64,000 bases of DNA from Paramecium sonneborni (taxonomy: Eukaryota > Ciliophora > Oligohymenophorea > Peniculida > Parameciidae). The position numbers and the translations under genes are program-made. The stretch lies in assembly GCA_905182985.1 (NCBI GenBank), contig CAJJDN010000039.1, positions 372,001-436,000 on the forward strand. The letters run 5' to 3'. Positions 1-64,000 of this stretch are shown in pieces. Position 1 is the first letter of the stretch; the number at the start of each line of letters is the position of its first letter. The notes beneath the pieces are model-generated. The model made no database searches and was not told where the DNA came from. It saw only the letters and a list, made by a program, of their open reading frames with translations.

Positions 1-30
1 CATTTCGTATATCAAAACATAATTCTATTT

Positions 31-1373
31 TCACTCTCTTTTCTTTCTGTTTACATGATGCATTGCCAAATTCACTGTTATTTAAGATATTCCAATCAAA
101 AATAAATTGTATCCCAAATGTACATATTCTAACAATGTTGCTTAAATTATTATCAATGCAATCGATAAATTTTAAAAACAAAAGTAAATTCCATAAACAG
201 GTAAAGCATCTTTGTATTATTCTGATATTGTTATTGCTGAATTGAATTAACCACTTATGTCAGCTAATCCCCTATCATAGACTATTTATTTACAAGAAAA
301 ATCCAAGGATTATTGTTATCTTGAAACTATCTAAAAAGGATTCCACTAATGCCAAAATAACAATTATGCTTAATAAATTTGTATAGAGAACTATACTTGT
401 TTATGATTTTAAAGTTTTTTTTATGATTCCATTCATTAAAGCACCAATAGTTTAAGCAATTCCTACAAATAAATAAACTTCAGCTGTTTTTTCATTAATT
501 GTTTATTCATCATAATTATTATTTTCTAGTGATTTATTTATAAATTAATATAATAAACCATATTCAAAACCAATAATTATTCCAGTCATCCAAAATAATG
601 GATAATAAATATATGTACTCTTATCCAAAAAGACTTTATACATATCTATAATATTTTCTTTTATAGATTCTGTATTTTTGACTATTTAAGATTCTTTTTC
701 AATTTCTGAATCATTAACTTTAATATCATTTATAAGAGTGTTAGATTTTTATGGAGTTCTAATAAATATAAATAATAGAGATAATCCTAATTCAATAAAA
801 CCAGAGACCCAAAAAAATGTAGATCTTGAAACTAGTTTTAACATCATATTAGAATAAAATCCACTTAACATTGAAGAAAAACCCATCAGAACATATGTTA
901 TACTAAACATTATCTCAGAAGAATCAGATGTTGCACATTAACTTACATAATAGTTTTATACAACAAAGTATCCTCCTAGTCCTGCTCCTAATATAAAAGT
1001 AAAAATTATGCTTATTGGACTAAGTATCTGAGGTCTACATATCCAAGCGCTGTCATCTCCATTTCTACAATTTGTCAGATAACTACAATTTCTATTAATT
1101 TTACTCAGAAGCAAAAAAACTAGGTACAACTAACAATGCTTGAAAAGTAAATGCTATGTTGAATTTTTTGTTTTTTAAGTAAGCTGGAGATAATATATTA
1201 AAAATGAATTCAGCCATATAGATTGCCAGAATTGAATAATTACCCAAATCTATATAACCATTTTATTCTGCTATTTATGGTAACAATGAAGTCAAAGCTA
1301 AACATAAACTTAAATGCATCATCAATATAAAATTCATGTAGAATAGTTTCCAAAAGTTAGTTGGAATTTTCAT
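31..1373 (-). CDS. UNC93-like major facilitator membrane protein
   Basis: Read with the ciliate code this gives about 432 residues from ATG at 1373 to TGA at 31-33, with two 22-nt introns (1083-1104 and 272-293, both GTA...TAG). The protein is a chain of hydrophobic segments split by a hydrophilic central loop (around residues 240-270), the layout of a 12-helix transporter. The first helices (FYMNFILMMHLSLCLAL, then SLL and an LGNYSILAIYMAEFIFNIL stretch) and the late GLADISGQFN segment resemble the GFGDSxxNTQ signature of UNC93-type proteins. The UNC93 assignment is by motif resemblance only; a general MFS transporter is the alternative. Substrate unknown. Confidence 0.72.
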
Positions 1374-1559
1374 ATATATTCTAATCAATATATTGATACA
1401 TCTTAAAATTAAATTATGGCATTTTAATACTAAAAAAATACATATCAATTATTATCAATCAAATATATAAAGACTTTTTCACTTTTTTTTATAATATATT
1501 AGATATACAAAAATAAAATAATAATCTCTAGGATAGATTATATTTTATTATTTAAATTA

Positions 1560-3078
1560 ATGTCTTAACTGAAAAATCCAAAGAACTCTTCAAGATATTA
1601 GAATAATATACATAATAACGATCCTTAAGAACAACAAATGAATAACCATCAATCTAAGGTTCTATCTGAAGATTCACCTTTTAATGTGTCAAAAATATTA
1701 AGAGCTAAACAATAATAAAGCAATATTTTTCATCTTCCTTAAAAAGATTAAATCGATTTTAAAGTTGTATCTAACTAAAATAATGAAAGTAGTATACAAA
1801 TTTAATTTAGAACTACTACCTTATGATATTTTTTGGTGGAATAGTTAAAATGTAAAAGATAAAAAGAAATCAGACTAACTGAATAATTAAATTCAAAATT
1901 CCAAAATTATTCAAAGCAGACCTCAAACAGGTGATCAACAAAGAATTCAATCTGAATAAATTCCAAATTATTCTGATTTAACAGAAGAATAATTTTTATA
2001 AATGTAACAGCAACAATATTAATTATTTTTATAATAACACAATCAACAATAAAAGTATCAATCTAAATCACAAGAATTATAAAATTTATAATAACATAAT
2101 AATTAATAATAACAAAAGGTATAATAAAAGCAATAAAATAACAATAAATAATAACAATAAACTAATGATAATTAAAAGAGTGAAAATAATAATCAATAGA
2201 TGGAAACAGCATCATTTCATGAGAAACCAAAATCAGCTGAACCAAAGACTAAATAGAATGAAAATTATATAAAGAAATAAGAGAAATAATATTATAAAAA
2301 AGAATAAAAAAAATAAATTGCAAATTAATTATAAAATCCTGAAAAATTGTATAATAAAATAAATAATCCAAATATAGAATTGAAATAAAGAAATCCTAAC
2401 TTTTCTGATGTTTTGGGAAATGGATTGTAAAAATATTATGAATAGAGACCTTAATAAATAATTGTTAAAAAATCTCTTTAAGATTAGTTATAAGAGAGTG
2501 AATTATATGGAGTAAAATATCATTAAAGATAATTATTAAAAGGTATGAGTTCTTAAATGGACACACATAAATATTATGATTAAATGTTAGAATAGCAAAA
2601 CTAGAATTATATTAGATTATAGTAACCAAAAAGTTCTTCAAAATCCCCATAGAATTCTCCTGGAAAAATGCTTGAGAAAGATGAAAAACTATTTTCAAAA
2701 AGTGTTTATACAGAATTAACAATTCGAGGAATGGGGAAAGAAGTTCATTGGGAAAAATTGACAAATCAATTAAATATTAATTAAATGAACATTGTAGATA
2801 TTGATGTTGTTAAAAATAAGTAAGGTTAAATCAAATAGCATAAAATAATAATAAAACATTTAGATTCAGCAAATTTATAGGATATAAAATAATGGGTAGT
2901 TACTTAAGGAGGCAGAATAGTTGATGAAAAATAAATTAATTAGGAAGAGTTTTAAAGAGTATAACAACAAAAAGAAGGATTATCAAATTAGAAATAATAG
3001 AAAGAAAAAGAAAATTTGACATAAAAATAAAAGAAAAGACCAGCTAGTGCAATGGCAATCAAAAAATAAAAAAAATGA
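1560..3078 (+). CDS. Gln/Asn-rich protein of unknown function, RPxSA tail
   Basis: About 499 residues, one very short intron (1792-1810, 19 nt). The first two thirds are low complexity, dominated by Gln (mostly TAA/TAG codons), Asn, Lys and Ser. From about residue 375 there is a more ordered stretch: TELTIRGMGKEVHWEKL, then a beta-like segment ending ITQGG-type WVVTQGGRIVDE, which looks like a small globular domain. The C-terminus is strongly basic and ends in KKRPASAMAIKKQKK. I do not recognise the family. The RPASA motif recurs in the minus-strand gene at 6296-8567, which hints at a shared cytoskeletal or basal-body type context, but that is inference. Confidence 0.75.
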
Positions 3079-3121
3079 TAAAAAATTTGATTTAATTTTG
3101 AAAATTAAATAAATCATTTTG

Positions 3122-5204
3122 TCAAAACTATTAGTTAAAAAAGAAGTAGGACAAAATTCTTACGTTCTTCTAAAGATAAGAAGGGTAACAGTTTTTGATA
3201 ATAATTTTACCCATTTTTTTCAACCTCTTCTAAAGGTTTTGTATTTAATTCACTATAGTTTAAACATTAAATTACTTTATTAATGTTTAAATTGCTTATC
3301 GCATTTTATTTGCTCCTAAGACTTATTCTAAATGTATCTTTAATTATTCTACTCCATTAGTTTTACCCAAAAATGATAATTGGCTTGATTCAGTTATAGG
3401 TTTTGTTTTTTCTAAAGAACTTTCAACTTCTTCCTCCTCTACACGTATATCACTTTATCCTTCACTTTCCAATATTTATTTCTTCTATTATTCAAATTAT
3501 TCATCTACTTCATCTTTTTCAATTAACTAATAATAAAATTATAATAATACAGCTTCTTCCATTTTAGCACATATTTTAGCATCCTCAATTGCATTTTTTT
3601 CATCTGATTATTCAAATTTAATACCATAATCCATTTATACTACATCTTATTCAGTATCATCATATTCATTTAAATTTTCAAAATTTTCTATCATTTTTTA
3701 AGGTTATTATTGTTTTAACTATTATTAAGAAGATTATTAATTTAATTGAGGTTTTTAAAGAGGTTATTTTAATTATAATGATGGTGAACTGACATTATTC
3801 ATTGGTCTTTATCTTTGTTAATTTTATTCAACTTATGAATCCCTTTTAGTTTAAGGTATTTAATTGTTTGATTGAACCTAAGCAACCTTCTTTTTGCTAT
3901 CATTTCTAGCAAGATTGATTATAGGATTATTTTTAGAGACTTAAATATTATTTTATTTTTTTATTTGATTTTTTTATGGAGTAAAAGATCTCTCTCTTTT
4001 TTATGGCTATAGTTTTTAAGCTTATTATTATTATTTAGGTTGGGAAGGTTTTGGAGTATTTTGAATGTTATTTGGAGTAGAATTGTTAGCTTTTTTAAGA
4101 GGAACAGGATTTTAATTAATAGGACTACTTTATTATTATTAAGCAATAAGATTAGGAGGTTTAGGTAAATCTTCTAGAACTTTTAATTCATTAACATTAT
4201 TATCTATATTTATTTTCTAATTTTCATAAAAATAAATTTACTTATTAATGTAAAATGGTATGAGAGAATTCGTTTTATTAAACACTTTGACTTAAAAATT
4301 CTTTTATTCTATTGACAATCAGAGGTATTTCTTAAAATTAACTATTTTATGTTACTCAATATTTTATTAATAGTTGGTCTTCTATTTGATGTTGTTTGTA
4401 ATAATTATTTAACAATGTTATTGAATTCAGGTGAATAATTTGATGAAATATTGTTGAAAGTGCCTTTGCATATTTTAAGACAAAGGAAAGGCAAACTATC
4501 AGCTTCAAAAGGAGGTTTTAACATGCACATCTCATAGAGAACAATACCTAAAGACCAAATATCACTCTTAGTTAAAAAATTTATAATACTGCATAGGAAT
4601 AAGGTTTTGATTCAATCATTTCTGGAGAAATATAGTAAGGTGTTCCAATTTAAGTTTTCGCATTTTCTAAAGTATGGGAAAGTACTCTGGCGATCCCAAA
4701 ATCACCTAACTTTATCCGATTATTTTTTGTAAGAAAAATGTTCTGACATTTCAAATCACGATGCAAGATTTTACGATCATGGACATGTTTAAGGGCTAAG
4801 CATATTTGTGTAAACCAATCCAAAATTTAATTCTAAGGAAATTACTTTCCATTTTAGCTCTTAATGATTTAACCCAAATCACCTCCTAAGGTAGTACTAG
4901 GGACATTCATTTACTATCAGCAAATTCCATGATAATGCAAAGTTTACCCGACGTTGTAAGGTATACATCTCTGAATTTTATGATATTAGGATGCTAGAGT
5001 TGTTAAAGCACTTTAAATTCTCTATATGTTTCAATCCTCTCTTTTTCTGTCATCAAATTTACGTCGATTTATTTTTAAACCCATAATGAACTTTACAATT
5101 AATCATACCATTTTTTACCCATCTTTTGCATCCTTCACAAGAAAGGCCTTTCCATAAGCACCTTCTCCAAGTGATTTGATTCTGATATACTTAGAATATT
5201 GCAT
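3122..5204 (-). CDS. NIMA-related (NEK-type) serine/threonine protein kinase
   Basis: N-terminal kinase domain (about residues 4-260) followed by a 390-residue Pro/Gln/Asp-rich tail. Visible kinase elements: [11 protein letters not shown] glycine loop, WVQKQIDV with the beta-3 Lys, [30 protein letters not shown] catalytic loop, GDFGIARVL and [10 protein letters not shown] activation segment, [13 protein letters not shown]. The GTPYYISPE form and the EKER-I-YREFKVL helix are typical of NEK kinases, a family greatly expanded in ciliates and tied to cilia and the cell cycle. Introns: 5091-5118, 4886-4914, 4567-4589, and one near 4204-4241 whose exact boundaries are less sure. All catalytic residues are present, so it should be active. 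Confidence 0.88.
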
Positions 5205-5373
5205 TTCTAATTGATTAATAATTATATATAATAATAAAAAGTCTTATTTTTTTTATGAAATTGTGCTAGTAATAGTATTTGGTTAAATACTATCATAAAT
5301 TACTGAATCTTGATAAAAATAGTTTATTCTGATGAAAATTCTTAAATATTTGACTGTTAATATTTTTTATAAA

Positions 5374-6197
5374 ATGTAGCAGCAACATTATTCCCAATAA
5401 TTTATACCTCAACCTTATCAATAATCATAGAGAAATGCTTCCAATTCTCCTCATTAAAGAGTAGTTCCTGCTTAACCCTTTACACCAACTCAAAGTTAAC
5501 CTAAATAAAAATATGAAGGTGAGAATGAAATCCATTATTAAACAGATATGAGACTTAAGAATAGATAATCAAGTAATCTTCCTAATGGATAATCTTATGA
5601 AAATATGGTCTTAAGAATTTAAACTTTAGAGAAAGAGAATTAGAGTCTTAAAAAATAACTTGAAAGTGCAAATAATTAAATTCAAATCTTAAACTAAAAA
5701 GTTAATCAACATCCAACACAAAGTCTTCTTAAAACAACTACATTTGAGCTTGTTGTACTTTAAAAAGCAATAGAATAATTAGAAGGATTGAAGAATGGAT
5801 TAGCCAAAAAAAAATTATTAACAAGCAACAATCAAACAACACTACCAGAATCTTAGAAAGATGTTACTAGTGAATTTAAGAGTAAAGTAACATTAGTAGA
5901 AGATAAAGCTATTTAATCAGTTTAACAATCCTAAGTAAATATATATTTAAAATATAGGCTAAATTATTATTCCCAAAAGAACAATGTGTCTAAAATTAAT
6001 AATCTAATCCACCTTCAAAAGAAGAAACAAAAGAAGAGCCTAGATAAGGTAGAAGAGTTTTAGCAAATACCTAATCTGATTAAATTGATGACAGAACAAA
6101 AACGAGTCCAATAAAATATTTGAATGTGAAAGCTAGTGCTAATTAAATGTCATTGAGAATATCTCCTAAAGGAAGGTCAGAAATATCATAAAATTGA
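5374..6197 (+). CDS. Small coiled-coil protein, unknown
   Basis: About 266 residues; one 23-nt intron (5935-5957). The N-terminus is Gln/Ser/Pro-rich (MQQQHYSQQFIPQPYQQS), followed by a predicted coiled coil around residues 65-105 (MVLRIQTLEKENQSLKKQLE). The rest is polar with many Ser-Pro pairs and a basic end (SLRISPKGRSEIS). It sits head-to-head with the NEK kinase gene, 169 bp apart. No family is recognised; the coiled coil and phospho-site-like SP motifs would fit a scaffold protein but this is only a guess. Confidence 0.75.
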
Positions 6198-6295
6198 TTT
6201 AGAAATGTAGATAAATAGTTAATATATCATCAATAATTAATTACTATATTCAACAACAATCAAATTTAATTGTTAAAATAAAATTATTTAGTAAC

Positions 6296-8567
6296 TCATT
6301 TCTTACTTCTTTTCTTTTTTTTAGATTTTTTTTTCTTAGCAAAAGGATCTGCTTTCATTCCAAATCCTGGAGGTGGTAATGAATTACCTTCAGGATCTTT
6401 CAAATTAACAGGATCAGGAATCAATAAAGCATTAACTAATTTTTAAACAGGAACAGCAACTCCTTTTTATGCCAATCTCAATTTTATTTCTTCTATTTCC
6501 TAATCATTTTAAAATTATATATACTTATAATTATTCATATCTAACTTAATCCAATGGTTAAGCTGCTAATATTGCAGATAAAGGTCTTTTTTATTATTGA
6601 GTAAGAGATAATTATTTTCCATATATAGACATACTTTATTCTGGTGCAAGACGATTAGCTTCATCTTCTTCTTATAAACCTATAATATTTCCATGTAGTT
6701 TTTTTATTTTATTTATATTATGTTTTGAAATCTTTGATTCTAATCCTCTAAAATCAGTATTATTCATAAATTTCTATTCTTTCCTATAATTAGGAAGTTT
6801 TTCATTTAAATTTCTAGGTTAACAAGTTTAAGGTCTAACTCTTTTTTATTACCGTTTTAAACCATCATCATCTATCATTCCAGTTTAACCATCAATTTCA
6901 ATATTATTTTCTATCATTTCAATCTCTTCATCTGATAAATCACTTAAATCATCTTCCCATTTTGATTTGTTTTTACTCAAACTTAATTAATGATTCTTTT
7001 AAATCTTAATTATTATATTAATATATATTTACTTTATTAAGTTCTTTATAATCTTTTTCCTTATTTTATCTTTCTTTCATTTCTAATTCTCTAAATCTAT
7101 TACCATAATTAGCACTCTCTATTCTTCTATTCATTTCTCTTTCAACTCTTGCTTTATTTGAAGACCATTGATGCATCATTGCAACCATTTCTTCATCTTC
7201 TCTTTTTTATTATGCTTCTTTATTTCTAAGTTTCTAATATTTATTTTAAATGCTTATTTCATCAGCTTAATTTGAATTTTAATATTATTAAAATCCATCT
7301 CTTGTTTCAAAATCTAAATTTCTTGCTTTCTAATTATTTTCTACTTATTCATCATTTATAAACACTTTTATCTAAGGTTCAAGAGTCTTTTCTTTTTTCT
7401 TAGCTTCCTCTTCTTAAATTATTAATTTTGCTTCATTTTCTGCTTATCTAGCAGCTAACTCTTCTTCATTTAATATAATTCCATCATTATTATCTATTAA
7501 ATCTCCTTGAATTACTTCTTCTTCCTTCTCCTCCACTATTGCTGTTTATTTAGCTGATTTTATTGGTTTTGGAAATGTTGATTTCATTTTAATCTTACCA
7601 GAACTATCTAACGCACTTTAAGGTCTTGGTGCTTAAAAATTTTATATAATCCTTCTCTTATAATTCGTTAGACGTTATTCTGGTGGAGGCATTGAATCAT
7701 GTTTTGTTCGAGAACCACTTTAATAATCATATAATTAATCTTAAATTATATCCCCTGGAAGTAAAGTTCCTTTGCTATATTGAGATTCTTTCTTTAAAAA
7801 TATTTTAAATTAATAATACCATTTAGTCTATACGAATAATACCAGTAATTGCAGAATCAGGTCTATCTGGATGAGTTTATTCAATGGTGGTTTCTGCATA
7901 TCCATCAATTACTGTAGTTGGATATCCTGACTATGGTCGCATACTTTTAATAGTAAGTGCACTTTAAGGTCTTTTAGGTTATGTTGCACTACTAAATGGT
8001 CTTTTAGTTTAACCTGTAGGTGGTCTTGTTGGTGGTTAATCACTATCAAGTTTTCGACTTTAATAATCAACTTTGGTTATAGTCTCTAATGCCCAATTGT
8101 AACATCTAGTAATGAATTTAGCTTATAAGTCTCTATTTCGTGTAAAGAATGAAATCTCTCTAATAATGCTTGCTAAAGAACGAAAAAATTAGAGTCTCCA
8201 CATTCCATTACGTATTCGAGCATTCCTTGACTAGGCATTTAGAACCTGATGAACTGAAGACAGTTACTTCTGCATTAAACATCTCTATCATTGTTATCAT
8301 ACCTTGGTACTCCTCATTATTATCTAAGAATGCTGATTTACACTTATCAACAGTTACTGTCTCATAATAATGCATTGTTTCCCAAGTATTTACTTTGTAA
8401 TTTTCCATCATTTATTAATGTGAAACTATCCGCTCTTATAGTTATTGAAATTCTTCAAAAGTATAATTACCTCTCCCTTCAAAAGGTAACACTTCATACA
8501 TCAAAGGTACATCATCCTCTTCATATTTTATTACAGAATGATGGATTGGTTATGATTATTGAAGCAT
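6296..8567 (-). CDS. Unknown protein with repeated RPxSA motifs and coiled coil
   Basis: 722 residues after removing four introns (8246-8267, 7792-7819, 7005-7032, 6500-6524); the spliced length is an exact codon multiple. The N-terminal third is ordered (MHYYETVTVDKCKSAF, then an Ile/Arg-rich helical segment and CYNWALETITKVDYQ). After that come six variants of one short motif: RPFSSA, RPQSAL, RPQSGY, RPDSAI, RPQSAL and later RPLSAI. The middle is charged helical sequence with coiled-coil character (residues about 350-450), and the C-terminus is PPPGFGMKADPFAKKKKS followed by Lys/Ser. The family is not recognised. Motif repetition and coiled coil suggest a structural, perhaps microtubule-associated, protein. 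Its start lies only 22 bp from the stop of the next minus-strand gene. Confidence 0.8.
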
Positions 8568-8589
8568 TATTTAATAATAATAATTAATA

Positions 8590-9904
8590 TCAGATGAATT
8601 TTTTATCTAATTTGTATTTTATTTAATCTTTCTCTCTATTATTTGATGATTGTTAATTCTATTCTCTCTAATTTGCAACTATTTATTATATTCAATTTTT
8701 ACTCTTATTGTATGGTGTAGATTTATTAAGTGATTCAAAAAATAATTCTCTATTTGATGGTTTGTAAGTACTATACAACTATTTTCTTAACTCTTCCACT
8801 CTATTAGTTTCTGGAGTCTTTCTACGATCCTATAAATATCTTTAATTATCTGACACTATCCCTTATAAATCATTTTTAGCATTTATTAACTAAAAAGGTT
8901 ATTTCTTGTTAGGATTTCCTAATTCTGATCTTGAAGCTTTTAGACTTTAAACCTACTTCTAAGGAGAACTTTGTTTTTATTATCTATAATTAAACATTAC
9001 ATCCTTATTTTAATCATCAACTATAATTATACAAATCAGTACCTTTTGGTTTAATATAGTTAAAGTTTAAATTAGGTGAAACGTCTCTTCTAATATATGT
9101 ATTTTAATAATCCTTATTTACTTCTCTATTTTTTATATTTAAAATCCCATCCCCTACTCTACTCTTATTATTTCTTTTATACTATTCCAATTCCATTCTC
9201 AACTTATCTATATCAAATTTTGAATTATTATTATTATTATTCAGATAAGGCTAAAATTTTTAAGATGGATTTTTTGTTAAGTTTTTATCATTTTATATTT
9301 CAAAAGATGTAAATGGTCTATAATTTGATATATAATCACTAGCATTCTTTAATAATTTTGGTTATTATTCATTATTTTTTGGACTAAAAAAGGAATGTTA
9401 TTATTAATTAGTAAACATCCATGTTCTATCTACATCAACAAGACTTTATTTTTTTGAGAAGATTGTTGGACTTTATTGTCTTTTCTATACTTAAACAACA
9501 TCATTCAAATTAAATTTCCTTTTTTATGATTGTTCTCTATCATACATAGATGAGTATTATTATTTTGGAAAATATTAAAATGAATTGATTGGTTGTTGAA
9601 TCTCATTTTAAGGAAAACGTTTAAATTTATCATCTTTATCCAAATTTAAAAAAGATGGTATTTTACTTAATTAGTGATTAGTAAAAGCTTTATATTCATC
9701 AGGTGATCTCTATGGTATTGGCCTTTAGTAATAAGAGTTGTAATATCTTCCCAAACCACTGTCAGTAGATTTACGCTCTGCTGGTGATTATCGATCATAT
9801 ATATTATAATTGAATTGCTTTTTCCGATCAACATAATTTTAATCTAACAAGTAATTTGCATTTTAATTCTTTAACATTACACGATCTTAAAGTCTTTTCG
9901 ACAT
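8590..9904 (-). CDS. Polar, Asn/Gln-rich protein of unknown function
   Basis: 422 residues from ATG at 9904; introns 9021-9042 (22 nt) and 8679-8702 (24 nt). Sequence is hydrophilic throughout, rich in Asn, Gln, Ser, Tyr and Lys, with spaced aromatic-Pro motifs (RQSPAERKS, PQRSPDEYK, QQSPTIFSK) and a short Glu/Lys helix near the C-terminus (KTPETNRVEELRKQLYSTY). No signal peptide, membrane segment or catalytic motif is visible. It looks like an intrinsically disordered structural or regulatory protein. Same strand and almost abutting the gene at 6296-8567. Confidence 0.72.
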
Positions 9905-11210
9905 AATATTTATCTGTTAATTATTAATTAAGTTTTTAGATATAAATAATTATATTATTCATTATTTAATATCTTCATTATAAATAGTAATCTTTAATTT
10001 ATTATCTATGTATTATATCAAATCAATATATATATATATTCAACTATCAATAATATCAAACAACTTATATTCATACTATTGATTCCTCTCCACCCTACTA
10101 TCTATATATTAAAAAACCCATATCATATATTTACTACTTATTATATAGTATATACTCCATTCTAATATATCCATCTGCCTAATTGAGCATTTTTAGAATC
10201 AAATAACCTTTTTTAAATTCACTTAACACCTTAGACGAATTATATTTAGACTTCAAATTTATAAATAAACCTTCATTCAAATCAATCTAATCAATTTAAT
10301 TCAATAAATTACTTCAATCATTAAAATTTCATAAATCTTCAATTGAAATCTGAATTAGCATAAAAAAATTGCAGTTTTAGTAATAATTTTCTTTCTTATT
10401 TCACATTTTACTCTTTATTTCTTAATGATCTTGAAATTTGTCTAAAATGAGTTCTTTTTTTTATTAAGATTTCATAAACTCCATAAAGAGTTTCAAGAAA
10501 CAATTACTTTAAAAATTAAATTAAAAATAGTATTTCTATACTAATTAAAAATTTGTTAATGATTAACAATGTATTCAACTTTATAATTAAACCAAATATA
10601 AACGCACAAATGAATATTACTAGAATAATTATCCATTAAATTATTAGAAATAATTTTCATAATTTTCAATATTATTTTACAATAGATTCTATTACACTTC
10701 TTATTATTAAGTATATAATCAAATTATTCAATTTTAAAAAGTTTACCATGTAATAATTCTCAACTATTTAAAAGCACTTTCATCTTGGATTTATTTATGA
10801 TTTTTTAAATTAAAATTCCAATTGAACTTTTAAATGAATTTTATAAATTCTAAATAAAAAATTAATACTTTTATCTATTATATCCATTTAAAATACAAAG
10901 GATAATGGGGTATTCATTAATTCTCTTCATTATTTCAAATGTATATGTTTGGAGAATCTACATATCACATCAAATTCAATTTTTATGATTTTAAAATTAT
11001 CTAAAAAGAATTTTGATATACTTAATTTCTTTTTGAAAATATTAAAAGATTTACTTGTGGCCTTTTATAGAATATGATCAGAATTTATAATTAAAAAATC
11101 AGATTTTTTAAATAGCATTAAAAATTTTAATTATTCCATAAAGTTGTAATTGTTATAAGTTGAAAATATGTAATTATATAAATTTTCATATTATTTCTAA
11201 AAATAATAGA
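9905..11210. other. Gene-free AT-rich interval
   Basis: No open frame here holds recognisable protein in either strand under the ciliate code, and chance stop-free runs are common because only TGA terminates. The interval contains homopolymer runs and a block at 10643-10870 that matches 19096-19323 (see that repeat). It includes the promoter regions of the divergent genes on either side. Confidence 0.6.
10643..10870. repeat. Copy A of a diverged dispersed sequence
   Basis: Aligned by eye with 19096-19323 in the same orientation. The core around 10771-10800 (AAAGCACTTTCATCTTGGAT and following bases) is nearly identical between copies, while flanks show scattered substitutions and small indels. 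Neither copy has an intact frame. It is either a decayed duplicated gene piece or a non-coding element. Confidence 0.6.
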
Positions 11211-11840
11211 ATGAATATAGAAACTTAATCAGAAAAGTCTGACTAAAGAAGATCAAAGAGAGAGAGATATGTAGGTGAAGCATTGAATGCAGTATAAAAA
11301 TGGAGGGATTTATTTGAAAATGGTTATTCTGATGAAGTAGGTAATTACATAAAACCAACTTTGAAAGAAGCAGCAGATTTAGTTGGACTTCCAAAAAGAT
11401 CTCTTGAATAATATTATAGTGTTTTTAAGTAATACTTTTCATTAAAATCAAGAAAAATTCCTTAATCTACTGACATTATAAGGTTTCTCGATAAAAAGAT
11501 GGGCTATCTCAATTAGTTCATTAGAGAATTTTAAAATGAATCTGCCATAACTAAAGAATAGGAATAAGAATTAGAATAAGAAGTTCAATAAGAATAAAGC
11601 TCTTGGGATAATATGATAATAGAAGCAGATGATTCCTTAGCAGTTTAAAGAGAGATGGAAGATGAACCTTAACTTTGTTAGATTCTTTAATAGTAATAAA
11701 TTTATGAGAATGAAGAAGAATATATAAAATTTTTATAATTAGAGGAAGATTAAAAATATTGTTCAGAGTATTACTATTATGATGAAGATGATGATTATTT
11801 TATTAAAGATGATTTTAATAATCCTGCTTTACCAGATTGA
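11211..11840 (+). CDS. Conserved-looking acidic protein with a helix-turn-helix-like N-terminal domain
   Basis: 209 residues, no intron needed. The N-terminal 95 residues are basic and ordered: RRSKRERYVGEALNAVQKW, then LKEAADLVGLPKRSLEQYY, a pattern like AAxxVGLxKRSLxxY segments seen in many ciliate proteins and reminiscent of a DNA-binding helix-turn-helix. The C-terminal half is extremely acidic and Gln-rich, ending in YYYYDEDDDYF and NNPALPD. A basic putative nucleic-acid-binding module plus acidic tail would fit a regulatory protein, but the family is not identified. Confidence 0.75.
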
Positions 11841-11900
11841 TTCTAATATATTTAATTAATCTATAAAACTTTTATTTATTAAATTAGTATTCAAATATAT

Positions 11901-13026
11901 TCAAGACAATTATCTATAGAAATTTAATAATTTTGTGATTTATAAAGATCTAATTCTTCTATTTTTAGATTTATTATGAAAATTCTTTAAAGTATTTAAA
12001 ATTTGTTATTAAAAATTCTTTTCCTCAGATGATAGTTTATTAGTAATAATAATTTGAGAAATAAAAATTTCTTTTTACAAATAATCATTTGTCATCATAT
12101 TTATTTCATAATTTTCATTTAAAACTGCTTCTTCTGGTGTTTATAATTATTCTACTTTTTCCTTTTTAGAATATACTGAAATGATTGATCAATTAAGATT
12201 ATTGGTTGATGTAGGTTATTTATTCTCTATAAGCTTTGATTTTTATTACTTACATAAATCTGAATCATTTTTCATTTTCCTCTATAAGACTTATGGTTCT
12301 CTATCATAAATTTATTCACTTAAATAACGATATCTCTTATATAAAGGCGATACAGTTTTATTCATTCTTTCTTACAATGCTAATTGTAGCAATCCTTATT
12401 GTGCTATTGCCAATTAAAAGTTTTGTTAGTTAAAAAATTTTGTTGTAATCTTTTTAAGTTATAATTTTGAATCATCTATCCAATCACTTCTTTTTTTTGT
12501 ATTTTTATTGTAGAATAACAAATTATGAGATACTTTATATTTATTTTATTATGACTTCTTCTTAAAATATTCTTGTTGTTGTCATCATTGCAATAGCAGA
12601 TCTTAACCAAATCATCAATTATTTTAGTAATGTATTACTCTTTTAACCATTTAAAAAATTAAATTAAACACCATCCTTCAACCAAAAAAGAGTTTCCACC
12701 ATTTTCAATAAAAAATTAAACAATCATTTCATTCTATTGAGATGTCTCTTACATTAGTATTCATTTCTTTACTCCATATAATGCCCATTTCCTTTGTTTA
12801 ATTTTAGATGAATTACTAACATTACAAGAATGGATGAGTTTCTTGATGATAATAAAATATCAACAAATTTTGTGAATAATAGTTACAACATATTCATGAC
12901 TTTTTAAACTAACAATAATAAGAATTAATAATCAAATGAACTTGTGCTTTAAAATATAATCGAATTATAAAATATGTAATAATATTCTTAAAACAATGAA
13001 TAATTATTATATAAATAACTCATCAT
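11901..13026 (-). CDS. Unknown helical protein; frame interrupted by an internal TGA
   Basis: Built from introns 12792-12825 (34 nt), 12734-12752 (19 nt) and 12533-12555 (23 nt), giving 350 codons to TGA at 11901-11903, but with one in-frame TGA at 12189-12191. Upstream of it the protein is convincing (SKEMNTNNEMIVQFFIENGG, GLLQLALQERMNKTVS, YRYLSEQIYDREPQVLQ). Downstream it continues in the same frame (KKEKVEQLQTPEEAVLNENY). Helical repeats suggest an armadillo/HEAT-like fold, unproven. The start is uncertain: the frame stays open to about 13195. Either translation ends at 12189, or the TGA is an error, an unusual intron, or retained germline DNA. Confidence 0.5.
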
Positions 13027-13221
13027 TTATAATTTTAATTTTTCAATTTCAGACAATCTATTTAATTCTTATTTTCTGTTACTTAATTTATAGATAAAAT
13101 TTATGCTATAATTGTTTCTATATAAAAAATAGAATTAATATTAAAATCTTGATTAAAATTATTATTTTAAAAAGAGAAATGTTTGAAATAAATACATATA
13201 CAAATTACTCTCAATATTAAT

Positions 13222-13963
13222 TCATTCAGCTAAACTTAAAGCAAGTAAATAACTTGGTACATACTCTTTAGATTTAAGTACATCATTAAAAGTATTATTT
13301 GTAGTATTAGCTGTGTTTGCTGTATTTGTTGTATTTAATGTGATACTCTTTTAAACATCTATCTTTTTTTTTATGCTATTATTAAAATTATTATGTGTAG
13401 TTTAAAGATGAGTAATTTATTTTTTTAGTAACTAATTTTCTATTCTTGATTAATTTAAGGCATCTTACAATTATTGCAATAAGGTTTCTTTATTACTTTA
13501 TTGTTTTAATAAAGAATTCTCTTTCTTTAACTTTGATACCATTTCAGTTAATTTTGATGATTCCTTTTCTAATGCAGCAATTCTCATTTAATATTTAATC
13601 TCTCTTTACTTATTTTCTTCTAATTTATTTTTATTTGTAATTTCTTGCATCTGTATTCTTTATAAATTTTCTTTTTTCTCTTAGAATGCATTTGCTAAAT
13701 AATTTTACAGTATATTTGTATTTTCATGCTAAAAAATATTTCTATTTTCATAAAATGAATTATTTGTTTTCCTTTTACTTCGATTCACTTATGATAAAGC
13801 ATAAAATTTTACAATCTCCAATTGATGTATTTTGCTTTACTTTAACTTTATCTCTGCTCAAAATTCTTGCACTTTTAATTACTTCTGCTTGTATAATTTC
13901 TTTGACAGTTTTGATCTCTCTTGATGTATTACGATAATATGGTATCGTTGTATTTAGAGACAT
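13222..13963 (-). CDS. Coiled-coil protein, unknown
   Basis: 238 residues with one 25-nt intron (13788-13812). After a 75-residue polar N-terminus there is a long heptad-like region (about residues 95-190) rich in Lys, Glu, Gln and Leu, for example IAALEKESSKLTEMVSKLKK and NQSRIENQLLKKQITHL. A Thr/Asn-rich spacer follows (TLNTTNTANTANTTNNT) and the C-terminus is YVPSYLLALSLAE. This is the composition of a structural coiled-coil or centrosome/cytoskeletal protein, but no family is recognised. ATG 13963 was chosen because upstream codons read as hydrophobic untranslated sequence. Confidence 0.75.
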
Positions 13964-14040
13964 TAATGGTTTAACTGCTATAAAACTAAATTTATTAATT
14001 AAAGTAAGAATATAACAATAATAATAAAAGAAAATATATA

Positions 14041-15348
14041 TCAATATTCAAGCCTTTCAATAAATATAGTTCTACATATAGGACAAGATCCTTGATCTTG
14101 TATCCAAATTCTTATACATAAGTCATGGAAAACATGATTAATTTTTTTATTGCCTCCATCTACATTACAAGGTAATTTAACACAATCATCATCAATTTGA
14201 TACGTCTATAAGCAAATTGAACACTCTTCATGCACATTTGTATCTTATTCTTTTAAATCTTGAAACTTTTAAGATCTTAAATTTGATAGAAATGCTTGTC
14301 TTTATTATTCTATTCTATGCTATTTATATTCATCATATAAATCAGTACACCAACTACATGATTACCATATAGCTACACCTATTATTATTGGAATTATTGC
14401 ACAAATTATTAATATAATACAAATTACTATTGTAATTATCATGTAACCTATAAGCATTGATAATAATGTCAATACTATTAAAATTGATTCAAATTAATCT
14501 ATTCCATTGGTCTTATTATTCCAATTCAGAAATGCCCATTACACTATTGTGATATTTCCCCAAGCAAATAATATAATTTTTACTAAACAACATACTCGAT
14601 TCATTGCAAACATTTAAGAGTTTTAACTTTCAAGCAAATAGAATAACCATTTTGTTGTTGTTATTTTTTCTGATATACTGATAGCTACTTATTAGGCTTA
14701 TGAATTTTATTCTTCATCTTCTATGATGTCCTCAAATGGACTATTTAATTTTATTGTGTATTTTAAATATTCAATAAGTGGATGAGTTATATCCCCGTGA
14801 TTTATTTGATCAGCTTCATTTATAATGTATCGTAATTAACAATTAATATAGATGACTAAGCAATCTGAAATTAAATTAAATCCAAAATAAACACTAAATA
14901 ATTCTTTAATGTCATCCTTTGTTATTAAGGAAAAATATAAGGCTACTACTTCATTAATTATGAAAATTATATTAATAATAGTAAACACATTTATGATTAT
15001 ATAGCTTCTAAATATCACAGTTTTAAGCACATTATTAAGCTAAGGACATTAATTATTAAAGAGAAGCTAAATTATATCCTAAAAACTAATATTTAAATAT
15101 TGTTCTGTTTCATTTTATGATGTATAAAGTATTTCCACTTAAGGTTATTCCTAAAAATGGATTATACTCTATGGATATGATTGTAATTGTTCAGCTGATT
15201 AAAATTGTATTGATGAATTTTGTTAAATCTATTAAGACTTATTCTAAAACGATAATGATTCTGGATTATTAATTACTTTTTCTTACTATTAAAATTGTGC
15301 TGTGAACTCATTGATTTCTGATTAAATTGATTAATCTAAATTATTCAT
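14041..15348 (-). CDS. Multi-pass membrane protein with C-terminal RING-H2 finger (probable E3 ubiquitin ligase)
   Basis: 435 residues, intronless. The N-terminal 115 residues are polar; then about four to five membrane segments follow between residues 115 and 345, including VFTIINIIFIINEVVALYF and ITIVICIILIICAIIPIIIG. The C-terminus is a RING-H2: CSICLQTY, then CNVDGG, HVFHDLCIRIW and CPICRTIF, with the Cys-His spacing of zinc-binding E3 ligases. This architecture (membrane helices followed by a terminal RING-H2) is common in ciliate ubiquitin ligases acting on endomembranes. Target and compartment cannot be told from sequence. Confidence 0.86.
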
Positions 15349-15668
15349 TAACAAACAAAAAATTTATTATTAGATTTTTCCTTTTAATAATTTATCAACA
15401 ATTTAGATATTTATTTTGGAAATTTTTAAACAGAATATTAGATAATAGTTTTAAGTTAAAAAAATGATGATTAAGAAGTATTAATTATAATAATTACAAA
15501 TTAAATATATTTCTATATTTTTGTAAAAACTTTTAAGATTTCCATCAAATTTATAATATAGTAAAATAAAAGCATTTTTCATATGATAAATTTATATCTT
15601 CAATTTTAATTTTTATTTAAAGATAGAAATTTAATGGATATATACCATTATGCCAAAGAAAGTAAATT

Positions 15669-15710
15669 TATGTGTGAAACTATAAAATGATATGTGTGAA
15701 ACTATAAAAT
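15669..15710. repeat. Two-copy 20-bp direct repeat
   Basis: TATGTGTGAAACTATAAAAT occurs at 15669-15688 and again at 15691-15710, followed by a poly-A run. It lies in the spacer between the convergent-free genes and has no coding frame. Confidence 0.8.
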
Positions 15711-15856
15711 AAAAAAAAAAATAATATTATCTGAAAAGCTTTTGATTTCATAAATTAATTTACTGCCAATATCAGACTCATTTAATTTGATTGTTTTTGA
15801 ATTGAAAAAGTATCTTAAGTCTATATTTTAATATCGATAATGTATATTTAATTTAT

Positions 15857-16549
15857 TCAATAATTAAATGATCTTCCGTGTTTCTAGCATTCAGTTTTTA
15901 GTTTTAAAAATAACAAATCTTATTATTCTATATTAACTAAATAAAATCTTTTAATTTATTTAGTAGTAAAAATAAATCTAAATGTAGGTTTAGCTTCATT
16001 TTTCTTAATTAATATTTAGCTTAAATTATTCAAAGAATTTGCAGAACTCACTAAATATTTATCTTTGCTGATTAATTAAAAAAAGTAAATCCAGCCTCCA
16101 TCCAAAGCCAAATACCTTTCAGTTTCAGAAGACAAATAATCCATTAATGATTTATGTGTTTTTATTGGTTTAATTACTCTAAATGTACTGCCAGGTGGAA
16201 AATTGATGATTTATTTTTTCTAATACCCAGAATCTAAGGGTTTACCAACTTATTTAAAATTATAAAGGATTAATATTTTGTACTCTTTTTGCATTTCACT
16301 CATTGTTTATTGTTCCGAATCCTCTTCTTCATCATTATAAATTTGATTTGCTTCTTCTTCGTTATCAATTTTGAAAACATTAGGATCACTAGATCTTCCT
16401 TTTGTACTTTGTTATGAACTTTATTTAGATTATTTAGTTTCTGTAGGCAATGAGGAAGTTGCTTCATTATAAATAATTTCATCAGATGGAGCATCATTAA
16501 AAAATTATTTGATAGAGTCAAAAAAAGAACTCTTTTTCTTTGGTTACAT
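15857..16549 (-). CDS. Unknown 230-residue protein
   Basis: Single exon, 231 codons. The N-terminus is MQPKKKSSFFDSIKQFFNDA, followed by an acidic stretch with DEEEDSEQQ. The second half is an ordered domain: YKILILYNFKQVGKPLDSGY, a FPPGSTFRVIKPI turn, LALDGGWIYFFQL and FRFIFTTKQIKRFYL. This alternates beta-like strands and may be a small beta domain (a PH- or FHA-like shape is possible), but no signature residue identifies it. ATG 16549 is the only start in the open frame with clean upstream AT-rich spacer. Confidence 0.72.
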
Positions 16550-16617
16550 TATATAAATATTAATATATATTTTTGAATATTATATTGGAGATAATACACT
16601 AATCATATTAATTGAAC

Positions 16618-17435
16618 TCATGATCTCTTAATAAGATTTCTTTATTGCATTAAATAATCATCTTCAGAATCTTCAGATTCACTAGATTGAACATCACTTG
16701 AATCACTACTTGATTTTTTTTAATTAAACTTTTTCTCATCAATCTTTTTAATTTTAATATCATCATCTGCAAACTCTTCAAAAGAAATATTTTATTATTG
16801 TTTGCCTTATAGTTTTTCAACATCCTCATCTTTTAATTCAGTATTATCTAACATTATATTTCCTTATTCATCAAATTAAACTATGTATCTTTTATATTAT
16901 ACTCAATAATACTTAAGAGGTTTGAATGAGTCAATATCACTAATATCTTTAATTTTATCAATATTTTCAAATAACTTTTATTCCATTTCAGCCTTTTCTT
17001 TCTCTCTCTTCTCTTTGTCCATATTTCCAATTCTTACTCTATCTTTCAAAATATTAAATTGATTGATTTATTCCATTTCACCTTATTCAATATCAAATCT
17101 AACCTATTTCTTATTCTATAATTCTTATATTTCCTTAAATTCGTTCACTTCCTCATCTCTAAATATTTGATGCTTATTGTAGTATCTTTAAATATGATAT
17201 CTTGTCCAAATATATTCACAATCTTCTTAGAGTATTTATTTCTCACCAACATTTTTTAATAAATTGTTTAGGCTCAAATCATTACATAAGTTGATACTTC
17301 AGTTATGAGTTCAAAATCAAATTACATATCTGATACTACATGATTCAAGTGCTTAACAATATACTTCTCAGCACTCTTTAGGATTTTTTAAGAGCTCTCT
17401 AATTCATTTACTTCATAAAAATACTCTTTGAACAT
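16618..17435 (-). CDS. Unknown protein with coiled coil and acidic Ser-rich tail
   Basis: 262 residues; one 29-nt intron (17297-17325) restores the frame at VVSDIINLCNDLSLNNLLKN. The N-terminal 100 residues are helical, the middle is strongly charged (DKEKREKEKAEMEQKLFE), and the C-terminal 60 residues alternate Lys with acidic and Ser runs (KKSSSDSSDVQSSESEDSED), typical of nuclear or nucleolar proteins phosphorylated by CK2. No named family is recognised. Confidence 0.76.
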
Positions 17436-17607
17436 TTTTATTAAAATTATTGAAATTATTTTTTAAAAAATTTAAAGTACTCTCTTATTGTTTAAAGATA
17501 AATGATAAATTTTTCAAAAAATTTGTAACTTTCTCTTATTTTGTAATTTTTGAGAAAGCTATATATATTTTTACTTAATTATAAAATTTAATATCCAATA
17601 TTCAATA

Positions 17608-18618
17608 TCAATTAATAGGAGATCGGTCAGTCCATCCACTAAGAGATAAATTACTAGAATCAGGTATTGGCAATCTTTTTGAACTTTGCTTTTATTAAAG
17701 TACTTATAATTATGAGATTATTCCTGAAGATTTTTTTTCAGTTTCAGATAAATTAGGCTATTTGCTTACTAAATTGCTTGTTTAAAGTAAATTAGACACA
17801 TTATTAAAGTTATTGACATTGATAATAGGTTTAGTTTCTTATTGTTAATTCGATGAATTTTAAATATTACTAATCTATGTTATACTATTATTTGCTGCTG
17901 TCTGATAACTTATAATAACATTTTTTTATATGGGCGCAACATTTTTGCTGCTTCTGGAAAATCCTTTTTAAGATTTGATCTAAGGAAGCTTTTATTAGAC
18001 TATTTTTAATTCATTAATATCTTCTGATTTTTAATCCTTTTATTCAGGACTTCTTCTCAATAGTTCTACATTACATAATTCATTATGAGATTAACAATAA
18101 TTTTAATTCTATTATTTTCCCTTTACTCTTTAAGTAATAGTAATTTATTTAACGATATGTTCTTATTAAAGTAGCAATTTTGTATTTTTTGGAACAGATG
18201 TTTTACGAGATAAAATTGTTGCTTCAATCATTTTATGTGGCAATTCTTTATGTTATAATTTCTTAATTAGTTAAGCAACTTTCGAAAGTATGTCAGTATT
18301 ATTAGTTTTTTATGAATTTATAGGAGGATCATTTTTGAGCTCAAATTTAACGATATCTCACTTACATAATTTCGCTGTTTGAACCTTATTAAGAGAATCT
18401 ATCATTTCCAATTTACTCATTATTCTAACTCTTGCTACACTTGATACATTTGATACATATTGAGATCTACTTTTTTAAACGCAAAATTAAGATTATTATC
18501 TTAATGGAGAATGCTAAGCAAATCGTAATTATCTATCTTAAAATATTGTTTCAGAATAATTATTAGCCTAAAATTTTATTAGAAATAGACTTACGAACGT
18601 GATCTCATCAGCATTCAT
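17608..18618 (-). CDS. Polar Ser/Gln-rich protein with an in-frame TGA
   Basis: The frame from ATG 18618 (NADEITF, then a 27-nt intron about 18565-18591 and ANNYSETIFQDRQLRFAQ) continues to MSKLEMIDSLNKVQTAKLCK, hits TGA at 18358-18360, then resumes in the same frame (DIVKFELKNDPPINS onward) to TGA at 17608-17610. Content is Ser/Asn/Gln/Lys-rich and disordered, without motifs. The TGA lies inside GTAAGTGAGAT, which looks like a 5' splice site, but the obvious 26-nt intron ending TTTGAG breaks the frame. So this is either a two-part locus, a sequence error, or a splice I cannot resolve. Confidence 0.5.
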
Positions 18619-19095
18619 TACAAATATATTTTATAAAATTATGTTTATTTATAAATAAATTTAAAGACTCTGTAAGAAAGAGTTTCCAATATATAATCAA
18701 TTTAAAAAGACAAAAAAAATTAATAAATTGAATAATTAAATTCTATCTTCTCATTCTAAAAAATTATGCTTTGAATAAAAAATATTTAACCTTTTTTTTG
18801 TTTGTATTGCTTCTCTCCTAATATTTCTTGCTAAGAAAAAAAAGCTACTTCGTCTATTGATAGCTTATAAAAGATTTATAAATAAATCATCTTCAAGTTT
18901 TTTTTGGTTCAATTAAAAAATTATCAAGACCTAAAGTCTAACAAATTTGATAAAACAAAATATCTTCCATAATATCAAGTTTTAATCATGGTTCCAAATA
19001 AAAACCTTATATTAGTTTTTTTGAAGAAAAAAAATGAAAATCAATATCATAGTCTATTTATTTTTAATCTAAAAAATCTCGATTATTCATATGTA

Positions 19096-19323
19096 AATAG
19101 AAATAATTTTCATATTTTTCAATATTATTTTAAAATATCCTCTATTAAACTCCTTATTATTGTGTATATTAACAAATTTGTCAATATTTAAAAAGTTTAC
19201 CACTTAATAATTCTCAAAAATTTAAAAGCACTTTCATCTTGGATTTATTTTTGATTTATAAATTAAAATATCAGTTGAACTTTAATTCAATTTCATAAAC
19301 TCTAAAGCACAAATCAATACTTG
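19096..19323. repeat. Copy B of the diverged dispersed sequence
   Basis: Matches 10643-10870, same orientation, with the shared core at 19225-19254 differing by about one base in thirty. The similarity fades on both sides. On the minus strand this copy has a short frame reading DESAFKFLRIIKW that is interrupted in copy A, so a dead gene fragment is one explanation. Confidence 0.6.
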
Positions 19324-20308
19324 TAATATCCTTCATAATATTCCAGAAAATAATGCTTAAATTAATTTCTGCTATTTGTCATTATTCTCTGCTTTTGTCT
19401 TTTGTTTATGATATTTAAATAATCACTTTATTTGAATTAAATTATATAAAAATTATCTCTAAATCCATGATATATTTACTGTAATTCTTTTCATTATCTA
19501 ATTAATTAAAATTATTTTCAAAATAAGTTTCTTTTATAGTAAAGTCTTCTAGTGTAATCCTTTAAATTACTTAAGTTAACAAAATTTTCTTATAAATAAT
19601 TCTAAGTAAATAAAATAAAAAATAATTTAAAATTTAATTGACATTTTCTTAGATATGCTTCTAATTTTAGATGCTCACCAAAAAGTCTAATCAATTATCT
19701 TCTAATTATTTGGAGAAGTTGCTTAATATATTATATTAGAATTATAACAATTTAACACAATCTTTATTGCTTTATTTATTTGAAACAAAAATCATAAGAA
19801 TAATAATTCGCTATTATTTTCTAAAAATTACTTATTGGGACAATTTAACATTTCAAGTTATCTAAATGCAACCTTTTTAATAAAATAAATAATAAAAATT
19901 ATTCAAAATAGATTATCATTGAAATTTCACAATAATTAGTAACAATTTTGTATTTCAAAATTCAAAGAAACATATTACAATAACTTTTTATTTTAAAATA
20001 GATGATATTATAAAGTTTAGTTCCAAGAAAGTTTTGTTTAATACCTATATAAATATAACAAGTGAGCCATTGTAATTAACTTATTAAAAGAATTGTTGTT
20101 ATAAAGAACCTAAATTTGAACTGAAGATTTAGTGTTTGTATTTTTTCTTAATATACAAATTATAATTAGAAATAAAAAAAATATCTACTAGAATTAAAAT
20201 AAATCAAAAAATTAAAATTAATATATTAATAGTAACATGACAATAATCAGCATTAATGTAATTTTATATTAATTAATAATATATACTAAATATATTTCTG
20301 TAAAAATA

Positions 20309-20321
20309 GAATTTTCGAGAA
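20309..20321. promoter_or_regulatory. Heat-shock element 1 (GAAnnTTCnnGAA)
   Basis: GAATTTTCGAGAA is a perfect three-unit nGAAn array, the binding site for trimeric heat-shock factor, 109 bp before the HSP70 start codon. Confidence 0.8.
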
Positions 20322-20352
20322 ATTTAAATTTAAATAAATTTAGAATAAAAAT

Positions 20353-20365
20353 TTCCAGAAGCTTC
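20353..20365. promoter_or_regulatory. Heat-shock element 2 (TTCnnGAAnnTTC)
   Basis: TTCCAGAAGCTTC is a second perfect three-unit array in the opposite phase, 65 bp before the HSP70 ATG and 44 bp centre-to-centre from the first. Confidence 0.8.
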
Positions 20366-20429
20366 CATTAATAACTTGATAAACTTGTTAAGTGTGGTAA
20401 TTCTTTATAAATAATAATAGAAAATAAAT

Positions 20430-22409
20430 ATGGCTTAAGTTCCTGCTATTGGTATTGATTTAGGTACAACCTACTCTTGCGTCGGTATTTGGGTAAATGA
20501 TAAAGTTGAAATTATCCCAAATGATTAAGGTAATAGAACAACTCCATCATATGTTGCCTTTACTGACACAGAAAGACTTATTGGTGATGCTGCTAAAAAT
20601 TAAGTTGCTAGAAATCCATAAAACACAGTTTTTGATGCTAAAAGATTAATTGGAAGAAAATTCGCTGAATAAACAGTTTAAAAAGATATTAAATTATGGC
20701 CATTCAAAGTTGAAGCTGGTGCTGATGATAAACCAATGATTGTTGTAAAATACAAGGGAGAAAATAAAAAATTCCATCCTGAAGAAATTTCATCAATGGT
20801 CTTAACAAAAATGAAGGAAACAGCTGAAGCTTATTTAAGTAAATAAGTATCAAAAGCTGTAATTACAGTTCCAGCTTATTTCAATGATTCTTAAAGATAA
20901 GCTACTAAGGATGCTGGTGCAATTTCTGGTATGAATGTTTTGAGAATTATTAATGAACCAACTGCTGCTGCTATTGCTTATGGTTTAGATAAAAAAGCTA
21001 AACATGAAGAAAACGTTCTTATTTTTGATTTGGGAGGTGGTACTTTTGATGTTTCTTTATTGGCTATTGAAGATGGTGTTTTTGAAGTTAAAGCTACTGC
21101 TGGTGATACTCACTTGGGAGGAGAAGATTTTGATAATAAACTTGTCGAGTTTTGTTGTGCTGAATTCTTAAAAAAGAAAGGAATTGATATTAGAGGAAAT
21201 CCAAGATCATTAAGAAGACTTAGAACTTAATGTGAAAGAGCAAAGAGAGTTCTTTCATCAGCTAATCAAACTACAATTGAAGTTGATGCTTTAGATGCAA
21301 ATGAAGATTTCAATTGCACAATTACAAGAGCAAAATTTGAAGAATTATGTATGAGTATGTTCAAGGAATGTATTCCACCAGTTGAAAAAGTTCTTAAAGA
21401 TTCTGGTATTTCCAAAAATCAAATTCATGAAGTTGTTTTGGTTGGAGGATCAACAAGAATTCCGAAAGTATAAGAATTATTAAGAGATTATTTCAATGGA
21501 AAAGAATTGAATAAATCAATCAATCCAGATGAAGCTGTTGCTTATGGTGCTGCTGTTTAAGCTGCTATTTTAACTGGATAAGGTAATGAATAAGTTAAAG
21601 ATGTCTTATTATTGGATGTAACACCATTATCTTTGGGTATTGAAACTGCTGGTGGTGTTATGACTGTTTTAATTCCAAGAAATACAACTATCCCAACTAA
21701 GAAATCATAAACTTTCACAACCTATGCTGATAATTAACCAGGTGTCTTAATTTAAGTTTATGAAGGTGAAAGATAAATGACAAAAGATTGCCATAAATTA
21801 GGTTAATTCAATTTAGATGGAATTGCTCCAGCTCCAAGAGGAGTTCCATAAATTGAAGTCTCTTTCGATCTTGATGAAAATGGTATCATGAACATTCATG
21901 CTGAAGATAAGGCTACTAAAAAATCAAATAAAATTACAATTACAAATGATAAAGGTAGATTATCAAAGGATGACATTGAAAAATTAGTTAAGGAAGCTGA
22001 AAAATTCAAAGCTGAAGATGATATTATTAAATCAAAAATTGAAGCCAAAAACAGTCTTGAATAAACAACTTATTAAATTAGAAATACAATAAAAGATGAA
22101 AAATTCAAAGATAAATTCTCAGCTGATGAAAAGTCAAAACTCGAATCATTGATTGAAGAAACAACTAAATGGATTGATGCTAATCCCAATGCTGAATCAA
22201 ATGATTATAAAAATAAATTAAAGGCTCTAGAAGAAGTCTTCCATCCAATTATGTAAAGAGTCTATCAAGCTACTGGTGGTGCTCCCCCAGGAGCTGAAGG
22301 TGGATTTCCAGGAGGAGCTGGATTCCCAGGTGGTGCTGGATTCCCAGGAGGTGCTGGTTTTCCAGGAGGAGCTGGTGGTTAAGGACCAACAGTTGATTAA
22401 GTTGATTGA
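20430..22409 (+). CDS. HSP70: Cytosolic-type HSP70 chaperone
   Basis: 659 residues, no intron. ATP-dependent protein-folding chaperone. Diagnostic motifs: [15 protein letters not shown] (phosphate 1), [14 protein letters not shown] (phosphate 2), [14 protein letters not shown] (signature 3), [16 protein letters not shown] linker region, [16 protein letters not shown] substrate domain, and a C-terminal GGFPGGAG repeat. There is no signal or transit peptide and no KDEL, so it is cytosolic/nuclear. The last four residues are DQVD instead of the usual EEVD. Lack of introns and two upstream heat-shock elements fit a stress-induced gene. Full length for the family. Confidence 0.98.
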
Positions 22410-22601
22410 TTTTTATCTTAGTGTATATGTTAAAATTATAAGTTCTATTTTAAATAGTTTTCTATTTCTCACTTAATTACTTTTTCTTTGGTTAAATAAA
22501 CAACATAGAAATATATACAAATATATTAATAAAAATACAAATAATTACTATATTTTTTAAATAATAAATATATTTAAAATATTAAATAAACAATACGGAA
22601 A

Positions 22602-23201
22602 ATGGATAAAGAAAACGCAAAACCAGTTTAAGACCTTTCAACATAAAATGTCCCATTGCTATAAGCTTAGTAATAACCAGTTAATCAATATTATGCACCT
22701 TATTCTCCCCAAGTTTAATAACCATAATAATAAATTAATCAATAACCATACATTTCAAATCCTTATTAAGGAATCAATCTTTAAGGAGACTAGTATCAAG
22801 GAAATCGACCAATTTAATAATAATAAATTCCTCAACAGTAGTAATTAATGTAGCCCTACTAACCTAATTCTTATTAATAATAAGTAACTGGAGTTGTCCT
22901 TTAAGCACCCTTCATTCCTTATGTATATCTATCATTAATTTAGACTCCATAAGTACTATAAAATGCCTCTGGATTTAGAGTTCCAGCATTAGTATAATGT
23001 CCCTTTTGTAATTAACATTCAGTTACAACTATAAGCTACAAACCTGGAAATGACACCTATTGGATGGCTGTTTTATTATGTATATGTTTTGGCTTCTTGT
23101 GCTTGATTCCTTTATTATCTGGGGATTGCAAAGATGTTTATCATCAATGTAGTTATTGTGGAAAAGTTGTTGGACACACCCCTTACAAAGCTTGCTCCTG
23201 A
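22602..23201 (+). CDS. LITAF-domain membrane-associated protein 1
   Basis: 199 residues, intronless. A Gln/Asn/Pro/Tyr-rich N-terminus (about 115 residues) is followed by a LITAF (SIMPLE-like) domain: CPFCNQHSVT, a hydrophobic stretch WMAVLLCICFGFLCLIP, and HQCSYCGKVVGHTPYKAC. In this family the two CxxC knuckles form one zinc site and the hydrophobic segment dips into the membrane, typically at late endosomes or lysosomes. First of five tandem copies on the same strand. Confidence 0.9.
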
Positions 23202-23296
23202 TTTGATATATTCTATAAATTTCATTAATTTTAATTTATAATGGTTTCATTAAAATTTCCAGAATACTTTTATTATTAAATTTAATAATTATTCAA

Positions 23297-23827
23297 ATGG
23301 AATATAATCAAAATAACTAATATGGATAAGTCTCAGGTTAATAAGGAGGCTATCCTTATCAATAGCCTTATCCATAATAAAATATGTATAACCAACCTTA
23401 AGCTTATCCTAATTATCAATAACCTCCACCATATTTAGACCCAAATATTCCTGTTGGATAACCAGTTAATCAACCCTAATATGGAAACTATTAGTAAGCG
23501 AATATGTAGTAGTATGATATTATAAAATTATAAAGCTAATCTGGTTTTGTACCTAATGGTCCTATATATACAGCAGCACCTATTTTACGTAGTGCTGATG
23601 GAATGAGATTTCCAGTTTAAATTTAATGTCCATATTGTAATCAGAGCTGTGTCACAAGAATTGAACATAGAGTTGGTGATGGCACAATATGTGCTTCTAT
23701 TTTAGTTTTAATATTTTGCTGGCCCTTATTCTGGCTTCCTTGCTGTTTATAAGACTGTTAAGATAGAGTTCATATTTGTACTCATTGTCAAAAATGTGTT
23801 GGAAAGAAAAAGTATGAAGTTTGTTGA
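23297..23827 (+). CDS. LITAF-domain membrane-associated protein 2
   Basis: 176 residues, intronless. N-terminus Gln/Pro/Tyr-rich; the LITAF domain reads CPYCNQSCVTRIEHR, hydrophobic ILVLIFCWPLFWLPCC, and HICTHCQKCVGKKKYEVC. Starts 95 bp after copy 1. All four predicted zinc ligands are present. Probable role: endosomal membrane adaptor, by family. Confidence 0.9.
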
Positions 23828-23876
23828 CGACTTGATTATTAATATATTAAATTAAAATTCATTCTAATCAATTTTC

Positions 23877-24493
23877 ATGTATTCATTAGGATTCGATTAA
23901 TTTTAAGATAACTTATAAATTGAATTGTTATAAATTTATTAAGAAATCTTGCCAATTAATAATTAATATAGTTAATTCGAACCTTATGAAGAGTAGTTCC
24001 GAGATTCTTAATCAAATTACTGTATGCTAAACCAATACTGAATTATAAAAACCTACTTTAGTGAATTTAGCTCAAAGTGCATTCGTGAGTTCACCTTTAT
24101 AAACAAATATTCTCTCTCGATCTCTGCCTATTACTCCAAACAATGGAGATCAGCAAGTTGATTTAATTCTAGAAATAGGTTTACCTAAAGTATTTACAAG
24201 AGGAATGACTAAGTATTGATTTTATAAAAAAATAATATAGAAATGATTACTTGACAACAGCTAATGGTAAAAAAACAAATTAAGAAATCTTCTGCAATAA
24301 CTGTTAAAGAATTAATATGAGTAGACTTGAAACTGAATATGGAATAGGGGCTATCCAAGTTACCTGTTTACTAATTTTCCTATTTTGGCCCCTGTGTTGG
24401 TTGCCTTGTGTTCTAAAATCGTGTAAAGACATTATCCATTACTGTCCATTTTGTAATTAAATTGTGGGAAGAACTCCATTTACATTCTGTTGA
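23877..24493 (+). CDS. LITAF-domain membrane-associated protein 3
   Basis: About 182 residues if introns 24022-24061 (40 nt, long for this genome, less certain) and 24213-24240 (28 nt) are removed. Unlike its neighbours the N-terminus is not Pro/Tyr-rich (MYSLGFDQFQDNLQIELLQ). The LITAF domain is FCNNCQRINMSRLE, hydrophobic IQVTCLLIFLFWPLCWLPC, and HYCPFCNQIVGRTPFTFC. Both CxxC pairs are retained. It begins 49 bp after copy 2. Confidence 0.82.
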
Positions 24494-25402
24494 TTTTTAT
24501 GTCGTTTGTTACTTAATTAATAACAATTAGAATTCATTCTTGAGGCCATCTAAGATGCTTAATCAATAAAGACAAGATATATTTTATCACTTCCTTTTTT
24601 TTATTCTGGTTTTAAGAATGAATGTGATCTAGATAAGAACTATAAGAGAAAAAAATATAAAAATTTGATGTATCCTTATAGTACTAGATTTCATGCCCCT
24701 AAATTATTACTATAAATGCATTTATCAACAAGTTCAAATATGATTGCTTAAAAATTTGAAATTTAAAAATCTTATACAATAAATAACTTTAGGTCATAAC
24801 TTTTAGAAAATTCTTTTTTTTTTTTTAGGTACAATTTATATGATTGATTTTCATATTTTTTATAACTTTCATGCCTATTATCAAACTTTGCTAAATAATT
24901 TATATAACATATAATTTTTAATGGTTATATTTGTAAAAAAGTTTGTCTATTTTTATGAGATTTTCAGCTTGATTTATATCTATTCTTACAGTATTGAATA
25001 TTTAAATTTATAAATAACTATTTATTTTTACTGAAGAATAATGAAATGATTATAGAATTATAAATATAAATCAATTTTAGTATAGATTTTTTCTCTAATA
25101 ATCAGCTTCAATTATATTTAATATTTATTTATTTTATAATCATAATGAAAATTCATATTCTTTAGAATCTTTCTTTTTTTACAAATGGATGACTTTTTTT
25201 TAAATTTTTACTAATAATTTATATTAATATTTGCTATTCAACTAAAAATAAAATCAAACACAATTTAATTTTTTTTATATAAAAAAATTAAATTGAATTA
25301 ATTAATTTGTATAATGAATAAGAACAATCCATAAATTTTTATGGAATAAACTCTTTATATGCTTGTAATAATTTTGAGTTTGATCATTAATTACTTGAAC
25401 AA
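24494..25402. other. Gap in the LITAF array, no gene supported
   Basis: A plus-strand run of about 100 codons without TGA follows copy 3 but has no ATG near its beginning and no homology I recognise, so it is treated as chance. The segment is the longest spacer inside the array and could mark a lost copy. An alternative upstream start for copy 4 at 25314 would need an unverified intron. Confidence 0.5.
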
Positions 25403-25877
25403 ATGGAATAAAATGCAGCTTGTCAAGCTTATCCTGCCTTTGATGAAAAACAAAATTAATAATTAGGATAGTAATATCAATATCCAAAAGAATAAACTAA
25501 CATTCCTGTTGGTCACCCAAATTAATAATACATACCAGTTTAGTAGCAATAGCCATTCATGAGTAATATGTATATTTGATAAAGATCCTCAATAAGTAGT
25601 CTTGTAACCTATAATAATTCAACAAGTTAGAAGAAGTAATGCTGAAGGATGTTCTTATCCAACAGATATATTGTGTCCATATTGTCAAAAACCTGTATAG
25701 ACTCTGATTGAATTTAATTCAGGATGTAATACATGGTTAGCTTGCTTATTGCTGTTTTTATTTTTCTTGCCTTTATTCTTTTTACCATTTTGCTTAGAGG
25801 AATGTTAAGATAAAATTCACAAATGTCCAAATTGTGGCAAAAAAGTTGGAAAAAAAAAATATAAGATGTGCTGTTGA
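25403..25877 (+). CDS. LITAF-domain membrane-associated protein 4
   Basis: About 150 residues with one 22-nt intron (25563-25584). The N-terminus is Gln/Pro/Tyr-rich and shares NIPVGHPNQQ with the NIPVGQPVNQ of copy 2. Domain: CPYCQKPVQTLIEF, hydrophobic WLACLLLFLFFLPLFFLPFC, and HKCPNCGKKVGKKKYKMCC. Start chosen at MEQNAACQAYPAF; an upstream ATG at 25314 is possible. Confidence 0.84.
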
Positions 25878-25926
25878 TTGTAATTAGTCCTATATTTTTA
25901 ATTATTATCATATAAATACCTATTAA

Positions 25927-26412
25927 ATGTAATATCATAATTCTTAACAACCTGGTATTAATCCAGATTATAACTATAATTAACAACCTTAACAATAATA
26001 ATAATATGGAACTAATGTCTAAAATTATCCAACAGTTCAATAAGGGGGGCAATATATTCCATAATAACAATAATAATCACCTTCAGGATAACTTGGATAC
26101 AACCAGGGTTAATAATATATTTATGGAGCTCCTATGGGAATGGCTCCAGGAATGCCTATGAAACTTCCAAGAACCGCAGATGGGGTTAGATTTCCAGTTG
26201 AAATAGAATGTCAATTTTGCAAACGAAATACAAAAACAAGGATTGAATATTAATCAGGATAAAATGTTTGTTGTTGTTCTTGTTTGTTACTATTTACTAT
26301 TCCTATATTGGCATTTCTGCCTTGTATTATGAATTCTTAAAAAGATGTTGTGCATTATTGCACTTAGTGTAATCATTAAGTTGGCTATACAGAAAAAAAG
26401 GTATGTGAATGA
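25927..26412 (+). CDS. LITAF-domain membrane-associated protein 5
   Basis: 161 residues, intronless, starting 49 bp after copy 4. Gln/Tyr/Pro-rich N-terminus, a Gly/Met-rich linker (APMGMAPGMPMKLPR), then CQFCKRNTKTRIE, hydrophobic CSCLLLFTIPILAFLPC, and HYCTQCNHQVGYTEKKVC. The RSADGMRFPVQIQ of copy 2 and RTADGVRFPVEIE of copy 5 are alike, so these two are probably the closest pair. Confidence 0.9.
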
Positions 26413-26489
26413 TATGAATGTTTATAAATGGACTTGTATAGGATAATTATCTTCATATATAAATATATCTTATTTCAATTATTATAATT

Positions 26490-27765
26490 ATGAGATAAAG
26501 ATAAACATATTAACCGAATTATCTTCAGATCTCCCAACAAGAAAAAACTAAAAGAAATGCACACTCTTATGGAAAGGAATTAAAAACACCTGATTCTATT
26601 AAACCTTTAAGTGCTTTAATGAATTTGAGACTATTCCTATATAAAACCAAACAAAAATTAGAATATAAATAGGCGAGCCAATTTACAAGGCACGATCCTT
26701 TAGTAAAAGAATAGCCTTCTTTTTTATATAATAAATTACAAATAGAATAGGATAATCAAATAAAATTTTAAGCTTTTTTAGATGGTGATTTGTAAGCTGA
26801 TGAATATTTGACTCTATAAAATTATAAGAGATTATATAAAATAACTAAGAATGATAATGGATCATTTGATAACTCTAATGATGATGTACCTTATTTAACT
26901 TAAAGGGAAAGTGCTTTAAAAAAGTTAAAAGAGAGAATCATTCATAGGCATAATATGAATAAAAGAAAAAGAGGTTCGGAAATAAGTAGCTAAATGGATA
27001 CTTCCAAATGTGATACTCCTAGTTTATAATTAGCCAAATAACTAAAAAAAGTTATAATAAGAAAACACATGAATAAAATAAATGAAGAATTAACAGCGTA
27101 TTATTTATTTATTATTTAGAGAAAATACTCTAAGAAATCTAAAAATGGTTTAGAATGCAGACTTTGCTGTTAAATAACTTCAAGAAACATTTGAACAAGA
27201 TAAATCTATTTAGAGTAGCATTTAAAAAAAAATAAATTCAACTAAGCATTTGAAAATAATTACAAGAAGAAATAAAACAGAAATAGGATAGGATAATTAA
27301 GATAGCAGAATTTAGTTGAGCAATGAAATAGCTCATATGGCAAACAAAACAATTTTTGAATAACAAGATATAAATAAATAGAAATAATTAAAACCAAAGA
27401 CTCTCAAATTTTCAAACGCAAAAATGAACTAAATATTTTTACAGAAATCCTAATAATCATTTCAAGATTAAAGAAAATGTGTAACTGATAGATCTCAATA
27501 ATCCTATATTTAGAAAAATAACTCTAAGTAGAAATTGCATTATTAAGGGGAAGAAAAATTAGAAGAAAGAGATGATTCCGCTGAATCGAGCCTTTGTTCT
27601 TTATTTGAAAAAAAGATCAATCATTTATATAATTAAAGTATTCTATTAAAAAAAAATATTTCAACTAAAGACAGCTTGATCAAAAGAATAAAACATATGC
27701 AAAGCTTTAATTTAATTGTAGGAGAAGCAGTTCAAACAAACAATCAAAAATTATATTAAATTTGA
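26490..27765 (+). CDS. Lys/Gln-rich coiled-coil-like protein, unknown
   Basis: 417 residues with one 22-nt intron (27098-27119). The sequence is basic and helical (RESALKKLKERIIHRHNMNK, KLKKVIIRKHMNKINEEL), with disordered Gln/Ser stretches and no membrane, signal or catalytic motif. The end reads KRIKHMQSFNLIVGEAVQ. Composition fits a cytoskeletal or nucleic-acid-associated structural protein; no family recognised. Confidence 0.76.
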
Positions 27766-28624
27766 ATTTATAGTATATATTTATTCTATTTGTGTAGTTG
27801 AATTCACTTTTTTTTCAATTAACCCAAAAATGTTAAGATTGATTAGCATTCTTTCACTAAAGATCATTTTCTTTGCTGAAAAATTGTTGAGACAAGAAAT
27901 TTAAAAAGCCATATCCAGGAGAGTTAATGTATTATTTTTACCAAGATGGTATTTATAATAAAATAATAAATGGTGTATTAAAAAAAAATAATAGTATTTC
28001 TAATTTTGTTTTAAATATAGCTATCTGATCTTAGATTAATTATAAAAATTTCTAAATTTGGGAATTAAAATTCTTTAGAATTAAATTGTGCATTAAATTA
28101 TTTGCAATCCAAATCTAAAGACTAATAATCCATAATTTTGATTTTAGAGAAAAAAATCAAGCCCCAACAATTATTATTTACAATAATTAATATTTAATTA
28201 CAAATTAATTTGATTTCATAATTGATTATTTTTTGATTTTAGTTAGTAGTATGTTTTTTCATGGAAAAAAAGATTTTAGAGAAATGAATTTCTAGATTAA
28301 TGAACAGTTAAATATTTTCTCAATTATATAACTTACAAAAATATTTTAATGATATAATTTTGAATTGTTTTTTGTTTTAATAGTTGTTTATATAAATTCA
28401 AAGATAACTAAAATTAAGATAATAAATAGTTCATTCTTCGTTGGAATTATTGTATTTAATGAGAAGGGAGAGAGTTTGTATTAAAATTTGAGTGCAAATA
28501 TTGGAATAATAATGAATCTAAAAGTTTTTGATAATAATAAAGTAGTATAAGACAATTAGAAAGGTTAGATTATATATCAGGTATTTATGTTCTGATTTGA
28601 AGATTTAATTTAAATAAATTAATT
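27766..28624. other. Intergenic spacer
   Basis: AT-rich, no protein-like frame in either strand. It must contain the ATP synthase alpha promoter; no recognised element was seen. Confidence 0.55.
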
Positions 28625-30369
<1,745 letters not shown>

Positions 30370-30416
30370 TCAATTACAAAAAAATAATACATTATATAAA
30401 ATAATAATTTATTAAA

Positions 30417-31466
30417 ATGTCAATTGTATTTGCATAATTAAGATAATTGCGTTATGGTTATTCCCTATATGTGACTGGAAATTGCAATGAATTAGGATGC
30501 TGGAATCCTGAAAAAGCAATTTAATTGAATTATAATGAGATTGATCTGTGGAAATGTGAAGTTGAAATTAAAAGTGAGAATGCAGTTGAATATAAGTACT
30601 TTGTTGCAAAAACAAATAATCCATAATGGGATATTAGATGGGATGAAGGGTAGAACAAAGTTCTAGATAGAACTAAGAGTACTGATTAGTCGAAAATAAT
30701 GACATTTAATATTAGGTATGATTGTCAAGAAGATGCCAATTAAAAGAGGGATTGGAGTCATAGAAAAAACCTTGTTTAAAAATTAATAAAATAGATTAAC
30801 CCTGAAATATTTGGATTGCAAGAAGTACTTGCTCATTAACAAGCAGATTTACTATAAAGTTTTTCAACAAATTATAATTCTATAGGAAGAGGAAGGTAAT
30901 ATAACTTTTGGGATGATGAAGCATGCCCAATTTTTTATGATATGATTAAATATAATTTGATAAAGGCTGAAATATTTTGGTTGTCTGATACTCCAAAGAA
31001 TGCTGGATCTAAGACTTACGGTAATGGATTTCCTCGTATATGTACATACGTTAGTTTATTAAATAAGATGAGCTAAGACATATATCATGTTTACAATGCT
31101 CATTTTGATCATGAACATAAGCAATCACAGGTAAAGTCAGCAGAATAAATAATAAAGCACATTTAATAGTATTGTTCTGCTTAAGATAAAATTATTGTTA
31201 TGGGTGACTTGAATAGTTTACCATTAAGCGATTCAGTGAAGATCTTACAATCACCCATAGGATAAAATTTAAAGTTAGAGAATACAATAGGTGCTTTAGA
31301 AATAGTATTGGCAACATATCACGCATGGTATGGAATGAAATTAGGTATGCATATAGATTATATATTCTTGGGCAATCTTAAGAAAAAGAGTATAATGATC
31401 ATAAATGATTAAATTGAAAAATAATATGCATCAGATCATTTCCCAAAGGTTGTAGTTTTTGAATGA
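30417..31466 (+). CDS. CBM20 starch-binding domain fused to an endonuclease/exonuclease/phosphatase domain
   Basis: 349 residues, intronless. Residues 1-95 match a CBM20 glucan-binding module: LYVTGNCNELGCWNPEKA, NEIDLWKCEVEI, VEYKYFVAK, WDIRWDEG. Residues about 100-345 are an EEP (exonuclease-endonuclease-phosphatase) fold: MTFNIRYD, PEIFGLQEV (catalytic Glu), YNAHFDH, VMGDLNSLP (Asp/Asn pair), GMHIDYIF and YASDHFPKVV (terminal Asp-His). The fold cleaves phosphodiester or phosphate bonds; with CBM20 a phosphorylated glucan or sugar substrate is plausible. No signal peptide, so probably cytosolic. It starts 48 bp after the ATP synthase stop. Confidence 0.88.
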
Positions 31467-31572
31467 GATTTATTTATAATTATAATATTTCTAGAAAATT
31501 ATAATTCATAGTGCGCAATAAGAAGATATTAATTAGAAATAATGGATATATAAAATTTTCATACAAAAGGTA

Positions 31573-34314
31573 ATGGATACACGTCTCAATGAATTAAATA
31601 AATAAATGAGCAAATATATTTATACATTTGGTGATGGCAAAGCTGAAGGCAGTGCAGCAATGAAGAATCTTTTGGGAGGCAAAGGATCAGGATTGGCAGA
31701 AATGAATTTGATTGGCATTCCTGTACCCCCAGGCTTCACAATTACAACAGAAGCTTGCAACTTATACACTAAGAATGGTGCAGAATCCACTTTCGCTCTC
31801 ATCAAGGCTGATGTTGAATAAGCACTTCATCAAGTTGAAGAATTGACCAAGATGGAATTCGGTTCAGCTGAGAATCCTTTACTTGTTTCTGTCAGATCTG
31901 GAGCAAGAGTTTCAATGCCTGGTATGATGGATACAATTCTTAATTTGGGATTAAATGATGTCTCAGTTGAAGGATTGAGTAAGAGAACAAACAACCCAAG
32001 ATTTGCATGGGATTCTTACAGAAGATTCATTCAAATGTTTAGTGACATAGTTTTAGATATGAAGCCAACAACTAAGGAAGACATTGATCCATTTGAAGAA
32101 ATCATCGAAAGTGTCAAACATGCTAAAGGAGTCAAATAAGATACCGAACTTGATGTTGAGGATCTTAAAAGTTTAGTTGTTAAATACAAGGAGGCTGTTA
32201 AAGCAAAAACAGGAAATGATTTCCCATAAGAACCATAATAATAATTATGGAGAGCTATTTAAGCTGTGTTTGATAGTTGGAACAATGATAGAGCCAAATA
32301 CTATAGAATTCTTAACAAAATCCCTGAAGATTGGGGAACTGCAGTTAATGTCTAAGCTATGGTTTTCGGTAACATGGGTAATACTTCAGCTACTGGAGTT
32401 GGATTCACTAGAGATGCATCTACTGGAGAAAATATCTTCAATGGAGAATATTTGATCAACGCTCAAGGAGAAGATGTCGTTGCTGGTATTAGAACACCAT
32501 AATAAATCACCTTGATTGGATCAAAAAGATGGGCTGAATCATAAGGTGTTCAAGAAGATGTTAGAAAAACCTAATTCCCATCATTAGAAGAATCATTACC
32601 TGAAACTTACTTAGAATTGAAGAATGTCTAAGAAAAATTAGAATAGCACTTCAAAGATATGTAAGATATTGAATTCACTATTCAAAATGGAAAATTATGG
32701 TTATTATAATGCAGAAATGGTAAAAGAACAGGTGCTGCCATGGTTCAAATTGCTTGTGATTTATTTAGAGAAGGAAAGATTGATGAAAAGACAGCTCTTA
32801 AAAGAATTGAACCAAATAAATTAGATGAATTATTACATCCAATTTTCACCCCTGAAGCTTTGAAAACAGCTAAATTTGTAGCTAAGGGATTACCAGCATC
32901 CCCAGGTGCAGCATCAGGATAGATAGTTTTCTTTGCTGATGAAGCTAAGAAATTTGCTCAAAGTATTTTAGTTAGAATTGAAACATCTCCAGAAGATTTG
33001 GAAGGTATGAACATTGCTAGAGGTATATTGACAGCTAGAGGAGGTATGACTTCTCATGCTGCAGTTGTTGCAAGAGGTATGGGTAAATGTTGTGTTTGTG
33101 GAGCAGGAGCTTTAAATATTAATTATAAATAAAGAACACTTGAAGTAGGTGGTAAAGTTTATGCTGAAGGAGATTGGATTTCATTAAATGGATCAACAGG
33201 AGATGTTTTTGAAGGCAAATTATAAACATAAGAAGCCTAACTCAGTGGAGATTTTGGTTTAATTATGGATTGGGCTGAAAAATATACTAGAATGTATGTC
33301 AGAACTAATGCAGATACACCAAAAGATGCTTAAGTTGCTAGAAAATTCGGTGCTAAAGGTATTGGATTGACAAGAACTGAACATATGTTCTTTGAAGGTG
33401 AGAGAATCAAAGCTATGAGAGAAATGATTTTGGCATCTGATTTAGCTGGTAGATAATTAGCATTGGCTAAATTATTACCATTCTAAAGAACAGACTTTGA
33501 AGGTATATTCGAAGCTATGAATGGATATGGTGTCACCATTAGATTGTTAGACCCACCCCTTCATGAATTCGTTCCACATGAAACTGCTTAATAATAAGAA
33601 TTAGCATAAGAAATGGGATTGACATTAGAATAAGTTAAGTAAAAAGTACATGAATTAGCTGAATTCAACCCAATGTTGGGACATAGAGGATGCAGATTAG
33701 GAATTACTTATCCCGAGATTACTGAAATGTAAACTAGAGCTATCATTGAAGCAGCTCTTAATATCAAAGCTAAAGGATTGGATGTTAAACCAGAAATTAT
33801 GGTTCCATTAGTTGGTAATGTTAATGAATTAGAACATTAATTGAAAGTTGTTAGAAAAACAGCTGATACAGTATTCAAAGAAAGAAATGACACTATTCAT
33901 TATTTAGTAGGAACTATGATTGAAGTACCAAGAGCTTGTTTAGTTGCTGATTCTATTGGTTAAATTGCTGAATTCTTTTCATTTGGTACTAATGATTTGA
34001 CTTAAATGACACTTGGATTTTCAAGAGATGATGCAGGTAAATTCTTACCATACTATATCAACAATGGAATTTTGAAAGTTGATCCATTCTAAGTTTTGGA
34101 TAGATAAGGAGTTGGAAAGATGGTTGAATTAGCTGTCAAGAATGGAAAATCAACAAATCCAAATTTGAAAGTTGGTATTTGTGGTGAACATGGAGGAGAA
34201 CCATCATCAGTTGAATTCTTCCACATTGTAGGATTAGATTATGTCAGTTGCTCACCTTTCAGAGTTCCAATTGCTAGAGTTGCAGCAGCTATAGCCAATT
34301 TAACCCATGCATGA
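31573..34314 (+). CDS. PPDK: Pyruvate, phosphate dikinase
   Basis: 913 residues from ATG 31573 (902 if ATG 31606 is used), intronless. Interconverts pyruvate, ATP and phosphate with PEP, AMP and pyrophosphate; common in protists with PPi-linked glycolysis. Domains in order: ATP-grasp N-terminus ([43 protein letters not shown]), phosphohistidine domain with [15 protein letters not shown] (catalytic His) and [10 protein letters not shown], and the C-terminal PEP/pyruvate barrel ([63 protein letters not shown] with catalytic Cys). Normal length; all catalytic residues present. Its last 447 nt reappear at 35127 as an assembly duplicate. Confidence 0.97.
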
Positions 34315-35124
34315 GTATTTCATTAAAAAATATATAAATGTTTATTTAATCAATATGTCTGATTTAGACATAGAAGACATTATAAAAAAATCAAAAATAT
34401 ATGTTTTTTGAATTTTTAATATTGTGAAGGTATTAAATAGCCATTTCTTCAATTGTATCATACGAACTATAAACTTAAATAATAAAGAAGTTGAGGGAAA
34501 CTACCTTAAGGTAATAAAATCACTAAATCAATAACCCTTAGTTCTGAATTTAGATCTCGCTAACGTTCTTTTATTCTTAATAAAGATCTTTTATTAATTT
34601 TTATTCAAGGATCTAAGAAATAAGGAGAAGAGGATTAGGATAAAATATATATACATAAATTTAATCTATTTTCATCATAATTTTCAGTGTTGTTGCAATG
34701 ATATTTACAAAACCACAGAATAATAATTAAATTATAATTTTCATAATATTATTATTCCATCAATATCATTTTCTGTTTATTTAAATTCTTCAAAATCAAT
34801 TTAAGCAATTTATAAATGGGATTTTTTATTTTAATATTTCTTAATATTTATAAAGATCAACCAAATCAACAATTAAAGATTTTTAAGATACAAAATAAAA
34901 TAATTAATAATTAATAATTGGGATGTTAATCATTATTATTGAAAGTTTATTTATAAATATTATTTTATAAACCGATTTTTTTCAGCTGGTTTAAGTATAA
35001 AAATTTTTAGCAATATTATAATAATGAAATTAATTCATAATTAAAGAAGCAAATATATTTTAATTTGATAAGTTTTTAATTATTCATCATTCGAATCTCG
35101 TGATTTACGTTTCTTCGTTTATAG
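33868..35124. repeat. Contig-overlap segment 1, first copy
   Basis: Bases 33868-35124 (1257 bp) repeat at 35127-36383 right after the N at 35125, offset 1259. Only one difference was noted: T at 33961 versus C at 35220 (TAA versus CAA, both Gln). Read as an unmerged contig overlap, not biology. Confidence 0.92.
34391..35124 (-). other. First (5'-truncated) assembly copy of the bHLH-like locus
   Basis: Identical to 35650-36383; the stop TGA is at 34391-34393, 76 bp beyond the PPDK stop and on the opposite strand. It runs into the N at 35125. See the entry at 35650-36391. Confidence 0.55.
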
Positions 35125-35126
35125 NG

Positions 35127-35573
35127 ACAGTATTCAAAGAAAGAAATGACACTATTCATTATTTAGTAGGAACTATGATTGAAGTACCAAGAGCTTGTTT
35201 AGTTGCTGATTCTATTGGTCAAATTGCTGAATTCTTTTCATTTGGTACTAATGATTTGACTTAAATGACACTTGGATTTTCAAGAGATGATGCAGGTAAA
35301 TTCTTACCATACTATATCAACAATGGAATTTTGAAAGTTGATCCATTCTAAGTTTTGGATAGATAAGGAGTTGGAAAGATGGTTGAATTAGCTGTCAAGA
35401 ATGGAAAATCAACAAATCCAAATTTGAAAGTTGGTATTTGTGGTGAACATGGAGGAGAACCATCATCAGTTGAATTCTTCCACATTGTAGGATTAGATTA
35501 TGTCAGTTGCTCACCTTTCAGAGTTCCAATTGCTAGAGTTGCAGCAGCTATAGCCAATTTAACCCATGCATGA
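35127..35573 (+). pseudogene. Duplicate 3' end of PPDK created by assembly
   Basis: Reads [14 protein letters not shown] through NLTHA and TGA, identical in protein to the end of PPDK at 31573-34314, with no start or upstream domains. It begins immediately after the N. It is the left end of the next contig and should be merged, not counted as a gene. Confidence 0.9.
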
Positions 35574-36383
35574 GTATTTCATTAAAAAATATATAAATGT
35601 TTATTTAATCAATATGTCTGATTTAGACATAGAAGACATTATAAAAAAATCAAAAATATATGTTTTTTGAATTTTTAATATTGTGAAGGTATTAAATAGC
35701 CATTTCTTCAATTGTATCATACGAACTATAAACTTAAATAATAAAGAAGTTGAGGGAAACTACCTTAAGGTAATAAAATCACTAAATCAATAACCCTTAG
35801 TTCTGAATTTAGATCTCGCTAACGTTCTTTTATTCTTAATAAAGATCTTTTATTAATTTTTATTCAAGGATCTAAGAAATAAGGAGAAGAGGATTAGGAT
35901 AAAATATATATACATAAATTTAATCTATTTTCATCATAATTTTCAGTGTTGTTGCAATGATATTTACAAAACCACAGAATAATAATTAAATTATAATTTT
36001 CATAATATTATTATTCCATCAATATCATTTTCTGTTTATTTAAATTCTTCAAAATCAATTTAAGCAATTTATAAATGGGATTTTTTATTTTAATATTTCT
36101 TAATATTTATAAAGATCAACCAAATCAACAATTAAAGATTTTTAAGATACAAAATAAAATAATTAATAATTAATAATTGGGATGTTAATCATTATTATTG
36201 AAAGTTTATTTATAAATATTATTTTATAAACCGATTTTTTTCAGCTGGTTTAAGTATAAAAATTTTTAGCAATATTATAATAATGAAATTAATTCATAAT
36301 TAAAGAAGCAAATATATTTTAATTTGATAAGTTTTTAATTATTCATCATTCGAATCTCGTGATTTACGTTTCTTCGTTTATAG
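35127..36383. repeat. Contig-overlap segment 1, second copy
   Basis: Repeat of 33868-35124. Its right end passes without a break into the phosphodiesterase 5' region, which shows the true order is PPDK, bHLH-like locus, phosphodiesterase. Confidence 0.92.
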
Positions 36384-36391
36384 GCTTTCAT
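35650..36391 (-). CDS. Putative basic helix-loop-helix-like protein (5' end unresolved)
   Basis: The 3' exons are clear: KRSLLRIKERQRDLNSELRV, LVILLPQ, a 31-nt intron (35733-35763), then VYSSYDTIEEMAIQYLHNIK and NSKNIYF to TGA at 35650-35652. The order of basic/ERxRR-like segment, first helix ending in LLP, loop, and second helix with AIQYLHNI matches a bHLH dimerisation domain. Upstream, SSSPYFLDP is in the same frame but followed by a TGA with no clear intron, so the N-terminus is not modelled; ATG 36391 is only a candidate and lies implausibly close to the phosphodiesterase start at 36407. A bHLH call rests on pattern alone. Confidence 0.42.
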
Positions 36392-37128
36392 AATTTATTT
36401 TATAATATGTCTAAATAAAACTTAAGCAACTACATCAAATTTTTAAATCATATCACAGATTTAGAGCAAAAAGGTCTCATTTCTTCAAAACAAAAACATC
36501 TTTTGAAAATGAATCTCAAAACGAAAGAATAACTATTAGAAAAATTGATTTGCTCTTTTGAGGATGAGCACAATAACTAAAATGCTATATTTTCATATTT
36601 AAATGTAATAGAACCAAAAACTCGGGCTAGATGTCACTCTTCCTAGGAAAATGAAGCTCCATTAATGTTTAGAAATAACCATAACACTCATTCATAAGTT
36701 ACTTCTTTTAATGAGTCCAGATTGATTGCCCATTTGGATGATCTTAATGATGAATTAATGAATATTTGGCAATCAGAATCATAGCTGGTAAGATTACATT
36801 AATGACATCTAGCTCTTTAATCAAGAAATAAATGAAAAATTAAAAAAAGTTGGAGAATTAATAGCAAAAACTGCTACTTCAACACCTTGTGGATCTTAAA
36901 AACAAGTCATTAATGCTATTGAAACCCTATCCATTATAGATGGTCTTAAATAACTTTATAAAGACTTGAAAGTAAAAATTGATTTTTATTAAAGCAACAT
37001 TTTAATGATTATTTACGTTGTCATATTTTGTTGATGGATAATTAATTCACTACTTAGAATTTGTATAAAATGTTAAGAGCTTTTATGAAAAATTTAGTAG
37101 ATGCGGATGAAGTTACATTCATTATAAA
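35715..37128. repeat. Contig-overlap segment 2, first copy
   Basis: Bases 35715-37128 (1414 bp) repeat at 37130-38543 just after the N at 37129, offset 1415. Because the left part is itself the overlap of join 1, about 670 bp occurs three times in the window. Confidence 0.92.
36407..37128 (+). pseudogene. Truncated assembly copy of the phosphodiesterase 5' end
   Basis: Same sequence as 37822-38543, including both 5' introns, but cut by the N at 37129 in the codons for DEVTFII. Not an independent gene. Confidence 0.9.
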
Positions 37129-37129
37129 N

Positions 37130-38543
37130 TATCATACGAACTATAAACTTAAATAATAAAGAAGTTGAGGGAAACTACCTTAAGGTAATAAAATCACTAA
37201 ATCAATAACCCTTAGTTCTGAATTTAGATCTCGCTAACGTTCTTTTATTCTTAATAAAGATCTTTTATTAATTTTTATTCAAGGATCTAAGAAATAAGGA
37301 GAAGAGGATTAGGATAAAATATATATACATAAATTTAATCTATTTTCATCATAATTTTCAGTGTTGTTGCAATGATATTTACAAAACCACAGAATAATAA
37401 TTAAATTATAATTTTCATAATATTATTATTCCATCAATATCATTTTCTGTTTATTTAAATTCTTCAAAATCAATTTAAGCAATTTATAAATGGGATTTTT
37501 TATTTTAATATTTCTTAATATTTATAAAGATCAACCAAATCAACAATTAAAGATTTTTAAGATACAAAATAAAATAATTAATAATTAATAATTGGGATGT
37601 TAATCATTATTATTGAAAGTTTATTTATAAATATTATTTTATAAACCGATTTTTTTCAGCTGGTTTAAGTATAAAAATTTTTAGCAATATTATAATAATG
37701 AAATTAATTCATAATTAAAGAAGCAAATATATTTTAATTTGATAAGTTTTTAATTATTCATCATTCGAATCTCGTGATTTACGTTTCTTCGTTTATAGGC
37801 TTTCATAATTTATTTTATAATATGTCTAAATAAAACTTAAGCAACTACATCAAATTTTTAAATCATATCACAGATTTAGAGCAAAAAGGTCTCATTTCTT
37901 CAAAACAAAAACATCTTTTGAAAATGAATCTCAAAACGAAAGAATAACTATTAGAAAAATTGATTTGCTCTTTTGAGGATGAGCACAATAACTAAAATGC
38001 TATATTTTCATATTTAAATGTAATAGAACCAAAAACTCGGGCTAGATGTCACTCTTCCTAGGAAAATGAAGCTCCATTAATGTTTAGAAATAACCATAAC
38101 ACTCATTCATAAGTTACTTCTTTTAATGAGTCCAGATTGATTGCCCATTTGGATGATCTTAATGATGAATTAATGAATATTTGGCAATCAGAATCATAGC
38201 TGGTAAGATTACATTAATGACATCTAGCTCTTTAATCAAGAAATAAATGAAAAATTAAAAAAAGTTGGAGAATTAATAGCAAAAACTGCTACTTCAACAC
38301 CTTGTGGATCTTAAAAACAAGTCATTAATGCTATTGAAACCCTATCCATTATAGATGGTCTTAAATAACTTTATAAAGACTTGAAAGTAAAAATTGATTT
38401 TTATTAAAGCAACATTTTAATGATTATTTACGTTGTCATATTTTGTTGATGGATAATTAATTCACTACTTAGAATTTGTATAAAATGTTAAGAGCTTTTA
38501 TGAAAAATTTAGTAGATGCGGATGAAGTTACATTCATTATAAA
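37130..38543. repeat. Contig-overlap segment 2, second copy
   Basis: Repeat of 35715-37128. It contains the 5' half of the bHLH-like locus (its 3' end is missing here) and the start of the complete phosphodiesterase gene. Confidence 0.92.
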
Positions 38544-40774
38544 TAATGAATTGTATACTTCAACTACAGAATAATTTCAAGATATATAAATAACCGAAAA
38601 ATAATAATATGAGATTGATCTTATTTAAGATGGAAAAGTGATTGATTTAACAGAATTCTACCCTGAATTAGGTGCCCTATTTTAAACTAATTAATATAAG
38701 AGCAATTATGTTTTAAGAATCTAGAATTCTTAATGTATTTTTTGTTTTCATCTAAAAGGAGAACGTAAAACAATTATACGTTCCTTTCTATCTTTATGTA
38801 ATGAATACTAATTTTTTGATGAAGTTAATTAATTAGGCTTTCTCTTATTGGAATCTCTTAAATAAGCAAGAGTTTAATGTTTTAATCCATTATAACTTTC
38901 TCATATGATTTAAGATATTGGAATAGCATTTATAAGATGTTCTAAATATGTTTTTATTCAAAAAGTGATTGAAATGCTTTAAGAAAGATATCTAGTTTAT
39001 AAAGAGAATACTTCATTTTCAAGTGATTATCCATATGTTGAATTTGATTTTAGGGATTCCTTAAATTTGAGTATATATATATGTATGGATTTGAATAAAA
39101 AAGATGAGATGAATGTTTATAAATAATTGAATTTAAGTTACAATAAATACTTAAAGTTTATCAAATAATGTTATGATAGAACAACATTTTATAAATTCTT
39201 TGTGAAATCTTAGGATTCTTTAATATTTGAATTTGATAAATAAGGTTAAATTACATTTGTATCTTAACCGATAACCAAAAAATTAGCTGATGATTTTGGT
39301 ATTAATTTTAATTCTTAGAAATTGAATTCATCTTATAAAAGTATATTTAGAAATTAAGATTTATTGTAACATATAGAAAATTAATTACAAGAATAGAATT
39401 AATGGATATTGAAAGATAGTAATGCTCCTTATGAAATATTTATGAAAATGGAGGAGAAATATTTCAAAGGATTCTTTGTGATATTCTAATAAGGTTGGTT
39501 TAGATATGATCATTAAAAAGAATTAGATGCAAGTTAATGGAATAAATTAAGAAAAACTATAATGGAGTCAGAAACTAAATTATATTTAGATAAATTGGAG
39601 TAGAAACATCCTTAATTAAAAAATTCAGTTATTCAAATGTTTAAACCAAAATCAATATAGAAATAATCTTTGTTTAAGAATTTCAGTCCAAGTTTTAGTC
39701 CAAATCATTTGGATTAAAGAAATTCTCTTTAAGAGAGTGAGAATGTTAGACGGATTCCAAAAACAAAGGGAGTGAATCATTTTTATTCAGACATGCTTAT
39801 AGATACTTGTATTGAAAATATAAACAATTAAAATTTTAATATATTACCATATAGTAATGATTGGTTAGAGAAACAAAAAGTAGTATTTTAGATATTAAAA
39901 AATAATAATTTTATTTAGGAATATAAAATAAATGAAACTTCATTGTGTAATTTTTTATGTGCACTTGAATACAAATACAATAAAAGAGGTAATTAATTTC
40001 ATAATTATGATCATGGTGTGACAGTAATGTAATGTACACATGCAATATGTTTAGAAATGATGAATACAAAGCATGGATAGTTATTGACTTAATTTATAAA
40101 GTTTGCTCTAATATTAGCAAGTTTATGTCATGATGTATCTCATACAGGAAGAACTAATATATTTGAGATAAATAGTCTTTCAAATTTGGCAATAAGATAT
40201 CATGATAAAAGTGTATTAGAATAACATCATGCAGCAACATCTATAAAATTACTTTGTTCACCCTCTACAAACATAATTCCAAATTTTAACTCTGAAGAAT
40301 TTAGAGAGTTTAGAAAGTTATTTATTGCTAATATACTTTTTACTGATATAACTGAACATTACAACTTAATGAAGAGCTTTGAAGCCCGTACTTGTGAAAT
40401 TAATTTTGGAACAAAAGAGGATGTTCGATTAATAACAGGAATGATAATTCATACATCAGATTTTGCTGGTGGAGCTAAGCCATTTCCAATAAGTAAAGAA
40501 TGGAGTGTTAGAGTAAATAAAGAATTTTAAGAATAATATACTTTAGAAGGTAAATTTGGATACCCTTAATTACCATACATGAAAGATTTAGACTAAGTAT
40601 TCTAATTTATAAATTTAGTTACCTATCATGGCTAAATCAGAAATAGGCTTTTTTACATTCATCGTCAGACCTTTATGGACAGTAATGTCTAAGTTTCTTG
40701 AAGATAGATTAAAAGATAATATAGATAATCTTGATAATACAATTATTGAATGGCAAAAGTTAATGATTAAATGA
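37822..40774 (+). CDS. 3',5'-cyclic nucleotide phosphodiesterase (class I PDE)
   Basis: 960 residues; introns 38203-38227, 38387-38409, 40597-40618. Hydrolyses cAMP and/or cGMP. The catalytic HD domain lies at about residues 690-950 and keeps the metal ligands: HNYDHGVTVMQ, CHDVSHTGRTN, LEQHHAATSIKLL, FTDITEHYNLM, HTSDFAGGAKP, and the closing LPIMAKSEIGFFTFIVRPLW. The long N-terminal region (about 650 residues) is helical and polar without a GAF or membrane signature that I can name, so regulation is unclear. In ciliates cyclic nucleotides control ciliary beat. Complete only in this copy, after the second N. Confidence 0.93.
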
Positions 40775-40789
40775 TATTAAATATAAAAA

Positions 40790-41301
40790 ATGTCTGTTAT
40801 TAGAGAATTGAGTCATTAAAAAAGAAATGTGGTTTTAGAGTTGTTTGGTACATCTAAAAGAAGAATAGATTTAAAAGAAAATGTATCATCTCCTATCAAT
40901 CGACCTTCCAAACGATTTAATTATCCATAATCTAGCAATGCTAGTAAATTATTCTAAATACTAAAATAAACTCCTACTATTAAATAATCAGCATTAAAGA
41001 CTTCTAAAAAAAATAATGAAAGCACAGGATTAAATGAAAGTATTTGTCGAAAAGTATTCATTATTACTTAGAATAGAAAATATTGCATATTGATATTTAA
41101 GAACCTAGAACCTATTTAAAATAAGTTATTTCTCCTTATAGAGATTTTCGATCATAAGTCTCATTTGACATTGCCCCTTAAACATGTGTGATACTTCCTC
41201 GAAAAATTAGTCAACCTCAATAACTTAATTAATAAAAAAATTCTGTTCGAAGATCCAATAGTTTCAGAGATCTTTTCAAAAGCTAAATTACATTTGGTTG
41301 A
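40790..41301 (+). CDS. Small basic protein, unknown
   Basis: 162 residues, one 23-nt intron (41054-41076). Starts 15 bp after the phosphodiesterase stop. Rich in Lys, Arg, Ser and Gln (KRRIDLKENVSSPINRPSKR at the start; KNSVRRSNSFRDLFKSQ at the end), with several RxxS sites. No domain recognised; probably disordered. The near overlap with its upstream neighbour is typical compact spacing and does not imply an operon. Confidence 0.7.
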
Positions 41302-41558
41302 CCCAGTAAACATAATTTGCAACTTAAAATAAATATATATTCAATTTAATTTCATTGAATCATGTTAATTCATCTCTAACTAAATTTTTTGAATTATTTA
41401 CCAGACTTTTCTTATTAATTCCATTAAGATTGATCATTCATATATTATAAATTCAATTATTGACAAAAAATATTGATATTAAAACAGATAGAATTCTCTT
41501 TACTTTTTTTTATATTATAGTAAGTGTTTTAATATTATTTTTGATTAGTATATAAAAT

Positions 41559-43295
41559 ATGTAATCAATTCCAATTTTACAGATAGATCATTTACTCAAC
41601 ACTTTTTAGATTAAGGCTAAACTTGGAAAAGGAGCTTTTGGAAATGTATTTACATTTTAACATTAAGGTTTATAAAGTTCTTGGTCCTGATTAATAAATA
41701 TATGCACTTAAATGTATATATAAACGACGTTTTAAAGAAGCCAATGGATGTGTAGGAGAATTAATTATGAATGAAGTGAATGCTTTAAAATAACTCTAAA
41801 GTTAATTTATAGTCAATTTAAAATAAACTTTTGAATGCAATTATGAAGATGAAACCATTTTCTGCATTTTATTAGAATATTGCGATAGTAATATAAATAA
41901 AAATCATCTTAGATGGAAATCTTTTGGAGTATTTACAGAAAAATTATACTAATTTTGATTAATAAAAAGCAATTGTGTTTTTCAAATAAATCCTTTAGGG
42001 AATGTAGATGATCCACTAAAAAAGGATAATACATAGAGATCTAAAATTGCCTAACATTTTAGTACACTAAGATTAAATTAAAATTGCTGATTTTGGATTT
42101 TGTCATATCTTAGAAGAAGATGTAAGTAGATAAGATGTATCATTTAAGTAAAATTAAGTTAAATTAAACTTGGGATCACTTGGTACTTAAGCACCAGAAG
42201 TTCTGAATAATGAACCATATGGATTAAAGTCAGATATGTTCTCTATTGGCGTCATTCTATACTAGCTATTATTTTTTTCATATCCATTTAGTGTAACAAG
42301 CAAATAAGATTTTCTAAATTCAGTAACATCTTAAAGTATTTTCTAAAAAATTTTAGATCCTCCTTCCTTTAAAAAAAATGGAAAATTAATTGAAAAATAT
42401 TTGGAAGATTTATTGACAAAAATGTTGAAAAAAGATCCAAACGAAAGGTTAGATTGGCATGCTCTTTTTAAATCTAAGTTATTTCAAAATAGTTACTCAT
42501 GTATTTTTTAAATTTTATGAAGAAATGTTTGGTGTATCAACTATCGAGGATGAAAGTATTATAGATCCTATCAAAAGCTACATTTATTATAAATAATAGA
42601 TAAAAACCTAATTTCTTGAGTCTTCTATACAAAAAATTGAGAAAACCCCTAAATATATTGATCTCTAATCTCAAATTAAATTCTTAACTTATACTTATGA
42701 ATTTAGTTATAAAGTTCATCATCGATAAGTTTTGATGGTAATAAAACAAATATTATTTAGTGTATTATTCCGTGTTTTCTTATACTTAAATAACTTTATT
42801 ATAAGTAGCAGTTATATTAGAGTTAGAATAAGCATAAGATATTTGATCTAGCGCTTACTCATCAATATCTTACTTACTAGTATTAAGTAGTGATGTAATT
42901 TTCAACTTATTATTAGGGCAAATTTATAAAAAATAAAGTAATTAGGCTTAATCGAATAAGATTGGGAAGAAGAACTTATAAATCTATCAATAAGTTCAAA
43001 ATTTTAAACCATATTTTCATAAGTTGTTAAGAAATATTTATTAAGTTTGAAGAATGAAATCCTAAAGGATTCAGAAGAATAAAAAATTGAATGGTAAGAT
43101 ATTTTACTTCAAGAAAACAATAAAAGTTAGCAAGAAATTAAAAAATTTATATCGAAATTAAAATTTTTTATTTTAATTCATAAAGTGTTATCTTTAGAAG
43201 AAATAAAACAGGAATTATTTTAAGAATTAATTAACGATATTTAAGATAAAAATGCATAATTAGTAGATATTTATTAAAACATTGTATTAAGTTGA
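41559..43295 (+). CDS. Serine/threonine protein kinase with long helical tail (ULK-like, tentative)
   Basis: 540 residues with introns 41646-41667, 41888-41912, 42501-42522, 42738-42760, 42895-42916; the spliced length is exact. Kinase domain, residues about 15-290: AKLGKGAFGNVYKVLG, YALKCIYKRRF (beta-3 Lys), ILLEYCDNGNLLEYL, IIHRDLKLPNILV, KIADFGFCHIL, GSLGTQAPEVLN, LKSDMFSIGVILYQLLF. The GTxAPEVL form and organisation resemble ULK/ATG1-type or related ciliate kinases, but the subfamily is uncertain. Tail (about 250 residues) is helical (LIEQDWEEELINLSIS, WQDILLQENNKSQQEIKKF) and may bind partners. Catalytic residues intact. Confidence 0.85.
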
Positions 43296-43383
43296 ATAAT
43301 GACTTTAAAATTATGTGAAAGATTGCGTAATTAAGATATAATCTATGTAGTATATCAAATAAATATATATAGAAATAGTAGTT

Positions 43384-46300
43384 TCAAATAATTTTTCCAC
43401 CTTTTTATTTTAAGTTAAACATAAACTCTAATTTAGCTAATTTAACATGTATATCTATTCTGAAAAACAATTTTCTTAATATGATATCTTATTGTCTTCT
43501 TTTTATATTTGATGCCTTATCATTGTTCTATGGTCTAACTTAAATATTTAATTATTTAATTGGGGATGTCTCTGTTTTTTTTTTATTTGGTTCAATACTA
43601 GTAGATCTTAATGATTAAGGAATTTATGATGTTGCTTAAACTTTAATTAATGTTGGTTCTTTACTCTTTTAATTAGAGAATTAGTTTAAATAAATAATAT
43701 CCAAAACTTAAGCAACTGGAGTACGTTTAGTTGGATCATCAAGAATAGATTAATCAATATGATAAACAGCACTACTATTATCAAGAACTTCATTATTGAT
43801 TGATCCTATTTTATGAGATATTTCTGGAACAGTAATTTAAGTTTCAATTTATAATTGTTTAAATCTATTAGTATCAATACTTGAACCTCTTGTATGGCTA
43901 TCTCTTCTACTTCTTAAAGGAGTAAAATTCTTTTCTGGTCTTAAAGCACTACAATTTATAGGCTAAACTTTAATGCGAGATAAAGATTGTTTTTATTCTG
44001 ACAAAGTTAAAGATGATTTTTCATCAAATTTAGGTTGTTTTATATCACTTAATTAATTCACTTTTTTTAAGACTAATGAGTCAATCATTTCAATAGGGAG
44101 TGATTATATTAATTATTCATTATTCTTTTCAACTGATTTCTATATATTAGTTTCTAATTCTTCAATTTTCTTAAATTAAATGATTCTATCCTCATTTAAT
44201 TATTCTTATATATTATTATTTTCTAAAATAGTATTAACAATCTTTTGTTCTTTTAAATTATTCTTTTATGGCGAATCTAATTTCTTCTCCATTATATTTT
44301 CATTTTATTTTTCTGTCAAAATGTTTATTATATCTACTTTTTCATTTTATTATTAATTCAGAATCTCAACTTTTTATAAATTTTCTTATTCATGTTTTTT
44401 AAATAAATTTTATCTTTGAGGAGTTCTCTTCTTTGGTTGAACAGATGTTTAATCAAAAATCTACATTATATTCTAGATTTTATTGTTATCCTACTTTTTT
44501 TCACTCTTTAATATTTACATAAAACTATCTTGTTATTAATCAATATAATCACTGTTGTTTTAATAATCAATCACTGATTGTTATTCCATGATTTCAACTG
44601 TTTTTTTTTATTTAGAATTTTAAGTTAAATCTATCTTTAAAAATGATTTAATTTATTTTTATTATGTTTCACAAATTTTTTATTAAGTTTCAAAAGTTAT
44701 CTGTGAATTTGTTGATTCTTATTCATCTTTTTATGTTTGAGATTCTAAAACTTCATCTAAAGATTTTTCTGGTTTTAAATAAAGTTTATTAATTAAATTA
44801 TTTAATTTAGATTAAACAGGTGGCAAATCCATATCAGGGATTATAAAATTTAATTATTAACTAGAAGTTTCTTCAGATTAAAGAGGAACATTATTCTCGT
44901 TTTAAGAAAATTTAATTTTCAATTATTCAATTTTCTTTTAATTTGGTTTAATATCTGTTTTAGTGTCAAAAATATCATTAATCAAAAATGGCTATCTTTT
45001 TAAATAAAATCTTCCTTTTTCATCATCATCCTAACAAACACTTTATTCAAAAGAGCTTTCTTCATCTAATGTATATAAACTATTATTCTATGTTTTAAAC
45101 CTTGGTTAATCATAAGTTTCTCTTATGGATTATAATTTTTAATTTATTATGTTTTAAGATTCAATATTTTAAATTTAATTTAATTATTCTTAACTATCCT
45201 AAATTTTAACATCTTAACAATTCTCCAATGATGGTTAATTATATTCTTCATTATTTGGTTTGGCTTACAAATCAAATTATTTTTTATATTGTTCTAATAA
45301 TTTTGAAGGTTTTATCTAAACTTCTTCTATTTCTATATTTGTACATGTCTCATCTTTACTTATACATATTTATTCATCTCCTTAAAGTTATAATTACTTG
45401 TCGATTTAAGAAAGTTTTGTTATTTCAAGTGGAATTATATTCTCAGATTTAATTTTGGAATTTCTTTTATTATTAAAAGACAAATCAATAGAAAATTAAT
45501 TAGTTTCTTGTTTCTTTTCTGAATTATATTCTATTTCTTTTGTTTCTTATTTGTTAGATCTATCAAATAATGCATCAAGTATATTATTATTAGTTGATTG
45601 ACGAAATCTTGATTCTTAGGATAAATCATCTTTTCTTTCATATCTATCAGTTAATCTATTACTAGTATCAGATCTTTCTGTTTTTTCACCTTTTGTTTAT
45701 CTACTTTATCTCATCTCTTGATTTCTTTTTTTAGACGGTGGGTCCCATTAATCAAATAATTATTATTTTAAAGTCGAAACACTACTTCTACAAAATGTTC
45801 TTTCTAAAACTGACATAGACTAATCATTCTAATTAATCTTTTAAATTATCTTTAATTAAGCACAACAAAATTGAGAATAAGAATCTGAAAATATAAATTT
45901 AATTTCTTAAAATTCTTTCTTTTTAAAATTAATTGTTATTTCATTACCATAATTCATTTTTTTAAATAAAGTTTAATTTACATAAAATTGATGAGATTAA
46001 AAATCTTCTAAATTCCATTATAAAAGGGATTTTCCTTATATTGCAAATATAAACTTATTATTTGCACTTATATCTTCTAAATTATTAATTTTAAGCTTAA
46101 TCATTTTATTTGTATAACAATAAGCATCTCCATTTTCTGTTATGGCTATACCTCCAAATTAAAATAATAAAGATTTCTTGAAAAAAGCATTAGTTCCTAA
46201 TCCATTTAATTACTAAATAGGAGTCTAAACATCATTTTCAATATTAAAAATTTTTCCACCAACTAATAAAATTTATATTAATTTTCTACTTGTAATTAAA

Positions 46301-46752
46301 GTTAGTTTTTCCTTATAAATGCTTAAATGTTTACAATGACTATAAATTGTCTTATTTGTTTTCCACCAATATCCTCTTCCAGAATGATCAATTGCAGTCA
46401 ATGGAGTAATATTCATATAATTTTTACCAGAAACTAATTACTTAGGTTAAGAATCAATTGAATAGATATCTCCATTACCTTGAAAAATATTTTAATTTGT
46501 ACTCATTAAACTAAATATTACTTTTCCATCAGAACAAATTTACTGAACTCCAGAAAGCACATTAATTGCCTCCTATTCAGTAAATTATGTTATCTGATTA
46601 TCACTAACTACAAGTCTTTTTAAGTTGTGATTATCAATAAAATAAAGCGAAGCTCCTAATTTTATGGCCTAACTAAATTTAAATCTTGGCGATTAAATAT
46701 TCTAGAGTTATCATTAAATGTATACATCCAACTAATCAAAAATAACAGACAT
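43384..46752 (-). CDS. RCC1-like propeller N-terminus with long Gln/Lys-rich coiled-coil region
   Basis: 1114 residues, one 24-nt intron (46702-46725). Residues 1-235 form repeated blade-like units (LGASLYFIDNHNLKRLVVSD, LMSTNQNIFQGNGDIYSID, QFGGIAITENGDAYCYTNKM), as in RCC1/BLIP-II beta-propellers. The remaining 880 residues are low complexity, rich in Gln, Lys, Glu and Asn, with coiled-coil stretches near residues 800-900 (KIEELETNIQKSVEKNNEQ). Basic Ser/Arg patches (RSRRDSHTRGSSIDTNR) and many SP/TP sites suggest phosphoregulation. Could be a scaffold or cytoskeletal protein. Propeller assignment is by repeat pattern. Confidence 0.7.
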
Positions 46753-47370
46753 ATTTTTATATACGTTAATATTATAAATTATCATTTATTTAAGCATTTC
46801 TTATTTATAATAAACTAAATCAATTTTAACACACCCATTAATCATCATAGCATATTCTTTTATTAAATATATCTCTTCAATAATTCTATTCTTACTTTTA
46901 ACTATCAAAAAAAGTTAGTATTTATTTTCATAAATTCTATTCATTTAAATAAGTCATATATTTATTTTTTTATTCGAAAATCCTTAACTCTATTGTATTA
47001 TATATATATCAATTATATTAAAAATACATTCAAGATTTTTTAATCTCAAACAGAATCAACAATCATAATATAATTATTTTTATTACAAACCTTTTTCTAT
47101 CCTTATGTTTTATATTTTCATAATATCATTTCAAAATAAAATCATTTTTCTATTTTTAAATCAATAGAAGAAATGAATTTATTTTAGAATAATTATATCG
47201 ATTGAAAATCAACATAAACTTATAATATAATTGAAACAATATATGTTATAGTTTTTTATAACTAATATTGAATACTAGAAAAATATTATTTTTATTTTCT
47301 CTTGTGTTCTCATCTAAGTTTATTAAATGAAAATTAAAAAATATTATTAAGAAATTATAAAAATATTAAA
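46753..47370. other. Intergenic region between divergent genes
   Basis: Promoter interval for the RCC1-like gene (-) and the SAPS gene (+). No gene or recognised element seen. From 47195 rightward it is also part of overlap segment 3. Confidence 0.55.
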
Positions 47371-48267
47371 ATGAACTCATTGCTTGAAATTTTAGATATT
47401 TATAATGAAAACGAAATGGAGATTATTGAATTGTAATTATCGCATGATATTCAAGTCTAAATTCAAATAAAAATAATATGATGGATTTTTTGAAATTAGT
47501 GATTGAAACCCCTAGTAATCTACATCCAAAGTATGTCTAAATCCTTTAATTAGATATCCTTTCATCGTAAGTGAATTAATGTTTGGGAGTTATGAACAAT
47601 TACTATAAATGATGTTTGAATGGGATGGAGAACCAATTTAATATTTGCTGACATTCTTCAATTATCCATAAAATGACACTTCTTGTGGTTACTTTGAAAA
47701 AATGATAAGACCTCTAATTTTATTAAAATCTAATGAAATGAAACCCTTTTTAGAGATTGCTAAATGGATTAAATTCATAGATTAAGAATCTATTTAAAAC
47801 ATATTCTCAACAATATTAGCATGTAGCAATTTAGAAGAAAATTTCAAATAAGATCTCCTTGGAATGCTTTTAAATTAAAAAAATATTAGTGAAAATGTTT
47901 TTCGAATAATAATTAAATACACAGATCTATTTTAATAATATGTGAATCAACATTAAGAAGTTATTGGGATAATTTTTAATCAAACACCTCCTACATTTCA
48001 TTAATTATGCATTATAGAATTATTTATGGGATGGAATATATTAAATTTAGAATGGCTTTATAATTAAATTAATTATTTATAGTAATTAGTCTATAGAGAA
48101 TTTGATTTTTGCAATTCCACAATGAATTTCTTACATAAACCTCAAGGAATTTCGGAAATAGATTTAAAAATAATCCACATATTAACATAGACTTTAACAA
48201 GACCTGAAACAATTAAATTTTAGAATGTTTTATTAGAATTGCTATTAAAATATGAATGGAATAATAA
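47195..48267. repeat. Contig-overlap segment 3, first copy
   Basis: Bases 47195-48267 (1073 bp) repeat at 48269-49341 after the N at 48268, offset 1074, with no difference noticed by eye. Confidence 0.92.
47371..48267 (+). pseudogene. Truncated assembly copy of the SAPS gene
   Basis: Same as 48445-49341 and cut by the N in the codons for YEWNN. Not an independent gene. Confidence 0.9.
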
Positions 48268-48268
48268 N

Positions 48269-49341
48269 ATATCGATTGAAAATCAACATAAACTTATAAT
48301 ATAATTGAAACAATATATGTTATAGTTTTTTATAACTAATATTGAATACTAGAAAAATATTATTTTTATTTTCTCTTGTGTTCTCATCTAAGTTTATTAA
48401 ATGAAAATTAAAAAATATTATTAAGAAATTATAAAAATATTAAAATGAACTCATTGCTTGAAATTTTAGATATTTATAATGAAAACGAAATGGAGATTAT
48501 TGAATTGTAATTATCGCATGATATTCAAGTCTAAATTCAAATAAAAATAATATGATGGATTTTTTGAAATTAGTGATTGAAACCCCTAGTAATCTACATC
48601 CAAAGTATGTCTAAATCCTTTAATTAGATATCCTTTCATCGTAAGTGAATTAATGTTTGGGAGTTATGAACAATTACTATAAATGATGTTTGAATGGGAT
48701 GGAGAACCAATTTAATATTTGCTGACATTCTTCAATTATCCATAAAATGACACTTCTTGTGGTTACTTTGAAAAAATGATAAGACCTCTAATTTTATTAA
48801 AATCTAATGAAATGAAACCCTTTTTAGAGATTGCTAAATGGATTAAATTCATAGATTAAGAATCTATTTAAAACATATTCTCAACAATATTAGCATGTAG
48901 CAATTTAGAAGAAAATTTCAAATAAGATCTCCTTGGAATGCTTTTAAATTAAAAAAATATTAGTGAAAATGTTTTTCGAATAATAATTAAATACACAGAT
49001 CTATTTTAATAATATGTGAATCAACATTAAGAAGTTATTGGGATAATTTTTAATCAAACACCTCCTACATTTCATTAATTATGCATTATAGAATTATTTA
49101 TGGGATGGAATATATTAAATTTAGAATGGCTTTATAATTAAATTAATTATTTATAGTAATTAGTCTATAGAGAATTTGATTTTTGCAATTCCACAATGAA
49201 TTTCTTACATAAACCTCAAGGAATTTCGGAAATAGATTTAAAAATAATCCACATATTAACATAGACTTTAACAAGACCTGAAACAATTAAATTTTAGAAT
49301 GTTTTATTAGAATTGCTATTAAAATATGAATGGAATAATAA
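48269..49341. repeat. Contig-overlap segment 3, second copy
   Basis: Repeat of 47195-48267. It continues into unique sequence at 49342, completing the SAPS gene. Confidence 0.92.
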
Positions 49342-49899
49342 CTTATAAAATATAGCTGTAAACATGTATTAATTAATGTCATTAGAAGAAACACCACATA
49401 AATAATATGTAAATTTTATATTTTTATCTAGTTTCAATCAATAATTAGTGATTTTATAATAAATAATGTGAATTTCTAAAAAGTTGAATTTGGATTAAAA
49501 TAAAAACTTTCTAGAGGTTATAGATGGGTATTTACTAAAATCGTCAAATATTTTTCATTAAACTTTATAGAAGCATAAGAGATTTCTGCTTTAGAGGGAA
49601 AATATTTAATGAATATAGATCCATCAAATAATAGAGAGAGACAATCTATAAATATTCTAGAGAAGGTATCAGAGAGAAGAACTTAATGGGCAAAAAGAAT
49701 ACAAGAGGAAGAAATATAAAAATAAGGAGAAAAAGACAATATGTAAATAGAAGAAGAAGAAAATGATGAGAATGATTAATTATTCCAACCTCGAAATAGT
49801 TTTGGAATAAAACCAATAATAAATAATGAGGAAATGGAAGATGAAATTCCAATAAGAGGAAGATCAAGTTGTTAATTCAAATAAGATGATTCAGATTGA
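48445..49899 (+). CDS. SAPS-domain protein (PP6/Sit4 phosphatase regulatory subunit-like)
   Basis: 461 residues; introns 48507-48529, 48605-48627, 49409-49431, all 23 nt. SAPS proteins bind the catalytic subunit of PP6/Sit4-type phosphatases and direct their specificity. The characteristic opening is present: EFLNSNKNNMMDFLKLVIETP followed by NLHPKYPFIVSELMF, then EPIQYLLTFFNYP and YFEKMIRPLILLK. The rest is all-helical. The C-terminal 110 residues are charged and disordered (RRTQWAKRIQEEEIQKQGEK, EEEENDENDQ), a likely phosphorylation tail. Shorter than animal PP6R proteins (about 800-900). Family call is by motif pattern. Confidence 0.78.
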
Positions 49900-49926
49900 T
49901 TAGTTAATTTTTGTTTATTTTTTAAT

Positions 49927-50367
49927 ATGATTGTCACTAAATATTTAATGAGGCTCAAACTATAACAATCAAAATTTAATTTGATGGGTATCGATTTAGG
50001 CACAGCATTCACTGGATTCAGTGTAACCTACAATCTAAAATAAGTTTTAGTTTATGATTTGCATTATAGTCCATGCTATTCACCACATGATTCAACATTA
50101 TACAAAAAAATAATAGAGATTATCAATAAAGAGAAAATAGGAGGAATTTTAATAGGTAAACCTTCATTCTAGAAGGGTTATATAGATGAATTTACTAATG
50201 GTTTAGAAAGTAATTTAATTGTTGCAGGGTTGAAAACATACATTACATAAGTAGGAGAAGATTACACTACTAGTCAAGCAAGAAAAATATCTAAAACAAA
50301 TAATAAGTTTTTGCATGATGGCATGGCAGCCATGCTGATTTTATAAAATTTCTTAAATGATTTATGA
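49927..50367 (+). CDS. YqgF/RuvX-like nuclease (RNase H fold)
   Basis: 146 residues, intronless. The YqgF/RuvX core is visible: MGIDLGTAFTGFSV (first catalytic Asp strand), KIGGILIGKPS (the VvGlP-like strand), GEDYTTSQARKISK (the DErxTT-x-A loop), and LHDGMAAMLILQNFL (terminal catalytic Asp helix). Bacterial members mature 16S rRNA; eukaryotic members are thought to act in organelles. The first 19 residues (MIVTKYLMRLKLQQSKFNL) are basic and hydrophobic without acids, consistent with a mitochondrial presequence. It follows the SAPS gene by 27 bp. Confidence 0.84.
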
Positions 50368-50751
50368 ATTTAATTTCTATTTGATAATATATATAAATAT
50401 TAATTATATAGTAATCCACTAAATTTTTTAATGCATCAATTTAAATAATATCTTTATCAATAACATATTGTTATTAGAATTTTTGTCAATGACTACTGCA
50501 ATTTATTAGTAAAAGTAAATTGAAAAAAATATTATTATTTTATTAAATTTAGTAAAAAAAGAATTCTTATTGTGAGAAAAGGATTTTTATCACACTTCTA
50601 TTTTTCGATAGAATTATTTATTTTAAATTGATACTATCTCATTATTTTTTAATAATAAAATATTATTTATTTTTATGTTTTATTTATTTTTTCGGAGGAT
50701 TTTGATGTAAAAATAAACTTTAATAAAATAAATATAAAATATAATAAGAAA
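50368..50751. other. Intergenic spacer
   Basis: AT-rich; no gene or recognised signal. Confidence 0.55.
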
Positions 50752-50937
50752 ATGAATTAAGAAGAGAACTAAAACTAACAAAAAAAACTATATAAAAATC
50801 CATTGGATGAGCAATTACATTATAAAACTTATTAGAGACTGATGAGTGTTTTATTTGCCATTTTTGTAATATTAGGAATTATGTAATCATACATGCAATT
50901 CAAAAAAAAAAGGGACAGCGTTTTGACATTTTTATGA
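50752..50937 (+). CDS. 61-residue single-pass membrane protein
   Basis: ATG to TGA, 62 codons. Polar Gln/Asn/Lys N-terminus (MNQEENQNQQKKLYKNP), then one hydrophobic helix LMSVLFAIFVILGIMQSYM at residues about 32-50, and a Lys/Arg anchor (FKKKRDS) that would face the cytosol or matrix. Size and layout resemble small assembly factors or subunits of membrane complexes, but no family is recognisable. It is convergent with the channel gene, 112 bp away. Confidence 0.6.
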
Positions 50938-51049
50938 AAATTTATCATATTAACAATTTTTGACATTTCGATAAATTTCTTGGAACTGATTCTGTCTTAA
51001 CAAAATAATTAAATACTTTTTATAAATTTAATTTATATTTATTTGATTC

Positions 51050-53699
51050 TCATATTTTCGAAAGTTAATCTCTCTTTTAGATAAACTTACCTATCATAAG
51101 TGCTACACTTTAATTAATTGTGAGTTTACTTTTATATTCTGAACTTCTTCTTAAACTTCTTTTAAATCTTAAAAAAAATATTGTATAAAATTTACCTAAA
51201 TAGCACCTTCATTATATTATATTCAGGATAATAGATTTCGAAATCTTAGATTCTATCTAAATCTATTTTAAAGATATTTTCCATAAAAGGATTCTATTAT
51301 ATTTTGATATAAAAAATATATACATCACTAACTAAATTTTAGAATTCTGTGCCTGTTGGTAGACTTGGAGTTTATATTTTTACAATAGGACTTGGATTGC
51401 TTTATAGTGAAGGTATTAATTTTAGAGAATAAGCCCTATTAAATAGATTCGATATTTTCTAATCAAAAACATTTTTAGATTAAAGTTTTTGTTATTGTTA
51501 TTAGGATTAACCTGATGAAATTATTTCTTAATACTGCTAATCTTTTTAACTGCTTTAAATCAAATTATCATTATTAATTTCATTAAGCAAATTAATACAA
51601 GAGTCAACTTGAAATTTTCCCTCTTTTTAAACTAAATTTGATTCAATAATGCTAGAAGATAGCTAATTTAACTCAGAAGAACTTTCTTAACTTGAATAAT
51701 GATTTATTGGTATATCAACTAATTTCTTAAAATGATTTTGAATTTAATCTTAACTTGATTTTTTTCTTCTATTATCTAATCAATATTATAACTAATTATT
51801 ACATGATTTTCTATGTTAATTTGGAGAATAAAGATATTTATCATAAAAGCCTATATTGTTTTTTATTAAGTGGATTTTAGGACAGTTAATAATTAAATGT
51901 GTCTTTTCTTAACAATATAGACAAAATTAATCTATTATTTAATAGTTGTTATTAAATAAAACCTAATCCTTAATAAAAGTTGCAATTTCCTATTATAAAT
52001 AAAATTATACTAAATCTTAAATATTTGATGATATAATCTTTAAAAATTTATCTCTACTTAATTTATAAAGAAGACTATAATCTAAACTAGTTATTAAGTT
52101 TTTGTACTCTTAACCAGTAAAAAAAGAAAATTAACCAAAGCATTCACCCCTAAAAATTTTATTAAATTCTGTTATTTTTTCAGTAAGTCCATGAGCTACT
52201 TTACCTTAATATAAAAGATATATATTATATTAATCACCAAATTGATTGCAAGTTAATTTATCATTTTTATTTAAAATCATTGGAATCAAGTTTTAAGCTA
52301 TTTGTTACTTAGTTGATGATGAAAATTTAGAAAATATTGAAAACTAATTTACAAAGTTGATTAACTTTTATTCCTTAAACTCTTAAAATACAGTTTCCTT
52401 TTCTAAACACGATTCAAAATAATTTTCAATATTATCTTAACTTATATTCTTTAAAAAAATTTATTCTAATTTCAATGAAATTTAATCCTTTAACTTTTAA
52501 GATACTTTTTATTTGTGCAAAAAATTTTATAATAATTTCAAATCCTTCACCTTCTTATATTCTTGGAAAAAGTCAAGAGAATTTAATATTATTAACTTTA
52601 TTATCAATATTTTGTAAAACAAAAGTATTAATGTTGTAAATCTATTAAATAATTGATTTTATAATGTGTCATCTTCTGTGCTAAATTTTAAGTTTCCAAA
52701 TTAAAGTATATAATTAATATAAATTATTAAATATTAATATAACATATCTTAAACTCCTTCAAAATCTTATTTTAAAATAAATGTTTATCTTAAATTGATA
52801 CATGTAAAAAAGTGACATGTAAATAAAATTGAGATAATCAATAAGCTTAAATCACTTAACTCATAATATATTCTCTTATTAAAAGTAAGGATTATCTTTT
52901 TAAAAATTAAAAATTTAATTATTAATAAACTGATCGACTTAATAATTTCATTATTAGATAGAATTAAAACAGCAAGTAAAATGATGCAAGATGTATCCAT
53001 CAAAGTTGTTGTTGACCTAAAAATTTATTCAATAAATTGTTAATTATTATTCAACTATTTTTCTTATTATCGTTAAGATGTATATTTATGAATATAATCT
53101 AAAATAATTAGAATAATCATAGTAGCAAATAAATAATTTAAATAGCCATTTTCTTAATAAATGTATTCTATTGGAGAAACGATTAAAAGTAAAGTACAAA
53201 AAAAAAAAATAATCAAATTCCAAATAACAGTTAATGAAGGCTATACTGAATTTTTATAGATTTTTTTTCCTGTGTTTAAAGGAGAAAAAATTATAGAGTT
53301 AATAATTTTATATTGCTTATTTTCTAGGTTTAGGTTTTATTTTAATTTTTCAATAAATAAAAGTACTTTTTTTTAATTTTTCTTAAATGTATTCACTTCT
53401 GTAATATTATTTTTTAATATAGTTTATTACTTTTGATTACGAAATTACCAAGTTATTCCTTTGTTTTGCTTATGTGCTTTCAAATCAAAAATTTCGAAAG
53501 CAGGTGTTTTATCCTCTTCTACATAATAAGATGGTTGTCTGGGATGAAGCATACCTATCCTTTTTCCTACTTGAAAATAGCTTTCTTATTCATTTTTATT
53601 CATCCTAAGTTTAAACAATCCATTATACATAATACTTCCATCATAACTTTAAGATGGACTTAGAATTAAAAATTGATTTTTCATTTCATCTTGTATCAT
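51050..53699 (-). CDS. Voltage/cyclic-nucleotide-gated-type cation channel with zinc knuckle
   Basis: 864 residues; introns 51776-51802 (27 nt) and 51168-51195 (28 nt). N-terminus cytosolic; membrane helices begin at about residue 150 (LTVIWNLIIFFFCTLLLIV) and continue through FATMIILIILDY, CIILLAVLIL and LLIISILFTCHFFTC (S5-like). The expected K+ filter GYGD is absent; the pore region reads YINYILQFGNLKFSTE. A cyclic-nucleotide-binding domain follows (LLYQGKVAHGL, RGECFGQFSFFTG). Near residue 595 is CLYCQEKTHLIINC, a C-x2-C-x4-H-x4-C knuckle seen in many ciliate channels. The tail is Ser/Gln-rich. Likely ciliary or cell membrane; ion selectivity cannot be inferred. Confidence 0.85.
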
Positions 53700-54453
53700 T
53701 TATTTGAAATAATTAATATAATTATTTATTGAACTCTATGGTAATATTTGAGTTTAACTTATAGTAATTGATTTTATTATAATAAATATTTATTAAGAAA
53801 AGCCTAAAATTAAAATTAATAAAAAATATGTAAAAATTCTTTTTTTTGCACATGAATGTGACTAATTACATACAAAAAATAATTTAAAAACAAATTAAAA
53901 CTAACTATCTTATATAATAAAATCAAATTGTTTTAATTCGAATAAAACAATTTATTTATTCACAATGTTTTAAAAAAATAACAAACCACACTCTTTCTCT
54001 TCTATTCAAATTTTAAACCTAATTCAATAAATTTGATTCAAAAAACTTTACTTTGGATTTTTGAATGGATCAGTTTTCTTTGTTTTAAGATACATATATT
54101 AAATAATTATTAATTCTTTTAATATGTCTAAGATAGTTTAAATTTTTATGTTAATTTTAATTTACATAATATGTATATAATTTTGAAATAATCAATTTTT
54201 GAAAAAGTAAATGTATACCCAAAAAAATTATAAAGTTACACTTGCATATAATAGAACTTGTGTTTTAGCTTATTACCGATATACGATTATTAATAACCAT
54301 ATCATAATTCGAATAATTTCAATGAATATCCTGCATAACTTATAAAAAGTTGTAAAACATAATAAATGCAGAATTTCAACAAAAAATAAGCAGAAAATAT
54401 CCAAGATAATAATTCGAATGTATGGTAAATTTTATAAAATAGTTGTTGTCTTT
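53700..54453. other. Gene-poor interval with possible coding remnants
   Basis: No complete gene. On the minus strand around 53985-54090 there are short protein-like pieces (KTKKTDPFKNPK) that stop quickly, which may be decayed coding sequence. Confidence 0.45.
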
Positions 54454-54801
54454 TCAATTACATAGATAATAAGACCAATAAAAAGGTTTATTCTAAGTAA
54501 GTGTATATCCAACATTAAAGGGTAGGTACTAATTAAAGTTAAAAGAAGAGAGCAAACATTATCGTTTTTCATCAATGGCCAAACCTTTTTTAATCTCATG
54601 AATGATATTCCACTCATTATTGTTTGAGTTTAATGAATGTACATGATAAAGGATCTTGATTAGTTTATAATCTCCTTACATAAAGATTAAGAAATAAAGT
54701 GATAAACTATGCTTCAGTCCAACATAACAAACAGAATCAAAATGATGATAATCTTAATTTGCCAAGAATTTCTCAATCGACTCATAAATTTGAAATAACA
54801 T
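54454..54801 (-). CDS. Orphan open frame, possible gene remnant
   Basis: 116 codons from ATG 54801 to TGA 54454-54456, protein-like rather than random: YESIEKFLANQDYHHFDSVC, VGLKHSLSLYFLIFMQGDY, LNSNNEWNIIHEIKKGLAID. A 21-nt stretch GTTGGATATACACTTACTTAG could be an intron. It may be a short real gene, the 3' end of a longer one, or a fragment. No family recognised. Confidence 0.4.
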
Positions 54802-54941
54802 TAAAAATATTAATTGAATATATTTAATATTAAATAATAACACATTTATTCAATACTTTGAACATATTATTTTTTACTATTTATTGACAAGAAAATTTAA
54901 GAAGAATAAGATAAAATACTTTTTTAAATAATCTATAAGAT

Positions 54942-55296
54942 TCATAACAATAAACTTTATTATTACATTTATTCTTTAGTTCTTCTTTTTTTTTTTTATT
55001 TTATTTAGATTGTTTCTTTTTTGGTGATATCTTTCCTTATTCTAATTACATTATCTTATTTATTGAGTAAAACATTCCAATTTGTTAGAGGATCCTCATC
55101 TTAAATTATTAATTAATCAAAATATGATTCATTACATTTGACACCTAAATTTTATGATAAACTTTGGTTTAATAAATTATTACTTTTAAAGGACACTTTT
55201 GAACATATTCTTTTCTCTTATCATTTTTTATTTTAATTTTGTGTAAGTGGCTTCTAATTTTACAATATAAGTAATCATATTGGCTTAATCACTCAT
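54942..55296 (-). CDS. Small helical protein, unknown
   Basis: 110 residues with one 22-nt intron (55162-55183) that restores the frame at SVLQNLSQNLGVKC. The N-terminus is helical (ITYIVKLEATYTKLKQKMIR), a middle acidic motif follows (IIQDEDPLTNWNVLL), and the C-terminus is very basic (KQKKKRRTKEQ, a nuclear-localisation-like cluster) ending QQQSLLL. Function unknown. It is divergent from the gene at 55378, with only 81 bp between starts. Confidence 0.7.
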
Positions 55297-55377
55297 TTTT
55301 ATATTTTTAATATAAATAAAAACAATCAAAGACCAAAATTTGCAAGGTAATTTTTTCTATTTAATATTTTTTCAAAT

Positions 55378-56580
55378 ATGAATTTGAATCGAATTCCTTT
55401 AGCACCTTTGACACCAATATAAGTTCAACAACTTGCTCGTTTGCCTAAAGTATTAAAAAATCAAAATAATTATAATCGCCTAATTTCAACTCAAAATAAT
55501 ATGGAATAAAGTAAATGTTTATCATCAAGCTATAAAATTAAAATATATAAGAAAATTGTATTGGAACTTCTTAATTCTATTTAAAATACACCATTTTTAG
55601 AATTTATTTATGGTCTACATGTAGAATTCAAGTCCTCTTTACAATTTCATATTTATCCAACAGAAAGCCTTATTAACTCTTTAAGTCTTCACTTTGATAT
55701 TAAATAGCTCTATAAGATTTACGATAATATATTTAAAGAAAATAATACAAAAATCAAAATTTATATCAATATCTCAGAAATTGATTTAATATTATAATTT
55801 TTAAGATCCATAGTTAAATAAATGCCCCATATTAGTAGGATAAGAGAGGTATTAAAATATTAAACAGTAAGAGATGTCTTAAATATTAAAAAGACTGAAA
55901 TTGAAGATCCTAAATTAAATTAAATAGTTACTATGATTTAGTATATATTTAATCCCTCTCTCATTAAAATTAATTGCCAAATCATCATTAAGAAGGAATA
56001 ACAGGAAAATTTAATTAAAGATATCTCCTCCACTCATATTCTTAGGAATGTCCAGTAAATAGTTATTTCTTTATTTTTAAATTACTGCTTATAAAGAAAA
56101 TTATTTATACCTGAAATAATATATTCATTAAAAACAGCTAATAATTTTAACTCTTCTTTAACTTTAGATCCAAATTTTATAAATGATATACCATATTCAT
56201 CATCTTATGATGAATTTAAAGAGAAAATTAAATTTAGAAGATTCTAAAGAATTTTTAATCTATAAGAGCTAATTGAATACGAATATTATTTAATTTAAGA
56301 ATTTTAAATTTCTTATCCTATGAAAAGTCTAGAAAATATTTTATTGGAAACAATAAATTTAGTCAATCAAAATTATTATTAAATTATTGATAGATTAAAA
56401 AGAATAGTTTTAAGTTAGAGGATAGAAATAATGCTTGAAAATTTGACTAGTTAATCTTTAAGTTAAATTGGAATGAATATACTAACCACTATCTCAAGCA
56501 TCTAAAAAACAGTTGAATCAAATGATGCAAATTAATTCAAGAAAATTCCCTAAATTAAGTTGAAAATTAAAAAACTATGA
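55378..56580 (+). CDS. Unknown 400-residue protein
   Basis: Single exon of 401 codons. Begins MNLNRIPLAPLTPIQVQQL with a Thr-Pro motif, then is ordered and Ile/Leu/Asn/Lys-rich (IVLELLNSIQNTPFLEFIYG, SLINSLSLHFDIKQLYKIY, LRNVQQIVISLFLNYCLQ). No membrane or catalytic motif is obvious. It ends 38 bp before the stop of the convergent Myb-like gene. Confidence 0.72.
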
Positions 56581-56618
56581 TATGAAAAATATAATAGATT
56601 ATATTAATTAATAATATT

Positions 56619-56794
56619 TCAACCTTTTAATTCAGGCAAAGAACTAATTGCATTTTTCCAAACTTCGAAAGGTGTCTAAACTTTTTATTATTATTATTAT
56701 TATTGTTATTGTTATTATTGTTATTATTATTGTTATTATTGTTATTATTATTGTTATTATTATTATGATTATTATGATTATTATTATTATTAGG

Positions 56795-56847
<53 letters not shown>

Positions 56848-57887
56848 ATTTAGTTTGCTTATTGCAACTGGATTGAAAACTAAGTATTGTAACCTCCTAA
56901 TCTACTGAATTCAAAATTTGATTTACAAAAACTATTTGAATACTCATAAGACAAATTAAAGAATTTATCGTATGTTGGTAATTCTTCTTTTTAAATTTGC
57001 TTAATTAATGTAAATAAATTACTTTTAATTATATTTTCTTTCTTTCTGCATTCCATAATTATTCATAATGATTTGGATATGATTCTGGAATGTTGTGTTT
57101 TTTTCTTTTTTTCTATAATTAATCAGCTTTAATTAATTCACTAAATAATAGCATGATTTTATTACTTATTCAAAAAATCTGAACTTCTTGTTGTAACAAA
57201 GAATTTATGAATAAGTTAACATTTATCTTTTCCGAACCATTAAATTCCTTTAATAAATTGTTATAGTTCTTTTTAATTCAAATATTCATATTAACTAAGT
57301 TTCCAGGTTTTAATCTTATTCATTTATGCATTACTACAAATTGAATTTTTGTATTTATTTTTTATTTGTTTCAAAGTTTTTTCCCATAAAAATTCTTTTT
57401 AAATTGCCTCCAATTTCTTGCTTCCATGTTTTTATAAACCTTGATATAATAAATCTTCATCTACTGGTGTAAATTTACACCTAACCTTACTAATCTAATA
57501 TTATTAAGGCAAATAACTAGTTTGAATAAGAGGAGTATATTTCTTAAGTATAACTATTTTATCATCAAAATTTTTGTTAATGTTCTCTAATATAGTTTTA
57601 AACTGTTTTAATAGCGGTAATTAAAAAGAACTTTATAAAGGAGAAACTTCAATTGTAAGAGGATTGTCATTAAATTGTGACAAATCAATACTGTATAATT
57701 ATGCATGATCATGCTTTTCTAACTGTTCTAACATCTATATACTTTTTTATCTTAAAGCCTCTGACTTACAGAACAATGCATTTTAAATCAGCAACTATAC
57801 TAGGATTTCATATTAAGCGAAAATTTAGATGATTTGATGACTTTGCACAAGGGTCTAGTTTAATAAAGAAATATACAAACTTTACAT
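56619..57887 (-). CDS. Myb/SANT-domain protein with C-terminal polyglutamine tract
   Basis: About 406 residues; introns 57141-57165 (25 nt) and 57000-57022 (23 nt). Residues about 140-190 form a SANT/Myb-like repeat: CKFTPVDEDLLYQGLQKHG, then KLEAIQKEFLWEKTLKQIKN and KYKNS, with the spacing of a three-helix DNA- or histone-binding unit. After a GYNTQFSIQLQQ linker comes a 54-codon tract of Gln with three Ser, then KVQTPFEVWKNAISSLPELKG and TGA. ATG 57887 is a working start: the frame remains open upstream (to about 58080), so a 5' exon may be missing. Probably a nuclear transcription or chromatin factor. Confidence 0.72.
56685..56846. repeat. TTA/TTG trinucleotide microsatellite encoding polyQ on the minus strand
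   Basis: Fifty-four in-phase triplets. On the minus strand they read TAA (about 45), CAA (6) and three Ser codons (TCA, TCA, TCC). In the universal code this would be a wall of stops; in the ciliate code it is a glutamine run inside the Myb-like gene. Confidence 0.9.
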
Positions 57888-58221
57888 CCTGATTAGGTAG
57901 GATTGTCTAATACTTTTATTAGCAATATTATAAAGTTTTTAAGTATTCTGGCTACATCCAATTAATTTATATAATTATATAATTTATATAAAATAATTTC
58001 TTTGGGGGAATATTAATTTTTTAAATGATTTTATCGCTTATCTATTAAAACATATAGTTCTAACAGCTTTCAATAAACTTTTTTTTTTCAATTTTCGATG
58101 GTAAAAATTTAAGTTTAGTCAAAGAAAGTAAAAAAATAAGTAATCTTAACAATTTATAATTAAAATCTGATGAAATATCTGAAAACAATTCCTTTATTAT
58201 TTTTAAGATATTCAAATTAAG

Positions 58222-59293
58222 ATGGAATTCAATTGCAATATTGAAAGGAAAAATTATAAATTAAATGTGAATGATAGATCGTTGTAAATTAACAATGACT
58301 CAGTTTCATTAACATATGATCTTTCTTTGAAGACTCATATAACTTGGTTATTTCGTGAAAATGAAATTAATGGGTTTATATTAGACAACATCATAGTTGA
58401 AGGAAATACTTCAAATATGAAGATGCTAAAATCATTTCTAGGAGGAAAAATTACTTTTACAGGGATTTAAATCTTTTACTCCTATTTTGGTACGATGAAC
58501 TTTAATAAATAAAAGGCAACCAAAGTATTTTATATTAATTAAAAAGGTTTGTACTTTGATCAACGCACAAACAAAATAAAAATTCTCCTGTAAATGCTTT
58601 AAGAAAAGTATACTAGGAATCTAAAAAATACATAAAGAGATTGAAATAATAAAAAAAGCTTCTATTCATGGATTAGCACCTAGAATTTATGAATGTTTTG
58701 AATCAACGAATTGTGTATATTTAATTATGGAAAATCTAGAAAGATTCGAAGATTAGGAGTTTATGGAAGATGATATTAGGTTATTTCTTTATGTAATTAA
58801 CTTTTGTAATTTTAGAATTTAATTTAAACCATAATATTACTCCATAAGGAAAATATTGTTCATAAGAATATCAAAAGATCACACATTTTGTTCAATAATG
58901 AAAATAAGATAAAATTAGTTGGATTTGGATAAGCTAATAACATTAATATTCAAAATAATGAGTTTAGACTGGATATTTTTAAAATAGGCATTATTATGTA
59001 TAAATTGTAAATATTAATTTTTTAATATAGCTACTAAAAATAGAATTCCCAAAATGATTAACTATCTATCATAAAGAGTGAGACAAATTCACTATTATAA
59101 TCTCTGTTAGATTAGCAAAATGATTCAACATTTTAATTTAGTCAATTGTTGAATCATCCTTACTTTAAATTGTTAAAAAATGAAGGAATATCATTATGTA
59201 TATTTTGTTTTTATATTTATAGAAATATAATGTATGTAACCTAAATTTAAGTCTCACATTTACTAAGAGGAAGAATTTGAACCGTAATCATGA
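58222..59293 (+). CDS. Degenerate protein kinase (pseudokinase)
   Basis: 326 residues; introns 58590-58608 (19 nt), 58793-58815, 59007-59030, 59198-59222. The first 120 residues resemble a small beta-rich (PH-like) domain (LKTHITWLFRENEINGFIL, KATKVFYINQKGLYFD). A shortened kinase domain follows: EIEIIKKASIHGLAPRIYEC, CVYLIMENL, then a catalytic loop VHKNIKRSHILF in place of HRDxKxxN and LVGFGQANN in place of DFG, plus SQLLNHPYFKLL like the closing helix. The catalytic Asp and the DFG Asp are both missing, so it should not phosphorylate. Likely a regulatory pseudokinase derived from the PH-kinase families of ciliates. Confidence 0.78.
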
Positions 59294-59656
59294 TAACTAT
59301 ATTTAGAAATTATTTAATTATTTCAAAGTTATTTTTCTCTTTCATTCTTTCATTCTTTTATATTTTATTCTCTATATTTAAAGGATATTTTAAAGTCGTA
59401 GACGATATTACAAATATCATATAGACTTAAGACACCTTTAAATTATATGTATAAGAATTCTTAAATATATCTTTGTTTGCATCGATTTCTTAATAAATAC
59501 CTAAAAATCTTAAAAGGTTTATAATTATATATATTCATAGGATTGAAAATGAATATTGTAATACTTTGAAAAACATACTCTAATAATGATTAATAAATTT
59601 TTTAAATTAAAAACAAAAATGAATTATTTTTTTGTAATAATTTGGTTGACATAAAA
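59294..59656. other. Intergenic spacer between convergent genes
   Basis: Nothing recognised; AT-rich. Confidence 0.5.
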
Positions 59657-60402
59657 TCATAATGATTGATAAAACTCAATTAATTATTTAAGATTGCCAA
59701 ATAATCTAGTTTGAAATGTTCTTTTAGTTTTTTATTTAACTCTTTCTAAGACAGGGCCATAATCCATGATTGTAGTTTCTGGTCTTCTTTTTTTAAGAGC
59801 TATCCATTCATTAAAGAGATCTATAAACAATAATTAATGCAATTTTTTCCAAAAATTATCTTCTCTTACAAGCGATCTACAAAAATTTTTAAGTGCTACT
59901 CTATCTGCAATTTCCTATAAAATTAATATGAATATACTTTTCTATCTCTTTCATCTAATTATTCTTGCAAATGAAAATATCTTTTAATAAAAAAAGTAAT
60001 ATTGATTGATGATGCTGCAAAATAAAAATCATTTTCTGGTTTACACATTTCTTTAACAATTGTATCTTTATGATCACTCACAAAATTTATAATATCATCT
60101 AATGATTATATTCCACCTCCTCTAAAATCTGTCGTTGGATCAGACTATTGAAACCCAAATTCAGTCCATTTTTAATTTCTAATTTCTTTCAAATCAGTTT
60201 CTGTTAATAAATACCATAAACCTTTAATTCTTTTTACACAATTTTCATCTTCATGAGAATATTATGGATATAATTCAATTCTTAAATCCCACCATTCTTT
60301 AGTTTCTTGATTTGATAAATTATAAGTTTCATCAAAACATGATGATAAATACTTCTCTTTAAATTCTTTATTTTTTGAATGAGTTGTAGGCTCATGAGCC
60401 AT
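59657..60402 (-). CDS. ELMO/CED-12 domain protein
   Basis: 240 residues; one 23-nt intron (59915-59937). ELMO-domain proteins act as GTPase-activating or scaffold partners of Arf/Rac-type small GTPases. The diagnostic segment is present: WTEFGFQQSDPTTDFRGGG followed by IQSLDDIINFVSDH, matching the family's W-xx-iGFQ-x-dPxTDFRg-xGxL core. N-terminal helices (KEWWDLRIELYPQ, LWYLLTETDLKEI) and a C-terminal helix (FCRSLVREDNFWKKLHQL) complete a minimal ELMOD-like protein. The conserved Arg of the proposed GAP motif (DFRG) is retained. Confidence 0.85.
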
Positions 60403-60791
60403 TTAAATTTCAGTCCATGGATGATTCTTTGGTTGATGAATCAGAACTATTATTTGATCTTTTTATTATATTTCTTAATTCATATATTTAAATATTATCT
60501 TTTTCTTACATTCTTAAAAAAAATTGAAAACAATAACTGTGAATTTAAATAAATAAGATTCTTAAAAGTTAATTGAAGTATATACATTATCTAAGAGAAA
60601 TAATGAATATGAATATTTAACAAAAATAATGAATATATTAACACAAAATATAATAACATTATGAAAGTATATAATGTTGGAATGATTTAAAAATAAAATT
60701 GATAATAATGTAATTATATTGTAAGTAGAATATAATTTAGAGATTAAATATGTTAATTATATATTTTAGATTGTATAATTTGATGATAGAA
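60403..60791. other. Intergenic spacer
   Basis: No gene or recognised signal; contains the ELMO gene promoter and the 3' side of the M16 gene. Confidence 0.5.
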
Positions 60792-62371
60792 TCATTTTAA
60801 TTGATTCAAAACCTAGTCAAATGTAGGTAATCTGTTTGCTAATCCTCCTTCAGCAACTAAAGTAGGTCTATTCTTTAATAAATCAACAACAGCTTTATTA
60901 ATTTAATCAGATGTAACAGCATCAATATAAGATGCATATTCATTCAATTTAATTGCATTGAATACTTTCAACTAAATAAATAAATTAAATAATTATACGC
61001 TTTTAGCTGCTTCTTCTAATCTGTCTGAAGTTCTTTCAAGAGCCAAATATAATTGAGTTTTAAGGATATTCTTAGCTCTAGTTAGTTCAGTGTTTGAAAT
61101 AGGTCCTGTAAGTGTTTTCAATTCATTTACTACACTGCCAAGTAATTCAGATCCTTTGTCTGCTGATCCAATAATTTTGACTCCAAATAATCCAGCATCA
61201 GAAAAAGTAAAGTTCAAGCTTTCAACAACATCAGCATAAGAATTCTTGTTTAAGACTATTTACTATTAAATTAATAAATACTATTTCTTTATAATCTAGA
61301 TTGAGCACTTCCTTATAATCCCAAAAGTGCATTGAGTACTTAAAATACTGCAGCTTATGAATTTGTCCAATTTACAGATGGGAATAAGAGTGCAATTGCA
61401 ATTTCATTATCATCAGTCAAATTTCTAACTTCACCTCCAACATATTATGTCTATGCTCTAACTTTACCAGTTTAACCTGCAGGGATAAATCCAAGAGAAT
61501 CTTAAACCAAACTTACAAATTCACTATGATTATAAATTCCAGCACCAGCTACAATAATTTTTGATGGATTAATATTTTCCAATTAAAACTTCTAAATTGT
61601 ATAAGCACTCAAATTTCCAATATTAGTTTTAAATCCTCTCAATGGCATACCCAAACCATTCAAACCAAATGCTGTTTTAAAGATGGTTTCATTAAATCCT
61701 TCTCCACCTTTAAATTAAATCTTTTATTTATTTACTTTTAATTATATTTTCTAAATTATGTGTACCATAATTTTTTTCAATAGCAGAATTTGCAGCCACT
61801 ACTGATCTTGGCTCCAATGCACAATCAGCTACTACTTTAAAGACATCTACAACATCGTGAGCTAAACAATGTGCTTTGAAGTATGCATTCTCTTAATCAT
61901 AATCCATTTCAAATTCACCTCCAGATTATTGAATAACACCACTAAATATATTAGGTGCTAATTCTTTACTAATTGATTGTCTCATTTGTATTTAAAACAG
62001 TCTTATAATAAGTATTCTTTATTGATAATAATGATCCTGATGTTTCATTTGTTTCATCTCTTGTACCAACATCCAAAAGTATTCCAACATCTACTCTTGA
62101 AGGAGATGAAGCACTTTCTGTCAAAACAGTAATACCATTTGACAATTTTGTTACCTCATATCTTCTTTCCTATTCTCTAATCTCATTTCCTTATTATCCT
62201 ACTGCAGATTTTGGACAACCTGCAGCAAGTTTGTAAAGATCAGAAGACTTATCGTCTCTGTATAATAAATCATGTAATTAAGCTCTTACTGTTGAAAATT
62301 TGAATTAAGACTATAATTATTCTCTTTATTTATACCTTTGATGTAATTCTTCCTGAAACTCTGAAAAGCAT
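60792..62371 (-). CDS. Mitochondrial M16-family protein (MPP alpha or bc1 core 2-like, inactive)
   Basis: 481 residues; introns 62311-62335, 61942-61969, 61708-61735, 61256-61281, 60972-60998. Basic presequence (MLFRVSGRITSKSQFKFSTV) indicates mitochondrial import. Family features: TVLTESASSPSRVDVGILLD, VGTRDETNETSGSLLSIKN, INYGVIQQSGGEFEMDYDQE, PSKIIVAGAGIYNHSEFV, SDAGLFGVKIIGSADKGSEL, LTRAKNILKTQLYLALE. The zinc motif HxxEH of the catalytic beta subunit is absent, as in MPP alpha and complex III core proteins. The glycine-rich loop expected for MPP alpha is reduced to LLGLQGSAQSRL, so the core-2 alternative stays open. The 27-nt last intron is a multiple of three without TGA. Confidence 0.86.
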
Positions 62372-62459
62372 GATATTTTATTTTAAAATAAATTTTGTAC
62401 AAGTTTATTTCAATAATATTAATCAAATAATAGATATTAAACTAATATTATTTCTTTTT

Positions 62460-64000
62460 ATGTAATAGGATAACGAAGCTACAAGTTTAAGTATATCAAG
62501 AAGAGCTGCTTATAATTATATTAGACCTATTCTTCATGAAGATTCTTTAGTTTAAACACCTACCACATCATTTCGTTCAGGTTTTAAATAGAATACCTAA
62601 AAACCTAGCATTTTTAAAACTTAACTCTAATCAAATGAAATATCAATTGATCAATTTCCACTTTTACAATCATTTGATGATAATGGAAAATACTAATCAT
62701 AACTTAATTAAACAATTAGTTTCATTGCTAATATTCTTAACAAAAGTTTTCATTCCATTATTTCCATTTATGTAATCTTAATCTCGTTTTTTCAATCAAT
62801 AGAACAATTAATTTTCTTAAGAATAATAGGTATGATATTTTTATTCTCCAATATTACACTCTGTATTTTAATGAAATAAAAAGCACTGGATTCTTCTCAA
62901 ATTACTACATTAATCCTTTATGTCTTTAGTTTTATTTTTGAAGATTAAATTCTAACCATATATCTTTTCATTAGTATCTTTCATATTTAAAATCTATTTA
63001 ACCTTATAAAAGTGTCAATCATAATTATCACCAAATAATGTAATATTATAAAAATTATATATTAGACAGTTTTACATAGTTTTTATTTCAAGAATTAATT
63101 ATACTTTTATACACAGTGCATTTAAATGCATGTTTCTTTAAAATTTTTATGAATGAATTTATTGATACTTACTCAACCTGGTTTATCTATCTTTAATCTA
63201 TTAACAGTTCATTCCAAATGCTGCTATTTGAATTTCAAATTGATACTGGATCTACCAAGAGTCAACTTACTATTACTTTTTTTATTATTTTTAACATTAA
63301 CTATTACTTGTTAATATTGAAAAGATATGAAAAATATCAAAAATCATTTTTTTTATATGAAGAGTTTTAACTCTTTTTAACTAATAGATGCATTCAAATT
63401 AGTATTTCACTTTTAGAAATGTTAAACTTTTTATGGTTCTTACTGAATATTAAAATTTAGGATTAATTTTTACAATAATTAGATAAACTTAAAATATAAG
63501 TTTATGTAGATTAATTAAGAAAATGTTAAGTTCTTTAAAAGATATTTTCGGAACAGTTATTAAAAGATTTGGCAAATGAAGTTAAAGTTATAAAAGTTTA
63601 TAAAAATGAAATAGTTCTGGATCCTGGATTATATATAATAATTGAAGGCAGAATGAAAATATATATATAGGCTGAATTTGAAGCAAAAAAAATTTTAAAA
63701 GTAATTCAACTTAATTAATTTAGGAAGGAGATTATTTTGGTTTAATAGAGATGATATTGAATAAAAATTAAAATTTTTTTCTTAAATCTATAAAAAAAGA
63801 AAGCATATTAATTTATATTTCAGGAGAGGCTTTTCATTGTAGAATAAAAGATTATTCATATGATTATGAAATAATGAGATATATTCATGATTAAATGCTA
63901 TTTACATTGAGTACAAAAAAGATCAAATAAAAATGTTATTTTTGTGAAGACTATCATCTCTCAGCTTAATGCAAATTAATAAATTTCAAACCTGAGTTTG
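62460..64000 (+). CDS. CNBD-type cation channel with zinc knuckle (cut by window end)
   Basis: Starts MQQDNEATSLSISRRAAYNY and runs past the window; introns 63040-63065 (26 nt) and 63701-63723 (23 nt). Membrane segments start near residue 100 (SIISIYVILISFFQSI, GMIFLFSNITLCILM, LILYVFSFIF, FQELIILLYTVHLNACFF). The segment after the S5-like helix (STWFIYLQSINSSFQMLLFE) has no GYGD filter. A cyclic-nucleotide-binding domain follows (GLYIIIEGRMKIYIQ, EGDYFGLIEMIL, LIYISGEAFHC), then the zinc knuckle CYFCEDYHLSAQC at 63934-63972. Same family as the channel at 51050-53699. Divergent from the M16 gene, 88 bp between starts. Confidence 0.82.

Follow-up and report, generated by a model that had tools for sequence, protein, structure and literature searches.

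The window analysed here is a stretch of 64,000 nucleotides (C39:372001-436000) within the 91.5-Mb, 289-contig genome of Paramecium sonneborni; C-numbers denote scaffolds of this same genome. Its G+C content is 24%, and long open reading frames (ORFs) require that TAA and TAG be read as glutamine, as in the ciliate code. ORFs of at least 100 amino acids number one in 28000-44000 under translation table 11, and 59 in 30000-50500 under table 6. Searches of the whole window gave no Rfam match at gathering score and no tRNA (ARAGORN, bacterial code), and within 34300-35124 there was no Rfam match up to E = 1. Self-comparison revealed a short degenerate tandem repeat at 56682-56846, and a stretch of about 226 bp in two copies that are 85% alike (10645-10870 and 19098-19322).

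On the forward strand at 31606-34314 lies a complete gene for pyruvate phosphate dikinase (PPDK) of 902 amino acids, recognized from its ORF, its Pfam domains and a P. pentaurelia homologue. The ORF extends over 31405-34314 (969 amino acids) and contains the domains PPDK_N, PEP-utilizers and PEP-utilizers_C; we placed the start at residue 68, guided by the homologue of 902 amino acids. The protein is 97% identical to that of Paramecium pentaurelia over 93% of the 969-residue query ORF, and 95% identical to that of P. tetraurelia over 77% of it; Table 1 of PMC8354472 lists the two among the aurelia species, and the organism studied here is thus probably of the aurelia group as well. Among the matches listed, the best 120 of at least 7999, the proteins next after two Paramecium clusters are 73-75% identical, and the four of these listed with an organism name are all Bacteroidota. 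This pattern might serve as a lead for horizontal transfer.

Downstream of PPDK, the sequence at 34350-34660 retains what is left of a gene for a roadblock/LC7 dynein light chain, its reading frames disrupted. The gene is open on scaffolds C37 and C36, in two exons, and in the C37 copy each of the two pieces matches Pfam Robl_LC7, the first of them just at the cut-off. In the C57 copy the frame changes within the second part. As judged from the sequences, this looks like gene loss following whole-genome duplication. The next gene on the forward strand, in its full-length copy at 37822-40701, was delineated from ORFs, Pfam and a block of homology with C57. Its ORF 38449-40701 bears a cyclic nucleotide phosphodiesterase domain. 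The ORF 37822-38220 probably belongs to the same gene, and 37818-38729 aligns with C57 as a single colinear block.

The window contains three N bases, all single, at 35125, 37129 and 48268. The first-pass annotation had reported repeats of 1257 bp and 1414 bp across the first two, and self-comparison of the window recovered both. At 35125 the sequence 33868-35124 recurs as 35127-36383, on the same strand, with 99.92% identity over 1257 bp and one mismatch. When the suffix/prefix comparison is counted right up to the N, the overlap is 1258 bp with two mismatches, these being 35126 G against 33867 T, and 33961 T against 35220 C. Both lie within 95 bp of the N, and scaffold C57 has T at the second site, in agreement with the first copy. 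At 37129 the sequence 35715-37128 is repeated on the forward strand as 37130-38543, with 100% identity over 1414 bp and no mismatch. Thus the description of the repeats as abutting the N exactly holds for 37129 but not for 35125, where 35126 intervenes, and the T/C difference is real but is not the only one. We find a further join that had gone unremarked, at 48268, where suffix/prefix comparison shows 47195-48267 and 48269-49341 (both forward strand) to be identical over 1073 bp, with no mismatch; the latter block occurs once on C57. At each of these positions adjacent contigs align end to start across the gap, as in the definition of duplicated overlapping contigs. All three seams carry an N, where a true tandem duplication would be expected to give a gap-free seam. 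By comparison, among 2000 random pseudo-joins in the window (first 30 bases exact, <2% mismatches, draws lying within 3 kb of an N left out) there was no suffix/prefix overlap of 30-1499 bp.

The two adjacent joins separate three pieces, A, B and C, that are nested. We denote 33868-34455 as P, 34456-35124 as Q, 36384-37128 as R, and the sequence beyond R in piece C as S. Piece A ends in P-Q (33868-35124), piece B (35126-37128, forward strand, 2003 bp) is P-Q-R after its first base, and piece C starts with Q-R (37130-38543) and continues into S. Segment Q is therefore present three times. Moreover, 34456-35124 is exactly the same as 37130-37798 over 669 bp, so that pieces A and C overlap directly, and the order P-Q-R-S can be read without crossing any N. 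Apart from the T/C site and the base at 35126, everything in piece B is also present in A or C, and the true locus should be 2674 bp shorter across both joins (37130 minus 34456).

The repeats alter the apparent gene content. PPDK is whole only once in the window, and its second 'copy' is a false C-terminal piece, an ORF of 132 amino acids on the forward strand at 35175-35573. It matches a database protein of 132 amino acids that is 100% identical and has two member sequences; the contig that carries this protein measures 634334 bp, as C39 does. Similarly, judged by ORF and overlap, 36407-37128 on the forward strand falsely repeats, in truncated form, the beginning of the next gene, the phosphodiesterase gene if the two ORFs are one gene. 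At the third join the ORF 48653-49471 reaches a stop codon, and its copy starting from 47579 ends at the N. For the phosphodiesterase-domain gene and the gene at the third join alike, one copy is thus full and the other truncated. The earlier warning that gene counts or duplications taken from this region would be wrong is borne out, since the extra PPDK and phosphodiesterase pieces are false and truncated.

Blocks of 64-97% identity run in the same order on scaffold C57 as in the window, and from this colinearity we read C57 as the whole-genome-duplication partner (ohnolog). On C57 the blocks 33731-34398, part of Q (34580-34919), R with the sequence that follows (37818-38729) and the gene at the third join are all single-copy and in order. 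In the reverse test, the blocks doubled at C57:173975, 180575 and 208637 occur once on C39, and the block doubled at C36:177744 occurs once on C37. In all seven testable cases of the nine short joins sampled the ohnologous partner is therefore single-copy; the count leaves out C57:226080, which has no match on C39 there, and C10:150057. This test is our own, and lies outside the definition of duplicated overlapping contigs in the passages of PMC2864568 to which we refer. The PPDK ohnologs are 92-100% identical in 200-bp bins, and such near-identity may have contributed to the contig breaks at PPDK. As a general cause of breaks it was rejected, since the third join lies in a stretch of 82-93% identity. 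Identity to C57 is 91-100% at 28600-30400 and 31400-33536 and 61-75% at 30400-31400 between them, a strong contrast between adjoining genes.

Some 207 kb of distinct sequence served to assess how often the pattern recurs, comprising 84 kb of C39, 60 kb of C57, 15 kb of C37, 10 kb of C36, 8 kb of C10 and six 5-kb pieces; one 5-kb piece that was all N and one 3.7-kb C36 locus lacking N were dropped. The sample is non-random, being mostly picked for homology with the window. It contains ten runs of N, of which eight are single, one is of 17 and one of 1385, and in the 20 kb of C39 that flanks the window we looked for N runs and found none. Overlaps of 1073-1414 bp flank all nine short runs (8/8 of the single N and the one run of 17). 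In eight cases the overlap is ungapped, with lengths of 1258, 1414, 1073, 1205, 1166, 1110, 1155 and 1167 bp. The join at C57:173975 failed the ungapped test; its copies span 1316 bp on the left and 1386 bp on the right, with two mismatches and an internal length difference of about 70 bp. Taking 1316 bp for this join, the mean overlap of the nine is 1207 bp (SD 106). The long run, C57:198721-200105, is an unfilled gap of 1385 N within the ohnologous PPDK gene, and is without flanking overlap. It lies between matches to window positions 33536 and 33731, which are 194 bp apart, giving an excess of about 1191 bp, which is also the size of the overlaps.

We conclude that the repeated blocks are almost certainly an assembly artefact, in which single-copy DNA has been written twice, and Q three times. 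This is supported by the near-perfect identity that extends to the N, the nesting of the pieces, the single-copy state of C57, and the presence of the same pattern at every short run sampled. The first-pass annotation had proposed contigs abutted without merging of their overlaps; the artefact itself stands, but we favour overshooting gap filling over overlaps that existed beforehand, because overlap lengths fall together at 1.07-1.41 kb and agree with the surplus length of the unfilled gap. In this process mate-pair scaffolding would overestimate gap sizes by about 1.2 kb; the gap filler would then grow the contigs on either side towards each other, drawing on the same reads, until nothing remained of the supposed gap. 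It would run too far, and the two copies would stay separated by a leftover N. With one unfilled gap and nine short ones to go by, we regard this route as the likely cause of the artefact. The simplest single cause would be a systematic overestimate of gap size of about 1.2 kb followed by overshooting fill from both sides. With somewhat less assurance, we think it probable that this mate-pair excess is general, and that a false duplication lies behind almost all short N runs. The published pipeline for Paramecium macronuclear genomes (contigs from Newbler, scaffolding by SSPACE on mate pairs of 5-13 kb, and two rounds of GapCloser), as given in the part of PMC8354472 concerned, is compatible with this model, and may have been used for the present assembly. 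The differing bases in the first overlap and the differences at C57:173975 fit with error in gap filling or consensus, although strictly they could be real divergence.

The main alternative is also an artefact, in which assembler contigs that already overlapped by about 1.2 kb were set end to end with one N and no gap filling. We consider this rather unlikely, although a single N would suit it if, as we assume, SSPACE marks a negative gap in this way. The passages of PMC8110574, PMC5368935, PMC2864568 and PMC10265787 to which we refer say nothing of a lone N left behind by SSPACE or GapCloser, and those of PMC2864568 do describe duplicated overlapping contigs as a class. Against this reading, the overlaps are narrowly clustered (1073-1414 bp) and one run is of 17 N rather than one. 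In addition, the pipeline described in the relevant section of PMC8354472 uses read fragments of about 450 bp and merges contigs at 99% identity over 99 bp; if that pipeline applied, exact overlaps of a kilobase should have been merged.

Two biological explanations fare much less well. The scaffold might fuse two forms of somatic DNA, arising from alternative macronuclear rearrangement or from alleles, and Q has a TA at its start and another one base short of its end, which gives it a loose resemblance to an excised element. The copies are identical, however, rather than alternative, and the ends are a poor fit to the Paramecium excision end consensus. Part of Q is present on C57 at 70% identity and Q includes gene remains, so this is not a locus-specific insertion. 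The match on C57, the gene remains and the poor fit of the ends also led us to reject Q (34456-35124) as an excised germline element. Variable macronuclear regions do exist in ciliates, and those defined in the portion of PMC8354472 in question lie at scaffold extremities; such a possibility lends the reading some support, and we judge it very improbable overall. True tandem duplications of very recent date (PQ-PQR-QR), each seam retaining an N, are scarcely credible. Head-to-tail copies would likewise abut and have unique flanks, but the presence of an N where the copies join, together with the ohnologs (7/7 single-copy), decides for an artefact. The same pattern at 9/9 short N runs, the near-zero divergence of the copies, and extra gene pieces that lack their other ends also speak against duplication.

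Assembly artefact by overshooting gap filling, the reading we prefer, has partial parallels. One is the class of duplicated overlapping contigs, false segmental duplications described in Genome Biology in 2010 (PMC2864568). As in the account given in those passages, neighbouring contigs here align at their ends and ought to be merged, and the false duplications are highly similar. There the cause is haplotype divergence, whereas here the copies are near-identical and the likely cause is an error in gap size together with gap filling. In the GapCloser example within the RegCloser paper (PMC10265787) the filler also writes more copies than exist. The example as presented there is of a short tandem repeat, given 7.9 copies in place of 2.9, while in P. 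sonneborni it is non-repetitive sequence that is doubled.

This is a known kind of assembly error of low biological interest, and its value is as a warning. If the gap-size excess is general, then at the rate of our non-random sample (nine in about 207 kb), there would be thousands of such joins, affecting several percent of the assembly. They would be detected by a simple filter that flags short N runs with a suffix/prefix match between their flanks. False gene fragments would also have entered the protein databases, and one such fragment already matches an entry. Paramecium genomes serve studies of gene retention after whole-genome duplication, and false copies with near-zero divergence would mimic very recent duplicates and add truncated genes.
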